Assembly: GCA_006226425.1 (NCBI GenBank)
Contig: SBGX01000028.1
Location: forward strand, 1 to 64,000
Origin: Bacteroidota bacterium
GTDB taxonomy: Bacteria; Bacteroidota; Bacteroidia; Flavobacteriales_D; Crocinitomicaceae
Direction: 5' to 3'
Length of the DNA stretch: 64,000 nucleotides
The notes beneath the pieces are model-generated. The model saw only the letters and a list, made by a program, of their open reading frames with translations. It did not search any database and had not been told where the DNA came from. A program made the translations under genes and the position numbers. This document shows positions 1-64,000 of the stretch, piece by piece; within the stretch, counting starts at the first letter, position 1; every line of letters starts with the position of its first letter.

Positions 1-30
1 GCCACTCATTAATTAATGAGTGGCTTTTTC
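1..30 (+). terminator. Perfect 24-bp palindrome with T-run
   Basis: Bases 1-24 form a perfect inverted repeat (arm GCCACTCATTAA) followed by TTTTTC, which gives an intrinsic terminator for a plus-strand gene lying left of the window. The hairpin also begins six bases after the stop codon of the minus-strand Cys-rich peptide, so it probably ends that transcript too. The minus-side T-run would lie outside the window and cannot be seen. Confidence 0.8.
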
Positions 31-129
31 TTAGCATTGGCAGCTACAAGTACACTGACAATTGCATTTTTCTCCGCAGTTGCACTGCTCCGTTGTGCAA
101 CATGCTTTTTCTTGTTCTTTGTTCATCAT
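31..129 (-). CDS. 32-residue cysteine-rich metallothionein-like peptide
   Basis: The frame reads MMNKEQEKACCTTEQ and continues into a run of C-x-C motifs ending in CQC and TAA. Ten of 32 residues are cysteine, eight of them in C-x-C spacing, with no hydrophobic core; this looks like a small thiolate metal-binding peptide. The start could be either of two adjacent ATG codons (129 or 126). It lies 55 bp downstream of the SigZ-like gene on the same strand, directly behind a promoter-like element that also occurs before that sigma gene, and it is followed by a hairpin. The sigma protein ends in C-N-C, the same motif that recurs here. Metal binding is inferred from composition. No family is recognised, and a tiny ORF of this kind needs a homologue or expression data for proof. 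Confidence 0.6.
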   Translation of the reverse strand: MMNKEQEKACCTTEQCNCGEKCNCQCTCSCQC

Positions 130-155
130 TCTTTTTTTAAAGGTTTCTATTTAGA

Positions 156-183
156 TAGACGTGGTATTTAAAAAAAGACGCAA
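156..183 (-). promoter_or_regulatory. Promoter-like element before the Cys-rich peptide
   Basis: Read on the minus strand, TTGCGTC (183-177) is followed after 14 bases by ACGTCTA (162-156). The same two words, 15 bases apart, precede the sigma gene at 763-735. CGTC-type -10 sequences are usual for ECF sigma factors, so this is a candidate target of the adjacent SigZ-like factor. The peptide start codon lies 26 bases further on. The element could also be read as a direct repeat of CGTCT bound by another regulator. Confidence 0.5.
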
Positions 184-184
184 A

Positions 185-727
185 TCAACAATTACATTCA
201 TCTATTTTTGAATCTATCACATTTCCATAGCGATCCAATTCGACAGAGCAGCAAGCCACAACCTGCTGTTTCACTTTTTCGCGAGCCCTTTGTACCTGTG
301 ATTTTACGGTTGAATATGCTGTCTTTTGCTGCTCGGCATATTCCTTTTGACTCATCGTCCCCAGGACGGTCGCTCTAAATGCTTTTTGCTGAGCTTCAGG
401 CAAACGCTTGATAAATGGTTGCATACAGTTTAAAAAACGTTCGTCTGGAACTACTTCCTCTGATTCATTCATTGAAGCCACCTCTTTTTCCAGGTCTTCC
501 GACAACTGAATTTTCTTTTTGCGGTAAAAGTCAATGATCGCGTTACGCGTTATTTGATAGACCCAGGAGGTCAATCGTTCCTCCTTCTTTAGTCCGGGCA
601 ATTTTTGGTGAATTTTCAAAAATACGTCCTGCAAAATGTCTTCGGCATCATCTTTTCGACGAACCCTGGAGCGGATAAATCCCAGCATCTGCTCCCGAAA
701 CTCTTTCCAAACTTGTGCTGTTTCCAT
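185..727 (-). CDS. sigZ: ECF RNA polymerase sigma factor, SigZ-like
   Basis: 180 residues with sigma region 2 (about 5-75; DAEDILQDVFLKIH and LTSWVYQITRNAIIDFYR) and region 4 (about 105-155; LPEAQQKAF then SQKEYAEQQKTAYSTVKSQVQRAREK). The tail carries C159-C160, a DRYGNVID motif typical of the SigZ group, and a terminal C178-N-C180; C101 is a fifth cysteine. No anti-sigma gene is adjacent, so control may act through the cysteine tail, as in metal-responsive CorE-type factors; that comparison is inference. The gene follows the OmpA gene after 36 bp and is followed by the Cys-rich peptide. A promoter-like element ends seven bases before its ATG, which suggests autoregulation and a very short leader. 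Confidence 0.85.
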   Translation of the reverse strand: METAQVWKEFREQMLGFIRSRVRRKDDAEDILQDVFLKIHQKLPGLKKEERLTSWVYQITRNAIIDFYRKKKIQLSEDLEKEVASMNESEEVVPDERFLNCMQPFIKRLPEAQQKAFRATVLGTMSQKEYAEQQKTAYSTVKSQVQRAREKVKQQVVACCSVELDRYGNVIDSKIDECNC

Positions 728-734
728 AATGTAT

Positions 735-763
735 TAGACGTACTCTTTTCCAAAAAGACGCAA
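735..763 (-). promoter_or_regulatory. Promoter-like element before the sigma gene
   Basis: On the minus strand TTGCGTC (763-757), 15 bases, then ACGTCTA (741-735). It starts at the base next to the OmpA stop codon and ends seven bases before the sigma ATG at 727. A transcript starting at the usual distance from a CGTC -10 would be nearly leaderless. It matches the element at 183-156 in both words, including five T residues after TTGCGTC. Confidence 0.5.
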
Positions 764-1630
764 TTACTCTTCCACTATTTTTGTCACCTCGATCTCTACG
801 CGCCGATCATACTTGTCTCCCTTCCCCAATTTATAATCGGATTTCATCCCCTTGTGTGAAAGCCTTTTGGCATCCACACCGTTGGCCACCAGAAAACGAT
901 AGATCACTTCTGCTCTGGCTTCCGACAAATCATTCCGGCCCGTATCGTAATCATAACCGTCCATTCCGCGCTTCTGACAACAAATGTGACCCAAAATGAC
1001 TACGTGATACTTTGGATGATCCTTCAACGTTTTGAGCAAATGCCTCAAGCTCGGTTCTGATTCCGGCAAAATGTAGTGCCTCCCCCCTTCAAAAAGAATG
1101 TTTTCCAGGACGATTTTATCCCCCACTTTGGTGTTTTCCGTAAATATTTGTTGGACCTTTTCTTTTGGTTTTTCCAATACTTCTTCTGGGATCGGTTCAG
1201 GCTCAACTACCACCGGTGGAGGACTTTCTTCACGCATCGTAAGGATAATGCTTACCCGTCGATTTTCCTTCCGTTCTTCCTCCTTCTCTGAAGCATTTCC
1301 TTTCAATGACAACTCTCCCACTGCAACAGTATCCGCCTGAGCAAAGGCTTTAAAACCTTTCTCACGAAAGTAATTCATGGCCGATTCAAGACGGCGTTCG
1401 GCCAGCTTTTTATTGTACGATACACTTCCCCGATCATCACAATATGCAAGCACCTGAACCGATTCCACCCCACCCTGAAACTGACTATTCCAGAAGTTTG
1501 CCAGCCTTGTTTTTTCCGTCTCACTCCATGTTGCCGAAGCGGTTTCAAAATAGATGCGATGCTCCACGGTTTCCTGCGCTTTGGGCATAATAAACAAGAG
1601 ACAAAACAAAAGACTGATCGGTATTTTCAT
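764..1630 (-). CDS. Exported protein with two OmpA-like domains
   Basis: 288 residues. An N-terminal signal peptide (MKIPISLLFCLLFIMPKAQ) is followed by a first OmpA-like fold (about 22-130, with YCDDRGSVSYNKKLAERR) and a second (about 170-285, with ILFEGGRHYILPESE and GRNDLSEARAEVIYRFL). A Pro/Glu-rich linker joins them. OmpA domains bind peptidoglycan in the periplasm, and the doubled arrangement without a beta-barrel suggests a periplasmic cell-wall-associated protein. It lies between the alpha/beta hydrolase (81 bp upstream) and the sigma gene (36 bp downstream), all on the minus strand. Substrate and role are unknown. Confidence 0.8.
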   Translation of the reverse strand: MKIPISLLFCLLFIMPKAQETVEHRIYFETASATWSETEKTRLANFWNSQFQGGVESVQVLAYCDDRGSVSYNKKLAERRLESAMNYFREKGFKAFAQADTVAVGELSLKGNASEKEEERKENRRVSIILTMREESPPPVVVEPEPIPEEVLEKPKEKVQQIFTENTKVGDKIVLENILFEGGRHYILPESEPSLRHLLKTLKDHPKYHVVILGHICCQKRGMDGYDYDTGRNDLSEARAEVIYRFLVANGVDAKRLSHKGMKSDYKLGKGDKYDRRVEIEVTKIVEE

Positions 1631-1711
1631 AAGTTGGAAGTACTAAGGGTTAAACGAATCCTCTATTTCATGAACGTATTCCAAAAGCATTCGTTACGTC
1701 CAATCCACTTT

Positions 1712-2605
1712 TTATTTCCGAATAAAATCCAGCACTTGTTTGAGGTAGTTTTCCAGCCCCATTTTGAGTGGGATTTCATCGTGATCACATTGCGCTACCC
1801 GGATGGCTTCCTTGCGGGGCCCTGGGTGATTAGCATAGATCAGTTCGCCATTTTCAATCGCAATATAGGTATCTTCCTTTCCGTGTAACCACAATAGAGG
1901 ACAATCCACTTCTTTAATTTTTTCTGCATTATCAAACTTCAAATCTGTCAGATAATCCGGATTTACGTTGATCAGGGTTGAAGTGTGTACCAGGTTCTCA
2001 ACGGATGCCAGAGGAGATTCCAAAATCATTCTTGTCGGACTGAACTGCTCGCGGTATGCCAGTCGATCAATCGTTGGAATGGCTCCCAAACTATAACCAT
2101 ACACAATCAAACGTTCATTTTGAACTCCACGGGTCAATAACCAGTCAATCGCTGCATCCGCGTCCTCATACAGGCCCTGCTCACTCGCTTCTCCTTCGGA
2201 CATCCCGTAACCCCGGTAATCAACCATTAAAACACCGTAATGATACTTTCCTCCCAGATGAGCCAACAAAGCTGCCCGGGTCCAATAAAAATCCATGTGT
2301 TTTCCTTGTCCATGTAGGTAAAGGATTACCGTATCGGTCGCTATCGTTGATACATCTCCAATATAAACTCCATACAGCGTATACGTTTCTCCGCTTTCCG
2401 CATCTGTAGAACTCATGGTCACCAGGCTGCGTTGAGCCGGATCAATGTCATATTCCTTTGGCAGGTCTCCCAATTCACCCAATGCATACTTCTCAAATTC
2501 GTAGTGATCTATTTTTTTGGAAGGAAAAGCAAAGGAATCCAGGTTGGCTTTTTTACAGGAAAACCATAGCAATGCAAGTCCGATCAATGCAATTATTATT
2601 CTCAT
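1712..2605 (-). CDS. Lipoprotein alpha/beta hydrolase
   Basis: 297 residues with a lipoprotein signal (FSC, Cys17). The hydrolase core has the oxyanion motif LHGQG (97-101), VDYRGYGMSEG, the nucleophile elbow G-Y-S172-L-G, and a plausible triad of S172, D245 (HGKEDTY) and H275 (QCDHDEIP). It resembles membrane-anchored serine hydrolases of the BAAT/prolyl-oligopeptidase-like group; the substrate cannot be read from sequence. Its ATG overlaps the stop codon of the upstream lipoprotein gene (ATGA), so the two are translationally coupled. Confidence 0.85.
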   Translation of the reverse strand: MRIIIALIGLALLWFSCKKANLDSFAFPSKKIDHYEFEKYALGELGDLPKEYDIDPAQRSLVTMSSTDAESGETYTLYGVYIGDVSTIATDTVILYLHGQGKHMDFYWTRAALLAHLGGKYHYGVLMVDYRGYGMSEGEASEQGLYEDADAAIDWLLTRGVQNERLIVYGYSLGAIPTIDRLAYREQFSPTRMILESPLASVENLVHTSTLINVNPDYLTDLKFDNAEKIKEVDCPLLWLHGKEDTYIAIENGELIYANHPGPRKEAIRVAQCDHDEIPLKMGLENYLKQVLDFIRK

Positions 2606-3279
2606 TTTTTTCCAAGTAATTTTCTGAATCCAATATAAATTCCGCTTGCTCCAAATTGACCCGTAAGACTTTTATACGGAATAAATGCATAGGTATTTCG
2701 CACATTAGGAGCCAAAAACTTCAGTTCTGCCAAAAATTCCCAGCCACCTCGTTTTCCTTTCAGAATATGCCCTAATTGAGGATTAAAAATCCAATGGTGC
2801 TTCTGAGCCTGGTCATTAGCCATCGTTGGAGATAATTCAAAATAGTTATTGACCCCGAGGTACCAGTAATTTTCCCGGGAGCCGTAATGCCAATAAGCAT
2901 TCAGATCCACAATGGGCCACAGTTTAGCGCTGCGATCATCAAAGTCATAGATGGTATTCAAGGATGCCGAAGCGCTCACCGCCGGATACCATGCCTGTTG
3001 TTTCCGAAGGCGATAGGTCAGCCCCAAATCCACCTGAGCATTTCCAAACAAGGCAGCGGAGGTATGCAATGCTCCATGAATTGTTAATGAAGAATCTAAT
3101 CCATAGCCAGCTTCCACAGATGTTATTGGAGTCGGCACGGGCAGTCCTTCAAAATCAAGTACCGGACCTCCCAGAGATGCGCCAAGTGCCCACTTCCCCT
3201 TCTCCAAAGGCTCTACAAAACGTGCCGGTGAACAGGCAAGCAGTAAAAATAATCCCCCTAGATAAAGATATGTGCGCAT
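2602..3279 (-). CDS. Lipoprotein, probable outer-membrane-associated beta protein
   Basis: 225 residues. A lipoprotein signal peptide ends at LLAC (Cys16). The remainder has alternating Gly, aromatic and polar strands and a final phenylalanine-containing segment (GIYIGFRKLL), as in small Bacteroidota barrel-like proteins. No catalytic motif is seen. It is the first gene of a pair with the hydrolase (4-base overlap) and is divergent from the gene at 3366. Function unknown. Confidence 0.7.
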   Translation of the reverse strand: MRTYLYLGGLFLLLACSPARFVEPLEKGKWALGASLGGPVLDFEGLPVPTPITSVEAGYGLDSSLTIHGALHTSAALFGNAQVDLGLTYRLRKQQAWYPAVSASASLNTIYDFDDRSAKLWPIVDLNAYWHYGSRENYWYLGVNNYFELSPTMANDQAQKHHWIFNPQLGHILKGKRGGWEFLAELKFLAPNVRNTYAFIPYKSLTGQFGASGIYIGFRKLLGKK

Positions 3280-3329
3280 AGAATAAAGGTAGTCAATTTT
3301 TTGATTGAATTCATCGAACTAAAAAGAAC

Positions 3330-3360
3330 TTTGTTCGTTTGGATTTAATCCTTATTTTTG
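3330..3360 (+). promoter_or_regulatory. Consensus Bacteroidota promoter
   Basis: TTTG (3330-3333), a 19-base spacer and TATTTTTG (3353-3360) match the primary-sigma consensus TTTG / TAnnTTTG of this phylum. The -7 box ends five bases before the ATG at 3366, so the transcript should begin at or very near the start codon. Confidence 0.7.
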
Positions 3361-3365
3361 ATCTG

Positions 3366-4283
3366 ATGCGCCAATTCGGAAGGTCTTTACATTTCCTCTT
3401 TTCAGGAGTTCTTCTACTGATTCTTGCTTCCTGTGGACTTCGGTACACTCCCGTTGAAAGCCCCCGGGATATGATCAAAAAACGACAGCAGATGATCATC
3501 GATCAATTAAGCGCTGATTTTGCCAAAGAACATGTCCAATATCAGGCTGTCCGATTCGGACAATCTATAACGATCAAACCTCCGAGCCATTACACCCTGG
3601 ACTCCCTTTATGGCGTCAAATATGAGTTGGAGAAAAAAGGGTTAATCAACCGGGAACTGGAAAACCAGATTGCACTTCAGCGACAGGTTGTTCTTCAGGA
3701 TAATCAGGAAATCTATTACCGTGAACAGCACATTTTTTCCATTAAAGACAGTATTCAAACCAGCCTGATTTTTGCCGATCTAAGTGTCAACACACAAAAT
3801 CAGGTCGTTACCATGGACATTCATCAATCTCATGAACTGGAAGAAAACCAAAAGTTCTATTTTGCCTGCTTCTTCCTCCGGGAATCCTTTCTTTATCCGA
3901 GTTCTTACATGGATGAAAGCGAAGAGGCCTTTTACGAATACTACGGTGAAAAATTTCAACAGCTTCAAGGCAAAGAACAAACGACTTTCCTGAGTTTTAC
4001 GCTTCAATTAATGAAAAAAGCACGCCAGGAACGAAACCTGGACAAGGTCAACCTGATCAAGCAAATGGTTCGTGAATACGCCCAGGGAACCCGCAAAAAT
4101 TACCTGAATGAACGATTTGACTCCATTGAAGAATTCTTTGATGATCAGGATCAACTGGCCTACTACAAGGTCATCTATACCTTTTCTGTCAAAGGAGAAG
4201 AGAATGATTACCATTCGCAACAATGTGAGCTCTATTTGGACCCCTATCTCCAACTACAGGACATCCTTTGGATGAAGCATTAA
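3366..4283 (+). CDS. Lipoprotein of unknown function
   Basis: 305 residues from the ATG at 3366; a TTG 27 bases upstream would place the start inside the promoter and is rejected. The signal peptide ends in a lipobox LASC (Cys23). The mature part is largely helical and charged, rich in Gln and Glu, with no motif I can name. A near-consensus promoter directly precedes it. It precedes the translesion polymerase cassette by 114 bp, but the intervening operator-like DNA suggests separate transcription. Confidence 0.75.
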   Translation: MRQFGRSLHFLFSGVLLLILASCGLRYTPVESPRDMIKKRQQMIIDQLSADFAKEHVQYQAVRFGQSITIKPPSHYTLDSLYGVKYELEKKGLINRELENQIALQRQVVLQDNQEIYYREQHIFSIKDSIQTSLIFADLSVNTQNQVVTMDIHQSHELEENQKFYFACFFLRESFLYPSSYMDESEEAFYEYYGEKFQQLQGKEQTTFLSFTLQLMKKARQERNLDKVNLIKQMVREYAQGTRKNYLNERFDSIEEFFDDQDQLAYYKVIYTFSVKGEENDYHSQQCELYLDPYLQLQDILWMKH

Positions 4284-4294
4284 TTTTACACAGC

Positions 4295-4311
4295 ACGTAA
4301 ATCCTTTACGT
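4295..4311. repeat. Inverted repeat ACGTAAA-TCC-TTTACGT
   Basis: A perfect 7-bp dyad with a 3-base spacer lies 12 bases past the stop codon of the upstream lipoprotein. A run of seven T starts about 11 bases later. It may be a weak terminator or a protein binding site; the sequence does not decide. Confidence 0.4.
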
Positions 4312-4333
4312 ATTCCATGCTCTTTTTTTACAC

Positions 4334-4376
4334 AATGATTAATTTTTAATCAACAATTGATTATTTATTAATCATT
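4334..4376. promoter_or_regulatory. Phased four-half-site operator before dinB/dnaE
   Basis: Four copies of TGATTA or its complement TAATCA begin at 4336, 4347, 4358 and 4369, exactly 11 bp apart and in alternating orientation. Each neighbouring pair forms a dyad with a 5-bp spacer. The outer arms extend to 10-bp inverted repeats (AATGATTAAT / ATTAATCATT). The array lies 22-64 bp before the dinB start. Taking TTG at 4357 and TTTATTTG at 4383-4390 (one mismatch to TAnnTTTG) as the promoter, the -33 element falls inside the array, which fits a repressor site. The binding protein is unknown. Confidence 0.6.
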
Positions 4377-4397
4377 AATTATTTTATTTGGAGCTAT

Positions 4398-5624
4398 ATG
4401 CGTACAGACAATTCATCGCGATCCATTGTACACATGGATTTGGACACCTTTTTTGTTTCCTGTGAACGGCTTCAGGACAGCCGACTAAAGGGAAAACCGA
4501 TCCTAATAGGAGGAACCAGCGACCGGGGAGTTGTCGCCTCCTGCAGCTACGAAGCCAGACATTTTGGAATTCATTCTGCCATGCCGATGAAGATGGCGAT
4601 GGAACGCTGCCCGGAAGCCATTGTAATTAAGGGAAATGCCTCTATTTACAGCAAACATTCCGAAGCAGTCACAGAGATTATCCGGGAAGCCAGCCCACTT
4701 TTTGAAAAATCATCCATCGATGAATTTTACCTGGACATGACCGGAATGGACCACTTTTTTGGGGTCCGGTCTTATGTCTCCGAACTCCGGCAAAAAATCA
4801 TGCGCGAAACAGGCCTCCCGATCTCTTTTGGTCTATCACTCAATAAAACAGTCTCCAAAATCGCCACCGGAGAGGCCAAACCCAACAACCAACTTTTCAT
4901 TGATTCCGGCACCGAAAAACAATTCCTCCAACCCTTGTCTGTTCGGAAAATTCCTATGGTCGGTTTAAAAACCTACCACACGCTCTGTAATCTTGGAATC
5001 CGGAAAATTCAAACCATTCAACAAATGCCCCTGGAAATGATGGAGACTGCCCTGGGAAAGAATGGGATCGGCATTTGGAAAAAGGCCCAGGGAATAGACC
5101 TCAGTCCGGTCATCCCCTACCATGAACGTAAATCCATCTCTACCGAACGAACCTTCGATCGGGATACTATCGACATTCATAAATTACAGGGTATTCTCAC
5201 GGCCATGGCCGAAAATCTGGCATTTCAGTTACGAAGGGGGAATAAAGTCACCGCCTGTGTCAGCGTCAAAATTCGCTACTCCGATTTTCAAACCCAAACC
5301 CTTCAGAAAAAAATCCCTTATACCGCAGCCGATCACGAATTAATTCCACTCGTACTGGAACTATTTAAACGACTCTACAACCGACGTTTACTGGTCCGTC
5401 TAATTGGAGTCAATTACAGTTCACTTGTCAACGGCTACCATCAAATGAAATTGTTCGAAGATGCCAGCCGTTACGCCCGACTATACCAGGCTTTGGATCA
5501 CATTCGAAATCGTTATGGAGACCGATCTGTCATGAAGGCCATCGGAATGGAAACGAAAAGCATCAGTCGCTGGAACCCTTTTACCGGAGAACCTCCTCCC
5601 CTGCTACCAAACCGAAGAAGTTAA
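4398..5624 (+). CDS. dinB: Y-family DNA polymerase IV
   Basis: 408 residues. Catalytic metal ligands are visible in HMDLDTFF (D14) and SSIDEFYLD (D108, E109). Palm, fingers and thumb are followed by the little-finger domain (about 240-350). The C-terminus is Pro-rich, ends PLLPNRRS, and has no obvious QLxLF clamp motif. It performs error-prone bypass of damaged template bases. The stop codon lies three bases before the dnaE-like ATG, so the two genes form one operon, comparable in logic to mutasome cassettes. No lexA or imuA gene is adjacent. The phased operator upstream is the likely control point. Confidence 0.92.
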   Translation: MRTDNSSRSIVHMDLDTFFVSCERLQDSRLKGKPILIGGTSDRGVVASCSYEARHFGIHSAMPMKMAMERCPEAIVIKGNASIYSKHSEAVTEIIREASPLFEKSSIDEFYLDMTGMDHFFGVRSYVSELRQKIMRETGLPISFGLSLNKTVSKIATGEAKPNNQLFIDSGTEKQFLQPLSVRKIPMVGLKTYHTLCNLGIRKIQTIQQMPLEMMETALGKNGIGIWKKAQGIDLSPVIPYHERKSISTERTFDRDTIDIHKLQGILTAMAENLAFQLRRGNKVTACVSVKIRYSDFQTQTLQKKIPYTAADHELIPLVLELFKRLYNRRLLVRLIGVNYSSLVNGYHQMKLFEDASRYARLYQALDHIRNRYGDRSVMKAIGMETKSISRWNPFTGEPPPLLPNRRS

Positions 5625-5627
5625 GCC

Positions 5628-8597
5628 ATGTTTTTACACTCTTCTTTCAGCCTCAGATACGGTGTTTTGAATGCTCCCGAATTATTGAGTCTCGCACAAA
5701 CTTTCTCTTTCCCAAAAGTGGCTCTGTGCGACATCAATTCCAGTTCAGCCGCACTCAGTTTTATCAGAAAAGCCCAGACTTTGAATTTTCCGGTGGCTCT
5801 TGGAGTAGATTTTCACAATGAAGGAAAACGCTGCTATGTCATCCTCGCAGAAAACAATGAGGGCTTTGAGCAAATCAATCATTTTCTCTCCAAGCACCTA
5901 CATCAGAAAACTGATTTTCCTCCCATAGCTCCTTTCTTAGCCCATTGCCAGGTAATTTATCCTCTGGATGCTGCTCCTGCCGAACTCCGGGAACATGAAT
6001 GGCTTGGAATTCGTTCGGATGAGCTTCATCAATTCCGTTTCCTAAACAGCCAACTCCCCCGGGAAAAACTGCTTGCTTTTCAATTCATGAGTTTCCGCAA
6101 CAAGCGAGACTTCAACACACATCGTTTGTTGCGCGCGATCGACAACAACATCTTACTTTCCCAACTGACCCCCGAACAACAAAGCCAGGAAGATGAGTTT
6201 TTCCGTTCCTATGCAGACTGGCTGAAATTGTTCTCCGAACATCCCTACCTGACCCAACAACTTCAGCAACTCATCAATTCCTGCTCCGTCCAATTTAGCT
6301 TCGGGGAACAATCTGTTTCTCAAAACAAACAAAGCTTCACCCATAGTGTCGAAGAAGATCTTTTGTTTTTACACGAACTCATCCGGCAAGAGGCTCCCAG
6401 GCGCTATCCACAGCTGACACCTTCTATCCAGGAACGGATCGACAAGGAAATTCAGGTCATTCATCAAAAGTCCTACCTATCCTACTTTCTGATTGCCTGG
6501 GATATTGTCTCCTATGCCCGTAGGCAGGGCTTTTATTATGTCGGAAGGGGAAGTGGCGCTAACAGCATCATTGCGTACATTCTGGGAATCACTGATGTGG
6601 ACCCACTCGAACTGGACCTTTATTTCGAACGCTTCATCAACCTGTACCGTCGAAATCCTCCTGACTTTGACATTGATTTTTCCTGGAAAGAACGCGATCA
6701 GGTAATTCAATACATTTTCAAGCGCTACCCCACAGCTGCCCTTCTCTGTACTTACAGCACGTTTCAATACCGCGCCGCCGTCCGGGAAATCGGAAAAGTA
6801 TTCGGGATGCCTAAAAATGAAATTGATCTACTCGGCAAAGGGGACGTCTCCGAAGAAAAACTAGACGAGCTTTCCCGCCTGGTGATTCGATATGCCAGAC
6901 AAATCAACGGACTTCCTTCCCACCTCAGTATCCATGCCGGAGGGATCATCATCAGCGAACGACCTACCCAGTGGTTTTCTGCTACCTTCCTTCCGCCGAA
7001 AGGACTTCCGACCACCCAGTTCTCCATGTTGGAAGCAGAAGATGTCGGGCTCTACAAATTTGACATCCTCAGTCAACGAGGACTCAGTAAAATTCATGAT
7101 TGCCTCGAAATGCTTCAGGAAAAGGGGCAACGAATCGCTCTCGACATCCACAACATTCATGCTTTGAAGCAAGACGAACAAATTAAGTTCTTGCTCAAAA
7201 ATGCTTTGGCCATCGGTTGTTTTTATGTTGAATCTCCTGCCATGCGGATGTTATTGACCAAATTACGCGTGGATGACTACCTCGGTTTGGTAGCAGCCAG
7301 TTCTATCATTCGCCCAGGAGTTGCCCGATCTGGCATGATGCGTGAATATATTCTAAGACATCGGCAGGTAGATCGACGAAAGCAGGCACATCCAACCCTA
7401 CAAGAAATCATGCCCGACACCTATGGCATCATGGTGTATCAGGAAGATGTTATCAAGGTGGCCCACCATTTTGCCAAGCTGAGTTTAGCAGAGGCCGATG
7501 TGCTTCGGAGAGGAATGTCCGGAAAATTCAGGTCACGGGCAGAATTCCAGCAGGTTCGGAAAACCTTCTTTGATAACTGCTACCAACAAAAATTTGCTCC
7601 CCAACTTATTCAGGATGTTTGGCATCAAATCGAAAGTTTTGCCGGCTATGCCTTTTCCAAAGGACATTCAGCTTCTTACGCCGTGGAAAGTTATCAGAGT
7701 TTATATCTCAAAGCCCATTTCCCCCTGGAGTACATGACCGCTACGATCAATAATTTCGGAGGCTTTTACCGAACGGAGGTTTATGTACGGGAAGCCCAGC
7801 GTCTTGGGGCAGAAATTGTTCCCCCGTCAATTAATCAGGGGGCCTACCTTTCACGACTGGAAGGAACAAAACTGTTCCTGGGCTTCAATCTCGTCCAGGG
7901 AATTGAGCAAAAAGTCATGGAACTCATTTTCCTGGAACGCGATCAAAACGGTCCGTTCTCCCAGTTCGAAGACCTCATCCGACGTGTTGAAATCCCACTC
8001 GAACAATTAAGCATCATCATCCGAATCGGGGCACTTCGGGACCTGGAAAGCAATCGAAAAGCCCTGCTCTGGAAAGCACATTTTTACCACCGGGCTCCCA
8101 GAGAGACCAATACCTTGCAATTATTCCAACAGGCAAGTCCTTACTTTGAACTTCCTCTCCTGGAAGAGTTTCCGGAAGAAGAAGCCTTTGAACAACTGGA
8201 ACTTCTGGGATTTCCAATTTGCAATCCCTTTGAACTCCTGCAAAACCCACTCCCTGAACATGTCAGCAGCGAACAGTTCTTTGACTTTGAACACCAAGCA
8301 ATTTGTACGTATGGTTACCTCATAGCCTTCAAACGATCAGAAACCAACGCTGGAGCAACCATGTGTTTTGGAACTTTCTACGATCAAAGTGGAGCCATCA
8401 TCGACAGTGTTCATTTTCCTGATTCCATTCGAAAATATCCGATCAACGGAAAAGGAATTTATCGTCTCGAAGGGCTTATTAGTATCGAATTTGAACATCC
8501 TTCCATTGAAGTTCATGTCCTGGAAAAACTTCCTTACAAAGAAGATGTCCGCTTTAGTGACAAGCTCGATTTTCAGCGAAATATTAATTCAAGTTAA
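5628..8597 (+). CDS. Short DnaE-type DNA polymerase III alpha, probably translesion
   Basis: 989 residues, shorter than replicative DnaE (about 1150 or more). The polymerase core has VGRGSGAN (305-312) and the catalytic aspartates in PDFDIDF (345-351), with a third in LYKFDIL. The N-terminal PHP domain is degraded: where DnaE normally reads LHxHSxYSLLDG this protein has LHSSFSLRYG, so metal-dependent proofreading is unlikely. It is co-transcribed with dinB and probably extends from lesions, as ImuC/DnaE2 does; that role is inference. The last 14 bases overlap the end of comEC on the other strand. Confidence 0.88.
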   Translation: MFLHSSFSLRYGVLNAPELLSLAQTFSFPKVALCDINSSSAALSFIRKAQTLNFPVALGVDFHNEGKRCYVILAENNEGFEQINHFLSKHLHQKTDFPPIAPFLAHCQVIYPLDAAPAELREHEWLGIRSDELHQFRFLNSQLPREKLLAFQFMSFRNKRDFNTHRLLRAIDNNILLSQLTPEQQSQEDEFFRSYADWLKLFSEHPYLTQQLQQLINSCSVQFSFGEQSVSQNKQSFTHSVEEDLLFLHELIRQEAPRRYPQLTPSIQERIDKEIQVIHQKSYLSYFLIAWDIVSYARRQGFYYVGRGSGANSIIAYILGITDVDPLELDLYFERFINLYRRNPPDFDIDFSWKERDQVIQYIFKRYPTAALLCTYSTFQYRAAVREIGKVFGMPKNEIDLLGKGDVSEEKLDELSRLVIRYARQINGLPSHLSIHAGGIIISERPTQWFSATFLPPKGLPTTQFSMLEAEDVGLYKFDILSQRGLSKIHDCLEMLQEKGQRIALDIHNIHALKQDEQIKFLLKNALAIGCFYVESPAMRMLLTKLRVDDYLGLVAASSIIRPGVARSGMMREYILRHRQVDRRKQAHPTLQEIMPDTYGIMVYQEDVIKVAHHFAKLSLAEADVLRRGMSGKFRSRAEFQQVRKTFFDNCYQQKFAPQLIQDVWHQIESFAGYAFSKGHSASYAVESYQSLYLKAHFPLEYMTATINNFGGFYRTEVYVREAQRLGAEIVPPSINQGAYLSRLEGTKLFLGFNLVQGIEQKVMELIFLERDQNGPFSQFEDLIRRVEIPLEQLSIIIRIGALRDLESNRKALLWKAHFYHRAPRETNTLQLFQQASPYFELPLLEEFPEEEAFEQLELLGFPICNPFELLQNPLPEHVSSEQFFDFEHQAICTYGYLIAFKRSETNAGATMCFGTFYDQSGAIIDSVHFPDSIRKYPINGKGIYRLEGLISIEFEHPSIEVHVLEKLPYKEDVRFSDKLDFQRNINSS

Positions 8598-10551
8598 AAC
8601 GAAGTCCTCCCCGCTTCAGGTGATATGCCCCTTTGGGAGGATCAAGCCATGGCGCACAGATGATGGTTGAAGTCCCTTTTTTCAGAGACCCGTAATTAGT
8701 TGCCAACAAGAATTTTTTATCTCCCAACTCTACTTGATACCCCGTCTTGTCACGTTGGATCAAAATTTCCCATTCTTCCACTTTCAAATGAGCCTGTTCC
8801 AAATCCTTTAAATTGTAGTAATTCATCGTACCCGAAGTAGTTTTTCGATATGATTCGGCCAGGAAACGAATGGATTTCAAACGCCTGGCCGGAGCATTGT
8901 AAAACACAAAAGATTGTTGTCCCAGACGAACGACAAAAGCAATATCTCTCGATTGAAAGAAGCATACTTCATGACGTTCCATTTGGCGGGTTCTAGTAAA
9001 GATTAAAATCAACACACAGCCCGCAGAGACCAACAAACCCGTCTTCAGCCAGGAAAGATTCTTTCTCCAAATTGCCAAATACAAGAAGACTCCCAAGCCT
9101 AAAAAAGCCAATACCAATGGGATGCCCGGAACAAATGCCTCTGCCACGGATCCCGGAAGTTCATCTATAAAACTGACCAACGCAATCATCGACACCAACA
9201 TCCCCAACAACAGTAAGGCGATCCACTTTGCGAGCCAGGCAGACCAACTAAAAGTAACGAGCAGCAAGCCCAAAAACAGGGTCAAAAAGGACAGGAGCAT
9301 CAATCCAATATTGGTCAACATAAAATAATTGGGGAACTGGTGAAAATAGTACAATGTCAAAGGAAAGGTCATCAGTTGGGCGGCAACTCCCACCATCGTC
9401 CCTTCATACAATTTTCGGAGATAACGATTCGGGATCTTCCAAACTCTGGACAGGGGTTTGTAAAACATAAAAATCCCCAACATCGCTAAAAAAGAGAGTT
9501 GAAAACCAAGATCAAACAGCATGTGCGGATTAATCATTAGCAGCACAAAGGCCGAAAAAGCCAACACATTAAAATTGTTATACCCTTTTCCATAAAGCGC
9601 ACTGAGAGAAAGGGCTGAAAACATCAGGGCCGACCTCCCAACTGAGGGAGAAAATCCGGTCAAAAATGCGTAACACCAAACACAAGCCAAGGCTGCATAT
9701 ACTGCCTGTTTTTTACTAATCCAATTGGCAAACAAACCAAAAAATAAGGTGAGTATTTCCACGAGAATCCCGACATGTAAACCCGAAACAGCCAATACAT
9801 GCATCGCTCCTGCATTCCCGAATTTAGATCGAATTTCAGAATCCAACTGGCTTCGATCACCTAAAATCAGAGCTTTGGCCACTGCCCTGGAATCTCCACT
9901 AAGGTGTTGGTCCAAAATAGCCCCAAAATACTGTTGTAAATCCCTAAAAATGTGAAACCAGGGCCTTGTTCCCTGCGAAATCACCTCATACTGATCCTCC
10001 GACGCAAAAGCGAGGTATCGAATCCCCTTATGTTCCCAGTAGCTTTTCGAATCAAACTCTCCCGGATTTCCCTTATTAGCAATCTTCATCAAATCAACCC
10101 CGAGGACACAACGATTACCCGATCTCAGTAAATGTGAGGAATCTTTTGCAAACAGCAAGATGCGATCCCTAACAGTAATTGTATCCCTTAAACGAATCAG
10201 CGCTTCTGTTTTAAAAAAGCACTTTTGATAGCTTCCTCCTGACTCCTGAATCTCATCCAAAGAACCGACCAACACATCTCCTGACAAATAATTTTTATCC
10301 AATGAATACGGATTGGCACTTCCCTTTTCGAGGTCAAAACGGAAGATTCCCAAAACAATGATCAACAAAATCAGCAGAGTCGATTTCAGTGGCCATCTAA
10401 CCACTACAGACCTTTTCTCCAGAACGATATAAGCACTTCCCAGTAATAAAAGCGAAATCAGGGCAACATTCCAACCCGGATCAAAAAAATGACTCAATAG
10501 GATACCAGTACAAACAGCCCCGGTGATCCACACAAAGGGAATTTGTTTCAA
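8584..10551 (-). CDS. comEC: ComEC/Rec2-family DNA-uptake channel
   Basis: 655 residues. Two N-terminal membrane helices precede an OB-like DUF4131 domain (GNPGEFDSKSYWEHKGIRYL), then the Competence channel domain with NAGAMHVLAVSGLHVGIL and about eight further helices. A small C-terminal soluble part has no HxHxDH metallo-beta-lactamase motif, as is common in this phylum. It moves single-stranded DNA across the inner membrane during transformation. No other competence gene is adjacent, although RadC and the three SSBs in this window are common companions in DNA metabolism. It is convergent with, and overlaps, dnaE. Confidence 0.88.
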   Translation of the reverse strand: MKQIPFVWITGAVCTGILLSHFFDPGWNVALISLLLLGSAYIVLEKRSVVVRWPLKSTLLILLIIVLGIFRFDLEKGSANPYSLDKNYLSGDVLVGSLDEIQESGGSYQKCFFKTEALIRLRDTITVRDRILLFAKDSSHLLRSGNRCVLGVDLMKIANKGNPGEFDSKSYWEHKGIRYLAFASEDQYEVISQGTRPWFHIFRDLQQYFGAILDQHLSGDSRAVAKALILGDRSQLDSEIRSKFGNAGAMHVLAVSGLHVGILVEILTLFFGLFANWISKKQAVYAALACVWCYAFLTGFSPSVGRSALMFSALSLSALYGKGYNNFNVLAFSAFVLLMINPHMLFDLGFQLSFLAMLGIFMFYKPLSRVWKIPNRYLRKLYEGTMVGVAAQLMTFPLTLYYFHQFPNYFMLTNIGLMLLSFLTLFLGLLLVTFSWSAWLAKWIALLLLGMLVSMIALVSFIDELPGSVAEAFVPGIPLVLAFLGLGVFLYLAIWRKNLSWLKTGLLVSAGCVLILIFTRTRQMERHEVCFFQSRDIAFVVRLGQQSFVFYNAPARRLKSIRFLAESYRKTTSGTMNYYNLKDLEQAHLKVEEWEILIQRDKTGYQVELGDKKFLLATNYGSLKKGTSTIICAPWLDPPKGAYHLKRGGLRFNLN

Positions 10552-10666
10552 GTTTTAGGTTTTGGATAAAGTTAATCTTTTTCCTTTCCGAAGCCGAAAT
10601 TTTCCCAACAATTCGCATAGTCAAATAAATTCCTTATTTTGGGAACATAAATACGATTTGAATAGT

Positions 10667-11518
10667 ATGTATACCCGTTTGAGACCATTTATTGCAGGAG
10701 CACTTATCCTGCTTACCGCCTGTACTGAAAGTGCAGATAATGAAAAGGATGTTGAGGTGATCGCGGAGGTAGAAAACAACTATAATTCCGACGAGTATGA
10801 TTTTGTTCTTCCCCAACCCATTTCACTGGCAAAGGCTTTTCAGGCAGCCGGACTGGAATACTTCCCGGGAATCACAAATCCCGTCAGTAACAGCAAAAAT
10901 TATAATGACAAGGTAAGCCAACTCCTCAATTTAGGAGTTTACTCTACTGATCTTGCCTATTGTGCATTAAACGGAAAAACACAAGATGCAAGATCCTACC
11001 TGAAAGCGGTTCAGGACATGGGAAATCAGGTCGGCTTAAAACCTGTATTTTCTGATCGAAAGATCATTGAAAAATTCGATAGCAACCTCAATAACATGGA
11101 GGCCATCGAAGATTTGATTTATGAGGTTCAGGAGCGTTCCGAAGCCTATATGGAAGACAATGACATCAGGTATTTATCCATTGTTCAATTTTCAGGGGCC
11201 TGGACCGAGGGAATGTACCTTGGAGTACGTGATATTGAATTAAGAAAGGTTAGTTCGCAAGAAATGATTCCAACAATTGTAGATCAAATCAGTCTACTCA
11301 AAAACATGCTTATCGGGATTCAAACCTACCCTTCATCAGATCAAAAATTAACCGAAGTAACCAAAAAACTAAATGAAATTCTTAGCCTGTATTCCGGTTT
11401 TGAATCTGTTAAAGCTGCCCAGGGTTCCAACGAACTTATCTCTCCACAGTTAAGCGAGGAAGAATTCAAACAATTTGCCGAAAAAATCACTTTGCTCAGA
11501 ACGTATATAACCTCTTAG
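10667..11518 (+). CDS. Helical lipoprotein of unknown function
   Basis: 283 residues from the ATG at 10667, chosen because a clear lipoprotein signal starts there (MYTRLRPFIAGALILLTAC); an upstream in-frame start would bury it. The mature protein is mostly predicted helical, with no motif I recognise. It is separated by four bases from the next exported protein, so the pair is probably one operon. It is divergent from comEC; no exact TAnnTTTG box is seen (TACGATTTG at 10654-10662 is closest). Confidence 0.7.
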   Translation: MYTRLRPFIAGALILLTACTESADNEKDVEVIAEVENNYNSDEYDFVLPQPISLAKAFQAAGLEYFPGITNPVSNSKNYNDKVSQLLNLGVYSTDLAYCALNGKTQDARSYLKAVQDMGNQVGLKPVFSDRKIIEKFDSNLNNMEAIEDLIYEVQERSEAYMEDNDIRYLSIVQFSGAWTEGMYLGVRDIELRKVSSQEMIPTIVDQISLLKNMLIGIQTYPSSDQKLTEVTKKLNEILSLYSGFESVKAAQGSNELISPQLSEEEFKQFAEKITLLRTYITS

Positions 11519-11522
11519 GCTT

Positions 11523-12029
11523 ATGAAGACACGCATCCAGTTTCTGTACTTCTTCCTGACTATCCTACTTCCCCTGTCTCTTTTTGCACAGGATCCAAAT
11601 GCCGCATCTTATACGGCACGACTAAACACCTTCAAACACGAATGCAAAACGCTCATTCAGCCTTGTCGGTACGATGGTTCGAGAATCACCCACTATACTG
11701 CTGCAAATGAAAAGCAACAAAAATCCGTTGAGGTTTACTTTTTATTGGCTCGCGAATACAAACTGGCCTTTAGCGGAAAGGAATGTTCTAATCGGGTAGC
11801 CGTCCGAATTTATGACTCCGAAAATGAAAACAATCGGGTTCTGTTAAAAGAAATAAGGAATATCCAGTTCCGAAATGCTGTCGTCTCTTCGAATGAACTC
11901 AATACGAACTACCGAAAAAAGAAAAACAACAACAATATTCGATTAAAGAAAGTGGTCGTCGAATATGAAATTTTCCCGACGGATGTCAATCATCAAGCCG
12001 CTATTTTAGTCATTGGATATGAACGTTGA
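11523..12029 (+). CDS. Small exported protein of unknown function
   Basis: 168 residues with a cleavable signal peptide (MKTRIQFLYFFLTILLPLSLFAQ). Three mature cysteines (HECKTL, QPCRYD, KECSNR) and a Lys/Asn-rich loop are followed by beta-rich sequence. No family recognised. It lies four bases after the helical lipoprotein gene and 55 bp before radC. Confidence 0.65.
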   Translation: MKTRIQFLYFFLTILLPLSLFAQDPNAASYTARLNTFKHECKTLIQPCRYDGSRITHYTAANEKQQKSVEVYFLLAREYKLAFSGKECSNRVAVRIYDSENENNRVLLKEIRNIQFRNAVVSSNELNTNYRKKKNNNNIRLKKVVVEYEIFPTDVNHQAAILVIGYER

Positions 12030-12062
12030 TTGGGACTTTTAAAACCAGAAAAAAATGCGTAG

Positions 12063-12080
12063 CTTTAGGTAAACCTAAAG
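12063..12080. promoter_or_regulatory. Inverted repeat CTTTAGGT-AA-ACCTAAAG at the radC start
   Basis: A perfect 8-bp dyad with a 2-base spacer ends four bases before the radC ATG (12085). TAGCTTTA at 12060-12067, one mismatch from the -7 consensus, overlaps its left arm. It could be an operator or an RNA hairpin that hides the start codon. Its place is right for control of radC. Confidence 0.45.
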
Positions 12081-12084
12081 AACT

Positions 12085-12777
12085 ATGCCAACCATCAATC
12101 AACCGATCCACAAATGGGCCGAAGATGATAGACCCAGACTAAAGCTATTATCCCACGGAAGAAGTGCCTGTAGCGACTCTGAATTACTGGCCATTCTCAT
12201 CAACACAGGAACCATCGATAAAAACGCCGTTGAACTCGCCAAAGAAATTCTCCGGGACTGTGATTACAGCATCCATAAATTTGCCAAAAAATCCATCTCC
12301 GACCTCTGCAAATATAAAGGCATCGGAGAAGCCAAAGCAATGAAATTAGTGGCCGCCATGGAGTTGGGAAGAAGAAGGAAACTTAGTGAACGGGAACAAA
12401 AGCGCCCCATCACATCTCCCCGACACTCCTACGAAATCCTAAGGCCCCTATTGGAAGATCAACTCATCGAAAAATTTTATGTACTTTACTTAAACAGAGC
12501 CAATCGCCTGATCAAACACTCTCTTATTTCTATAGGTGGCGTCAGTGAAATGACCGTTGATCCACGGGTTATTTTTAAAGAGGCCGTCGATTATTTGGCC
12601 TGCTCAATCGTTCTGGCGCATAATCACCCTAGTGGACAACTGAAACCAAGTAGTCAGGACATCCGGCTGACGAAGAAAATAGTCGCCATGAGCGAAATCA
12701 TGGAAATCCAGGTGCTTGACCATCTCATATTAACCGATAATAGCTATTTTAGCTTCGCAGACAAAGGAATGATATGA
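12085..12777 (+). CDS. radC: RadC family JAB1/MPN protein
   Basis: 230 residues. An N-terminal helix-hairpin-helix region (CKYKGIGEAKAMKL, about 75-88) is followed by a JAMM metal centre H179-N-H181-P-S-G...D192. The family was linked to repair and is often found with mobile DNA and competence genes; its biochemical role is unsettled. Its stop codon overlaps the ATG of the epimerase gene (ATGA), so it is coupled to the polysaccharide genes, which is probably chance rather than function. Confidence 0.9.
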   Translation: MPTINQPIHKWAEDDRPRLKLLSHGRSACSDSELLAILINTGTIDKNAVELAKEILRDCDYSIHKFAKKSISDLCKYKGIGEAKAMKLVAAMELGRRRKLSEREQKRPITSPRHSYEILRPLLEDQLIEKFYVLYLNRANRLIKHSLISIGGVSEMTVDPRVIFKEAVDYLACSIVLAHNHPSGQLKPSSQDIRLTKKIVAMSEIMEIQVLDHLILTDNSYFSFADKGMI

Positions 12778-13925
12778 TCAAAATCATAACGATCGTCGGA
12801 GCACGACCACAAATTATCAAAGCATCAGCCATCAGCCGGGCCATCCGGAATCACTTTTCAGAACAGGTAGAGGAATTAATCGTTCACACCGGACAACATT
12901 ACGATGAGAACATGTCCGCCATCTTCTTTGAAGAATTGGAGATTCCCAAACCTTATATTAATCTACAAGTTGGAAGTTCCGGACACGCTCAGCAAACAGC
13001 TGAAATCATGCAAGGTGTCGAAAAAATCATTCAGGACACCCAGGCCAATGCCGTTTTGATCTACGGGGACACGAACTCCACCATTGCAGCTGCACTCGCC
13101 GCCTCTAAAATACATATCCCAGTGATCCATGTGGAAGCCGGGCTGAGAAGCTTCAACAAGCACATGCCCGAAGAGATCAACCGGATACTTAGCGACCATG
13201 TCTCAAGCATGCTCTTTTGTCCAACGAAAGCAGCCGTAAAAAACCTGGAACGAGAGGGGTTCAGTTTAAATCCAATGGCGCCTGCAGAGATCAATCACCC
13301 CATTGTTTATCATTGTGGGGATGTCATGTTTGACAATAGTTTGCACTTCTCTACCCTGGCGGATAAGAAATCGGAAATTCTCCAACAACTTCATCTTGAA
13401 GCAGGAAATTTCATTCTCGTGACCATCCACCGAAACGCCAATACGGATGAACGAGAACGATTAAACAGCATTTTTAGAGCTTTAGTTACTTTGCAACTGC
13501 AATTGCAAATCAACATCGTATTGCCCCTCCATCCACGAACGCGGAAAATGATGGAGACTTTGCTCGACGAAGACCTTCAAGCGGCATGTGAAGAGAATGC
13601 TTCTATCCAAATTATTCCTCCTGCTGGCTTCCTGGATATCATCTCTTTGGAACGAAATGCTCGATTGGTCATTACGGATAGCGGTGGACTTCAAAAAGAA
13701 GCTTATTTCTTCGAGAAACCTTGTGTGATTCTTCGACCCGAAACCGAATGGGTAGAAATTGTGGAAAACGGGAATGCCATTCTTGCCGATGCTGACGAAA
13801 ACAGAATTCTCAAGGCAGCTCATGAGCTGCTCGAAAAAAAGGAGTTCAGCCATCCTTCCATCTTTGGTGACGGACGTGCCTCCGAATTCATCGTCCAAAA
13901 AATAATTGATGATCTGACATGTTAA
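12774..13925 (+). CDS. wecB: UDP-N-acetylglucosamine 2-epimerase, non-hydrolysing
   Basis: 383 residues, full length. Family motifs are TGQHYDENMS, YGDTNST, HVEAGLRS, EEINRILSDHVS and ITDSGGLQKEA. It interconverts UDP-GlcNAc and UDP-ManNAc in the cytoplasm for surface polysaccharide synthesis. It starts within the end of radC and overlaps the deacetylase gene by seven bases, the head of a three-gene polysaccharide run. Confidence 0.92.
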   Translation: MIKIITIVGARPQIIKASAISRAIRNHFSEQVEELIVHTGQHYDENMSAIFFEELEIPKPYINLQVGSSGHAQQTAEIMQGVEKIIQDTQANAVLIYGDTNSTIAAALAASKIHIPVIHVEAGLRSFNKHMPEEINRILSDHVSSMLFCPTKAAVKNLEREGFSLNPMAPAEINHPIVYHCGDVMFDNSLHFSTLADKKSEILQQLHLEAGNFILVTIHRNANTDERERLNSIFRALVTLQLQLQINIVLPLHPRTRKMMETLLDEDLQAACEENASIQIIPPAGFLDIISLERNARLVITDSGGLQKEAYFFEKPCVILRPETEWVEIVENGNAILADADENRILKAAHELLEKKEFSHPSIFGDGRASEFIVQKIIDDLTC

Positions 13926-15208
13926 TCTATGTAGATCAAATTACGGAACGACTGATTTACACCCTTGATTTTATTTTTAAGGACCGCAAAATTCATTACC
14001 AACTAACCAATGACTGGCGTGAATTTAAACAAAGTGAACTTCCTAAATTCGTCTATTCCGATCGGGATGAGGAACATTTTTTTAGGATTAGTCCCGCCGA
14101 AATACTCTTCGATGAAGACCTCTTCGAATACTCCGTCCAAAAGGACTTATTCCACGAGCATGAATTTCTAAAGATCAATAAAGTAACAGACCCTTTTGCA
14201 TCCGTTTTTTATGTCTTGAGCAGGTATGAAGAGTATCATTTAAAGCATCCCGATATCCACGACCGTTTTACAGCAGCACAAAGTATTCTTTACCAGTTTG
14301 GCTGGCATCAAAGCTGCATCTGCGATCGATGGGCCGAGTTTTTGATTCATTTTTTGGAGAAACAACTTCAGATCGAACTAGCCCCAAAAAAGATTCCTTC
14401 GAGCATTCGTCCAACTTTCGATATCGACAACACCTTCGCCTTCAAATGGAAATCCCGATGGAGAAATCTAGCAAGCAAATTCCGGGACCGGATTCGAAAG
14501 GACCATGAACGACTACTTGCCCGTGAAGCATTTGAACAAGGAAACGAAAAGGACCCCTACGATAGTTTTGAGTACATTCGAGGAATAAAACACCGTGGCT
14601 TTGACGTGCTCCTTTTCTGGCTGTCCAGTTCCCATTCCAAATACGATCGAAATATTTCAATCCTGGACAGCAGACATCAACAGTTAATTCAAACCCTTGG
14701 AGAAGATCTCCAAATTGGATTGCATCCCAGCTACAAGTCAAATGAGCACTTTGAGCTATTGGAAAAAGAAAAGAGTGGTCTCGAATCCTGTTTGGGAAAT
14801 CCGATCTCCTGCAGTAGACAGCACTTTCTCAAATTGAAATTGCCAGAAACCTACCTCCGTTTGCTTAAGGTCGGTTTTACGGATGATTATACGATGGGCT
14901 TTTCAGATCAAGCCGGATTCAGAGCCGGAACAGCACGAAGTTTCCTTTGGTTCGACCTTCATAAAAATCGTCCCAGTCAATTGCGGGTTCACCCATTTGC
15001 TTACATGGACGGCACCCTCAATGAATACATGCGCATGGACCCCGTACAAGCCAAAGAACTCATCCAAAAGTTATATCTGGAAGTCAAAAAATATGGCGGA
15101 GAGTTTATCTGTATCTGGCACAATGAAACAATTACAGATTTTGGCTCCTGGAAAGGTTGGAACGAAGTATTGGAGTTCACTTTAAAACTGGAGGAAAATG
15201 AAATTTAA
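13919..15208 (+). CDS. Polysaccharide deacetylase-family protein
   Basis: 429 residues, no signal peptide. NodB-like features are RPTFDIDN (first catalytic motif, about 161-168), a metal-site stretch QIGLHPSYKS, and the conserved DDYTMGFSDQAGFRAGT segment seen in Bacteroidota deacetylase-like proteins. The N-terminal 130 residues form an extra domain. A role in deacetylating a cytoplasmic or lipid-linked glycan is inferred from the family and from the flanking epimerase and GSCFA genes. It overlaps both neighbours. Confidence 0.8.
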   Translation: MLIYVDQITERLIYTLDFIFKDRKIHYQLTNDWREFKQSELPKFVYSDRDEEHFFRISPAEILFDEDLFEYSVQKDLFHEHEFLKINKVTDPFASVFYVLSRYEEYHLKHPDIHDRFTAAQSILYQFGWHQSCICDRWAEFLIHFLEKQLQIELAPKKIPSSIRPTFDIDNTFAFKWKSRWRNLASKFRDRIRKDHERLLAREAFEQGNEKDPYDSFEYIRGIKHRGFDVLLFWLSSSHSKYDRNISILDSRHQQLIQTLGEDLQIGLHPSYKSNEHFELLEKEKSGLESCLGNPISCSRQHFLKLKLPETYLRLLKVGFTDDYTMGFSDQAGFRAGTARSFLWFDLHKNRPSQLRVHPFAYMDGTLNEYMRMDPVQAKELIQKLYLEVKKYGGEFICIWHNETITDFGSWKGWNEVLEFTLKLEENEI

Positions 15209-16133
15209 GCTTGACAGCCCTCCCTTTGAGACCGAAGCAAAAATAAGCTATAAAAAGCCACTTGTATTGCTCGGAAGCTGTTTCTCCGATGAATTAGGAA
15301 ATGAGTTACAGAATGCTGGATTTGACTGCCTTAGCAATCCGTTTGGAACCATTTACCACCCCAACGCCCTCTGCCAACTATTGATGTCTTGCTTGGGAAA
15401 TGAAACTGACTGGATGATTTTCGAACACGAAAAACGCTTTTATTCCTGGTCATGCGCTCATGAATTAAATGCCATAAGCTCCGAAATACTCCATCAAAAA
15501 CTAACAGAACAGGCTGCTATTCTAAAAAAATATCTTCAGGGGGCTTCGCACCTCTTCATTACTCCCGGAACAGCCTGGGGCTATCTGCTGGAAGAAAAAA
15601 AACTAGTTGCCAATTGTCACAAAGTTCCACCAAGTAAATTCTCCAAAGAATTGAGTAAAATTGACAAGCTTGTTCAACCCTGGACACATGTCATTCAACT
15701 CCTAAAACAGATGAATCCCGGGCTCGAAATCGTTTTTACCATCAGCCCTGTGAGACATATTCGGGATGGAATCATTGAAAACAACCGAAGCAAAGGCCGG
15801 CTTTTCGAACTTGTTGGGACACTTGAAAAAGAATGCCAAATCACCTATTATCCATCGTATGAAATCCTGATTGATGAACTCCGGGACTATCGTTTCTACA
15901 CCGAAGACTTAGTGCATCCGTCCAAATTAGCTGTCTCCTATATCTGGCAACATTGGTCAGAGGCCTTCCTGGATGAATCCAGCCAATCTATTGCTAAGGA
16001 AGTTGGAAAACTTAGAAAACTGGATGGGCATCGGATTCAGAGCAATGATCCCGAGCAAATCAGAAGTTTTGAACTTGAAAAACAGGAAAAAATTGACGCT
16101 TTTCTGAAGATTCATCCCCAAGTAAAATGGTAA
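15198..16133 (+). CDS. GSCFA domain protein
   Basis: 311 residues. The name-giving motif appears as LLGSCFSDELGN, then SNPFGTIYHP, FITPGTAWGYL and NCHKVPPSKF; YPSYEI and DLVHPSKLA follow. The domain is related to SGNH/GDSL hydrolases, with the serine in GSCFS, and is found with capsule or polysaccharide genes. It overlaps the deacetylase gene by 11 bases. Its 3' end lies four bases from the convergent ligase gene. Confidence 0.85.
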   Translation: MKFKLDSPPFETEAKISYKKPLVLLGSCFSDELGNELQNAGFDCLSNPFGTIYHPNALCQLLMSCLGNETDWMIFEHEKRFYSWSCAHELNAISSEILHQKLTEQAAILKKYLQGASHLFITPGTAWGYLLEEKKLVANCHKVPPSKFSKELSKIDKLVQPWTHVIQLLKQMNPGLEIVFTISPVRHIRDGIIENNRSKGRLFELVGTLEKECQITYYPSYEILIDELRDYRFYTEDLVHPSKLAVSYIWQHWSEAFLDESSQSIAKEVGKLRKLDGHRIQSNDPEQIRSFELEKQEKIDAFLKIHPQVKW

Positions 16134-16137
16134 GTAC

Positions 16138-17574
16138 TCAAGCTTGCTTCCCCAACAAAAGCCGTTGATTTTTGAGCACGATGAACATCGCCGCAATACC
16201 CCAAATTGGAACAGAGGCTTTATCCGTATCTAAATAGTTGTTTAGCAATCCATGAAAAAAGTAGGTGACCAGCGCCAAAATCATTGCCATGATCAATGAC
16301 CGACTCTCCCGGTCGGTGGGGTCCCAGGAAACATATAAGGTGATCCCCAGGTAAAACAAATAAGCCACCAGCCCGACCACTAACAGAAAGCCGATCAGAC
16401 CCGTTTCAGCCAAAGGCCCCAGGTATTCACTATGTGCATTCCCAAGGTTCCCAAAATTGGTGGAAATAATCGTCAGATTCTCCGGCCGTTGAAAACGTGC
16501 ATATTCAAAAGCGTATGTCCCCGGACCAAAACCAAAGACAGGTCTTTCCACGAACATATCAATTGCACAGGCCCATCGGTTTAAACGTTCCAGATTTGAA
16601 GCATCGGTGGTCACGTTGGAAACACTCTCCAGGCGTTTTCCAAAATCCTCCGTCGTGTGCTCTGACTTATTCTTTTCCAGCGTTTGTTGAATCGTTGTCC
16701 ACGAAAAAAAGGTAGCCAGTGCTAAAACCACGGTGGTTCCCAAAATAAGCGAAAAACGAATTCTCAATTTGATCACGGCCCAAACGCCTAATGCAACTAC
16801 GATACTTAGCCAGGCAGCACGGGTATACGAGAAGTACAATGCGATCATGTTCACGACGAACAAGCCCCATAAGAAAGCCTGGACCAGCGGTCCGTGTTTT
16901 TTCGAAAAATACAATCCCACCAAAAGGGGGAGGTTGAATGCTACCATCGCTCCGTAAATCGTGTGATCTTTAAATAATGGCGACATCACCCAATGCCCTT
17001 CCTGCTCTCCAAACTGGTACGAAGCATGAACGACCAGGGTATAGATCATCGCCAAAGTCATTCCAATCGTAAACAACCAAATGGCCCGGACCCGATTGAC
17101 CCGCGATTCAAAATACACACTTCCAAAGGCAAAAAGTGGAACGACAAACCAAAGTTTGGCGATTAGGAATTTGATCGAAACAAGTGGGTGGGAACTGACC
17201 GTACTGCTAATAAGTAACCAGCACAAATAAGCAGCCATCAGCCAAAGCAAGGGAGATCGAAAAAGATAAGATGGAATAAATGGTTTGTGCAATTGCCTCA
17301 AAGCAGCAAGAATCGTAAATGCCGCCAGCATTGGCTCCGTTGGAATAAACAAACCAATGCCTTCCACATACTCTTCCAGGTTAATTGAAATAGGGGTCAG
17401 TAAAAACAAAGAGAGGAAGAGCCACCTCGTCTCAAAAAAAAGTGCGTACGCAAAGACCACCAGCATCGGAATGGCATAGGCCAACCAGTTATCCTTCCAT
17501 ACAAGTGAAATAGCGACACCACACGCCACTAAAGACAAAATAATCCCTAAAGTATGTTCCTTGAGAAAGTTCAC
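16138..17574 (-). CDS. O-antigen ligase/polymerase-like membrane protein
   Basis: 478 residues with about 11-12 membrane helices and a large periplasmic loop (about 300-380). Conserved Wzy_C-type elements include FSYTRAAWLSIVVA and the GFGPGTYAFEYARFQ region. It probably polymerises or ligates surface polysaccharide at the inner membrane. It begins with GTG, overlapping the TAG stop of the upstream chain-length gene, so the pair is coupled. Confidence 0.8.
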   Translation of the reverse strand: MNFLKEHTLGIILSLVACGVAISLVWKDNWLAYAIPMLVVFAYALFFETRWLFLSLFLLTPISINLEEYVEGIGLFIPTEPMLAAFTILAALRQLHKPFIPSYLFRSPLLWLMAAYLCWLLISSTVSSHPLVSIKFLIAKLWFVVPLFAFGSVYFESRVNRVRAIWLFTIGMTLAMIYTLVVHASYQFGEQEGHWVMSPLFKDHTIYGAMVAFNLPLLVGLYFSKKHGPLVQAFLWGLFVVNMIALYFSYTRAAWLSIVVALGVWAVIKLRIRFSLILGTTVVLALATFFSWTTIQQTLEKNKSEHTTEDFGKRLESVSNVTTDASNLERLNRWACAIDMFVERPVFGFGPGTYAFEYARFQRPENLTIISTNFGNLGNAHSEYLGPLAETGLIGFLLVVGLVAYLFYLGITLYVSWDPTDRESRSLIMAMILALVTYFFHGLLNNYLDTDKASVPIWGIAAMFIVLKNQRLLLGKQA

Positions 17575-18569
17575 TAGGCTACCTTTCGAAGCTCTTTGAG
17601 TCTATCCCTAATCAATAATATAAAGATGATCAGTACGAACCACATCATCGTTGTCACAATGACAATAACCGCTCTTTTGGGTTTCTCTTTCTTATCCGCG
17701 ACAACGGCTCGTTCGACCACAAACTTGTGATTAAAATCTGTATAGGCATCTGATTCCGCCTGTTCGTATGATTCCTCGAAATCTGCCAATTTGGTTGTTT
17801 TCTCGTCCCGAAGCATTACCAGGGCTTCAAATTCCGCTCCATGCTTCATATTCACATCCAACTGCTCCTTAAAATAGGCTCTGTCCGGCCCACTTTTAGC
17901 CTGGTTGTATGCCTGATAAAGATTGGCCCGGGCCTCAGTGTTCACCACTCCCATTTTTGAGAGCGAATCCAATTGGCGATTCACTTCCTCGAGGGTCTGC
18001 TCAACGATGCTTTTCTTTCGTTTATTGATCTCAAAGGCCGGAAGGGTTCTTTCCTTAACCATCTGGTTTTTCACCGTATCGATCAGGTCTACAATTTTGT
18101 TTGCAATTTCTGCCGCCAGAAAACGATCCCGGTCCAATACATCGATCTGAATCGATCCGTACTTTGTTCGTTGGAACTGAATGTGCTGTTCATACGCCTT
18201 ACTCAGTTTGTAATATTTGTTCGGGTCATTCGGATCGATGTCATAATGCTTCATCAAATCAAAACGATCCACCACCAGGTTCCTGATTCTGGAAGAAGAA
18301 AGAATCTGTACCAATTGTTCTGCCTGTTCTTCCTCTCCGAAGTCCATTGAAGATGCCTTGGCATTTCGTTGCTCCGAGAAAGAAACGGTACTGGTTGCTG
18401 CCGGGAACACAATCGCCGTGGACAAAAATTTGGGTGTCATCAAAAAGGTAAGTCCCGCCGTAACAACACCAATAATAAAAGAACTGATGAGAATAAACTT
18501 CCGCTTTTTCCAGACATAAAGCAACAACTGATTGTTGCCTTCCTGCATTGCTTTTTCTTTTTCTTCCAT
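17574..18569 (-). CDS. Wzz-type chain-length determinant
   Basis: 331 residues. A first transmembrane helix (about 28-48) is followed by a Wzz domain (MTPKFLSTAIVFPAA) and a periplasmic coiled-coil region (about 140-280); a second helix (about 304-322) comes near the C-terminus. No kinase domain is present. It sets polysaccharide chain length together with the polymerase-like gene that overlaps it. The 136 bases between this gene and the dnaN stop hold no recognised element. Confidence 0.85.
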   Translation of the reverse strand: MEEKEKAMQEGNNQLLLYVWKKRKFILISSFIIGVVTAGLTFLMTPKFLSTAIVFPAATSTVSFSEQRNAKASSMDFGEEEQAEQLVQILSSSRIRNLVVDRFDLMKHYDIDPNDPNKYYKLSKAYEQHIQFQRTKYGSIQIDVLDRDRFLAAEIANKIVDLIDTVKNQMVKERTLPAFEINKRKKSIVEQTLEEVNRQLDSLSKMGVVNTEARANLYQAYNQAKSGPDRAYFKEQLDVNMKHGAEFEALVMLRDEKTTKLADFEESYEQAESDAYTDFNHKFVVERAVVADKKEKPKRAVIVIVTTMMWFVLIIFILLIRDRLKELRKVA

Positions 18570-18705
18570 AAACTGATTATCGGGCGAATTTACGATTTTA
18601 TTTCCTTTCTTCCGGTTGAGAATCCGGTTAGTAGGATTAACGGCATTTTGGGAAGATATTGCCCTATTCTAAAGATTTATCAGTCGAATACTGAATACCC
18701 GCTTA

Positions 18706-19824
18706 CTAGCGATTGATCATCACAGGCATCACCAGCATCAAAACATCCTCGTGCTCATTTTCAGGATTCGCTGGAACCAAAATTCCCGCTCTGTTCGGTG
18801 CACTCATTCGAATCTGTACTTCAGACGTTTCCAGGTTGCCCAACATTTCCATCAAAAACTTCGAGTTAAAGGCAATTTCCAAATCATCCCCGTCGTAAGA
18901 ACAAGTCAGACGTTCGTTTGATTCATTGCTAAAATCGATGTCTTCTGCGAACAAGGATAATTCCGAACCGGCCATCTTTAACTTGACCTGGTGTGTACTT
19001 TTATTTGAAAAGATCGATACCCGTTTCAGAGAACCAAGCAACTGCAATCGATCAACAGTCAGTACATTCGGATTTTCCTTTGGAATAACCGCTTCATAAT
19101 TTGGGAACTTTCCGTCAATCAGTCGGCAGATCAATTCGATGTCATTGAAGGTAAAAACAGCGTTGCTTTCATTGAATTCCAACAACACTTCCTCTTCTCC
19201 GGACAAGTTTGCCTTCAACAGATTCAATGGCTTTTTCGGTAAAATGAATGAAGCACTTCCCTCAGCCTGAGAGTCTGTTCTTTTGTAGCAAACCAATTTG
19301 TGAGCATCTGTCGCCACAAAAGTCAATTCGCTTGGTGAGAATTGGCAGTACACCCCGCTCATCACTGGCCGTAAATCATCGTTTCCTGTGGCAAAAAGCG
19401 TTTTGTTGATGGCCTTGGAAATAATATCCCCGGTCACTTTCAAATTATTTTGCTTTTCGATTGGTGGAATTTTAGGATATTCACTTCCGTTGTATCCAAC
19501 CATTTTGGATTTCCCGTTATCGTAAGAAATTTCTATTCCAAAAGTGTCATTGTCGACCAAAAATGTACATGGTTGATCCGGTAGGTTTTTCAAAATCTCA
19601 AGAATCAATTTTGCCGGTACACAAATCTTGCCCGACTCATTGGCCTCCACACTCATTTTCGTACGCATGGTTGTCTCCAGGTCAGACGCTGAAATGGTCA
19701 GTTCCCCTTCTTGAATATCAAACAGGAAGTTGTCCAAAATTGGCAGCGTATTACTTGTACTAAGGACACCGCTAATACTCTGTAAGTGTCTTAATAGAAG
19801 GTTACTTGAAACAATGAAATTCAT
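18706..19824 (-). CDS. dnaN: DNA polymerase III beta sliding clamp
   Basis: 372 residues from ATG at 19824 (MNFIVSSNLLLRHLQSISGV). An upstream in-frame start lies beyond the promoter box and is rejected. Three clamp domains are present and the protein ends in VMPVMINR, the conserved C-terminal strand (MPMRL-like). The ring tethers polymerases, including the two translesion polymerases in this window. TATATTTG on the minus strand at 19849-19842 is a good -7 box 17 bases from the ATG. Confidence 0.96.
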   Translation of the reverse strand: MNFIVSSNLLLRHLQSISGVLSTSNTLPILDNFLFDIQEGELTISASDLETTMRTKMSVEANESGKICVPAKLILEILKNLPDQPCTFLVDNDTFGIEISYDNGKSKMVGYNGSEYPKIPPIEKQNNLKVTGDIISKAINKTLFATGNDDLRPVMSGVYCQFSPSELTFVATDAHKLVCYKRTDSQAEGSASFILPKKPLNLLKANLSGEEEVLLEFNESNAVFTFNDIELICRLIDGKFPNYEAVIPKENPNVLTVDRLQLLGSLKRVSIFSNKSTHQVKLKMAGSELSLFAEDIDFSNESNERLTCSYDGDDLEIAFNSKFLMEMLGNLETSEVQIRMSAPNRAGILVPANPENEHEDVLMLVMPVMINR

Positions 19825-19841
19825 TTTCTTAGATTTTGACA

Positions 19842-19849
19842 CAAATATA
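19842..19849 (-). promoter_or_regulatory. -7 box of dnaN
   Basis: Minus-strand TATATTTG matches TAnnTTTG. No TTG at 17-23 bp upstream was found, so only the -7 half is supported. Confidence 0.4.
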
Positions 19850-19907
19850 CCCTTTTTGTTGAAACGACCTTCAGTACTCAAGGGCTTTATTCTCCTTCTT
19901 AGCGATC

Positions 19908-20945
19908 TTAATTGGCTTCAACTGATTCATCCGGCTTCAAGGCAAAGTAAATGTGTCCCATCGTTAATGGATTAAACACAAAATACTGACACTTCACCAA
20001 CTCTCCAGAGGGTAATTCACACCAGAATCGGTTGGCATCATAATAAACCGTATCTCCGAAATCATCAACGGTCCATTCTCCGTCCCCTTTGATTCGGAAC
20101 ATTCTTAAACGATGCTCTTTTCCAGAGATTTCTTTTAGATCCAATCGACAAAAAGGCTTGGTTCTTTTGACACTATCCACCTGCTTTTTCGTCAGATCAT
20201 AATTAACGAATTCGAAGTGTATTTTTTTGTAGTTATTCAGGTAGCGAATCACCATGTTCGTGTCCACAAAAGGCAAGGGACCTTCATTGTTCTCCACCTG
20301 ATATTGATTCCCTTCTTTTATCACCGAAAAATTCCGTTCCGGATTCTCTGCATAACGGACCCGAACACTTTGGATCTCGTCCCGCTCTATTGCGAAAATA
20401 TTTGTACATCTCCATCTTCTGGGATCAGCAAAAAAACTTGGTTCGATAATTCCTTCAAAGCCCTTGATCTTCATAATGACCGGAAGGTCACTTTTTTCGT
20501 TTCGATTCTCCAATAACATATAGGTCCCATAGTGGTCCTGAGTAGAAAACCCGACGTACCAGGTCTTTTCCCATTTTCCATTCAGAAAAATCTCCACCTT
20601 GATATGAGAAGTCGCCATTCGGTTAGCAACTGTTTTTCTGGAATTCTCTGGAACATAACCTTTAAATTCGATCTTCTTAAATACCTCCAGGATTCGTCTA
20701 ACTGGCTCCTGAATGATACAATCTCCCTTGCTATCGGTCCAGGTACCTTCTGTTCTCAGCAATTCTATTTTATTCGAGAAGGCGTCCGTAATAATGATCT
20801 TATCAACGGCTGATGTATCCGCAACACTGAACTCTAACAATTCAGTATCCGACTTCCCACTGTTTCGGATCAGGTTGCTCGCCATAAATGCTAAAAACCC
20901 AACGGCCACGATGGCCAAAACAATCCCTATCTTTTTCTTATCCAT
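19908..20945 (-). CDS. DUF4340-like membrane-anchored protein of the gld locus
   Basis: 345 residues. A single N-terminal helix (IVLAIVAVGFLAFMASNLI) anchors a large periplasmic beta-rich part, as in DUF4340 proteins that follow gldG-like genes. It starts directly after the gldG stop codon, so it belongs to that operon. A role with the GldFG transporter is inferred only from position. Confidence 0.75.
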   Translation of the reverse strand: MDKKKIGIVLAIVAVGFLAFMASNLIRNSGKSDTELLEFSVADTSAVDKIIITDAFSNKIELLRTEGTWTDSKGDCIIQEPVRRILEVFKKIEFKGYVPENSRKTVANRMATSHIKVEIFLNGKWEKTWYVGFSTQDHYGTYMLLENRNEKSDLPVIMKIKGFEGIIEPSFFADPRRWRCTNIFAIERDEIQSVRVRYAENPERNFSVIKEGNQYQVENNEGPLPFVDTNMVIRYLNNYKKIHFEFVNYDLTKKQVDSVKRTKPFCRLDLKEISGKEHRLRMFRIKGDGEWTVDDFGDTVYYDANRFWCELPSGELVKCQYFVFNPLTMGHIYFALKPDESVEAN

Positions 20946-22751
20946 CTACTTTATTTTTTCCTCCACACGTTCGCTTCGAACATATTTCCTTTTTCGGAGA
21001 TAGAAAAACAAAAATGCCAGTGCCAGTACCAACAATGAAGGTCCGGCCATATTCAACCATTTATAGGTATTCGCCTGCACTTTCACCGCTTCTTTGTCTA
21101 TCGTATTAATATCTATTTGCTTACTTCTCAAATCCAGAACTGAATGGTCCCCCATCATATAATCCACCAAATTCTGGAAAAATTCCTGGTTCCCGTAAAC
21201 AATGGGTTGCATTCCTTCCATCTGGGCCATCGTTTTATCGAAACGCAAACCATTCAATGCCTTCGGCCGATACAACACTTGTCCTTTTTGAATCGTTGAG
21301 TCATAATCATTCTGAATGAAACGTCCATTTCCGACTACCAGTACTTTTCCCTCACGGACGCTCTTCTCATGATACTTGATCGCCGGATTGTTGATAAACG
21401 CATCCACAATTCTGTTCTTGTAATGGGATTCAAAACTTCCTTCTACCAAGCCAGCCAAACACACTTTATTGCTCTCATCCTCCGGATCTGGCACTAACAT
21501 TGGATTTTGACCGTAATTCAAGGGAAAGGCTAAACTAACCAATGGTGCCAATCCCGTAACTGATGAATTTGTCGATGAAGTCAAAATGGGTGCAATATTT
21601 TCATGATTCCCGACAAATTGCACTTCCGAAGTAAAACGAAGCATCACCGGATCGAGGTTTCGAGCAATCGGATGGCTCGTTGGACTTGCTGCCACATCAA
21701 AAAACCATGGAATCAACTTTTGTCGACTCGCCGGAATCAACTTAGGAGCACAACGCACATCTATTACATAGTTGTCATTGATCTTGAGCCCGTAATCAAA
21801 CAACATCTTATCAAGGTTGAGCTCATAACGCGTCGAATGAGAAATTCCTGTTTTGTGCAATGTGTCCTCGTTCAAATACAGTTTATCCAGAAAACACATC
21901 AATCGTCCTCCATCCATCAGAAACTGGTCGATCAGGTACTTGTCCTTATCACTGAAGTTCTTTGTTGGCCGGGCAATAATCAGCCCCTTCACGCCTTTCA
22001 AGGCATCAATCGAATCTTTCAGGTCAATATCCTCTATCTGATAATACGGAGAAATCAAGGACCTGATTCGCTGGGTGTTTTTGAACTCCAATTCACCATG
22101 CCCCTGCAAAAAGGCAATCCGTGGTTTGATCTTTTGAGTCGTTCTTCGCAAAGCGCTGACAAGCATGTACTCCAGGTTGTTGATGGAGTTTTCAATCTGC
22201 GACTCAAAATGAGCATTCAAGGTATAATATTTCCCTTGTGGCGTCCCGGGAAGGAACTGCACATAGCCATCCGTTCTTCCTGAATATTCAATTTTGGCAC
22301 CCGGCCAGAGCATCATCTGGGTTTGAGCCCCATCTTTCATAAAGGCAATCTCCGCTGGCACAATCCCCCTTCCTTTATTATAAAGCTCTTCGAACAACTC
22401 CCGCTGGTCACCTTCTGACCCGGCCATGGGATCTACAAATTCATATTCCAGGCGACTTCCTGCGAATTGCTTGAATTCTTTCAATTTATCCTCAATGCTA
22501 TTTCGGAATCGTTGAACTTCCGCCGGAAGATTTCCTTCAAGGTATATCTTTAGAAAAATCCGGTTCGAAAAATTGCTGGTATCCTTCAGGTAAAGTTCGG
22601 TCCCCTCAGAAAGCGTGTATCTTTTATCCGCCGTAGCATCATAACGGAAATAGATAAATGAGGCGATGATATTGATCAGTATCAAACCAACCAACAGGAC
22701 TCCAAAAAAAGTCCAGTTAAAAATGCCGCTCGTCCATTTCTTTCTTTCCAT
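20946..22751 (-). CDS. gldG: Gliding-associated ABC transporter component GldG
   Basis: 601 residues. An N-terminal helix (about 13-33) precedes a large extracytoplasmic domain, and a helix near the C-terminus (LLVLALAFLFFYLRKRK) ends in a basic stretch. GldG works with GldF and the ATPase GldA in Flavobacterium johnsoniae gliding, but several gliding relatives lack it, so gliding cannot be concluded. It starts one base after gldF. gldA is not in the window. Confidence 0.88.
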   Translation of the reverse strand: MERKKWTSGIFNWTFFGVLLVGLILINIIASFIYFRYDATADKRYTLSEGTELYLKDTSNFSNRIFLKIYLEGNLPAEVQRFRNSIEDKLKEFKQFAGSRLEYEFVDPMAGSEGDQRELFEELYNKGRGIVPAEIAFMKDGAQTQMMLWPGAKIEYSGRTDGYVQFLPGTPQGKYYTLNAHFESQIENSINNLEYMLVSALRRTTQKIKPRIAFLQGHGELEFKNTQRIRSLISPYYQIEDIDLKDSIDALKGVKGLIIARPTKNFSDKDKYLIDQFLMDGGRLMCFLDKLYLNEDTLHKTGISHSTRYELNLDKMLFDYGLKINDNYVIDVRCAPKLIPASRQKLIPWFFDVAASPTSHPIARNLDPVMLRFTSEVQFVGNHENIAPILTSSTNSSVTGLAPLVSLAFPLNYGQNPMLVPDPEDESNKVCLAGLVEGSFESHYKNRIVDAFINNPAIKYHEKSVREGKVLVVGNGRFIQNDYDSTIQKGQVLYRPKALNGLRFDKTMAQMEGMQPIVYGNQEFFQNLVDYMMGDHSVLDLRSKQIDINTIDKEAVKVQANTYKWLNMAGPSLLVLALAFLFFYLRKRKYVRSERVEEKIK

Positions 22752-22752
22752 C

Positions 22753-23484
22753 CTAGTTTTTAATTGATTTGATCACTGTCAGAGATGCAAAAATGAACGT
22801 GATAATTACCGTCAAAAAATAGACGATATCACTGGAGTCTATCACTCCCCGTTTGATGGAGTCATAGTGATAGATGATCCCTATATACTGTAAAATAAAA
22901 TCGAAGCCTCCCATCAAATTGAAAGAACCCAGCAAATCAAGTCCCTGGTAAAAAATCCAGCAAAGGAACATCGCCAGAATAAATGCGACAATCTGACTAC
23001 TGGTAATTGAAGAGGCAAACAAACCAATCGCTACAAAAACAGCACCCAAAAGCAAAAGCCCCAGGTAAGAAGTAATCGTGGCACCATGATCGAATTTCGC
23101 CGGGTCCAGGGAAAGCGAGTAAATTGAATAGTAAAAAATCAAGGTTGGCAAGAGCGCAATCGCGACCAAACAAACACCGGCCAGATACTTCGCCAACAGA
23201 ATACTTAAATCTGAAATCGGTCTGGTAAACAACAGCTCAATGGTCCCGGACCTTCTCTCTTCTGCGATAGAGCGCATGGTAATCGCTGGAATCAAAATCA
23301 GAAAAATATAGGGAGACAAATTGAAAAAAGGAATCATATCGGCCTCTGATCCCTCCAGCAAATTGGTAGTATCAGAAATGACCCAATGAAAGAGTCCGGA
23401 TGTAATCAGAAAGATCAGAATAAAGGTGTATCCGATGACAGAACTCAAAAAACTCCTTATCTCCTTATAAAAAAGTGCCCTCAT
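22753..23484 (-). CDS. gldF: ABC transporter permease GldF
   Basis: 243 residues with six predicted membrane helices. The cytoplasmic loop motif AEERRSGTIELLFTRPIS is typical of ABC-2 permeases. It is the first gene of gldF-gldG-DUF4340, with a near-consensus promoter about 30 bp upstream. Confidence 0.9.
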   Translation of the reverse strand: MRALFYKEIRSFLSSVIGYTFILIFLITSGLFHWVISDTTNLLEGSEADMIPFFNLSPYIFLILIPAITMRSIAEERRSGTIELLFTRPISDLSILLAKYLAGVCLVAIALLPTLIFYYSIYSLSLDPAKFDHGATITSYLGLLLLGAVFVAIGLFASSITSSQIVAFILAMFLCWIFYQGLDLLGSFNLMGGFDFILQYIGIIYHYDSIKRGVIDSSDIVYFLTVIITFIFASLTVIKSIKN

Positions 23485-23516
23485 ACGAGTTGGTGAATGC
23501 TACTAAAACAAAGTCT

Positions 23517-23545
23517 CAAATTTATAAATATTGCGCGAATACCAA
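23517..23545 (-). promoter_or_regulatory. gldF promoter
   Basis: Minus strand: TTG (23545-23543), 18-base spacer, TAAATTTG (23524-23517). This matches the phylum consensus and gives a leader of about 25-30 bases to the gldF ATG. Confidence 0.65.
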
Positions 23546-23652
23546 TGTCCCACCACCTAAATAAAACCGGCCCTTTAATAGATGCTACCCCGTACGATCT
23601 CACAATGCTGTTTGGTTTTTACTTGCACCCTGAAAATCAACAACTTACCCTG

Positions 23653-23677
23653 AAAGCCTTGTATTTAGGGCTTTTTT
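23653..23677 (+). terminator. Hairpin with T-run, no gene in front
   Basis: AAAGCC pairs with GGCTTT across a 10-base loop, followed by a T-run on the plus strand only. The 311-base gap between gldF (minus) and the barrel gene at 23815 (plus) contains no convincing ORF or RNA gene before it. It may end a small RNA or attenuate a long leader of the barrel gene. Apart from this and the gldF promoter I see nothing in the gap. Confidence 0.5.
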
Positions 23678-23791
23678 GAATGATCGGGACTTTGTTTTTC
23701 TACTTTTTTTTCTACTTTTATGACATACCTCTATCCTTGCTATTTGCATTTTTACGTCATATAGCGTAGCCTCCTATTACGAAGAAGCCTT

Positions 23792-23799
23792 TAACTTTG
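23792..23799 (+). promoter_or_regulatory. -7 box before the barrel gene
   Basis: TAACTTTG matches TAnnTTTG and lies 15 bases before the ATG at 23815. No -33 TTTG is present at normal spacing. Confidence 0.4.
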
Positions 23800-23814
23800 T
23801 CAAAAACAAAAATT

Positions 23815-24708
23815 ATGAAACACTGGAAACTTTTTGCGCTTTGTTTGATGGTCTCGTCTATCGGCTTCGGACAAAGCATTAACTACAAGATCATTAAAGA
23901 TCAACCGGAGGATGCGGCTAACTTCTGGATCAATTTTGGATTAATGGACTTCGGCCTGGCCATGGGTAACCTCGAAGGTTACGGGATGTTGGGATGGAGC
24001 GTTAATTCCGTCGTAAACGTCAAGAACAAAATGGGAGGTGAGTTCACTTACCGCAAGTTCTACTTCTCTATTGAAGAGGGAAAGGGACGCAATTTTGAAT
24101 TAGGTGGTTACTACAACCTTTTCGGTAAGAAAAAAACAAAGAACATGCGCGTGGTTCTTTCTTCGAAATCTTCTTCGTATGGTGGTAAAACCTATACGGA
24201 AACTACTTCGATGAAGGTTCCCGGAACTCAAATGCGTTCATTTGGAGTACGTGCTGGTTTTAACAGCCAAAAAGACGTGATTCATGGTGAAATGAAAACG
24301 CATGAATTCGACGGAGCAAGAAGTTTTAGCTCCAACGGTCTTTATGCAGGGATTTTGTTGACCAAACAAGTAAACCTTACAACACATACCGCTGAGTACG
24401 GTGTTAGAGGTTTTGGTCTTTACCGTAGAACATACATTGACCTCATCTTTAACCCAATCAAAAAACTGACGGACATCAATACTGGCACAGAATTTACTGA
24501 TGTGAAGCCTTCAGCACTCGGATTCCGAATTGGCTGGGAGTTCATGCAACCTGAACCTAGAAAAATTCAGGGGAACGCGATTTACCAAAAAATCGAACTT
24601 GGTTCAAGACCTTTGAATGGTTACTATATGATGTACTCTCTTGGATTCAACTTCAAGCGTAAGGTGAAAGCTTTGAGTTCATTCCGCCCAGTTAGAGAAA
24701 TGGAATAA
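23815..24708 (+). CDS. Outer-membrane beta-barrel-like protein
   Basis: 297 residues from ATG 23815, chosen because the signal peptide (MKHWKLFALCLMVSSIGFGQ) begins there; an ATG 18 bases upstream adds only MSKTKI. The mature part has long amphipathic strands (FGVRAGFNSQ, YGVRGFGLYRRTY, YYMMYSLGFNFKRKV) and fits a barrel of about 10-12 strands. No named family. It lies 41 bp before an OmpA protein and shares its codon preference (CGT, GGT, GTT), suggesting strong expression. Confidence 0.7.
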   Translation: MKHWKLFALCLMVSSIGFGQSINYKIIKDQPEDAANFWINFGLMDFGLAMGNLEGYGMLGWSVNSVVNVKNKMGGEFTYRKFYFSIEEGKGRNFELGGYYNLFGKKKTKNMRVVLSSKSSSYGGKTYTETTSMKVPGTQMRSFGVRAGFNSQKDVIHGEMKTHEFDGARSFSSNGLYAGILLTKQVNLTTHTAEYGVRGFGLYRRTYIDLIFNPIKKLTDINTGTEFTDVKPSALGFRIGWEFMQPEPRKIQGNAIYQKIELGSRPLNGYYMMYSLGFNFKRKVKALSSFRPVREME

Positions 24709-24749
24709 AATTCACTAAGAAAAAGTTTAAGCGTTAAAGAAAAGATATT

Positions 24750-26294
24750 ATGAAAAAGATAGTTTTAGGGATTTTATGTCTAGTTGGAATAAGCCCGATA
24801 TTAAATAGTCAAAATAAGATCGAGAACCTCGGTCCGAAGATCAACTCAAAGTACAGTGAGATTTCTCCGTACATCACGCCGGATGGAAGTAAGGTGTTCT
24901 TCATCCGTGAAGATCACCCAAAAAACACCCTGGCTGGTGAAACACAAGATGTTTGGTGGTGTCGACTGGAAAATGACAGTGTGACCACTCAGGCCAAACA
25001 CCTCGGTTTCCCGTTCAATACCATTTCGTACAACAGTATCGGTTTTCAAAGTGCTGATGGTCAGTTGAGAATCATTAAAGGGGTCTTCAACAAATTCGGT
25101 CAGTACAAGAAAAAAGGATACTCCTACATGACTATGACCAAAGAAGGTTGGTCTGATCCTGTTGGAATGAAGATCAAAAAGTACGACAAAATGGCTCGCG
25201 GTCAGTATGTTGGAATGTGTCTGGCTCCGAGTGGAAACGTTATGATCCTTTCATTCTCAGAGAAAAAAGGACACCCACGTTCCGAGTTGTATATGTCTAA
25301 GCGTATTGACGATAAAACCTGGACGAAGCCTAAAAAATTGACTGGAACTCTGGACGGAGATTTTGCTCCTTTCATTGCTTCAGATAATAAAACAATGTAC
25401 TTTTCGGCTTATGCCCGAGGTGGCCAGGGAAATGCAGACATTTTTGTCATGAAGCGTTTGGATGATACCTGGTTGAACTGGTCTGAGCCTGTGAACCTGG
25501 GTGATAAGATCAACACTTCCGACTGGGATGCATACTTTAAGGTTTCGCCAACAGGACGTTACGCGTTCTTAGTAAGCGCCATCGGAGGAAGCTCCGACAT
25601 CTACCGATTGCCTTTGTTCTCTGAGAAAAAAGAGGAGGCTGTGATCGTAGAAGCAGCAAAACCAGATCCTGTAATCATTGTAGAAGGTATAGTTAAAGAT
25701 GCTGAAACAAATCAGCCATTGGGAGCTTCACTTCAGTATACCAACCTGACTTCAAACAGCATTGAGGGGATTGGTCGTTCTTCAGTCATTGACGGTGCAT
25801 ACAAAGTGGTTCTTCCTTATGGTTCTAATTTCTCGATTGGAGCGAACCTGGAAGGTTACTACTCTGAGAACCTGAACCTGGATCTTTCACAGGTAGGTGA
25901 GTTTGCCGTAATTAAGAAAGACATTTTGTTACGTCCAATCAAGGCTGAGGCGATTATTCGTCTGAACAACATCTTCTTTGAAACGGCAAAAGCAACGCTT
26001 CTTCCAACTTCTCAGAACGAGTTAGATGCCTTGATCAAAATCCTGAATGACAATTCCGGAATGGTCATTGAAATTCGTGGACACACGGATAGCCAGGGAT
26101 CTGATGCGACGAACCAGAAACTTTCAGAAGATCGTGCGAAATCAGTGGTAGATTACCTTGTTTCTAAAGGAATTGCAGCTGAGCGTTTGACTTCCATCGG
26201 TTTCGGGGAGAAAAAACCAGCAACGACAAATGATACTGAAGAAGGACGAGCCTTTAACAGACGGGTAGAATTCCGAATTGTAAAAGTTAAGTAA
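24750..26294 (+). CDS. PD40 propeller / carboxypeptidase-like / OmpA protein
   Basis: 514 residues with a signal peptide. An N-terminal PD40 beta-propeller (about 25-295; repeated DGSKVFFI, SDNKTMYFSAYARGGQGNADIF and similar) is followed by a carboxypeptidase-regulatory-like domain (about 310-390) and a C-terminal OmpA domain (about 400-514, IEIRGHTDSQGSD and NRRVEFRIVK). This order resembles PorE of the type IX secretion system, but the TPR part is missing and no other T9SS gene is nearby. It probably links the outer membrane to peptidoglycan. Confidence 0.85.
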   Translation: MKKIVLGILCLVGISPILNSQNKIENLGPKINSKYSEISPYITPDGSKVFFIREDHPKNTLAGETQDVWWCRLENDSVTTQAKHLGFPFNTISYNSIGFQSADGQLRIIKGVFNKFGQYKKKGYSYMTMTKEGWSDPVGMKIKKYDKMARGQYVGMCLAPSGNVMILSFSEKKGHPRSELYMSKRIDDKTWTKPKKLTGTLDGDFAPFIASDNKTMYFSAYARGGQGNADIFVMKRLDDTWLNWSEPVNLGDKINTSDWDAYFKVSPTGRYAFLVSAIGGSSDIYRLPLFSEKKEEAVIVEAAKPDPVIIVEGIVKDAETNQPLGASLQYTNLTSNSIEGIGRSSVIDGAYKVVLPYGSNFSIGANLEGYYSENLNLDLSQVGEFAVIKKDILLRPIKAEAIIRLNNIFFETAKATLLPTSQNELDALIKILNDNSGMVIEIRGHTDSQGSDATNQKLSEDRAKSVVDYLVSKGIAAERLTSIGFGEKKPATTNDTEEGRAFNRRVEFRIVKVK

Positions 26295-26338
26295 TTCTCA
26301 AAAAACTGGTAGACCCAGTTGTTTCAATAATGATGAGG

Positions 26339-26370
26339 GCCCCGAACGAATGTTTGGGGCTTTCTTTTTT
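26339..26370 (+). terminator. Terminator of the barrel/OmpA pair
   Basis: GCCCC pairs with GGGGC and the inner AAC with GTT around a GAAT loop; TTTCTTTTTT follows. It lies 45 bases past the OmpA-protein stop codon. Its T-run touches the end of the convergent dehydrogenase gene at 26369. Confidence 0.85.
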
Positions 26371-27055
26371 AAGGGGTGCTAAGTGAAACAGGCAAAATTT
26401 TCCCGTTGAAATAACGTCCTCCCTGAAGTGCAAACCAGGAAATATAAGCAGCCATCTCCTCTGCGGACAAAGGGGCCTGGTATCCCGGGAAAGCTTCTTC
26501 CAGCATTTCTGTCTGTACCGCACCCAGACACAAACAATTCATTCGTATCTGGCTTTCCTTGTATTCTTCTGCAAACAGCTCTGTGAAATTGCACAGGGCC
26601 GCTTTTGAACCCGAGTAGGCTGTCAGTCCAGGAAACTTGATGCTTCCCTGAAATCCACCCATCGAGCTGATATTTACAATGTGGCAACCCTGTTCCATTT
26701 TTGGTAGTAAGGCCTGTACCGTTTCCATAACACCAAACAAGTTAACCTGATAACTTTCCAAAAAGTCTGCTCTTTGTAACTCAGGAAATGGTTTATTGAC
26801 CAGTTTCCCGGCATTATTGATCAGCACGTCAACTCGGTCCAAATTTTTTGTCAACTCGGTCAGTTGCTGCTTAACGGAATCACCTCCCAAATCAAAATGA
26901 GCACATTCCACATTAGGATGTTCCAACAGTTTCTCCATCCCCTTTTGATTGCGGCTAAGTGCCAGGATATGATTCTCCTGGTTTTCGGCCAACAATTCTA
27001 CCAGCTTCAAGCCAATCCCACGACTGGCGCCCACCACAATAATTTGCCTAGGCAT
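26369..27055 (-). CDS. Short-chain dehydrogenase/reductase
   Basis: 228 residues. NAD(P) motif GASRGIG (9-15), LINNAG, the catalytic serine in NISSMGG and the Y-S-G-S-K pair are all present. Substrate unknown. It overlaps the end of the flavin reductase gene by eight bases and is probably co-transcribed with it. Confidence 0.88.
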   Translation of the reverse strand: MPRQIIVVGASRGIGLKLVELLAENQENHILALSRNQKGMEKLLEHPNVECAHFDLGGDSVKQQLTELTKNLDRVDVLINNAGKLVNKPFPELQRADFLESYQVNLFGVMETVQALLPKMEQGCHIVNISSMGGFQGSIKFPGLTAYSGSKAALCNFTELFAEEYKESQIRMNCLCLGAVQTEMLEEAFPGYQAPLSAEEMAAYISWFALQGGRYFNGKILPVSLSTP

Positions 27056-28145
27056 CGTAAGTGATTTTTAGTCGTTCGCTTGCCGGATGTGCCTGACATG
27101 TCAAAATATATCCCTCCTGTACCTCATCATCCGTCAGCGAATAGTTCATGGTCATTCTTGCTTTCCCTTCGATCACTTTCGCCTTACAGGTGCAACAAAC
27201 AGCTCCGCGACAGGAGTATGGAGCATCATATCCCTGGTCATTGACAGCATCCAGGATCACTTGCCCGTCACTTTCCAGTTCAAATGGGATTTTTTCTCCA
27301 TCCAGGATTACCTCTACCTGAGCTTTTCCATGGAAATCCGTTTCAGCTCCCACATCATTACTCTCCATTCCTGTTTCAGGGGTCGTAAACAACTCAAAAT
27401 GCACACGCTCTTCCGGTACTCCAAATAACTTAAGTCCAGCCCGAATTCCTTCAATCATCTCTGCTGGACCGCAAAGCATGAATGCATCTGCTTTCAATAA
27501 GTCCAGATTCTCCTTTACCAATTCTGAAAGCGCTTTTTGATCCAGTCTTCCCTGGCTGTGGTCCGAATGTTCTTCACGGGTCAAATAATGTTTCACAGAT
27601 AAATTATTCAATGCTTCCAACTCATCCTTAAACATGACTGAATCCAGGGTTTTATTCGCATAAAACAATTGCATGCTATATTCTTCCTGAACTGCCTGCC
27701 TGGCCATAGACATGATCGGAGTAATTCCACTTCCTCCCGCAAATGCGACAATGCTTTTCGCTCCTTCAGGGATTGTAAAGTTCCCTCTTGGCTCAGACAC
27801 CCACAATTGTGCACCACTGGCCAATTGTTCATTCAACCACCGGGACACCAATCCTCCTTCCACCGCTTTGACTGCGATCTCTATCCCTGATTCGGGTTGA
27901 CTACACAGCGAATATGATCTTCGCTCTTCCTTTCCTCCTATTTCGATCGACAGGTCAATATACTGTCCAGGTCGAAAGCGAAAAGTACTCATTAATGATT
28001 CCGGAACGTCAAAAGTTACGCTCGCACTATCCGCAGTCACGCGACGGACCTCCTTCACTCTTAGCTGGTGAAATCCTCTTGGACCCTTTCCCTGACTTTC
28101 TGTTTTTTTCGCTCCGAAAATTCCATTAAATAACTTCATATTCAC
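27048..28145 (-). CDS. PaaE-like flavin / 2Fe-2S oxidoreductase
   Basis: 365 residues in three parts: an FAD-binding barrel (FRPGQYIDL, RRSYSLCS; about 20-120), an NAD(P)-binding domain (GGSGITPIMSMA; about 125-245), and a C-terminal plant-type ferredoxin with CRGAVCCTC and a last ligand in YILTCQAHP. It passes electrons from NAD(P)H through FAD and the cluster to an oxygenase or desaturase. No paaABCD genes are near, so the partner is unknown. An extra cysteine lies next to the second ligand. Confidence 0.88.
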   Translation of the reverse strand: MNMKLFNGIFGAKKTESQGKGPRGFHQLRVKEVRRVTADSASVTFDVPESLMSTFRFRPGQYIDLSIEIGGKEERRSYSLCSQPESGIEIAVKAVEGGLVSRWLNEQLASGAQLWVSEPRGNFTIPEGAKSIVAFAGGSGITPIMSMARQAVQEEYSMQLFYANKTLDSVMFKDELEALNNLSVKHYLTREEHSDHSQGRLDQKALSELVKENLDLLKADAFMLCGPAEMIEGIRAGLKLFGVPEERVHFELFTTPETGMESNDVGAETDFHGKAQVEVILDGEKIPFELESDGQVILDAVNDQGYDAPYSCRGAVCCTCKAKVIEGKARMTMNYSLTDDEVQEGYILTCQAHPASERLKITYDA

Positions 28146-28197
28146 TCATTTTAGCCTACAAAAGTGCTGATATTTTTCTAGTATTCCATATCCCAGG

Positions 28198-31100
28198 TCA
28201 GGCGACCTGCTCCAATTTCCTATCGGACACGTAAAACAAATATGCCTGAAGCCCTGGCAATCCCATCTCCTGCAAGGCCTTTACATACTGCCGGAGTTGA
28301 TCTGTATCTTTCTTGCGCGGCATCCCGGTTTTATAGTCCAGGATAATTGTCTGGTCCTTTTTGATCAGAATCAAATCTGGTCGTCGGTGCTCTGAAGCTG
28401 CCAAAATAATTTCCTGTTCTCTCAGGACCTGATCCACCTCTTCAAACAACTGCCGATAGTCCTGCATCTCAAAAATCGCGTGTAAATCTTCTTCGAAACG
28501 CTTCTTGAACAGCTCTTCCACTTCTCCCGAAAGTATCTTACTTTCCAACACCAAAGGAATCTTTTCGGGTCCGTCGAGCGATGCCAACAATAGATGGAGT
28601 TGTTTTCCATAGCGTTGTGCTTCGGATAAACTGTGATCTCGAATCAGATCGAGTTCCTGGAGTGAAATATCCGGAAACCATAGATGTTCACCAGTATCCT
28701 TTGGGATCAATTCACTTCCTGCCTGTTCCCTGGCTTCTTCATGCTTTCGATCAGGTTCCCCGGAAACATAAATCCAGACAGCATCGTCTTTCGCCCTCAC
28801 CCCTGGAAACTGCTGCAGCAGTTTATGAATATGTTCCTGATACTTGTAATCTCCTTTCTTTTTATCGACCATATTGACCACGTATAGCCGTTCCCGGGCA
28901 CGCGTAAAAATTACGTAATTCAGGTTAATCTTATCAAGCATCGATTTTTGAAATTCTTCTTCATACTTTGCCCTCATGCATGCGAGAGAAGCATTTTTGG
29001 ACACGGTGCTGTAAAAGAAAAAATCTTCCTGTTTCAATAAATACTTACTCTGTCTGTTCACAATATTCCATGACAATGAGGGGACCATCACGACCGGAAA
29101 TTCCAGCCCTTTGGATTTATGTCCGGTCATTACTTTAATCGCCTCTCTGTTTTCAGGAATTTGGACCGCTGTCTGGGCTCCCTCCGACTCAAAGTGCTCA
29201 ATCATAAGAGCCAAATCCGGGCCAATCTGAAGATCAAACTGGAAAAGGTAATCCCCTAACTGATGCAGATACGGGTTGTTTAACTCTTTCAGTCCTATCA
29301 ACTTGCAACAATGCTGAAATAGTTGATACAAGGTCTCAAACTGAGGAAAAAAATCATGACCCTGCGGAACGATTAAGCTCAGGAAAGCATCTATATCAAA
29401 GTGCCTTTTTCTCCTGTCCTCCTCTTTCCAAAATGATCTCAACTGTTCAACGACTTCCTCTCCCCGAAATGAAAAGTACTTTTCACTGAAAATTCTGGCT
29501 TCAAGTTCTCCTACCGGATTCAGCTGCCATTTGAAGTATGCCAGCACTAATTGAACCTGTGCGTCTGATCCTAATAGTAAGCTATCTACCGAGACCACTT
29601 TATAGCCCTGATCACTCAAATAATTCGCCCAATCATTACACTCTTTCTTGGTATATCCCAGGACGCAGATGTCGCCGGGATCATAGCCTTCTGAAAGACA
29701 ATCCTTCACCCAGGCCAACAGGTAAGATAAATCGGCTCCCTGTTCTTCTACTTCCCGACTTTCAAAATAAACATAACCTCCCTCAAAGCTCTTTGGATAT
29801 TGCTCCAAATCTTTGTAGAACTCTTCCATAACTTGAGGATAAGTCTCCTTAAAATGTTCGAAAAAGCGGTTGTTGAAATCCACCAGTCGTGTTCCCGATC
29901 TCCAATTTTCGTTAAGCGAAACCAGTTCTCCCATTTCCTGAAAGTAGCGAGACTTCAATGCCAGACCAGGATCGTTTTCCGGGTTATAAATTCCAGGAAG
30001 TTCTACAAACTGCTCTGCCAAACCATTTTTGAAGCGATAAATCGATTGTTTGGGATCTCCAACAATCAGGTTCGATTGCCCCGAAGCCAGAGAATTGTGA
30101 ACCAGGGGAATCAAATTCAACCATTGCAAATGAGACGTATCCTGAAACTCATCTAGCAAAAAATGTTGGTAGCGCGTCCCGATCCGCTCGTAAATAAATG
30201 CCGCCTCTTCCTGATTTAACAGACTTGAAATTAAACGGTTAAATTCGGAAATCAGGACGATATTGTCCGTTTTTTTGTAGGCATCCAAGGCCGAGGCGAT
30301 GAATTGTAATAAAGCGATATTGAAGAAGTTTGAACGAAACACTTTGCGGGCAAAATACTTTTCACGATGTTCTTCATACCAGGTGCAAAAAGCCTTTGCT
30401 TGCTGTTTGAGAAGCGGATCAAAAGACTTACTCTTGCCATCCTCATCAAGGGATTTGATCAGTGCAGGTGAGAAAAAGGCCTCATATTTCGTTTGTTCAA
30501 ATAAATCATCGGCCTTCAAGCGTTCAAAAGCACTTACTGTTCTGCTACCGCCAGGAAAGCTATTTGGATCAAAAGTCGTGGTAACTTCATACAGCTTTCG
30601 GGCTTGCATCCTGGCTTCGGCCTCTATTTCTCCCAATTCCTGTTTCAGATGATCGTAACGTACTACTGAAAAGTCACTCTTGAGCAATTCCTCCAATAAC
30701 AATGCACTGTGTTCTTTTGTCAGAATCTCGGACAAATCCTTCAATTCTGTCTTAAAATCCCATTTCAATCCCTCTTCGAGGTTTTCCCTGGAATAGCGCA
30801 GCGCAATATTGGTGAACTCATCCAAGCCCGGTTCATTGATATTCTGAAAGAGCTGATCTACCAGCTGACTCAAAATTTCCCTTTCATTACTTGAAGTTTG
30901 GAAATCACTATTTATATTCAAGTCACGGGCAAACGACCGGATCAATCTCAGGTTAAACTTGTCAATAGTCAGTACATGGAAGTCCTCATAGCGATGTAGG
31001 ATTTGCTTCAGCACGCGACGCGCTCGTTTTCTCAACTGATCCGTTTCCATCATGAAATTGCCTGCCAATTCTGAGAGAAAATTCTGGTCAGATGGGGTTT

Positions 31101-31320
31101 CTGGATTCGTTAAGCGATGAAGCGCCTGAACAATACGGGATTTCATTTCGCTGGATGCCTTATTTGTGAAGGTCATCGCCAGAATGCTTTGAAAAGAGCT
31201 CTGTGTCTCTTCAGAACCGGCGAGGACCAAACGCAGATAGCTTCTGACCAGATTAAATGTCTTTCCGCTTCCAGCTGATGCACTTAACACCTGTAAAGGC
31301 TTCTGTTCCCTTGCTTCCAT
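28198..31320 (-). CDS. AddA/RecB-like helicase-nuclease
   Basis: 1040 residues from ATG 31320 (MEAREQKPLQ). Superfamily 1 motifs: SASAGSGKT (Walker A), LAMTFTNKASSEM, LLDEFQDTS, VGDPKQSIYRFK, ENWRSG, and MTGHKSKGLEFPVV. The C-terminal PD-(D/E)xK nuclease has RPDLIL and ILDYKTG, then QLRQYVKAL. It processes double-strand ends for recombination. The usual partner gene addB is not adjacent. A near-consensus promoter lies six bases before this ATG; a longer frame starting at TTG 31356 would begin in its -33 box. Confidence 0.88.
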   Translation of the reverse strand: MEAREQKPLQVLSASAGSGKTFNLVRSYLRLVLAGSEETQSSFQSILAMTFTNKASSEMKSRIVQALHRLTNPETPSDQNFLSELAGNFMMETDQLRKRARRVLKQILHRYEDFHVLTIDKFNLRLIRSFARDLNINSDFQTSSNEREILSQLVDQLFQNINEPGLDEFTNIALRYSRENLEEGLKWDFKTELKDLSEILTKEHSALLLEELLKSDFSVVRYDHLKQELGEIEAEARMQARKLYEVTTTFDPNSFPGGSRTVSAFERLKADDLFEQTKYEAFFSPALIKSLDEDGKSKSFDPLLKQQAKAFCTWYEEHREKYFARKVFRSNFFNIALLQFIASALDAYKKTDNIVLISEFNRLISSLLNQEEAAFIYERIGTRYQHFLLDEFQDTSHLQWLNLIPLVHNSLASGQSNLIVGDPKQSIYRFKNGLAEQFVELPGIYNPENDPGLALKSRYFQEMGELVSLNENWRSGTRLVDFNNRFFEHFKETYPQVMEEFYKDLEQYPKSFEGGYVYFESREVEEQGADLSYLLAWVKDCLSEGYDPGDICVLGYTKKECNDWANYLSDQGYKVVSVDSLLLGSDAQVQLVLAYFKWQLNPVGELEARIFSEKYFSFRGEEVVEQLRSFWKEEDRRKRHFDIDAFLSLIVPQGHDFFPQFETLYQLFQHCCKLIGLKELNNPYLHQLGDYLFQFDLQIGPDLALMIEHFESEGAQTAVQIPENREAIKVMTGHKSKGLEFPVVMVPSLSWNIVNRQSKYLLKQEDFFFYSTVSKNASLACMRAKYEEEFQKSMLDKINLNYVIFTRARERLYVVNMVDKKKGDYKYQEHIHKLLQQFPGVRAKDDAVWIYVSGEPDRKHEEAREQAGSELIPKDTGEHLWFPDISLQELDLIRDHSLSEAQRYGKQLHLLLASLDGPEKIPLVLESKILSGEVEELFKKRFEEDLHAIFEMQDYRQLFEEVDQVLREQEIILAASEHRRPDLILIKKDQTIILDYKTGMPRKKDTDQLRQYVKALQEMGLPGLQAYLFYVSDRKLEQVA

Positions 31321-31326
31321 CAAGGC

Positions 31327-31356
31327 TAAAGATAGAAACTTTCGGACTCCTCCCAA
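31327..31356 (-). promoter_or_regulatory. Promoter of the AddA-like gene
   Basis: Minus strand: TTG (31356-31354), 19-base spacer, TATCTTTA (31334-31327; one mismatch to TAnnTTTG). It ends six bases before the ATG at 31320, suggesting a leaderless or nearly leaderless transcript. Confidence 0.5.
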
Positions 31357-31417
31357 CAGTCCATTTGAACAAAATACCTTATCTTTATTACAACTTTCCT
31401 ACCGCTCCCTACGTTAT

Positions 31418-32176
31418 ATGAATATGAGGCTTTTTTCACACAAAAACTTGTTTGTCCTTGCCCTTTTCGCGAGCCTCTTTTTCACGGCTTGCAAAAAGGA
31501 TCATACCAATCCACCTGTGTATACCTATCGGGTAGAAGTTGTTGCAAACTATCAGGGTGAACCTATTCAGGAAGATTCAATTTACCAAATGCCTTCCGGG
31601 GATTTTTTGAAATGGGACGAAATCAAATGCTATCTGGGAAATTTATACTTCCAAAACCAATCTGTTAAGGAGGCCTTTCTCTACGACTGGAAAGCAAAAA
31701 AACATCATTTTGAATTTGAACTCTGCGAGGATTTACGACCGGAAAACCTATCTCTGGACTTGGGAGTTGATTCGAGCAGAAATCATCTCGATCCATCCGC
31801 ATTTCATCCAGCGAATGATTTGAATATACTCATTGCCAATGACATGCACTGGGGATGGAATCCTGGCTATATCTTTCTAAAATTAAGGGCTTACATGGAC
31901 ACTATTCCAGATCAAATTGATCAATTCGATCACGGTTTTGTCTATCATATTGGGAACGATGAAAACCTTGTCAAGATTCAGTTGGATAGTATTGACTGGA
32001 AAAAAGAAGGAAATTTGAGAATGATGCATCTGTACTTTGATTTACATCGCTTCCTGAACGGACCAAATTCGATCAATTTTAGAGCAGAAAACAAATCCCA
32101 TTCTGAATCCAATCTAGCTGGTTTAAACAGCCGAATTATGCAAAATGCTGCCAATGCGTTTTACCTCAACCCATGA
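31418..32176 (+). CDS. MbnP-family copper-binding lipoprotein
   Basis: 252 residues, with a lipoprotein signal ending FTAC (Cys25). The family signature MHWGWNPGYIFLKL (143-156) contains W145 and W147; two cysteines (KCYLGN, ELCEDL) flank the first half. In the characterised MbnP/MbnH pair the diheme enzyme converts a tryptophan of MbnP to kynurenine, which then allows copper binding. The MbnH-type gene follows with a 4-base overlap, so the pair is intact here. No methanobactin operon genes are seen. Two ATG codons (31418, 31424) are possible. Confidence 0.85.
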   Translation: MNMRLFSHKNLFVLALFASLFFTACKKDHTNPPVYTYRVEVVANYQGEPIQEDSIYQMPSGDFLKWDEIKCYLGNLYFQNQSVKEAFLYDWKAKKHHFEFELCEDLRPENLSLDLGVDSSRNHLDPSAFHPANDLNILIANDMHWGWNPGYIFLKLRAYMDTIPDQIDQFDHGFVYHIGNDENLVKIQLDSIDWKKEGNLRMMHLYFDLHRFLNGPNSINFRAENKSHSESNLAGLNSRIMQNAANAFYLNP

Positions 32177-33243
32177 GAATAATATTTCTGTTTCTTTTGA
32201 TGATCACGCTGATCTCCTGCCGAAAGGACCAGGTTCATTATGAACTCACTCCATACCAGGCAGACGTCCCCTCACACTTCCCGGCCATGCCGATTCCACC
32301 AGATAATCCTATGAGTCTGGAGGGTGTTGAGTTGGGCCGGAAACTTTTTTATGACAAGCAGCTCAGCCTCGATTATTCCATTTCCTGTGCATCCTGCCAC
32401 GATCAATCAAGGGCATTCAGTGACTCTGTAGCTTATTCAAAAGGAGTTAACGGAACACTCGGTCAGCGCAATGCCATGGCACTCTTCAATCTCGGGTGGC
32501 AAAAATCTTTCTTTTGGGACGGTCGGGCACATACGCTGGAAGAGCAGATTTTGGAACCTGTACCTAATCCGATCGAAATGCATTTGGATTGGGAAACAGC
32601 ACTTCAGCGCATTTCGTCTGATCCTTTCTACCAGCAGGAATTCAAAAAAGTATTCAACTCGGAAAGTCCTGGCAAGGAAGAGGTCAGTAAAGCAATCGCT
32701 CAATTTCTCAGGACCCTGATTTCAGGAAAATCCAAATTTGATGTGATGTATAAAATTGCCAATAGCCTTAGTTTGGACGCTTCCGAAAAAGTAATTTCGA
32801 ATCAAATCACCCCACAGGAATGGGCCGGCTATGACCTCTTCAAAAGTCTGAATGGGGCTGACTGTTTTCACTGTCACAATGGCCCCTTGATGCAGGTCCA
32901 GGGATTCAGCAATAATGGGCTTGATCAATCTCCACCTGACCCTGGTTATGGTTTCCTAACCGGAAAAGCGGAAGATCAGGGGAAATTTAAGATTCCCAGT
33001 CTTCGCAATATCGCATTGACCGCTCCCTATATGCACGACGGACGTTTTGCCACACTCGATGAAGTCATTGAACAATACTCCAGCGGAGTCCAAAATACAA
33101 CGCTTACAGATCCGCTCATGGAGTTTGCCCACCAGGGAGGGGTACAGTTGAGTGAGGAGGAAAAACAAGCGCTCAAGGCCTTCCTGCATTGTTTGACAGA
33201 TGAACAGTTTGTCAAGGACCAACGCTTCGCTGATCCGAACTAA
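32173..33243 (+). CDS. MbnH-type diheme cytochrome c peroxidase-like enzyme
   Basis: 356 residues. A lipoprotein-like signal ends in LISC (Cys16). Two c-type haem sites are C72-A-S-C75-H76 and C231-F-H-C234-H235. Further conserved pieces are NAMALFNLGWQKSFFWDGRA, FKIPSLRNIALTAPYMHDGRF and LHCLTDE. The enzyme belongs to the CcpA/MauG superfamily. Its translational coupling to the MbnP gene suggests it oxidises MbnP instead of only reducing peroxide. Confidence 0.88.
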   Translation: MRIIFLFLLMITLISCRKDQVHYELTPYQADVPSHFPAMPIPPDNPMSLEGVELGRKLFYDKQLSLDYSISCASCHDQSRAFSDSVAYSKGVNGTLGQRNAMALFNLGWQKSFFWDGRAHTLEEQILEPVPNPIEMHLDWETALQRISSDPFYQQEFKKVFNSESPGKEEVSKAIAQFLRTLISGKSKFDVMYKIANSLSLDASEKVISNQITPQEWAGYDLFKSLNGADCFHCHNGPLMQVQGFSNNGLDQSPPDPGYGFLTGKAEDQGKFKIPSLRNIALTAPYMHDGRFATLDEVIEQYSSGVQNTTLTDPLMEFAHQGGVQLSEEEKQALKAFLHCLTDEQFVKDQRFADPN

Positions 33244-33328
33244 GTTTGTGGATAACTTTCGTTTCAATTCCCCATTCTTTTGAGCATTAATATTTATTTT
33301 GGTTGCCTGCTAAAATTTTTAGGGATAT

Positions 33329-33817
33329 ATGACCACTTTAAAACTTATTGCCTGTCTTGTTTCCTTTTCGCTCTGTGTCTGGACCAGCGCACAGGTAAAT
33401 GACCATGCTCTCGGTCTTCGGGGAGAATTGGGAGATCACGAGAACAGAGGAGAAATCAGTTATCAACTCGGATTTTCCGACATTACCAGATTGGAACTTG
33501 ACCTGGGATATACACGGCAAAATGCAGCAGATCAAATCACAACGGCCGGAATATATCACTGGGTACTCAACCTCTTCGGTGGCTTCAATGCCTTCATCGG
33601 ACCCGGAGCCCGATTGGGTTATTACCTCCCCGGAAACCCTGAGTTGGAAGGCTTTACGGCTGATGCCGGAGGACAACTCGGAGTAGAATATGATTTTTCT
33701 TACAACGGTCCCCCTTTGATGTTGAGCTTTGACGCCCGACCAATGTTTCGCTTTATCGGGGATGGAAAAAGAGGCTTTACCTATGGAGGAGCCTTCGCGA
33801 TCCGAATTACCTTCTAA
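33329..33817 (+). CDS. Small outer-membrane beta-barrel-like protein
   Basis: 162 residues with signal peptide (MTTLKLIACLVSFSLCVWTSAQ). Glycine- and aromatic-rich strands (DHALGLRGELGD, LGVEYDFSYNG, FTYGGAFAIRITF) end in phenylalanine, as in small barrels. Function unknown. It lies 85 bp after the MbnH-type gene; its stop is three bases from the convergent sppA. Confidence 0.65.
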   Translation: MTTLKLIACLVSFSLCVWTSAQVNDHALGLRGELGDHENRGEISYQLGFSDITRLELDLGYTRQNAADQITTAGIYHWVLNLFGGFNAFIGPGARLGYYLPGNPELEGFTADAGGQLGVEYDFSYNGPPLMLSFDARPMFRFIGDGKRGFTYGGAFAIRITF

Positions 33818-33820
33818 ATT

Positions 33821-35599
33821 TTAGCGGATAATCAAATCAAAGGGCATGCGCATCTGGATCCCGGTTCGTTGATCGATGGATTTAATCAGCTGGTACTGCT
33901 GATAAAGCTGATCTGTTAATTTTCCGGATGACTTCACATTCCCCTGTTCATCCAAAGCCTCCACAATTTTTTCCAATGGATTCTCCTTCTTTCTAGGATA
34001 ATAGATCACTTCCGGGTCTTTTATTCCAGCTTTCTTCGAGGCAAAAGTAATCGCCTCTCGGAGCCCACCAAGTTCATCAACCAAACCAATCTTTTTGGCA
34101 TCTGATCCGAGCCACACACGACCACGCCCCAATTGATTGGCGCGCGCTACTTCTATTTTTCGACCTGTGGACACACGAGCCAGGAAATCGTCATAGATTT
34201 GATCAACTTCCCGCTGAATAATTTCTTTTTCCTCGTCTGTTAGTTTCCGGTTGGTACTCACCACAGCGTGTTTATTGGTACTTATCTGGTCAAAACTCAG
34301 TCCCAGTTTATCCTGCATCAGCTTTCCCGTGAAAGGAATCATCCCAAACACCCCAATGGATCCCGTAATCGTATTGGGATCTGCAAAAATATAGCTAGCC
34401 GGACAAGAAATATAATATCCTCCGGAAGCGGCCAAATCTCCCATGGAAACAACTACTTTCTTCTTCTTGTTCAACAAATCGACCTCTCTCCAGATCTCAT
34501 CACTCGCCAGAGCGCTTCCTCCCGGGCTATTGACACGAAGAACGACGGCCTTGATCTTCTTGTTCAATCGTACTTTTTTGAGTTCTTGACAAAGTTTTTC
34601 CGAACTCAAACCATCTCCCTGTCGCACAACATCCCCTTCGGCCAAAATCACGGCCACATTTGCTTTCGACTTTTGTTTCTGATCCAATTTGAATTTATCC
34701 GCTGCATAAGCTTCAAATGAACTTAATTTCAACTCCTTTTCAGACCCTGCCCCTGACTTCTTTGCCAAAATAGTCAATACCTCGTCCCGATATTTTGTGG
34801 CGTCCATCAGACCATGTTTAACGGCTTCCTTTGGGTTCTTAACATCCAAATTTTCCGCCAGATGATTGAGCTTTTCACTGCTCATTTTTCGGTCATGTGC
34901 GATATCCTCCCGCATTTGTTTCCAGAGCAGAGATACATAACGTTCCGTTTGAAGCCTGCTGGAATCACTCATCGACTCCCTGAAAAAAGGCTCTACGGCA
35001 CTCTTAAAATCATTATTTCGACCCCGAACGACCTGCATTTCGACCCCTACTTTCTCCAGCGTGTTTTTGAAAAAGGTCAATTCCGCTCCCAGTCCGACAA
35101 ATTCCATCATGGAACTTGGAAAACCGTAGCAAGTATTGGCCGCACTGGAAATGTAATACTCTTTTTGCGTAATGATCTCCCCGGCATTATATGCGATCAC
35201 AAACTTACCTGATTGTTCGAAGTCGTTGATTGCTTCTCTGATCTCATGCGCTGTCGCCATTCGGCAACTAACTCCATCCAATTCCAGAAAAACCCCCCGA
35301 ATTCTATCATCCTTTTTGGCCATTTCAAAACCATAAAGCAGTTCACTCAGACCGACGGTCTTGTTTACCCTCATCGTCACCGGATCAATGTCTGAATGAG
35401 ATTTTTCAGAAATCGGACCCTGCAGGGTCAAATGTAGAACCGTCCCATCCTTATAGCTTTTTACCTTTTCACTGGTCAAACCTGCAATTGCTCCTCCCAG
35501 AATCAGAACCGATAATAAAATTACTACAATCGCTACCAGCAATGTCGCTAAAAAACTAGGCCAAAAAACGCGTCCAAAGCTTACTTTCCTGTTTGTCAT
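33821..35599 (-). CDS. sppA: Signal peptide peptidase SppA, long form
   Basis: 592 residues, the tandem (67 kDa) type. One N-terminal transmembrane helix (about 14-40). The catalytic dyad is split between the two halves: Lys199 in DFKSAVEPF and Ser392 in AASGGYYIS. It degrades signal peptide remnants at the inner membrane. It stands alone on the minus strand. Confidence 0.92.
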   Translation of the reverse strand: MTNRKVSFGRVFWPSFLATLLVAIVVILLSVLILGGAIAGLTSEKVKSYKDGTVLHLTLQGPISEKSHSDIDPVTMRVNKTVGLSELLYGFEMAKKDDRIRGVFLELDGVSCRMATAHEIREAINDFEQSGKFVIAYNAGEIITQKEYYISSAANTCYGFPSSMMEFVGLGAELTFFKNTLEKVGVEMQVVRGRNNDFKSAVEPFFRESMSDSSRLQTERYVSLLWKQMREDIAHDRKMSSEKLNHLAENLDVKNPKEAVKHGLMDATKYRDEVLTILAKKSGAGSEKELKLSSFEAYAADKFKLDQKQKSKANVAVILAEGDVVRQGDGLSSEKLCQELKKVRLNKKIKAVVLRVNSPGGSALASDEIWREVDLLNKKKKVVVSMGDLAASGGYYISCPASYIFADPNTITGSIGVFGMIPFTGKLMQDKLGLSFDQISTNKHAVVSTNRKLTDEEKEIIQREVDQIYDDFLARVSTGRKIEVARANQLGRGRVWLGSDAKKIGLVDELGGLREAITFASKKAGIKDPEVIYYPRKKENPLEKIVEALDEQGNVKSSGKLTDQLYQQYQLIKSIDQRTGIQMRMPFDLIIR

Positions 35600-35711
35600 A
35601 ATACACCAAAATTCTCTTAATCAAAGATAAGAACTTGTGAAGCTAACTGGCGGACAAAAAGGATAAATGGAATATTGACGGTAAGAAATTCCTCCTTTTT
35701 AAGAGGGGCGG

Positions 35712-35741
35712 AAACAAAAGTCCCCGGAAATTCCCGGGGAC
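35712..35741 (-). terminator. Strong minus-strand terminator
   Basis: GTCCCCGG and CCGGGGAC form a perfect 8-bp GC-rich stem with a 6-base loop. On the minus strand TTTTGTTT follows. It lies about 50 bases past the stop of the barrel gene at 35790. Confidence 0.8.
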
Positions 35742-35789
35742 GCTGAAAACTATAAAACTATGTGATTGTTGTATGGAGGTCGGTTTCTT

Positions 35790-36296
35790 TTACAGAATAA
35801 TCGAAATTCCGAATTTCCCACCAGAGAAGGCATTTCCTCCGCCACCTTCCAGATTCAGTCCGAATTTCTCATTGAAGTAATAGCGGATTCCAAGCTGACC
35901 ACCTAATCCCAAACCACTGGTATGATCTCCAGGGTAATCAGAGGAAGAATTCCAAACGTAGAATCCAATGTTCGCTCCGGCGTACAAATCCCATTCCTTC
36001 GGGATGTTCAATAGCGTATTAAAATGGTAATTCACATTCCCAGAAAATCCCATGATGGAGTGTCTGTACTTACGGTCGTCAAATTTCCAGTGCTCTTTGT
36101 ATGATCGATAGGAGCCTTCAAAGCCGACAGAAATATCTGGATGTACTCCAAAATCCATCCCGGCATAGACAGGTATTCCCCAGGAAGAAAGGCCAACTCC
36201 GGCATTCACTTGTTTTCCTCCTTTTCCTAACATACTTTGTGCATTTATAAAACACGCGCTCAAAGATACAAGCGATACAATAACTAGATTTTTCAT
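35790..36296 (-). CDS. Small outer-membrane barrel protein
   Basis: 168 residues with a signal peptide (MKNLVIVSLVSLSACFINAQ). Gly-rich strands (GVGLSSWGIPVYAGMDFG, NVNYHFNTLL, LGLGGQLGIRYYF) end in GKFGISIIL; about eight strands are likely. It lies downstream of the ECF sigma/FecR pair on the same strand (68-bp gap) and has its own terminator, so it is a candidate target of that sigma factor. Confidence 0.7.
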   Translation of the reverse strand: MKNLVIVSLVSLSACFINAQSMLGKGGKQVNAGVGLSSWGIPVYAGMDFGVHPDISVGFEGSYRSYKEHWKFDDRKYRHSIMGFSGNVNYHFNTLLNIPKEWDLYAGANIGFYVWNSSSDYPGDHTSGLGLGGQLGIRYYFNEKFGLNLEGGGGNAFSGGKFGISIIL

Positions 36297-36364
36297 GATA
36301 AAAAGATTTGCGGTTCTACTATTCTAACACGCAAACTTCCATTTACCCCCACCCAAATCTGAAA

Positions 36365-37225
36365 TTATTTTTTGGAATCTCGTTGAAACAACGCTTTTAC
36401 CTTCGATCCAAGCTTTTTAAACTTGTGAAAAAAGCCCTTTCCTCTCTTCTTCGAGAAACGCTGTTTCTTAATATCATAATGATAAAATTCGTCGGCTTTG
36501 ATATGTACTTTTTCCTTTCGGTCTTCGGAATAAACAACAATCTCCCCCTCGAGCACGGAAATTTCCACTCGCTCTTTCTCAGGATGCTCTTTAATTCCAA
36601 AGATAGTTCCAACGACATCTACCCGAATATGCTCTCCATATAGACGAAAGGGCTTCTTGCCTGGCTTCACATTAAAATAAGCCTCTCCGTTCAGGTATGC
36701 CATCCGGGGCTTCGACTGATCCGACGTTTGTTCATATTTCAGCTTACTAGATTGATCCAAATAAACAAATGATCCATCATTCAAGAAAAGTTCCTTTGCT
36801 TCATCCCGGGTTTCAAATCGTTGCTTTGTAGGAGCGTCATTTGTAACCTGCTCTTTGACCTGAGCTTGCTGCACTTTTTGAAACGCTTCGGGTTCTTTGG
36901 ACCTTGATACCCAAAAAATAATGCTTGCGACACCTACCAACAGCAACAGTAGTGCCGCGTATTTGTACAGGGGGCGAATCATCCTCAAGCCTTTTGGCTG
37001 CTGAAGTAGCTTTTGTCTCAAACTTTCCCAGGATCGGTCTTCGTTGATTAAGTTTTCATCTTCCATCGGCGGTACTTCTTTCCAAAGTTTCCCCAGGTGC
37101 TCATAATACACTCTGTTCCTTTCCGACTCGGAAAGCCAGTTTTCAAGCAAAAGAATTTCTTCAGAACTAGCACTTCCGAGCAAGTTCTTCATGATTAAAT
37201 CTTCTATATGAAACTGTTCTGTCAT
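36365..37225 (-). CDS. FecR-family anti-sigma regulator
   Basis: 286 residues. An N-terminal cytoplasmic anti-sigma part (1-85) is followed by one transmembrane helix (about 88-107), a FecR domain (about 135-230; GSFVYLDQSSKLKYE, MAYLNGEAYFNVKPGKKPF) and a short basic C-terminus instead of a clear DUF4974 domain. It should hold the ECF sigma factor encoded 19 bp upstream. The usual TonB-receptor partner gene is absent here. Confidence 0.85.
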   Translation of the reverse strand: MTEQFHIEDLIMKNLLGSASSEEILLLENWLSESERNRVYYEHLGKLWKEVPPMEDENLINEDRSWESLRQKLLQQPKGLRMIRPLYKYAALLLLLVGVASIIFWVSRSKEPEAFQKVQQAQVKEQVTNDAPTKQRFETRDEAKELFLNDGSFVYLDQSSKLKYEQTSDQSKPRMAYLNGEAYFNVKPGKKPFRLYGEHIRVDVVGTIFGIKEHPEKERVEISVLEGEIVVYSEDRKEKVHIKADEFYHYDIKKQRFSKKRGKGFFHKFKKLGSKVKALFQRDSKK

Positions 37226-37244
37226 TTATACAAACCTAGCCATT

Positions 37245-37778
37245 TCAGTCACTTGTTCCTAAAAACTCCTTATAAATTTTCGGTTTCAGACTCTGGTTGA
37301 TAATGCGAATGGCCTTTCCCATGTGCTTTTCGACCGTTTTAATAGATAAATCCATCAACTCCGCAATTTCTCTATACTTCATCTCCTCCAAACGACCCAA
37401 AACAAAAACTGTTCGACACTGTGGGGGTAAGGATTCGATGGCTCTATTAATTTCCTGCTTCAGCAAGCTCAAGTCCATTTGCGTAAGATCAAAACCCGCA
37501 GATGGCGTGCCAAGATAATCTGAAGGGAACTGTTCCAGACTTACATTTTTGCCCGAATCTCGCTTGTGATTTAATGAACGATTGTACACGGCTGTCGTCA
37601 AATAGGCATCGATCGAACCCTCAAAACTCTCTAGCCGATTACTCTCCCACAGTTTGAGGAAAACATCCTGGATAATATCTTCCGTCACATCAGCATCCAC
37701 GGTAATGCGATGTGATATGACAAAAAGACGCCTGTAATTTTTCCTAAAAAGGGATTCGTATTGTTTTAGCCGGTCCAT
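37245..37778 (-). CDS. ECF sigma-70 factor, FecI-like
   Basis: 177 residues. Region 2 (VTEDIIQDVFLKLWESN, about 31-47) and region 4 (LPPQCRTVFVLGRLEEMKYREIAE...SIKTVEKHMGKA) are complete. It forms the usual Bacteroidota pair with the FecR gene downstream. No sugar-utilisation or TonB receptor genes adjoin; the nearest candidate target is the small barrel protein. Confidence 0.88.
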   Translation of the reverse strand: MDRLKQYESLFRKNYRRLFVISHRITVDADVTEDIIQDVFLKLWESNRLESFEGSIDAYLTTAVYNRSLNHKRDSGKNVSLEQFPSDYLGTPSAGFDLTQMDLSLLKQEINRAIESLPPQCRTVFVLGRLEEMKYREIAELMDLSIKTVEKHMGKAIRIINQSLKPKIYKEFLGTSD

Positions 37779-37884
37779 TTCGGCCGTAAAGATCGAATAT
37801 TTTTAATTAGCTGCCTTGAAAATGATCAACTTTACGTCCAACATTGATTAAGTGAGTTGCTAAATCGGTTTTTTGTCGATCTAT

Positions 37885-37902
37885 CACCTAAAAACATAGG
37901 TG
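37885..37902. repeat. Inverted repeat CACCTA-AAAACA-TAGGTG
   Basis: A perfect 6-bp dyad with a 6-base loop lies in the 230-base gap between the rplQ terminator and the ECF sigma gene, about 107 bases before that gene. TATTTTCT follows on the plus strand. It may be an operator or a weak hairpin. Nothing else is evident in this gap. Confidence 0.3.
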
Positions 37903-37950
37903 TATTTTCTCCCTGAAACTGAACTGCTTGATTCAAGCTCTCAATCCATA

Positions 37951-37983
37951 CAAATAAAAAAGCGACCCCTAAGAGGTCGCTTT
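37951..37983 (-). terminator. Terminator of the ribosomal supercluster
   Basis: AAAGCGACC and GGTCGCTTT form a 9-bp stem with a 7-base loop. Minus-strand T-rich sequence (TTTTTATTTG) follows. It is 26 bases past the rplQ stop codon. Confidence 0.9.
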
Positions 37984-38008
37984 AAATTATCTGATAAAAA
38001 GGTTTGAA

Positions 38009-38644
38009 TTATTTCTCTTCTTCCTCCTTAGAATCATCTTCTTTTTTAGCTGCTGGCTTTTTTTCTTCCTTCTCTTCTTTTGCTTCTTTCTCCTCTGCCT
38101 TCACCTCTTCTACTTTCTCTTCCACAACTTCCTCCGCCTTTTCAGCTACTTCTTCCACTACCTCAACAGCTTCTTCAACTACTTCCTCTGCAGCTGCAGC
38201 CACCGTTTCTGTAGTCTTCGCTTTCGAACCACCTCTACGGGAACGACGCGTTGTTTTCTTCGCATCCTGATTGTTTAGCATCAATTCGTTGAAGTCAACC
38301 AATTCAATCATACACATTTCTGCGTTATCTCCCAATCGATATCCTGTGCGAATGATACGCGTATATCCTCCTGGTCGATCTGCTACTTTAGGAGCAATGT
38401 CCCGGAACAATTCAGAAACAGCTGTTTTATTTTGCAAGTAACTAAATACAACCCTTCTTGAATGCGTTGAATCGGTTTTTGATTTCGTGATAAGCGGCTC
38501 AACATATCCTCTCAAAGCTTTAGCCTTAGCAACTGTCGTTGTAATTCTTTTATGCTCGATGAGAGAACAGGCCATGTTGGAAAGCATCGCTTTTCTGTGC
38601 TGCGATTTTCTTCCTAAATGATTAATTTTTTTACCGTGTCTCAT
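38009..38644 (-). CDS. rplQ: Ribosomal protein L17 with long charged tail
   Basis: 211 residues. The conserved L17 core occupies 1-126 ([20 protein letters not shown] to DFNELMLNN). Residues 127-211 are a low-complexity tail: first basic (RRSRRGGSK), then almost only Glu, Lys, Val and Ala. L17 in E. coli has 127 residues; tails occur in this phylum, but this one nearly doubles the protein. It is the last gene of the cluster. Confidence 0.95.
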
Positions 38645-38666
38645 GTTAATATTTTTAGCTCAGTTC

Positions 38667-39659
38667 CTAGTCTTTGTCAAGTTTATACTTAGAAACGTTC
38701 ATTCCAAATGTCAAACCTTTGTTATCTACCAGGTCTTCCAACTCAGTTAACGATTTCTTACCAAAGTTTCGGAACTTCAACAAGTCATTTTTGTTATAGG
38801 AAACCAGGTCTCCCAATGTTTCTACATCTGCTGCTTTCAAACAATTCAGGGCACGAACGGAAAGATCCATATCTACCAATTTTGTTTTCAGCAATTGTCT
38901 CATGTGCAGGGAAGTCTCATCAAATTCTTCCGTTTCTGATTTCACTTCACTATCCAAGGTGATTTTTTCATCAGAGAACAGCATGAAGTGGTGAATCAAA
39001 ATTTTAGCCGCTTCTTTCAGGGCATCCTTTGGATGAATTGATCCGTCCGTTGTAATTTCAATTACAAGCTTCTCATAATCCGTCTTTTGCTCTACACGGA
39101 AGTTTTCCACTTTGTAATTGACGTTCTTAATCGGAGTAAAGATCGAGTCAATAAAGATGGTCCCGAACTGGGCGCCACTTACTTTATTCTCCTCAGCAGG
39201 CACATAACCTCTTCCTTTCACAATTGTCAATTCCATTTCGAATTTGACAGATGATTCCATGTTACAAATCACCAAATCCGGATTCAACACCTGGAACGCA
39301 GAAGTAAACTTACCTAAATCCCCAGCTTTCAATTGCTCCTGACCCGAAACAGAAATTACGACTGTTTCGTTGTCTATTCCATCTATTTGCTGCTTAAATC
39401 GAACCTGCTTCAGATTCAAAACGATTTCAGTAACGTCTTCTACCACTCCTTTCAAGGTGGTAAACTCGTGATCGGCACCTTCGATTCGCACGGATGAAAT
39501 CGCGTATCCTTCCAAAGATGAAAGTAGGATACGACGAAGTGCATTACCAACAGTGATTCCGTATCCAGGTTCGAGCGGACGGAACTCAAATTGTCCTTTC
39601 TGCTCATCCGACTGGATCATGATCACTTTATCTGGTTTTTGAAAATCTAGAATAGCCAT
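38667..39659 (-). CDS. rpoA: RNA polymerase alpha subunit
   Basis: 330 residues. The N-terminal assembly/dimer domain (to about 235; [14 protein letters not shown]) and the C-terminal domain with helix-hairpin-helix ([37 protein letters not shown]) are intact. It binds beta and beta', and upstream promoter DNA. It lies 16 bp after rpsD and 22 bp before rplQ. Confidence 0.97.
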
Positions 39660-39675
39660 TATAATGCTGTTTTTA

Positions 39676-40284
39676 TTATTTAGAATACAATTCGACGATC
39701 AGTTGCTCCTTAATGTTCTCTGGGATCATTTCTCGTGAAGGAACAGCTACCAGTTTCCCTGCTGTTTCAGCTGGATTCCAGTCTAACCAATCATACTTTT
39801 TCGAGTTTGCAGCAAGTGAATTTGTGATCGCTTCCAGGTTTTTCGATTTTTCACGAACACCAACTACATCCCCTATTCGAACTGTATAGGACGGGATGTT
39901 TACCACGCTTCCGTTTACTGTAATGTGTTTGTGCGAAACCAACTGGCGTGCACCACGACGCGTTGGAGACACCCCCATTCGGAAAACAATGTTGTCCAAA
40001 CGAGTTTCACACAATTGAAGCAATACCTCACCGGTAATTCCTTTCATGCGTGAAGCTTTTTCAAACATGTTCGAGAACTGACGTTCCAGAATTCCGTAAG
40101 TGTACTTCGCTTTTTGTTTCTCTGCCAGCTGAATTGAGTATTCAGACTGTTTTCCCCCTCTTCTCTTGGAAGGGCCATGTTGTCCTGGACCGTATGGTCG
40201 CTTGTCCATTGCCTTGTCCGGTCCAAAAATTGGATCTCGGAAACGACGGGCAATCTTCGATTTGGGACCTCTGTATCTTGCCAT
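39676..40284 (-). CDS. rpsD: Ribosomal protein S4
   Basis: 202 residues, full length. The S4 RNA-binding domain spans about 90-150 ([28 protein letters not shown]). S4 starts assembly of the small subunit and is an autogenous regulator in several bacteria. Unusually for this cluster, a 98-base gap with possible RNA structure separates it from rpsK. Confidence 0.97.
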
Positions 40285-40301
40285 TGTTTACTTTATTTAA
40301 T

Positions 40302-40365
40302 TAAGGACGATTATGAATTAAGGCTTCTCCTTCGATAATCTTGTTGTGCGAAACAACGGTCCTTA
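40302..40365 (-). promoter_or_regulatory. Possible structured leader of rpsD
   Basis: In the 98-base rpsK-rpsD gap, TAAGGAC (read on the minus strand from 40365) pairs with GTCCTTA (to 40302), 7 bp enclosing 50 bases. Inside is a small stem GTTGT-TTCGC-ACAAC (40357-40343). The arrangement could be an S4-binding control site. The evidence is pairing only. Confidence 0.35.
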
Positions 40366-40382
40366 GTTGTTACGATTTAAAA

Positions 40383-40769
40383 TTATACTCTTCTTCTTTT
40401 AGGTGGACGACATCCGTTGTGTGGCAACGGCGTGATGTCAATGATTTCCATAACTTCGATTCCGGAATTATGCAGGGAACGTATAGCAGATTCTCTACCG
40501 GAACCAGGTCCTTTAACATACACTTTCACCTTACGTAATCCGAAGTCATGTGCTTCTTTCGCGCAATCCTCAGCGGCTACCTGTGCTGCATAAGGAGTGT
40601 TCTTTTTAGAACCGCGGAAGCCCATTTTTCCAGCAGAAGACCAGGAGATCACCTGACCAGCGCTGTTTGTCAAAGAAATAATCACATTGTTGAAGGTAGC
40701 TTGAATATGCGCTTCACCCACTGCGTCTACTTTGACATTTTTCTTCTTCTTTTGATTAGACTTTGCCAT
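40383..40769 (-). CDS. rpsK: Ribosomal protein S11
   Basis: 128 residues ending in [10 protein letters not shown], the conserved C-terminus. It forms part of the small-subunit platform contacting mRNA near the Shine-Dalgarno site. It lies 60 bp after rpsM. Confidence 0.97.
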
Positions 40770-40829
40770 CTTTATTAATTAAATTTTAACTGCACCAATG
40801 CTTGTTTTCATCAAGCACTAACGCATTTC

Positions 40830-41204
40830 TTATTTAGTCACTTTTTTCTTGTTAGCAACTGTTTTTCTCTTTCCTTTTCTTGTTCGGGAGTTGTTCTTTG
40901 TACGCTGACCTCTTAAAGGCAATCCGGCTCTATGACGGATTCCTCTCTGACATCCGATGTCCATCAATCGCTTGATGTTCAACTGAATCTCTGAACGGAG
41001 AGAACCTTCTGTTTTAATTTCATTTACTGACTCACGAATCATACCAATTTGTTCATCGGTCCAATCCTGAACTTTGATGTTTTCATCAATATTGTTCTTT
41101 GCCAGAATACTTTGGGCGGTACTTCTACCAATTCCAAAGATATAGGTCAAAGCGATTACTCCTCGCTTGTTCTTTGGGATATCTATTCCTGCTATACGTG
41201 CCAT
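40830..41204 (-). CDS. rpsM: Ribosomal protein S13
   Basis: 124 residues; [26 protein letters not shown] and the basic C-terminal tail [16 protein letters not shown] are typical. It is in the small-subunit head, at the bridge to the large subunit. It follows rpmJ by 12 bases. Confidence 0.97.
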
Positions 41205-41216
41205 AATAATATTTGA

Positions 41217-41333
41217 TTATCCTTGTCTTTGTTTTAGTTTCGGATTCTTCTTGTTAATCACGTAAACTCTTCCTTTTCTTTTCACGATCTTACAGTCGCT
41301 TGATCGCTTCTTTACTGACGCTCTTACTTTCAT
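41217..41333 (-). CDS. rpmJ: Ribosomal protein L36, zinc-free form
   Basis: 38 residues, [20 protein letters not shown] to KLKQRQG. Only one of the four zinc ligands of the C+ form remains (Cys14), so this is the C- type common in this phylum. It lies between infA (25-bp gap) and rpsM (12-bp gap), the standard order. Confidence 0.95.
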
Positions 41334-41358
41334 TTTATTTCTTTTTTGGGGCCAGGGC

Positions 41359-41577
41359 CTATTTGTATCTGAATGTGATTCGTCCTTTTGTTAAATCGTA
41401 AGGAGACATTTCCACCTTCACTTTATCACCAGGTAAAATCTTAATGTAATACATTCTCATTTTCCCGGAAATGTGTGCCGTTATCACATGTCCATTTTCC
41501 AACTCTACGCGGAACATCGCATTGGATAAGGCTTCGATAATAACTCCGTCCTGCTCTATTGATGATTGCTTTGCCAT
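41359..41577 (-). CDS. infA: Translation initiation factor IF-1
   Basis: 72 residues, one S1-type OB fold ([24 protein letters not shown]-like [16 protein letters not shown]). It starts three bases after the secY stop codon. The map gene, often found between secY and infA in Bacteroidota, is missing. Confidence 0.96.
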
Positions 41578-41580
41578 AGA

Positions 41581-42918
41581 CTATATCGAGTATTCATTTG
41601 ATGTTCGACGACCTCGTACTTTGGAGCCTTCCATCAACCCGTCCATGTGACGATTCAATAAATAACTCTCGATCTGCTGCAATGTATCCAACACCACACC
41701 TACCATGATCAGAAGGGATGTTCCTCCAAAGAACATGGCGAATGACGGGTTCACGCCTGCCAATTTTGCGATTGCTGGAAAAATAGCAATGACTGCCAGG
41801 AAAATCGATCCCGGCAAAGTAATGCGCGAAACCAATGAATCGATGTACTCTGCTGTTTCTTCCCCGGGTTTAACTCCTGGGATGAAGCCGCCATTACGTT
41901 TCATATCGTCCGCCATCTTTCGAGGATTGATCATGATCGCTGTGTAGAAATAAGTAAACACAATGATCAAAATGGCCAACACTAAATTGTATGTAAAGCC
42001 ATAAATATCCCCTAAACTTTGCTGAATAAATCCTCCTCCTTCGGCTGCATTGCTTGCAAACAACATCACCGGAATGGTCATAATCGCCTGAGCAAAGATG
42101 ATTGGCATTACCCCACTTGCATTCACCTTAATTGGCAAATAGCTTCGTGCTCCCCCCTCTTCGATATTTCGACTTCCAGCAATACGTTTGGCGGTGTTCA
42201 TCGGAATTTTTCTAACTCCCTGAACAATGAGGATTGTTCCCATCACGATCACCATAAAGGCTACCAATTCAAGAACCATCTTAATCAGGTTGTTTTCGTT
42301 AAATCCGATCTCTGCAATCAAGGCTTGTGGCAATCTGGAAAGGATCCCTACGGTAATCAACAATGAAATCCCGTTTCCTACTCCACGATCTGTAATACGC
42401 TCCCCTAACCATACTGCGAACATAGCACCTGCAACCATCACGATGGTGGATTGAACCCACCAAAACGTTCCGGCATCTACTGGAAGGGCTCCTTTTTGAC
42501 CAACCCAAAGGGCCAGGTAAGAAGGTGCCTGAAGTGCACAAATCGCGATCGTCAAGATTCGCGTATAATTATTGATCTTTTTTCTTCCTGATTCTCCTTC
42601 GTTCTGCATTTTCTGAACGGCTGGTACTGCCATTCCCAAAAGCTGCATGATGATGGAGGCACTAATGTAGGGCATAATCCCCAATGCCATTACGGAGGCA
42701 TTCGTAAAACCACCTCCTGAGAACAGGGCCAAAAGTGACTCAATTGCATTTGCATCGTCCTGTGCATTTGCAGCAGCCAGCGCATCGTAATTAACACCTG
42801 GCAGGATAACAAAAGAACCTATTCGGTACACCAGGATCATACCAAGTGTAAAGAGGATCCGCTTGCGCAGTTCCTCTACTTTCCAAATGTTCTTTAGATT
42901 TTGTATAAACTTGTTCAT
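41581..42918 (-). CDS. secY: Preprotein translocase channel SecY
   Basis: 445 residues with ten membrane helices. Conserved pieces are GIMPYISASIIMQLL, the plug/TM2 region and the loop NPRKMADDMKRNGGFIPGVKPGEETAEYI. It exports and inserts proteins with SecEG. It follows rplO by 25 bp. adk is absent. Confidence 0.97.
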   Translation of the reverse strand: MNKFIQNLKNIWKVEELRKRILFTLGMILVYRIGSFVILPGVNYDALAAANAQDDANAIESLLALFSGGGFTNASVMALGIMPYISASIIMQLLGMAVPAVQKMQNEGESGRKKINNYTRILTIAICALQAPSYLALWVGQKGALPVDAGTFWWVQSTIVMVAGAMFAVWLGERITDRGVGNGISLLITVGILSRLPQALIAEIGFNENNLIKMVLELVAFMVIVMGTILIVQGVRKIPMNTAKRIAGSRNIEEGGARSYLPIKVNASGVMPIIFAQAIMTIPVMLFASNAAEGGGFIQQSLGDIYGFTYNLVLAILIIVFTYFYTAIMINPRKMADDMKRNGGFIPGVKPGEETAEYIDSLVSRITLPGSIFLAVIAIFPAIAKLAGVNPSFAMFFGGTSLLIMVGVVLDTLQQIESYLLNRHMDGLMEGSKVRGRRTSNEYSI

Positions 42919-42943
42919 TTTACAAAAATGTGTGCAAAGTTAA

Positions 42944-43390
42944 TTAGATTTCTGAACATACACCACCCTGAGCTTCAATTCCTGCTTTCGCAGAGCTCGA
43001 AAATTTGTGTGCTGTTACATTAATTTTTGCTTTTAACTCGCCACGTCCAAGAATCTTCACCAAATCATTTCTGGAGATGATTCCGTTTTCACGTAAAACC
43101 TCCACGTTGATTTCTTTTACTTTTTTACGGTCGATCAAATCCTGGATAATGTCCAAGTTGACTGCTTTGTATTCTACCCGGTTAATATTCTTGAATCCGA
43201 ATTTAGGTACCCGACGCTGCAATGGCATCTGACCTCCTTCGAATCCTACTTTTTTACTGTAACCGGATCTTGATTTTGCTCCTTTATGTCCACGAGTAGA
43301 AGTCCCACCATAGCCAGAACCCTGACCACGGCCTATACGCTTCTTGCTCTTTACGGAACCTTTTGCCGGAGTTAAATTATGTAAGTTCAT
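42944..43390 (-). CDS. rplO: Ribosomal protein L15
   Basis: 148 residues from MNLHNLTPAKGS at 43390. A start 27 bases upstream would overlap rpmD and adds a non-conserved MSRTLKRSK. Gly-rich GRGQGSGYGGTSTRGHKG is typical. A late assembly protein of the large subunit. Confidence 0.96.
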   Translation of the reverse strand: MNLHNLTPAKGSVKSKKRIGRGQGSGYGGTSTRGHKGAKSRSGYSKKVGFEGGQMPLQRRVPKFGFKNINRVEYKAVNLDIIQDLIDRKKVKEINVEVLRENGIISRNDLVKILGRGELKAKINVTAHKFSSSAKAGIEAQGGVCSEI

Positions 43391-43409
43391 TTTGCTTCTT
43401 TTTAATGTT

Positions 43410-43586
43410 CTACTCAACCACTTCTACCAAGTGCTGTACTTTTTTAACCATTCCAAGAACTTGTGGTGTAGCTTCTTTTTCCACTACCTGATTCAGTTTT
43501 CTGAATCCCAAAGCCTTGATCGTCGCCTTTTGATCAGCTGGACGTTTAATCGCACTTCTTACTTGCTTTATTTTAATTGTAGCCAT
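43410..43586 (-). CDS. rpmD: Ribosomal protein L30
   Basis: 58 residues beginning MATIKIKQVRSAIKRPADQK and ending VQHLVEVVE; the usual short bacterial form. It lies 11 bases after rpsE and 19 bases before the rplO start. Confidence 0.95.
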   Translation of the reverse strand: MATIKIKQVRSAIKRPADQKATIKALGFRKLNQVVEKEATPQVLGMVKKVQHLVEVVE

Positions 43587-43597
43587 GTCCGAAATTT

Positions 43598-44116
43598 TTA
43601 ACCGTTAAACACTTTGTCCAGACTAATTCCACGTTGCTTGGCAACTGCTACCGCGTCTCTCATTTGAGAAAGGGCGTCAATTGTTGCCTTGATCACGTTG
43701 TGTGGGTTTGAAGACCCTTGCGACTTAGCCAATACGTTATGTACTCCAACACTTTCCAGTACGGCACGCATCGCACCACCTGCGATTACTCCGGTACCAT
43801 TCGTTGCTGGTTTCAGTAGAACCTGAGCACCTCCATACTTCCCTTTTTGGGCGTGTGGAACAGTTCCCTTCAAAATTGGAACTTTGATCAAATTCTTCTT
43901 TGCATCGTCGATCCCTTTAGTAATTGCCTCAGTTACTTCTTTGGCTTTTCCTAAACCGTGACCTACAATACCATCTTCATTTCCGACAACGACAATGGCT
44001 GAAAAGCTAAAAGTTCGCCCTCCCTTGGTCACTTTCGTTACCCGGTTAACGGCTACCAGCTTATCCTTCAACTCAATGTCTGCGGATTTTACTCTATTCA
44101 ATGTTTGTGTTGCCAT
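43598..44116 (-). CDS. rpsE: Ribosomal protein S5
   Basis: 172 residues. The S5 dsRNA-binding-like domain has [19 protein letters not shown], and the C-terminal domain has [16 protein letters not shown]. It supports decoding accuracy and mRNA entry. It follows rplR by six bases. Confidence 0.97.
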
Positions 44117-44122
44117 CGTTTC

Positions 44123-44476
44123 TTAAAATTTAAGTCCGCCTTCTCTTGCTGAGTCGGCCAATGATTTAACTCTACCGTGATACAGATATCCGTTGCGATC
44201 AAAAACAACGCTCTCTATTCCGGCTTTGACTGCTTTTTCTGCAATTTCTTTTCCAACAACAGCAGCTTGCTCGATTTTAGCAACTTTTTCTGCCTTTTTG
44301 TTCTTGTAAGAAGAAGCTGACGCCAGGGTTACCCCGTTCACGTCGTCAATCAATTGAGCATAAATTTGCTTGTTACTGCGAAACACAGTTAAACGTGGCA
44401 CTTGAGCATTACCAGAAATTCTTTTTCTGATTCTTCTCTTGATCTTCGCACGTCTATTTATTTTACTAAATGCCAT
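44123..44476 (-). CDS. rplR: Ribosomal protein L18
   Basis: 117 residues; [20 protein letters not shown] and [20 protein letters not shown] are typical. Binds 5S rRNA. 19 bases after rplF. Confidence 0.97.
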
Positions 44477-44495
44477 AACTCGTTAATTACATTAA

Positions 44496-45047
44496 TTATT
44501 TTGCTGCAGATTTACCAGCTTTTCTTCTGATTTCTTCACCTACAAAACGGATTCCTTTTCCTTTGTATGGTTCCGGCTTACGAAGGGATCGAATTTTAGC
44601 TGCAACCTGCCCGACCAATTGTTTGTCATGCGACTCCAATGTAACTACCGGGGATTTCCCTTTTTCGGTCTGTGCAGACACTTTAACTTCTTTTGGAATC
44701 TCGATAACCACCGGATGTGAGAAACCTAATGCTAATTCCAACAATTGTCCGTTGGCATTGGCTCGGTAACCTACTCCGTTGATTTCCAATTCCTTTTTAA
44801 ACCCTTCCGAAACGCCGATCACCATGTTGTTCAACAAAGCGCGGTACAAACCATGCTTGGAACGGTGGTCAGGTGCGTCCGATTCGCGGGTAAAGGTGAT
44901 TGTTCCGTCCTCTACAGATAATTTCACACAAGTATCTATTTCTTGTGCCAATTCTCCTTTAGGACCCTTGACGGTAACCATCGTTCCGTCTACCTTTACT
45001 TCTACTCCACTCGGGATCGTAACTGGGGATTTACCTATCCTTGACAT
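44496..45047 (-). CDS. rplF: Ribosomal protein L6
   Basis: 183 residues, two repeated L6 folds; C-terminal signature PEPYKGKGIRFVGEEIRRKAGKSA. It lies near the factor-binding site of the large subunit. 19 bases after rpsH. Confidence 0.97.
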   Translation of the reverse strand: MSRIGKSPVTIPSGVEVKVDGTMVTVKGPKGELAQEIDTCVKLSVEDGTITFTRESDAPDHRSKHGLYRALLNNMVIGVSEGFKKELEINGVGYRANANGQLLELALGFSHPVVIEIPKEVKVSAQTEKGKSPVVTLESHDKQLVGQVAAKIRSLRKPEPYKGKGIRFVGEEIRRKAGKSAAK

Positions 45048-45066
45048 TTTAAATAAACGTTATTAA

Positions 45067-45465
45067 TTAATATACGTAGCAGAGAACTTCTCCACCAACA
45101 TTCTTACTTCTTGCTTCTTTGTCAGTGATCACACCTGCTGAAGTTGAAACGATGGCAATTCCCAATCCGTTCAACACTCGTGGCAAATCTGATGCACTGC
45201 TATACTTTCTTAATCCTGGTCTGGAAGCACGCTCCAACTTGGTAATTGCAGGTACTTTAGTAGATGGATTGTATTTCAGGGCGATTTTAATTGTTCCCTG
45301 CTTATCATCCTCTTCGAATTTATAGTTTGTGATGTAACCTTGATCAAAAAGAATTTTTGTCATGGCACGCTTCACATTCGAACCTGGAATTTCCACTACC
45401 TTTTTACCAGCCATATTCGCGTTGCGAATACGTGTCAGGAAATCTGCTATAGGATCTGTATTCAT
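45067..45465 (-). CDS. rpsH: Ribosomal protein S8
   Basis: 132 residues; [20 protein letters not shown] and the C-terminal [20 protein letters not shown] signature. In E. coli S8 represses the spc operon by binding its mRNA; I see no clear copy of that site. 19 bases after rpsN. Confidence 0.97.
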
Positions 45466-45484
45466 ATCTCTTCCTATTATTTTA

Positions 45485-45799
45485 TTACCAACTTGATTTT
45501 TTTACTCCTGGGATCTTTCCAGCCAAAGCCATTTCACGGAAAGTTACCCTGGAGATACCGAATTGTCTCATGTAACCTCTTGGACGCCCAGTCAGACCAC
45601 AACGATTGTGCATTCTGTTCTTGGCTCCATTGGCAGGCATTTTTTGCAATTTTCTCATGGCCTCCCATTTGGCTTCAATGGTCTCGTCATCCGTATTCTT
45701 TGATTTCAGAATCGCTACCAACTCAGCTCTTTTTTGAGCATCGCGAGCTACGAGTCTTTCTCTTTTGCGCTCACGCGCTTTCATTGATTCTTTTGCCAT
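45485..45799 (-). CDS. rpsN: Ribosomal protein S14, long zinc-free form
   Basis: 104 residues, with [20 protein letters not shown] near the end. One cysteine only, so there is no zinc ribbon; this is the longer E. coli-like type. Six bases after rplE. Confidence 0.96.
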
Positions 45800-45805
45800 T
45801 TCTTC

Positions 45806-46357
45806 TTATTTTTTTGTGAATGGGAATCCAAATGCATCCAACAACGCCTTTCCTTCCTCGTCGCTTTGTGCAGACGTAACGAAAGTGATGTCCATTCCTA
45901 AGATTCGGTTTACCTTATCAATATCTATTTCCGGGAAGATGATGTGCTCTTTTACCCCAAGGTTGTAGTTTCCTCGTCCATCAAAGCCTTTTGGGCTAAT
46001 TCCACGAAAATCTCGTGTACGTGGCAAAGCAACTGCTACCAAACGATCCAAAAAGTCATACATTTTCTCTCCTCGCAAAGTAACCTTCGTTCCGATTGGC
46101 ATTCCCTTACGAAGTTTGAAGTTTGAGATGTCTTTTTTAGAGATCGTTTGAATTGCTTTCTGACCAGCAATACGAGATAAATCTTCTACGGCACTCTCAA
46201 CCAGTTTTTTATCAGCCACGGCATCTCCGATTCCCTGACTAATTACAATCTTCTCAAGTTTAGGCACTCGCATTGGCGTTTTGTACCCGAACTTTTCAGT
46301 AAGCGCAGGAATGATTTCCTGATCATACTTTTCCTTTAGTCTTGGTGTGTATTTCAT
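45806..46357 (-). CDS. rplE: Ribosomal protein L5
   Basis: 183 residues; [16 protein letters not shown] and [20 protein letters not shown] are conserved. Binds 5S rRNA and contacts the P-site tRNA. Its ATG overlaps the rplX stop codon by one base (TAATG). Confidence 0.97.
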
Positions 46358-46674
46358 TACTTAATCTCCTCCCCTGACTTTTTAGCGAAACGGATTTTCT
46401 TTCCGTCCTTGTTCAACTTACTTCCTGTTCTTGTCGCTTTTCCTTTGTGCACCAACATTAAGTTGGAAATGTGGATACTTCCTTCTTTGTCCACAATTCC
46501 TCCTTCCGGATTAGATGCGCTGGGCTTCTCATGTTTCTTGATCATGTTCACCCCTTCGACAATTGCTCTCAGGCTTTTTCTGTCAATTGACTTAACACTT
46601 CCTTCCTGACCGCGTGACTCTCCGCTCAATACCTTCACGGTGTCACCTACTTTAATATGTAATTTCTGTTGCAT
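46357..46674 (-). CDS. rplX: Ribosomal protein L24
   Basis: 105 residues with an N-terminal KOW motif ([20 protein letters not shown]). An early assembly protein of the large subunit. It lies 19 bases after rplN and overlaps rplE by one base. Confidence 0.97.
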
Positions 46675-46693
46675 TGTGTTCCAGTTTTAATTA

Positions 46694-47062
46694 TTAAAGT
46701 ACCTCAGGTGCCAGGGAAACGATTTTCATGTAGTTGTTCTCACGCAATTCACGTGCAACCGGACCGAAAATACGAGTTCCTCTCATTTCACCTGCTGCGT
46801 TCAAAATAACCACGGCATTATCATCGAAACGAATGTACGAACCGTCAGCTCTACGAACTTCCTTTTTTGTTCTAACTACCACAGCCGTAGCCACCTGTCC
46901 TTTTTTGACAGCGCCAGAGGGCATTGCGTTCTTGACTGAGACGACAATTTTATCTCCTACTGAAGCATATCGACGTTTTGTTCCACCTAATACGCGGATA
47001 CAAAGCACTTCTTTTGCTCCGGAGTTGTCTGCTACTGCAAGTCTTGATTCCTGTTGTACCAT
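46694..47062 (-). CDS. rplN: Ribosomal protein L14
   Basis: 122 residues, the standard length; [20 protein letters not shown] and [20 protein letters not shown] are typical. It lies at the subunit interface. 11 bases after rpsQ. Confidence 0.97.
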
Positions 47063-47073
47063 TACTTAATTTC

Positions 47074-47331
47074 TTATTTAGCTCTTTCAACAACTTCAAC
47101 TACTCTCCAGTTCTTTGTTTTTGACAAAGGACGTGTCTCCATAATCAAAACCGTATCACCAATGTGGCAATCGTTTTTTTCATCGTGGGCGACAAATTTA
47201 GTAGTTTTTTTTACGAACTTTCCATATTTCGGGTGCTTTACCTTCCGTTCCACGGAAACAACGATGGATTTATCCATCTTGTCACTGGTAACGACCCCGA
47301 TTCTTTCTTTTCTTAAATTACGCTTTTCCAT
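47074..47331 (-). CDS. rpsQ: Ribosomal protein S17
   Basis: 85 residues, OB fold; [20 protein letters not shown] and [20 protein letters not shown]. Primary 16S-binding protein. 28 bases after rpmC. Confidence 0.97.
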
Positions 47332-47359
47332 ACTGAAGCCTATTTCTTAGTTATCAGAC

Positions 47360-47554
47360 TTACGCCTGAGCATTTCTTTTGTTCAATTCAGTTTTCAGGC
47401 GGGCAATTGACTTTCTCAGCGTTCTAATCTGCATCGGGTTTTCCATTGGTGTTACCCGGTGAGACAGCTTCATTTTTCCCAATTGCTCCTCGAAAAGACC
47501 AATTCGGCTTTTCAAATCTGCATCTGATAATTGAGTGATTTCGTTCTGTTTCAT
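47360..47554 (-). CDS. rpmC: Ribosomal protein L29
   Basis: 64 residues, a two-helix hairpin; IRTLRKSIARLKTELNKR is the usual second helix. It lies near the peptide exit tunnel, where chaperones dock. Seven bases after rplP. Confidence 0.96.
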   Translation of the reverse strand: MKQNEITQLSDADLKSRIGLFEEQLGKMKLSHRVTPMENPMQIRTLRKSIARLKTELNKRNAQA

Positions 47555-47561
47555 CTTTCAA

Positions 47562-47990
47562 TTATTTTCCTGGTATTACATAGTCATTTCGCACGACGAA
47601 CTTACATTTGACTGGCAATTTTTGAGCGGCCAATCTCATGGCTTCTTTCGCCACTTCGTAAGGCACTCCATCTGCTTCAAACATGATTCGTCCCGGACGT
47701 ACCACTGCCACCCAGTGACTTGGTGCACCCTTTCCTTTACCCATCCGTACCTCAGCTGGTTTTGCTGTTACCGGTTTGTCTGGGAAAATGCGAATCCAAA
47801 CCTGACCTTCACGTTTCATGTAACGCGTCACGGCAATACGAGACGCCTCAATCTGACGGGATGTAATCCAACCAGGCTCCAGTGTTTTTAGACCAAAAGA
47901 TCCAAAAGCGATTCTACTTCCACGCTCCGCTACCCCTCTGTTTCGTCCTTTCTGAGCCTTTCTGAATTTCGTTCTTTTTGGTTGTAACAT
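47562..47990 (-). CDS. rplP: Ribosomal protein L16
   Basis: 142 residues; [19 protein letters not shown] and [20 protein letters not shown] are conserved. It organises the A-site region of the large subunit. 24 bases after rpsC. Confidence 0.97.
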
Positions 47991-48014
47991 TTTCTAACTT
48001 TTTACTGTTTCAAC

Positions 48015-48731
48015 TTATTTTTTCTTTCTTTTTCCAGCTGGTCTGCGTCCGGCTCCTCCTCCTTTGGAAGAGTTTCCCATTCCAACATTTGGAGAAAGGT
48101 CTCGTTTTCCGAATACCTCTCCTTTGCAGATCCATACTTTTACACCGATCAAACCGTAAGTAGTGAGGGCCTCACCCACTGCATAATCGATGTCAGCTCG
48201 GAACGTATGTAACGGAGTACGTCCTTCTTTGTACATCTCTGAACGAGCCATTTCAGCTCCGTTCAATCGACCAGAAATCTTCACCTTAATCCCTTCTGCT
48301 CCCATTCTCATCGTAGAACCAATAGCCATTTTGATTGCACGACGGAAAGAAATACGAGCTTCCAGCTGGCGAGCGATTCCATCAGCCACCAATCGAGCAT
48401 CCAATTCTGGACGTTTGATCTCGAAGATGTTGATTTGAATCTCCTTCTTTGTCAATTTCTTTAATTCTTCTTTCAGTTTGTCCACTTCCTGACCTCCTTT
48501 TCCGATAATTACTCCCGGACGGGCAGTATTGATCGTTACGGTAACCAGTTTCAACGTTCTCTCAATAATAATTTTTGAGATGCTAGCTCGAGATAGACGG
48601 GCTCGCAGGTATTTACGGATTTGATCATCCTCCACAATTTTTTCGCGGTAGTTTGATCCTCCGTACCAGTTGGATTCCCATCCGTGGATAAAACCTAGTC
48701 TATTTCCTATTGGATTTGTCTTTTGTCCCAT
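48015..48731 (-). CDS. rpsC: Ribosomal protein S3
   Basis: 238 residues. The KH domain carries [14 protein letters not shown], and the C-terminal domain has [16 protein letters not shown] Gly/Lys-rich end ([18 protein letters not shown]) extends past the core. It lines the mRNA entry channel. Nine bases after rplV. Confidence 0.97.
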
Positions 48732-48740
48732 GCTATCTTC

Positions 48741-49136
48741 TTATTTAGCACCATCAACAACGATGGTAACGTGATTGGATCTTTTTCTAACTCTGTGCGC
48801 TCTACCTTGAGGAGCTGTTTGAATTCTCTTCAACATAGTAGCACTATCAACCGTAATTGTTTTCACAATCAGGTTCTCTTCCTCAATGTTCTTATCCTCA
48901 TTCTTTTGCTCCCAGTTCGCAATCGCTGAACGAAGCAGCTTTTCCAAACTTTTAGAAGCAAATTTTGAGTTGTGTTGCAAGATGTTCAGAGCCTTGTTTA
49001 CTTCTTCTCCCCTGATGAGATCTGCAACCATTCTCATCTTTCTCGGAGCGATCGGAGATCCGTTCAACTTGGCGATTGCCATCGTTGATTTCTCCGCTTT
49101 CAACTGCTCTGCTTTCAGTCTTTTTCTAGCACCCAT
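48741..49136 (-). CDS. rplV: Ribosomal protein L22
   Basis: 131 residues; [20 protein letters not shown] and the tunnel-lining loop end in [17 protein letters not shown]. Its N-terminus is about 15 residues longer than the E. coli protein. 12 bases after rpsS. Confidence 0.96.
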
Positions 49137-49148
49137 CTGACTACTATT

Positions 49149-49427
49149 TTATCTTTTTTTATTTTTCTTATCTGCCCCGTGACCACGGAAGTTACGCGTT
49201 GGTGCAAATTCACCCAACTTGTGACCTACCATGTTTTCCGACACGAACACAGGTATGAATTTATTCCCATTGTGAACAGCGATCGTCATTCCAACAAAAT
49301 CAGGAGAAATCGTGGATGCACGTGACCAGGTCTTGATCACAGACTTACTGTTCGAAGCTTTCGCTTCTTCAACTCGTTTCATCAATTTGTAATGAATGAA
49401 CGGTGGCTTCTTTAACGATCTGCTCAT
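49149..49427 (-). CDS. rpsS: Ribosomal protein S19
   Basis: 92 residues; [19 protein letters not shown] and [20 protein letters not shown] are typical. Small-subunit head protein. Three bases after rplB. Confidence 0.97.
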
Positions 49428-49430
49428 AAC

Positions 49431-50255
<825 letters not shown>

Positions 50256-50263
50256 TCTTCTTT

Positions 50264-50560
50264 TTAAATGTTGTTAAACAAATCAATCGTTTCTCCATCA
50301 GCAACTGTTACTACCGCTTTTTTCCACGGATTGTTTGGTTGCTCAACGATTCCCTTATTGGTGTATTTCACCGCGGATTTACCACCGCCATATGTCATTG
50401 TACGAACTTCAGTAATGTTCACTCCGTACATCTTCTCGACGGCTTTCTTTATTTCCAGTTTATTCGCTCTACGGTCCACTACAAATGTGAAGCGATTTTG
50501 ATTCTCGCTTGCTTCAGTAGCTTTTTCCGTAATTACTGGTTTCTTAATGATCGTATACAT
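50264..50560 (-). CDS. rplW: Ribosomal protein L23
   Basis: 98 residues; [20 protein letters not shown] and [20 protein letters not shown]. It sits at the tunnel exit and docks trigger factor and SRP. Six bases after rplD. Confidence 0.97.
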
Positions 50561-50566
50561 CTCTAA

Positions 50567-51193
50567 TTAGTTTAGAATCTTTTCAATGGCTTCAATTGAA
50601 CTTTCAGCCAACAACACTTTTTTCGCGTTCAACACATCATAAGTGTTCACTGAGTCCGCTGTTACGACTTTCACTTTCTTCAGGTTTCGTGAAGACAAAT
50701 AAACCTGGTCATTCGCACTACCCAAAACCATTAGTACCTTTTCATTTTCCAATTTCAGGTTTCCGATCAGGCTTTTGAAATCTTTTGTTTTAATTGCGTC
50801 AAACTTCAAGTCTTCAATCACCATTACTGCTTCCTGCTTGGCCTGATATGCAAACGCTGACTTACGAGCCAAACGCTTCAATTTCACATTCAGTTTGAAA
50901 CGATAGTTACGTGGTCTTGGTCCGAAGATTCTTCCTCCTCCAACACGAGTACCAGATTTCGCACTACCTGCACGAGCTCCTCCTGTTCCCTTCTGACGCT
51001 TCAACTTTTTAGTTGAACCTGTGATCTCAGCACGCTCTTTTGATTTGTGCGTTCCCTGTCTTTTGTTTGCCAAATGCTGTTTAACGTCCAGATAAATAGC
51101 ATGTCCGTTTGGCTCAATTCCAAAGATCGCATCCGAAAGAGTAGCTTTCTTAGAAGTCGCTTTTCCTTTTGAGTCAAATACCTTTACTTCCAT
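50567..51193 (-). CDS. rplD: Ribosomal protein L4
   Basis: 208 residues. The tunnel loop has KRQKGTGGARAGSAKSGTRV, and GGGRIFGPRPRNYRFKLN follows. In E. coli L4 also represses the S10 operon; no such leader is recognised here. Start and rplC stop share one base. Confidence 0.97.
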   Translation of the reverse strand: MEVKVFDSKGKATSKKATLSDAIFGIEPNGHAIYLDVKQHLANKRQGTHKSKERAEITGSTKKLKRQKGTGGARAGSAKSGTRVGGGRIFGPRPRNYRFKLNVKLKRLARKSAFAYQAKQEAVMVIEDLKFDAIKTKDFKSLIGNLKLENEKVLMVLGSANDQVYLSSRNLKKVKVVTADSVNTYDVLNAKKVLLAESSIEAIEKILN

Positions 51194-51807
51194 TATTTCT
51201 CTAATATTACGGTTGAACCTTTGGCTCCAGGGATTGATCCTTTCACCACAATTAAATTCTTATCAGCCAAAACTTTCAATACCTCCAGGTTTTCAATCAT
51301 CACCCGTTTGTTTCCCATCTGACCTGCCATGCGCATCCCTTTGAATACACGTGCAGGATAAGAACAGGCACCAATGGCACCAGGTGCTCTCAGACGATTG
51401 TGCTGACCGTGTGTAGACTGTCCTACACCACCAAATCCATGTCTTTTCACAACCCCCTGGAACCCTTTTCCTTTTGAAGTTCCAACTACGTCCACAAATT
51501 CTCCTTCTGAGAAGACACTTGTGTCCACTACATCTCCGAGATTCAAACCTTCAAAACCTTTAAACTCAGCCAACTTTGCTTTTGGCGAAGTTTTCGCTTT
51601 TTTGAAGTGACCTTTCAGTGCATTAGGCGTGCGATTTTCTTTACGCTCGCCGAATCCTAACTGAACTGCCTCATATCCATCCCGGTCTTGTGTCTTTAAC
51701 TGTGTTACGACACAAGGACCAGCCTCTATCACTGTGCATGGTGTTGCCTTACCCTCGGCACTGTAGACGCTAGTCATTCCGATTTTTCTACCAATTAATC
51801 CAGGCAT
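51193..51807 (-). CDS. rplC: Ribosomal protein L3
   Basis: 204 residues; [20 protein letters not shown] and [20 protein letters not shown]. An early assembly protein near the peptidyl transferase centre. 25 bases after rpsJ. Confidence 0.97.
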
Positions 51808-51832
51808 ACTTTAACTATTAACTATTTATTTA

Positions 51833-52138
51833 TCAAACTTTAATTTCAACATCGACACCGCTAGGCAATTCCAAACGCATCAAGGCATCTACTGTCTTTG
51901 AAGATGAACTGTAGATATCCAACAAACGTTTGTATGCACACAGTTCAAACTGCTCACGCGCTTTTTTATTTACGTGTGGTGACTTCAATACCGTGTAGAT
52001 TCTTTTGTGCGTTGGAAGTGGAATTGGTCCACTTACTACCGCTCCTGTCGCTTTTACGGTTTTTACGATCTTCTCTGCTGATTTATCTACCAGGTTGTGA
52101 TCGTAAGACTTCAGTTTTATTCTAATTTTCTGACTCAT
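51833..52138 (-). CDS. rpsJ: Ribosomal protein S10
   Basis: 101 residues; [20 protein letters not shown] and [10 protein letters not shown]. It also acts as NusE in antitermination. It follows fusA directly (11-base gap); tuf, which often separates them, is absent. Confidence 0.97.
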
Positions 52139-52149
52139 TTCTTTACCAA

Positions 52150-54255
52150 TTAAGCATTCACTTTACCATTCACTTTTGCAATCACTTCTTCAGCAACATT
52201 CTTTGGTGCTTCTGAGAAGTGAGAAAACTCCATCGAGGAAGTAGCACGACCTGATGTAATTGTACGCAACTGAGTTACATATCCAAACATTTCTGCCAAT
52301 GGCACATCAGCTTTTACTACTTTGGATCCGTTCTTGTCATCCATTCCCTTCATCATTCCTCGACGACGGTTCAGGTCAGCAACAACATCCCCCATATTTT
52401 CCTCTGGAGTAACAACTTCCAACTTCATGATTGGTTCAAGCAATACCGGGTTACACTTTTTCAAGGCCGTTTTGTAAGCCATCTTGGCACACACCTCAAA
52501 CGACAATGAATCCGAGTCAACTGCGTGGAAAGATCCATCAATCAATTCAACTTTCATGGCATCAACCGGATATCCAGCAAGTACACCATTCTTCATTGAA
52601 TCCTTAAACCCTTTCTCTACAGATGGAATAAATTCTTTTGGAATGTTACCCCCTTTGATTGAGTTGACAAACTCCAACCCTGTTTTTTCAGAATCTTCCT
52701 GTGGTGAAATTTTAACAACGATATCGGCAAACTTACCACGACCACCTGTCTGTTTCTTGTAAACTTCACGATGATCAACCGGAATCGTAATGTTCTCACG
52801 GTAAGACACCTGAGGCGCACCCTGATTAACTTCCACCTTAAACTCTCTTCTCAAACGGTCTACGATGATATCCAGGTGAAGCTCTCCCATTCCGGAGATC
52901 ACTGTCTGACCTGTTTCTTCATCTGTATGAACACGGAAGGTTGGATCTTCTTCAGCCAATTTTGACAAACCAACAGAAAGCTTATCCGTATCCGCCTGCG
53001 TCTTAGGCTCGATTGCCAATCCAATTACAGGATCCGGGAACACCATTGATTCCAAGACGATTGGTGCATTTTCCGCACACAATGTATCTCCTGTACGGAT
53101 ATCTTTAAATCCAACAACCGCACCGATATCTCCAGCCCCCAATTCAGTAATTTGGTTCTGTTTGTTCGCGTGCATTTGGAAGATTCGGGAAATTCGCTCC
53201 TTGTTACCTGAACGTGTATTCATTACATAAGACCCTGCCGCAAGCTTCCCTGAGTATGCTCTCACGAAACACAAACGACCTACGAATGGGTCTGTTGCAA
53301 TTTTAAATGCCAGGGCTGAGAAAGGCTCATCATAAGATGGCTTTCTTGAAGCAGGCTCATCCGTTTTAGGGTTTGTTCCTTCAATAGCCTCAATATCCAA
53401 TGGAGAAGGAAGAATTTCCATCACCATGTCCAGCATCGCCTGAACTCCTTTGTTCTTAAATGCAGAACCACACATCATTGGAACTACTTTTCCAGCGATT
53501 GTTGCTTCTCTTAAAGCATCCAAAATTTCTCTTTCTGTCAAAGATTCTGGATCCTCGAAATATTTCTCCATCAACGTATCGTTGAATTCAGCTACTGCTT
53601 CCAATAACTTCTCACGATACTCAGTTGCTTCATCTACGATATCAGCTGGGATTTCAACTTCCTCAAAAGTCATTCCCATATCTGCCTCGTTCCAAACGAT
53701 TCCTTTAAAGTTAATCAGATCAACCACTCCCTTGAAGTGATCTTCTGCCCCGATTGGAATTTGAAGTGGAAGTGCGTGACTTCCCAACATTTCTTTTACC
53801 TGACGACAAACATTCAGGAAGTCTGCTCCCTGACGGTCCATCTTATTAACGAAACCAATACGTGGAACGTTATAGTTGTTGGCCAGTCTCCAGTTTGTTT
53901 CTGACTGTGGCTCTACACCATCAACCGCAGAAAACAAGAATACCAAACCATCCAATACACGAAGTGATCTGTTTACCTCAACGGTAAAATCAACGTGTCC
54001 TGGGGTGTCAATGATATTCACGTGGTAATCCTGATTGCGGTACTTCCAGTTTAGGGTTGTAGCTGCAGAAGTAATGGTAATTCCCCGCTCCTGCTCTTGC
54101 TCCATCCAGTCCATCGTAGCCGCACCGTCGTGAACCTCTCCAATTTTGTGACTCACACCACCGTAATAAAGGATTCGCTCCGTCGTTGTGGTTTTACCAG
54201 CATCAATGTGCGCAGCAATACCAATATTTCTTGTAAATTTAAGATCTCTTGCCAT
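52150..54255 (-). CDS. fusA: Elongation factor G
   Basis: 701 residues, five domains. GTPase motifs are [12 protein letters not shown] (G1), DTPGHVDFT (G3) and NKMDRQGAD (G4); domain IV has [15 protein letters not shown]. It drives translocation of tRNA and mRNA. It lies between rpsG (six bases) and rpsJ in a fused str-S10 cluster. Confidence 0.97.
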
Positions 54256-54261
54256 CGTATT

Positions 54262-54732
54262 TTAGAATCTAAAGTGTGAAAATGCTTTGTTAGCTTCAGC
54301 CATTCGAAGGGTATCTTCTTTCTTCTTGTAAGCAGCCCCCTCTTCTTTTGCTGCGGCAATAATCTCAGCGGCCAACTTACCAGCCATTGATTTCTCGTTA
54401 CGCTTACGTGCGAAGCCAATCAACCATTTCATTGCCAATGAATTTTTTCTCCCCTCACGCACTGGAGTAGGAATCTGAAATGTAGCCCCTCCAACTCTTC
54501 GGCTTCGGACCTCAACACTTGGAGTAACGTTTTCCAGTGCTTTTTTCCAAACCTCCAAACCGGGTTGATCTTCCACTTTCTGATCTACGATGTCAATTGC
54601 ACTGTAGAATATTTTGAATGCCAGGTTCTTCTTACCATCATACATCAGGTTATTCACAAACTTGGTTACCTGAACGTCGTTAAACTTGGGATCTGGCAGG
54701 ATCGTCAGTTTTTTTGCTTTTCTTCTTCTCAT
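54262..54732 (-). CDS. rpsG: Ribosomal protein S7
   Basis: 156 residues; [20 protein letters not shown] and [20 protein letters not shown]. It starts head assembly and contacts the E-site tRNA. 15 bases after rpsL. Confidence 0.97.
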
Positions 54733-54747
54733 CTCTGAACAGCTTTA

Positions 54748-55125
54748 TTATTTCTGTTTTGGTTTCTTAGCACCGTACTTAGAACGACGCTGTGTTCTTC
54801 CTTCTACCCCTGCTGTATCTTCAGCACCACGGACAATGTGATAACGAACACCTGGAAGGTCTTTCACCCTTCCACCACGCACCAGCACCAAGGAGTGCTC
54901 TTGCAGGTTGTGTCCTTCACCTCCGATGTAGGCATTGACTTCCTTACCATTTGTTAGACGAACACGGGCCACTTTTCTCATGGCTGAGTTCGGCTTTTTA
55001 GGAGTAGTGGTGTAAACCCTTACACATACCCCTTTGCGCTGCGGACAGGAGTCAAGAGCTGCAGATTTGCTTTTCTTAACAACCGCCGTGCGTCCCTTGC
55101 GAACTAATTGTTGAATAGTTGGCAT
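54748..55125 (-). CDS. rpsL: Ribosomal protein S12
   Basis: 125 residues; first gene of the cluster. The decoding loops [13 protein letters not shown] and [14 protein letters not shown] keep both lysines whose change gives streptomycin resistance, so a sensitive form is expected. The promoter lies about 57 bp upstream. Confidence 0.97.
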
Positions 55126-55181
55126 AAATTAATCTTACTTTTTATTAATATATTTCAAGCCCAAACATAGTTTTGGGGGTG

Positions 55182-55211
55182 CAAAGATAGAAAGAAAATC
55201 TTAGATTGCAA
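55182..55211 (-). promoter_or_regulatory. Promoter of the ribosomal supercluster
   Basis: Minus strand: TTG (55211-55209), 19-base spacer, TATCTTTG (55189-55182) followed by C; this fits TTTG/TAnnTTTG closely. A start near 55177 gives a leader of about 50 bases to rpsL. Confidence 0.75.
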
Positions 55212-55221
55212 GGGTTTAGGC

Positions 55222-55259
55222 AAATAAATCAGCCTTTTTTCACATTTGGCTGTTTATTT
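55222..55259. repeat. Long imperfect inverted repeat upstream of the rpsL promoter
   Basis: AAATAAATCAGCC pairs with GGCTGTTTATTT (one bulged base) across a 13-base loop. T-rich runs follow on both strands, so it can act as a bidirectional terminator. It starts 11 bases beyond the -33 element of the rpsL promoter and separates the ribosomal cluster from the plus-strand units to the right. Confidence 0.5.
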
Positions 55260-55346
55260 CTTTTTTTGACAGGATCAAACCTTCAAATTCGACGACAAAC
55301 ATAAACAATTTTCCTTTTGAAAAATCTCCCTTAAAAATTGGATGAT

Positions 55347-55380
55347 TTTGCCACCAGAGAGGTCCCCGTTTTTAAATTTG
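55347..55380 (+). promoter_or_regulatory. Consensus promoter of the 31-residue ORF
   Basis: TTTG (55347-55350), 22-base spacer, TAAATTTG (55373-55380). Both boxes match the consensus. A start near 55387 leaves a leader of about 40 bases before the ATG at 55428. Confidence 0.6.
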
Positions 55381-55427
55381 GCACAGCATTTGATTTTAGC
55401 TCATTGTAACCTTAAAAATTGACTACA

Positions 55428-55523
55428 ATGGATATCAAAGCACAAGCCCTGGAAAAAATGCTGAATGCATCTTTAGAAGAATACCTGGCGTTCCTGAGTA
55501 AACTCACGCTGAACGCACACTAA
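55428..55523 (+). CDS. Possible 31-residue microprotein
   Basis: Reads MDIKAQALEKMLNASLEEYL and goes on for 11 more residues to TAA. It would form one amphipathic helix with acidic and basic faces; there is no membrane segment. Support comes from the exact promoter upstream and a plausible codon pattern. I know no family. A non-coding role of the transcript is the alternative. Confidence 0.4.
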   Translation: MDIKAQALEKMLNASLEEYLAFLSKLTLNAH

Positions 55524-55560
55524 ATTATCATATAACAAATGATGACCATCGACGGGTCGT

Positions 55561-55590
55561 TTTGCAGGTCGCGATTAATTTCTATATTTG
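55561..55590 (+). promoter_or_regulatory. Consensus promoter before the saccharopine dehydrogenase-like gene
   Basis: TTTG (55561-55564), 18-base spacer, TATATTTG (55583-55590), a full match to the consensus. It lies about 130 bases before the ATG at 55722 and three bases before a 19-codon ORF at 55594. Confidence 0.6.
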
Positions 55591-55593
55591 ATC

Positions 55594-55653
55594 ATGGCTT
55601 TTAAGGACAGACGTTTTTTAAAATTTCCCTGGATACTTTGTCCGGGATTGTAG
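55594..55653 (+). CDS. Possible 19-residue leader ORF
   Basis: MAFKDRRFLKFPWILCPGL, then TAG. Its ATG is three bases past a consensus -7 box, so the transcript could start on it. It may be a leader peptide for the downstream amino-acid gene or chance. Evidence is position only. Confidence 0.2.
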   Translation: MAFKDRRFLKFPWILCPGL

Positions 55654-55721
55654 CTGTGCTGAGCTTCTGCCTCATGACAAGTTACTATTCACCTTCATTT
55701 TAAATTTAACGTATTGACCCG

Positions 55722-56861
55722 ATGGCTAACATCATTATTCTTGGAGCCGGCATGGTTGGATCAGCCATGGCACTCGACCTCGCTAAAATTCATTCTGTTT
55801 GTTCATGTGACTTAAGCGAAATAAATCTTCAACGATTAGCTGAACGTAACCCAAAAATTCAAACCCTTCTTCTTGACGTTTCTAAGCCAAAGGAGCTAAA
55901 ATCTGCTATTGCCCCTTTCGACCTCGTTATTTCCGCCGTACCCGGTTTCCTGGGTTTCAATACCCTGAAGGAAATCATCAACTGCGGCAAAAATGTAGTT
56001 GATATCTCCTTCTTTCCTGAAAATGGTCTGGAACTCGATGAATTCGCACGGAAGAAAGGTGTAACCGCAATCATCGATTGTGGTGTAGCGCCTGGAATGG
56101 ACAATCTAATTCTGGGATTCCATAATGAGCAAATGCAGCTAACCGACTTTGAGTGTTACGTCGGAGGGCTCCCAAAAATCAAAAAATGGCCTTTCAACTA
56201 TAAAGCTCCCTTTTCACCGATCGATGTCATCGAAGAATATACCAGACCTGCTCGTTACGTCGAAAACGGAAAGCTCGTCATTAAACCTGCGATGAGCGAT
56301 GTGGAACATCGCTACTTCGATCAATTAGGCACTTTAGAAGCCTTTAATTCGGATGGCTTAAGATCCATTGTTCACACGATGTCCCACATTCCGAATATGA
56401 AAGAGAAAACACTTCGTTTTCCTGGACACATTCAACAAATATGTGCTTTACGTGACGCTGGTTTCCTGGATCAAGAGCCCATTGAAATGAATGGAAAAAA
56501 GATTAGCCCCCTCGAATTCACTTGTAACATCCTTTTCAAAGAATGGAAATTAGCAGAAGACGAGCCCGAATTCACCGTGATGCAAGTCCGACTGCTTGGA
56601 ACAGAAAAAGATGGTGTCAAAAAAGAGATTGTTTACGAACTGTATGACGAATACGACCCCGAAACGAGAACTTCTTCCATGGCTCGAACAACGGGATATA
56701 CAGCAACAGCAGCAGCCAATATGTTCCTAAACGGGCTTTTTTCGGAACAGGGAGTCTTCCCTCCTGAACTAGTCGGAAAAGAGGCGGCCTGCTTCCACTT
56801 CATTCTGAATTATTTAGAAGAAAGAGGGATCCTGTATCATCGAAGCGACAAAATTATCTGA
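55722..56861 (+). CDS. Saccharopine dehydrogenase-like reductase
   Basis: 379 residues. The Rossmann motif GAGMVGSAMALDLA (8-21) is followed by AVPGFLGFNTLK, a VDISFFPEN segment and DCGVAPGMDNLI, all typical of the saccharopine dehydrogenase / lysine 6-dehydrogenase family. It probably acts in lysine breakdown with NAD(P). The exact reaction cannot be told from sequence. It lies 52 bp before the helicase gene. Confidence 0.85.
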   Translation: MANIIILGAGMVGSAMALDLAKIHSVCSCDLSEINLQRLAERNPKIQTLLLDVSKPKELKSAIAPFDLVISAVPGFLGFNTLKEIINCGKNVVDISFFPENGLELDEFARKKGVTAIIDCGVAPGMDNLILGFHNEQMQLTDFECYVGGLPKIKKWPFNYKAPFSPIDVIEEYTRPARYVENGKLVIKPAMSDVEHRYFDQLGTLEAFNSDGLRSIVHTMSHIPNMKEKTLRFPGHIQQICALRDAGFLDQEPIEMNGKKISPLEFTCNILFKEWKLAEDEPEFTVMQVRLLGTEKDGVKKEIVYELYDEYDPETRTSSMARTTGYTATAAANMFLNGLFSEQGVFPPELVGKEAACFHFILNYLEERGILYHRSDKII

Positions 56862-56901
56862 TCTTCTTAGCCTGGTCATCGGAATTATCAATTGGATCGT
56901 T

Positions 56902-56909
56902 TAACTTTG
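56902..56909 (+). promoter_or_regulatory. -7 box touching the helicase start
   Basis: TAACTTTG matches TAnnTTTG and ends four bases before the ATG at 56914. A TTTG at -33 is not seen. If active, it would yield a leaderless message. Confidence 0.35.
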
Positions 56910-56913
56910 TTCC

Positions 56914-59208
56914 ATGGACAATTATCTGGATGGCTTAAATGAAAGTCAGCGAAAAGCTGCTGAGTGCATTGAAGGACCCATGATGGTCATTGCGGGTGCG
57001 GGATCCGGAAAAACAAGGGTCCTTACCTACCGAATCGCTCACATGGTTAAATTGGGTGTCGACCCATTCAACATTCTGGCATTGACTTTTACCAATAAAG
57101 CTGCCCGGGAAATGAATGAGCGAATCCAGAAAATTGTGGGGGATTCAGATTCGCGAAATCTAACAATGGGGACTTTTCACTCTGTTTTTGCGCGAATCCT
57201 GAGATACAACGCAGAACGCATCGGTTACCCAAGTAATTTTACCATCTACGATACGCAGGACTCTAAGAGTGTCATCAAAGACATTGTGAAGGAGTTTAAT
57301 CTCGACGACAAAGCCTACAAGCCAGGAATGGTTCTCGGTAGAATTTCTGCTGCCAAAAACAACCTGATCTCTGCCGAGGCTTATGCGACCAATGAAGAAA
57401 TTTTGTTGGAAGACAAGCAATCCCGAAGACCAGAACTAAGTCGGATTTACACGGCTTATGTGAATCGATGTCAACGAGCAGGAGCCATGGATTTTGACGA
57501 CCTCCTCTTTCAGACGAATGTGCTTCTTCGCGATTTTCCAGATGTCCTGCAATATTATCAGCACAAATTCCGCTACATTCTAGTAGATGAGTATCAGGAT
57601 ACCAACTACGCGCAGTACCTGATTGTCAAAAAGCTGGCAGCCGCATATGAAAACATCTGTGTTGTAGGAGACGATGCCCAGAGCATCTATTCTTTCCGGG
57701 GAGCCAATATTCAGAATATCCTGAATTTCAAAAAGGACTACCCGGATTTCAAGCTCTTCAAGCTCGAGCAAAATTATCGAAGCACCAAAAGCATCGTTGA
57801 AGCCGCCAATAGCGTTATTGCCCGAAATAAAGATCAGATCAAGAAGGAAGTTTGGACAGAAAATGAACTGGGAAAGCCCATCGTCATTCTCCGAACGCTG
57901 ACCGACAATGAAGAAGGAAAAGTCATTGCCAACCGCATCTTCGATTTAAAGCAAACGGGAGAGTACACCTACAAGGATTTCGCCATTCTCTACCGGACGA
58001 ATAAGCAATCACGAAGCTTCGAGGAGGCCCTGCGCAAATTAAATATGCCCTACAAAATTTACGGAGGACTTTCTTTTTATCAACGAAAAGAGATCAAAGA
58101 TTTACTGGCATATTTTCGCTTAACAGCAAATCCTCACGACCTGGAAGCCTTTAAACGGGTTATCAACTATCCACGCCGGGGGATTGGCAAAACCACTGTA
58201 GAAAACCTGATCATTGCGTCTTCGAGCTATAATGTCACCGTATGGACTATTCTGGAAAACATGGCCCAATATCCGGTAAATATTAGTGCTGCAGCGAAAG
58301 CCAAACTAATCGACTTTGTGACAATGATCAAAAGCTTCGGCGCACAGCTGGAACAGACCCCCGCCTACGATCTGGCTCACCATATTGCCAAGTCTTCCGG
58401 AATTCTAAAAGAACTACATAGTGAGAAAGAAAAAGGGCCAGAAGAAGTTGAAAGGTATCAGAATGTCGAAGAATTATTGAGCGGGATCAAAGCTTTTGCT
58501 GAAAGCATCGAGGAAGGAGAAGATCAAAAAACACTTTCCGACTTCATGCTGGATGTTGCTCTACTTACTGATGCCGACCAGGAAAAAGAAGAGGATAAAA
58601 ACAAAATTTCATTGATGACCATTCACTCAAGTAAGGGACTTGAGTTTCCACATGTTTTTTTGGTAGGCCTGGAAGAAAATTTGTTTCCCTCGCAAATGTC
58701 ACTAAATACCAGAAGCGAACTGGAAGAGGAACGAAGACTCTTCTATGTAGCTGTAACCCGAGCGGAGGAAAGCTGTACCATTTCTTATGCTGCCTCCAGG
58801 TTCGCATGGGGCAACCTGATTTCTTCGGAGCCTAGTCGCTTCATCTCTGAGATCAACGACGATTTCATCCAACACGAACATCCCTATGGAGAGAAAGTAT
58901 CGTCCCGCTCACTGAGTTCGAAAATAAGTGAACCAACTTTCCAGGGTGGATTGAATAAACGTTTTTCTCCGGCCCCCAAATTGCGGTCACTTGATTCAAT
59001 CAAAAGTGGAAAGACGAATTCCAGGGTTCAGGAAGAACATGCCGCTTTAAAGGTTGGGTACAATGTGATCCATGATCGTTTCGGAAAAGGAAAAGTGATT
59101 GAGATCAATGGGGAAGGAAGCGACAAAAAAGCGACGATCTTTTTCCCAAAAGAAGGCTCCAAAACGATTCTACTCCGCTTTGCCAAGCTACAAATTCTGG
59201 AAGATTAG
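56914..59208 (+). CDS. pcrA: UvrD/PcrA-type DNA helicase
   Basis: 764 residues, full length. Motifs: AGAGSGKTRVLTYRI (I), LTFTNKAAREM (Ia), LVDEYQDTN (II), GDDAQSIYSFRGA (III), LEQNYRST (IV), MTIHSSKGLEFPHVFLVG (V) and YVAVTRAEE (VI). The C-terminal 60 residues hold a Tudor-like segment (GYNVIHDRFGKGKVIEINGE) that binds RNA polymerase in PcrA. A 3'-5' helicase for repair and transcription conflicts. Its stop lies one base from the convergent GLPGLI gene. Confidence 0.94.
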   Translation: MDNYLDGLNESQRKAAECIEGPMMVIAGAGSGKTRVLTYRIAHMVKLGVDPFNILALTFTNKAAREMNERIQKIVGDSDSRNLTMGTFHSVFARILRYNAERIGYPSNFTIYDTQDSKSVIKDIVKEFNLDDKAYKPGMVLGRISAAKNNLISAEAYATNEEILLEDKQSRRPELSRIYTAYVNRCQRAGAMDFDDLLFQTNVLLRDFPDVLQYYQHKFRYILVDEYQDTNYAQYLIVKKLAAAYENICVVGDDAQSIYSFRGANIQNILNFKKDYPDFKLFKLEQNYRSTKSIVEAANSVIARNKDQIKKEVWTENELGKPIVILRTLTDNEEGKVIANRIFDLKQTGEYTYKDFAILYRTNKQSRSFEEALRKLNMPYKIYGGLSFYQRKEIKDLLAYFRLTANPHDLEAFKRVINYPRRGIGKTTVENLIIASSSYNVTVWTILENMAQYPVNISAAAKAKLIDFVTMIKSFGAQLEQTPAYDLAHHIAKSSGILKELHSEKEKGPEEVERYQNVEELLSGIKAFAESIEEGEDQKTLSDFMLDVALLTDADQEKEEDKNKISLMTIHSSKGLEFPHVFLVGLEENLFPSQMSLNTRSELEEERRLFYVAVTRAEESCTISYAASRFAWGNLISSEPSRFISEINDDFIQHEHPYGEKVSSRSLSSKISEPTFQGGLNKRFSPAPKLRSLDSIKSGKTNSRVQEEHAALKVGYNVIHDRFGKGKVIEINGEGSDKKATIFFPKEGSKTILLRFAKLQILED

Positions 59209-59209
59209 A

Positions 59210-59929
59210 TTACCACATTAACAGTTCGCTCACCATTCTGGCTCCCCGAGGACTATCCCCAAAGCGTTCTTCGATCAGTTTTATGAACTCGTCCTGGGAA
59301 TACTTTTTTTTGGAGGCCTTGGGAATCAACTTCTTCATTCTGGGTTCCATCACTTCAAGCTCTTTGGCAAAATAAACCACCCCTCCGTCCTCCGTAGCAA
59401 GGCCGAGTATTGCTCCTGGTAAACCACGGAAAGTTTCAGGACCAATTGAAGGAACAATATCCGAGCAATACCATGCATAAATTCGCGTCGTATCGTTATA
59501 CTCAAACATCGCCTTTGTACAAAAGTATTTCCCTATTTTTCTACGCTTATCGGTTATTTTCCATTTTCGTTCTACCAAAGAGTCAAGGATTGATACCTCT
59601 TCTCCCCAAACACTAATAATGGACGTTCGTTCCCCTGTACTAAGATTCTGTACCACCTGATTTCTAGTTGTCATCCAGCTTCGATGATCCTGTTGAGCAT
59701 CCTCATCAGGGATAAAAACAGACAGCGTATCATTGAAATAGAGATTGAACACGTCAATTTGATATTTATCCTTTTCAGTGATAAAACGCCCCCTTCTTCT
59801 GTTGTCATATTTCTTCAGAAGATTCGTCCTCCGTTCAAAAGTTATTTTTCCGGAGGTGATCTGGGCATTCCCAAAATCAACCCCAGCAAACAGGAAAGAG
59901 CAAATCACTATCCACTTAAAAGTACTCAT
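59210..59929 (-). CDS. GLPGLI family exported protein
   Basis: 239 residues from ATG 59929, where a signal peptide begins (MSTFKWIVICSFLFAGVDFG). The name-giving motif GLPGAILGL stands at about residues 181-189. The family is confined mainly to this phylum and usually lies beside a TonB-receptor-like gene, as here: its start overlaps that gene's end by 14 bases. Function unknown. Confidence 0.88.
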   Translation of the reverse strand: MSTFKWIVICSFLFAGVDFGNAQITSGKITFERRTNLLKKYDNRRRGRFITEKDKYQIDVFNLYFNDTLSVFIPDEDAQQDHRSWMTTRNQVVQNLSTGERTSIISVWGEEVSILDSLVERKWKITDKRRKIGKYFCTKAMFEYNDTTRIYAWYCSDIVPSIGPETFRGLPGAILGLATEDGGVVYFAKELEVMEPRMKKLIPKASKKKYSQDEFIKLIEERFGDSPRGARMVSELLMW

Positions 59930-62639
59930 TGCCCCCCACCTTTTTTGTACTATTAAACTTATATGTAATCCGCCCAAGAAAATACCTGGTAATTATGGTT
60001 GATCTTGTATCTGTAATGATATTCCCTGATACAAGGCGGTCTGCATTGACATTTTGACCCAAAATATCATATACATCAAGTGCTAAAATCAAGTTCTCCC
60101 CTTTCAAAAAGTCCCGCGATAGAGACGCATTCCAAATAAAAAAGTTGACATTATATCCGTCAGCACGCTGCATATTGAGTGTATATTCAAAATCTGTCTC
60201 GAAGTATATCTTCCAGGGCAGATCCCACTCCAGACTTCCGTCAAAACTTTGTGAAGAGTACGGCAGGCTTTGCTCATTAATCGAGCTCTTCGCCGCTGAA
60301 ATATCATAGTTGGCACCTAATGAAATCTCGAAGTCATCCTGTTCCACAGTCAGTTCCAAACCTCCCCCAAGATTAGCATTAATCGTGGTATTCAATTCCC
60401 CGTTAATTTCGTTATACATCCTACTATAAGACATATAGACGTCCGGAGATACTTCTAGAAACTTCTTAAACAACGAGAATCCACCACCAAAATTCGCAGA
60501 ACTAAAGGAATTTCCATCCACATTAATTGTAGATGAATAGGTTCGGCCAAAGTTATCATAGAGCACCGAACTCGCAAAGGCATTTTGCGTGACCGAATGA
60601 TTAAAGGAAGACCAAAAATAAGTCCCCGATAAAGGTTTATAAACGCTATATGACCCCGAAAAACTATGGACAAAATTCGGTTTCAAATCCGGATTACCGA
60701 CTAGTATTCTGTTTGGATTGGAATTGTCATTTACGGGTTGCAATTGACTCACGGTTGGTTGCGACGACGAGGTGTTGTAGTTAAGTGTCAATCGGTTGTG
60801 TTGACTAATTTTAAAAATATACTTGGCTACGGGAAGCAAATTACTAATATCCTGATTAATGATTTTTCCGGTGATCAAATTTTTATTGTCAATCCGAACA
60901 TTCCGCGCATTTAAGCCAATCGACAACCTGCTTTTCTTGTGCTTATAGATGAACTGCGCCCCCACCTTATTTTGAAGTCTGGAACTTTCAAAATCGTTGG
61001 AAAGAGTGGAATCAAGTAGATTATAATTTCCCATCTCTCGGTTATAGGTGAGTCGATCCTGATCATCCGAATCGGCATTCAAATTATAGCTCAACTCCAA
61101 TTTCAACTTTTTGCCAAGGGGCTCCAGGTATGAGATTCTCCCGTAATGAGATTTTGAAAGGGTTCTACTCTCTTTTCGTTGATCCGTGACCTCCTTAAAC
61201 GTTGGGAGTACTACACTTGAGTCCTCAATGTAAAGGTATCCCTCGGATGAGTTTCTATCCTGAGAAAATCGATATGAACTACGCAATTGCCTTCCCTTCT
61301 TTCGAAAATCTCTATTCAAACCTATTCTCGCATTTAAGCTCATTCCTTCCGATTGATTTCGATTACTTACATCCGTATACCTGGAAAGTTTGAGATCCTC
61401 AAATAAAAAATCTGTCCTGGAAAATTCACTCGAAGCAGATTTATTGAAAACGACCTGAGGTTCAATTTCTAAAGTTGTCAGAGAATCAAGTTTCTGAGTC
61501 AATTTCAAATTAAAAATATGAGATTCATGGAGGTTGTCTGAGTTATTCTCTACATCAGTAACGTAGGAGGTATCCTCAAAAATGTATTGAGAACGATTAA
61601 AGTTTTGTCGCTTTAATCCCTGGTTTTGATAAGTATAATTGACTCCAATTTCGGTAGATTTTGTCAACTGATCGTGGTAATAAGCTCCTGTTTTAAAGGT
61701 CGATGGAATTCCGTCCCCCTGATCGTTACTAAAATTCATTCGGTTACCGCCGCCGCCCTGATCCCAACTAACAATTCCATATCGATACATATCCCCCCAG
61801 GCCAAACTCGATTTCATCGTATTGGCTCCCAAAACGAATAGAGATACTTTCTGCTTTTTGTTAAACTTATTCGCCAAAAACTCTCCTTCATAATACTTCT
61901 GAGCATCCGACCCAAATGCCAACTTTCCAAAATATCCTTTTTTCGCCTCTTCCTTTAGCCGCAAGTCCAGCACTTTGATTGTCTCTGTATCATCTGTTGA
62001 ATTCTCATCTCTTTTTTCATAGATTTCCACCGTTTCAATCCCCTTGGCTCCCAGATTTTTGGTTGCCATTGTTGGGTCCGCCCCAAAAAATTCATCACCA
62101 TCCACTAAAACCTGTTGAATGTCCTGTCCCTGAGCCTGAATTGAACCATCCGAATTGACTTTGATTCCCGGCAACTTTTTCAACAGGTCTTCTACGACCG
62201 CATTTGGTTTTGTTGCAAATGAATCTGCCACATATACGAGCGTATCTCCTTTAAAATAGACCGGATCCTTGTATGCATAGATCACCACTTCCTTAATCTC
62301 CTGCATTTTAGGAGGAAGAAGAATTCGATTGATATCAAACTCCTTATTTTCAGCACTCCCAAAAAGGTAATAGGAATTCTCTCCATATTTTGGATGACTA
62401 AACAACAATTGGATAGTATCAATTGGCAAGTTCATTTCAAAACGCCCATCCTTATCTGTCCTACGAAAATCTAACAGGAGGGAATCTCGAATCCGAATCG
62501 CGGTAGCCAGAGAATATTGCAATGGTCGATTATTGTCATTGGTATCTATCACGACTCCACGAATATGCATTTCATCCTGCCCCAGCACGATCTGGCTCAA
62601 AAACAGAAAGAGCAAACATAAATAGAGTTTGTGGGTCAT
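59916..62639 (-). CDS. TonB-receptor-like outer-membrane barrel protein
   Basis: 907 residues with a signal peptide (MTHKLYLCLLFLFLSQIVLG). A carboxypeptidase-like regulatory domain (about 25-110) and a plug-like domain (about 130-215; VVEDLLKKLPGIKVNSDGSI, VLVDGDEFFG) precede a large barrel of the OMP_b-brl_3 type ending in FLGRITYKF plus a short tail. It probably handles a peptide or metal ligand with its GLPGLI partner; the substrate is unknown. Confidence 0.88.
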   Translation of the reverse strand: MTHKLYLCLLFLFLSQIVLGQDEMHIRGVVIDTNDNNRPLQYSLATAIRIRDSLLLDFRRTDKDGRFEMNLPIDTIQLLFSHPKYGENSYYLFGSAENKEFDINRILLPPKMQEIKEVVIYAYKDPVYFKGDTLVYVADSFATKPNAVVEDLLKKLPGIKVNSDGSIQAQGQDIQQVLVDGDEFFGADPTMATKNLGAKGIETVEIYEKRDENSTDDTETIKVLDLRLKEEAKKGYFGKLAFGSDAQKYYEGEFLANKFNKKQKVSLFVLGANTMKSSLAWGDMYRYGIVSWDQGGGGNRMNFSNDQGDGIPSTFKTGAYYHDQLTKSTEIGVNYTYQNQGLKRQNFNRSQYIFEDTSYVTDVENNSDNLHESHIFNLKLTQKLDSLTTLEIEPQVVFNKSASSEFSRTDFLFEDLKLSRYTDVSNRNQSEGMSLNARIGLNRDFRKKGRQLRSSYRFSQDRNSSEGYLYIEDSSVVLPTFKEVTDQRKESRTLSKSHYGRISYLEPLGKKLKLELSYNLNADSDDQDRLTYNREMGNYNLLDSTLSNDFESSRLQNKVGAQFIYKHKKSRLSIGLNARNVRIDNKNLITGKIINQDISNLLPVAKYIFKISQHNRLTLNYNTSSSQPTVSQLQPVNDNSNPNRILVGNPDLKPNFVHSFSGSYSVYKPLSGTYFWSSFNHSVTQNAFASSVLYDNFGRTYSSTINVDGNSFSSANFGGGFSLFKKFLEVSPDVYMSYSRMYNEINGELNTTINANLGGGLELTVEQDDFEISLGANYDISAAKSSINEQSLPYSSQSFDGSLEWDLPWKIYFETDFEYTLNMQRADGYNVNFFIWNASLSRDFLKGENLILALDVYDILGQNVNADRLVSGNIITDTRSTIITRYFLGRITYKFNSTKKVGGNEYF

Positions 62640-62733
62640 TTTCCTATCTTACCAATTCTACAAGAATACATAAGAATTTCCGAACCAATGGGTTCAGAAC
62701 TGTTAAAAAGTACAAATTATGACTATAACAACA

Positions 62734-62763
62734 AAAGGGGTTCTCGTTACAGAAAACCCCTTT
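62734..62763 (-). terminator. Terminator of the ssb operon
   Basis: AAAGGGGTT pairs with AACCCCTTT across a 12-base loop, with T-rich sequence on the minus strand (TTTTGTTGTT). It lies 38 bases past the last SSB stop codon and before the receptor gene on the same strand, so the two are separate units. Confidence 0.75.
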
Positions 62764-62800
62764 CTTTCAGGTTAGGTTGTTGGTTGTAGGTAGGTGTGTT

Positions 62801-63103
62801 TTAGAGGCCGACAACATGTTGGACCTCAATTTCGAGGGTTTGAATTAACCTCCCCGTTTCATTCAGGTAAGTTCGCTTCACCTGTCGTCCGGTTACAGCT
62901 ATCTGTTTTCCCCTTTTGGCATACAACTCAATGAAGCGAGCTACATTTCCCCAGGCAAAAAGCTTATACCAACCATCTTTGGTAGAGTTGGAAAGCTTTC
63001 TATTTCCTTTCATCTGAAACCTGGCTACTTTAGCCCCGTTTCCCGTATCTGTCACCTGTGGATCAGTAAGGATATTTCCAACTATTGTGATTTGATTTTT
63101 CAT
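62801..63103 (-). CDS. Short SSB paralogue, third in operon
   Basis: 100 residues, one OB fold: MKNQITIVGNILTDPQVTDT, WYKLFAWGNVARFIELYAKR, VTGRQVKRTYLNETGR. It ends in VQHVVGL at the fold; there is no linker and no acidic tail, so it should bind DNA but not recruit SSB partners. Four bases after the second paralogue. Clearly diverged from both siblings. Confidence 0.85.
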   Translation of the reverse strand: MKNQITIVGNILTDPQVTDTGNGAKVARFQMKGNRKLSNSTKDGWYKLFAWGNVARFIELYAKRGKQIAVTGRQVKRTYLNETGRLIQTLEIEVQHVVGL

Positions 63104-63107
63104 GATT

Positions 63108-63419
63108 CTATAGAATTACTAAATCGTTAACTTCGACTTCGGTGATTTGTCTTTTTCCACTGGAAGTATGGTAATATCTGGAGATCAGACGACCCTCTAT
63201 AGCCAACTTAATTCCTTTCTGACCTAATTCTTCCATAATCCGCACCCAATTTCCCCAGGCCATGACCCGGTGCCATTGTTTTCTTTTCAACAACTCTCCC
63301 TTTTCATCTAAATAAGGCTCTTGTGTAGACAACGAAAAGCGAACTATTCGTTGTCCGTCGGGCAGCACCTGAAACTTCGGTTCAGAGCTTATTTTCCCAA
63401 TCAAATTCACGTAATTCAT
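63108..63419 (-). CDS. Short SSB paralogue, second in operon
   Basis: 103 residues, one OB fold: MNYVNLIGKISSEPKFQVLP, KQWHRVMAWGNWVRIMEELG, IEGRLISRYYHTSSGKRQIT. No acidic C-terminal tip. Its ATG overlaps the stop of the first paralogue (ATGA), so translation is coupled. Confidence 0.85.
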   Translation of the reverse strand: MNYVNLIGKISSEPKFQVLPDGQRIVRFSLSTQEPYLDEKGELLKRKQWHRVMAWGNWVRIMEELGQKGIKLAIEGRLISRYYHTSSGKRQITEVEVNDLVIL

Positions 63420-63799
63420 ACCGCTTTTTTCTTAATTGGTTTTACCTCCGTTTTATGCTCGTGCTGATTTCTTTTCAGGAGCACAAACTCGTGCAACTCT
63501 ACTTCAGTCACGTTGCGCTGTTCTCCGTCCTTAGCGGTGAACTGACGATTTACAATTCGACCTTCAAGGACAACTTCACTCCCCTTATCAAGGGTCGATA
63601 CGACTCTTTCGGCGACATTTCCCCAAGCCTTAATCTGATGCCAGTTTGTTTGATCCTGCCACACCCCTTCCTTATCCTTGTAAACTTCATGTGTAGCCAG
63701 GGAAAAGAAGCTAAGCTTATAATCTCCTTTTACTGTTTGCAACTCAGGCTTTGCACCCACTCTTCCAATTAACTGAACTTTGTTTCTTAGCGTGTTCAT
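63416..63799 (-). CDS. ssb: SSB-like protein, first in operon
   Basis: 127 residues: MNTLRNKVQLIGRVGAKPEL, NWHQIKAWGNVAERVVSTLD, LEGRIVNRQFTAKDGEQRNV. After the fold it has a basic tail (HKTEVKPIKKKAV) instead of the acidic DDDxPF tip. It therefore seems a specialised SSB, not the essential replication SSB. The 201 bases upstream to the window end are AT-rich and hold no gene or exact promoter that I can identify. Confidence 0.87.
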   Translation of the reverse strand: MNTLRNKVQLIGRVGAKPELQTVKGDYKLSFFSLATHEVYKDKEGVWQDQTNWHQIKAWGNVAERVVSTLDKGSEVVLEGRIVNRQFTAKDGEQRNVTEVELHEFVLLKRNQHEHKTEVKPIKKKAV

Positions 63800-64000
63800 A
63801 ACGTTGAATTTTGGTTAAACTTCTCGTCTATTTCGACCTCACAAAGCTCTGAAGCAACAAAAATTCGAATCGGTTATTAAACATTTGTTTTCGTTTGTTA
63901 TTCGTTTATAATTATTTAAAAACGTTTTTTATACTGATTATCAATTAATTATCTTTAAAATGTTTTTATACCTCAAATAAGGAGGATTTCTTAATTTTAG

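Follow-up and report, generated by a model that had tools for sequence, protein, structure and literature searches.

The stretch of DNA analysed here, called the window below, is 64,000 nucleotides long and starts where contig C21 itself starts; the gene nearest to this start, which encodes a small peptide, therefore lies at the contig edge, and the DNA that follows the peptide gene is outside the contig. The features of interest are the following:

1 to 24, no strand assigned: perfect hairpin GCCACTCATTAATTAATGAGTGGC at the edge of the contig, directly beyond the stop codon of the peptide gene
31 to 129, minus strand: gene for a 32-residue peptide with 10 cysteines, mostly in CxC pairs, metallothionein-like in composition
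156 to 183, minus strand: P2, candidate SigZ-type promoter of the cysteine-rich peptide (-35 TGCGTC at 182-177, -10 CGTCTA at 161-156)
185 to 727, minus strand: sigZ, gene for an ECF sigma factor of 180 residues (family TIGR02959), with sigma2 and sigma4 followed by a cysteine-bearing tail
735 to 763, minus strand: P1, candidate SigZ-type promoter of sigZ (-35 TGCGTC at 762-757, -10 CGTCTA at 740-735)
764 to 1630, minus strand: gene for an OmpA-domain protein (Pfam), the upstream neighbour, given as context; P1 begins directly past its stop codon

The sigma factor scored 176.6 bits against TIGR02959, above the curated cut-off of 168.65, and 194.2 bits against NF007215, below the curated cut-off of 212. 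Pfam Sigma70_r2 and Sigma70_r4_2 both exceeded their cut-offs, as expected from the domain definition of an ECF protein. It carries a cysteine in the linker (C101) and a cysteine-bearing tail (C159 and C160, then C178 and C180 separated by one residue). SigZ of B. subtilis belongs to the same NCBIfam family TIGR02959 by the curated cut-off. PMC9239204 describes the group ECF238 as "also called SigZ", and the B. subtilis protein is entered in a table row of PMC10141391 that says only "ECF" and gives no function. The 32-residue peptide resembles bacterial metallothioneins in being very short, rich in cysteine and built on CxC pairs, but differs from them in that it matched no Pfam or NCBIfam family, those for metallothioneins included, and in that its metal binding is a prediction. 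None of the five window ORFs contains an anti-sigma domain recognized by Pfam. The hairpin at 1-24 is terminator-like on the plus strand, while the far side for minus-strand transcripts lies beyond the contig; the contig break at this point may reflect a repeat.

A first-pass annotation of this DNA had pointed out two matching minus-strand elements, TTGCGTC-N14/15-ACGTCTA, and both are present as described: TTGCGTCTTTTTTTAAATACCACGTCTA at 183-156, with 14 bases between the words, and TTGCGTCTTTTTGGAAAAGAGTACGTCTA at 763-735, with 15. It had also placed each of them one or two bases past the preceding stop codon, which is correct (P2 starts two bases past the sigZ stop and P1 one base past that of the OmpA-domain ORF). 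Both are oriented toward the next start codon. Measured from TGCGTC to CGTCTA, the spacer is 16 bases in P1 and 15 bases in P2; the -35 word is immediately followed by TTTTT in P1 and by TTTTTTT in P2, the T run common to both copies being five and that of the peptide copy seven. The -10 word of P2 is separated from the peptide ATG by 26 bases. Only 7 bases separate that of P1 from the sigZ ATG, so that the sigZ transcript is predicted to have almost no leader; in most relatives having a site, the distance from CGTC to the sigZ start is larger than in the window.

A strict search pattern gave no match in 100 dinucleotide shuffles of the window, and P1 and P2 were its sole matches in the whole genome (G000, 3,410,462 bases), where the reversed-pattern control gave none, which bears out the earlier claim that such a repetition is improbable by chance. 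With the looser pattern TGCRTCYNTTN{10,13}CGTCT, the whole genome again yielded P1 and P2 only, and with a still looser one four matches against one in the control, the extra two being L122 and L123. The candidate SigZ regulon of the first-pass annotation is thus reduced, by the strict and looser patterns, to the two sites already seen, with nothing beyond them in this genome, and a large regulon was rejected on these grounds. The outputs visible in the window genome are sigZ and the 32-residue, 10-cysteine peptide only. An RNA element was also considered and rejected: the single Rfam match within window positions 1-2000 scored 16.6 bits against a gathering score of 627. Sigma-70 promoters were rejected as well, with 2 promoter-like sites against 2.8 expected from shuffles and none overlapping P1 or P2.

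CGTCT is a -10 word of ECF sigma factors. The description of the elements as typically ECF holds for this -10 CGTC but not for the -35 TGCGTC, which is not of the usual AAC type. We then compared the -35 region with that of sigma-W, numbered T-36 G A A A C X T T T-27 in PMC6713349. The new element, T G C R T C Y T T T, can be read in the same frame: G-35, C-31 and the T run are shared, while positions -34 and -32, and often -33, differ. The B. subtilis SigZ promoter, as aligned in the same source, has a C at -34 that is matched with G and S of the recognition helix (PMC6713349), and window-type sites, P1 and P2 among them, likewise carry C at -34. The majority sequence of the SigZ recognition helix is SGAKSRVQR, with K142, S143, Q146 and R147 invariant among the 53 proteins (of 81 rows) in the alignment.

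The question of recurrence was addressed at two distances. A search for SigZ covered 59 related genomes, and the DNA around its ten best matches, the window's own genome being set aside, was inspected. The pattern used for recurrence, TGC[GA]TC-N14..17-CGTC, was loosened after the DNA of the relatives had been inspected. By this pattern both sites were found in six of the ten order-level relatives (L004-L008, L011) and neither in the other four (L009, L010, L012, L013), so that the expected recurrence within the order stood for six and failed for four. The SigZ proteins of these four are 29-33% identical to the window protein; in L009 and L013, variants of the element could be recognized by eye. 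In a Crocinitomix genome (L005/L062) the sigZ frame contains stop codons and both promoters are intact, reflecting either a broken gene or an assembly error.

An alignment of ten SigZ proteins, the window's included, served for a wider scan with one genome per species, from which the best 80 of 419 relatives were kept (51 clusters at 70% identity). These come from Bacteroidota, Bacillota, Chloroflexota, Ignavibacteriota, Acidobacteriota, Cyanobacteriota, Pseudomonadota and Thermodesulfobacteriota. A site was present at most 200 bases before the sigZ match in 51 of these best 80 loci, compared to 0 of 80 for the reversed pattern and 0.05 expected from shuffles. Further sites within 1.2 kb of sigZ were found in 73 of the 80, both an upstream and a further site in 47, and either in 77; counted by 70%-identity clusters, the upstream site occurred in 29 of 51, both in 28 and either in 48. 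The recurrence directly before sigZ is incomplete: 29 of the 80 loci have no upstream site, and three (L096, L102, L104) have none within 1.2 kb. Over the best-80 loci, the density amounted to 127 sites per 229 kb near sigZ against 9 per 400 kb farther off, and the loci of other ECF genes had a site in 0 of 19 cases. Among the 127 near sites the spacer was 15 bases in 70, 16 in 55, 17 in 2 and 14 in none. The strict window-like form, TGCGTCTTTTT-N9..12-CGTCTA, preceded sigZ in 14 of the best 80 loci.

Motif and sigma factor also go together at the scale of whole genomes. The strict motif and SigZ were both searched in 395 class genomes, the two draws being taken as the same genomes. The strict motif was detected in 7 of them (9 sites; reversed control, 2 sites in 2 genomes), and SigZ in 29 at E<=1e-30, 6 of which were over the cut-off. 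Six of the 29 genomes with SigZ at this threshold contained the motif, compared to one of the 366 without (Fisher p 6e-7). None of the eight strict sites of these six genomes was more than 364 bases away from the SigZ match, and the ninth was found in G192, a genome without SigZ at E 1e-30. In 49 SigZ genomes a looser pattern gave 92 matches against 34 in the control, with 45 of the 49 genomes matched. By a hand count, 68 of the 92 fell inside SigZ loci and 24 elsewhere, so the regulon looks small genome-wide. Twenty-two of the 24 distal sites were examined (those left out are G491:C6 and G465:C1:10074490): 18 look like chance occurrences, inside longer frames or before genes lacking an obvious link, and four look real (L158, two in L168, and L167). 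The site in L158 precedes a second DUF2703 gene and the one in L167 an FAD oxidoreductase. In L168 (Ktedonobacter racemifer), the two SigZ-type sites point apart with about 100 bases between them, and a further SigZ-like gene, recognized by eye, stands divergent from a gene for a cysteine-rich protein of 115 residues.

The two matching signals are almost certainly SigZ switch sites. The idea that two T-rich stretches merely resemble each other by accident could be entertained for a pair spotted by eye in one window; after the empty shuffles, the uniqueness in the genome and the upstream sites of 51 loci against none for the control, its probability is close to nil, and the recurrence across phyla refutes it. 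The sites could also be operators or activator boxes of another regulator, recognized as a tandem CGTCT...CGTCT repeat about 21 bases apart. Indeed, CGTC or something close to it occurs in either half, and the window sites read CGTCT in both halves, which are separated by about two helical turns. Over the 127 sites, however, the halves are unequal: the first has TGC before it and TTTT after it, and at the position that is T in 92% of the second halves it shows C and T in equal shares. The spacing is 15-16 in 125 of the 127 sites, the first half fits the -35 register of ECF factors and the second their -10 word, and the strict motif is found in a single one of 366 class genomes without SigZ. 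We consider an operator very unlikely. We infer instead that SigZ itself reads the sites and controls its own gene; the assignment of a SigZ-type promoter is well supported by sequence comparison, and so is the autoregulation predicted in the first-pass annotation, given the sites directly upstream of sigZ in 51 of the best 80 loci.

We then surveyed the genes behind the sites that do not serve sigZ in the best-80 loci, 85 in all, of which 76 are near and 9 far. The 76 near sites precede 36 genes for cysteine-rich peptides, 15 ArsM-like, 12 DUF2703, 3 ArsP and 1 ArsR gene, and 9 others. One of these five gene types thus lies behind 67 of the 76 near sites, compared to 0 of the 9 far sites, which agrees with the earlier expectation that such sites would precede metal or thiol stress genes. 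Cysteine-rich peptides were defined by a mechanically set threshold (at most 110 residues, at least 5 cysteines, at least 12%), ORFs and start codons being mechanical too; a point drawn at random in the same DNA had such an ORF ahead of it in 18 of 2000 draws. Two loci, L068 and L084, have actual or apparent cysteine-rich peptides that fail the threshold and were counted as "other". The family seeds were drawn from the SigZ loci themselves, so that seed loci match by construction. Representatives passed the curated cut-offs of NF008823 arsenite methyltransferase (both of the two tested), ACR3, ArsB and MerTP, and target representatives also passed those of Pfam ArsP_1 and DUF2703, whereas an ArsC-like/ArsR fusion scored 114.8 against the ArsC cut-off of 174.3. 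DUF2703 is described in PMC6514093 as part of an arsenic cluster and as arsenate-induced in Rhodococcus.

The SigZ loci were also split by hand into Bacteroidota and others. Of the seven ars or mer seed genes, at least one was found in 32 of 38 non-Bacteroidota SigZ loci (4 of the 38 supplied seeds), and ArsM, DUF2703, ArsC-like, ArsP, ACR3 or ArsB likewise in 32 of 38. Within the DNA fetched, only 5 of 42 Bacteroidota loci contained an ars or mer seed gene. The same seeds were found in 0 of 20 arbitrary 8.5-kb regions from ten SigZ genomes. On the best tree of 76 SigZ proteins (of 81 rows; L047, L062, L078, L109 and L112 were dropped), the target labels, assigned by hand and counting "none" as a label, need 16 changes compared to 35.8 in shuffles. 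The ArsM label changes 6 times, and at least 4 of these changes are forced by well-supported branches. The 16 changes suggest that the promoter stays while the output gene is exchanged. Other kinds of genes are occasionally found behind such sites: a MATE-family exporter, divergent from sigZ, follows a strict site in one class-level relative (L036, 1562-2923, plus strand), and PAP2-domain proteins, probably secreted, follow SigZ-type sites in two phyla (L037, 531-1472, and L117, 2080-2985, both on the minus strand).

SigZ itself carries conserved cysteines: position 101 is kept in 68 of 81 proteins, 159 in 79, 160 in 78 and 180 in 70. Among the 79 proteins used for tail and linker counts (of 81; L062 and L112 were left out), the tail from C159 on has a median of 25 residues and contains at least four cysteines in 76 and exactly four in 43. 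The linker between sigma2 and sigma4 usually has the single cysteine at 101, and CC or CxC in only 2 of 79. Among the loci devoid of sites, L096 also lacks C160 and the terminal cysteine, while L102 and L104 keep these cysteines. An AlphaFold model of SigZ (mean pLDDT 86) matches ECF sigma structures of the PDB domain by domain; its pTM of 0.50 leaves the mutual placing of the domains undefined, and the confidence of the tail is about 70-74.

These traits recall CorE and CorE2 of Myxococcus xanthus, metal-dependent ECF factors formerly in ECF44 and now grouped with ECF238. As portrayed in PMC3107203, PMC8999054 and PMC8103513, they have a cysteine-bearing C-terminal extension, detoxification targets, partial autoregulation and no linked anti-sigma factor. 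SigZ is likewise an ECF factor with a cysteine-bearing extension, and has predicted detoxification targets and predicted autoregulation. CorE needs its cysteine tail for the copper response (PMC3107203), and its linker CxC is also called essential (PMC8999054). Of these marks, SigZ has the cysteine-rich extension. The tail of CorE is longer, with 38 residues and 6 cysteines (PMC8999054), and its linker CxC (PMC8999054) is rare in SigZ, as counted above. The two also differ in their -35 element, of AAC kind for CorE (PMC3107203) and TGCRTC at SigZ sites (TGCGTC in the window), and in their targets, where those known for CorE are copper genes and those predicted for SigZ are cysteine-rich peptides or arsenic-type genes. 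By analogy, SigZ most likely works like CorE, as a self-sensing sigma factor. SigZ would be its own sensor, since no anti-sigma domain was recognized among the five window ORFs.

Taken together, P1 and P2 are probably promoters that belong to a small, autoregulated SigZ module, one that would sense a thiol-seeking metal or metalloid by itself and has a peptide as output. RNA polymerase bearing SigZ would read TGCRTCYTTTT ... CGTCT with 15-16 bases between TGCRTC and CGTC. SigZ would thereby drive its own gene, in a positive feedback, and also a neighbouring detoxification gene, here that of the 32-residue cysteine-rich peptide. Upon binding of the ligand by C101 in the linker and by C159, C160 and C178/C180 in the tail, SigZ would switch its shape, and the peptide would end the signal by binding thiophilic metals or metalloids. 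We infer the inducer, the ligand and the function of the peptide; the ligand would most likely be trivalent arsenicals or another thiol-seeking metal. The peptide could alternatively be a small anti-sigma factor or feedback partner, taking metal from the cysteine tail of SigZ or binding to it, and not a metal store. It is the commonest gene behind the second site (36 of the 76 near sites), and the five window ORFs are devoid of anti-sigma domains. We nevertheless think this role unlikely, since enzymes or permeases (ArsM, DUF2703, ArsP) occupy the same place elsewhere, showing that a dedicated partner is not always needed, and since the peptides, as judged by eye, vary strongly outside their cysteines.

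Concerning the signal of this probable SigZ module, we tentatively propose, at somewhat less than even chances, that SigZ is a one-protein arsenic sensor found across phyla, which would bind trivalent arsenicals by means of a linker cysteine and a CC...CxC tail and drive itself and a single exchangeable detoxification gene, the TGCRTC/CGTCT promoter having been kept while the output genes were swapped on several occasions. If so, the swapped outputs are a metal-binding peptide, a methyltransferase, a thioredoxin-like DUF2703 protein and an organoarsenical permease. Alternatively, the sites are SigZ promoters but SigZ responds to thiol or redox stress in general, or to another metal such as Hg, Cd, Cu or Zn, the arsenic genes being only part of a broader thiol-metal response. 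A MerT-type cluster lies near SigZ in four loci (L073, L087, L100, L101), where one representative is MerTP over the cut-off. In 3 of 80 loci (L052, L077, L078, the last two on one contig), genes for heavy-metal P-type ATPases lie at a distance of 2-4 kb from sigZ, an arrangement for which copper or cadmium would be a suitable signal. The CxC-rich peptide would bind many soft metals, and the MATE exporter and PAP2-domain proteins also point beyond arsenic. CorE itself answers to Cu, and more weakly to Cd and Zn (PMC3107203). Against this broader signal, ars-type genes are present in 32 of the 38 non-Bacteroidota loci, and neither a metal ATPase nor MerT lies directly behind the classified sites. 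We regard it as a genuine possibility, although a doubtful one. For the window genome, arsenic as the signal rests on kinship, since an ars or mer seed gene is present in no more than 5 of the 42 Bacteroidota loci. The ligand proposed for this species likewise comes from the relatives, because its genome has an ACR3 gene over the cut-off without a SigZ site and no ArsM over the cut-off.

Operons of the ars type under ArsR/SmtB belong to the repressor-controlled class, and the control of arsenic genes is otherwise described mainly via ArsR repressors. SigZ loci share their kinds of targets (acr3, arsB, arsC, arsM, DUF2703) but differ in their control, a repressor there and a predicted sigma-factor promoter here. 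ArsR genes are present in some SigZ loci, so that ArsR and SigZ may both act. In the literature covered, which stopped short of the ECF classification of 2021 and of the paper on CorE2, we found nothing that ties SigZ to arsenic or to a TGCRTC/CGTCT promoter. The predicted promoter of this known but little-understood sigma factor is real and deeply conserved, and its target set is unexpectedly coherent, bearing on arsenic and thiol-binding metals. The analysis provides for SigZ a promoter consensus, a likely class of signal and a short list of targets, which, if borne out, would mean that arsenic genes can also be controlled through a sigma factor. As outputs swap behind a fixed promoter, arsenic or metal detoxification becomes a candidate role for other cysteine-rich peptides and enzymes encoded downstream of such sites. 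In the window genome, ACR3 is followed 2 kb on by a weak match to the ArsM model, a methyltransferase scoring 49 bits (G000:C11:82397-85936; L176, L175), in a region without a SigZ site.
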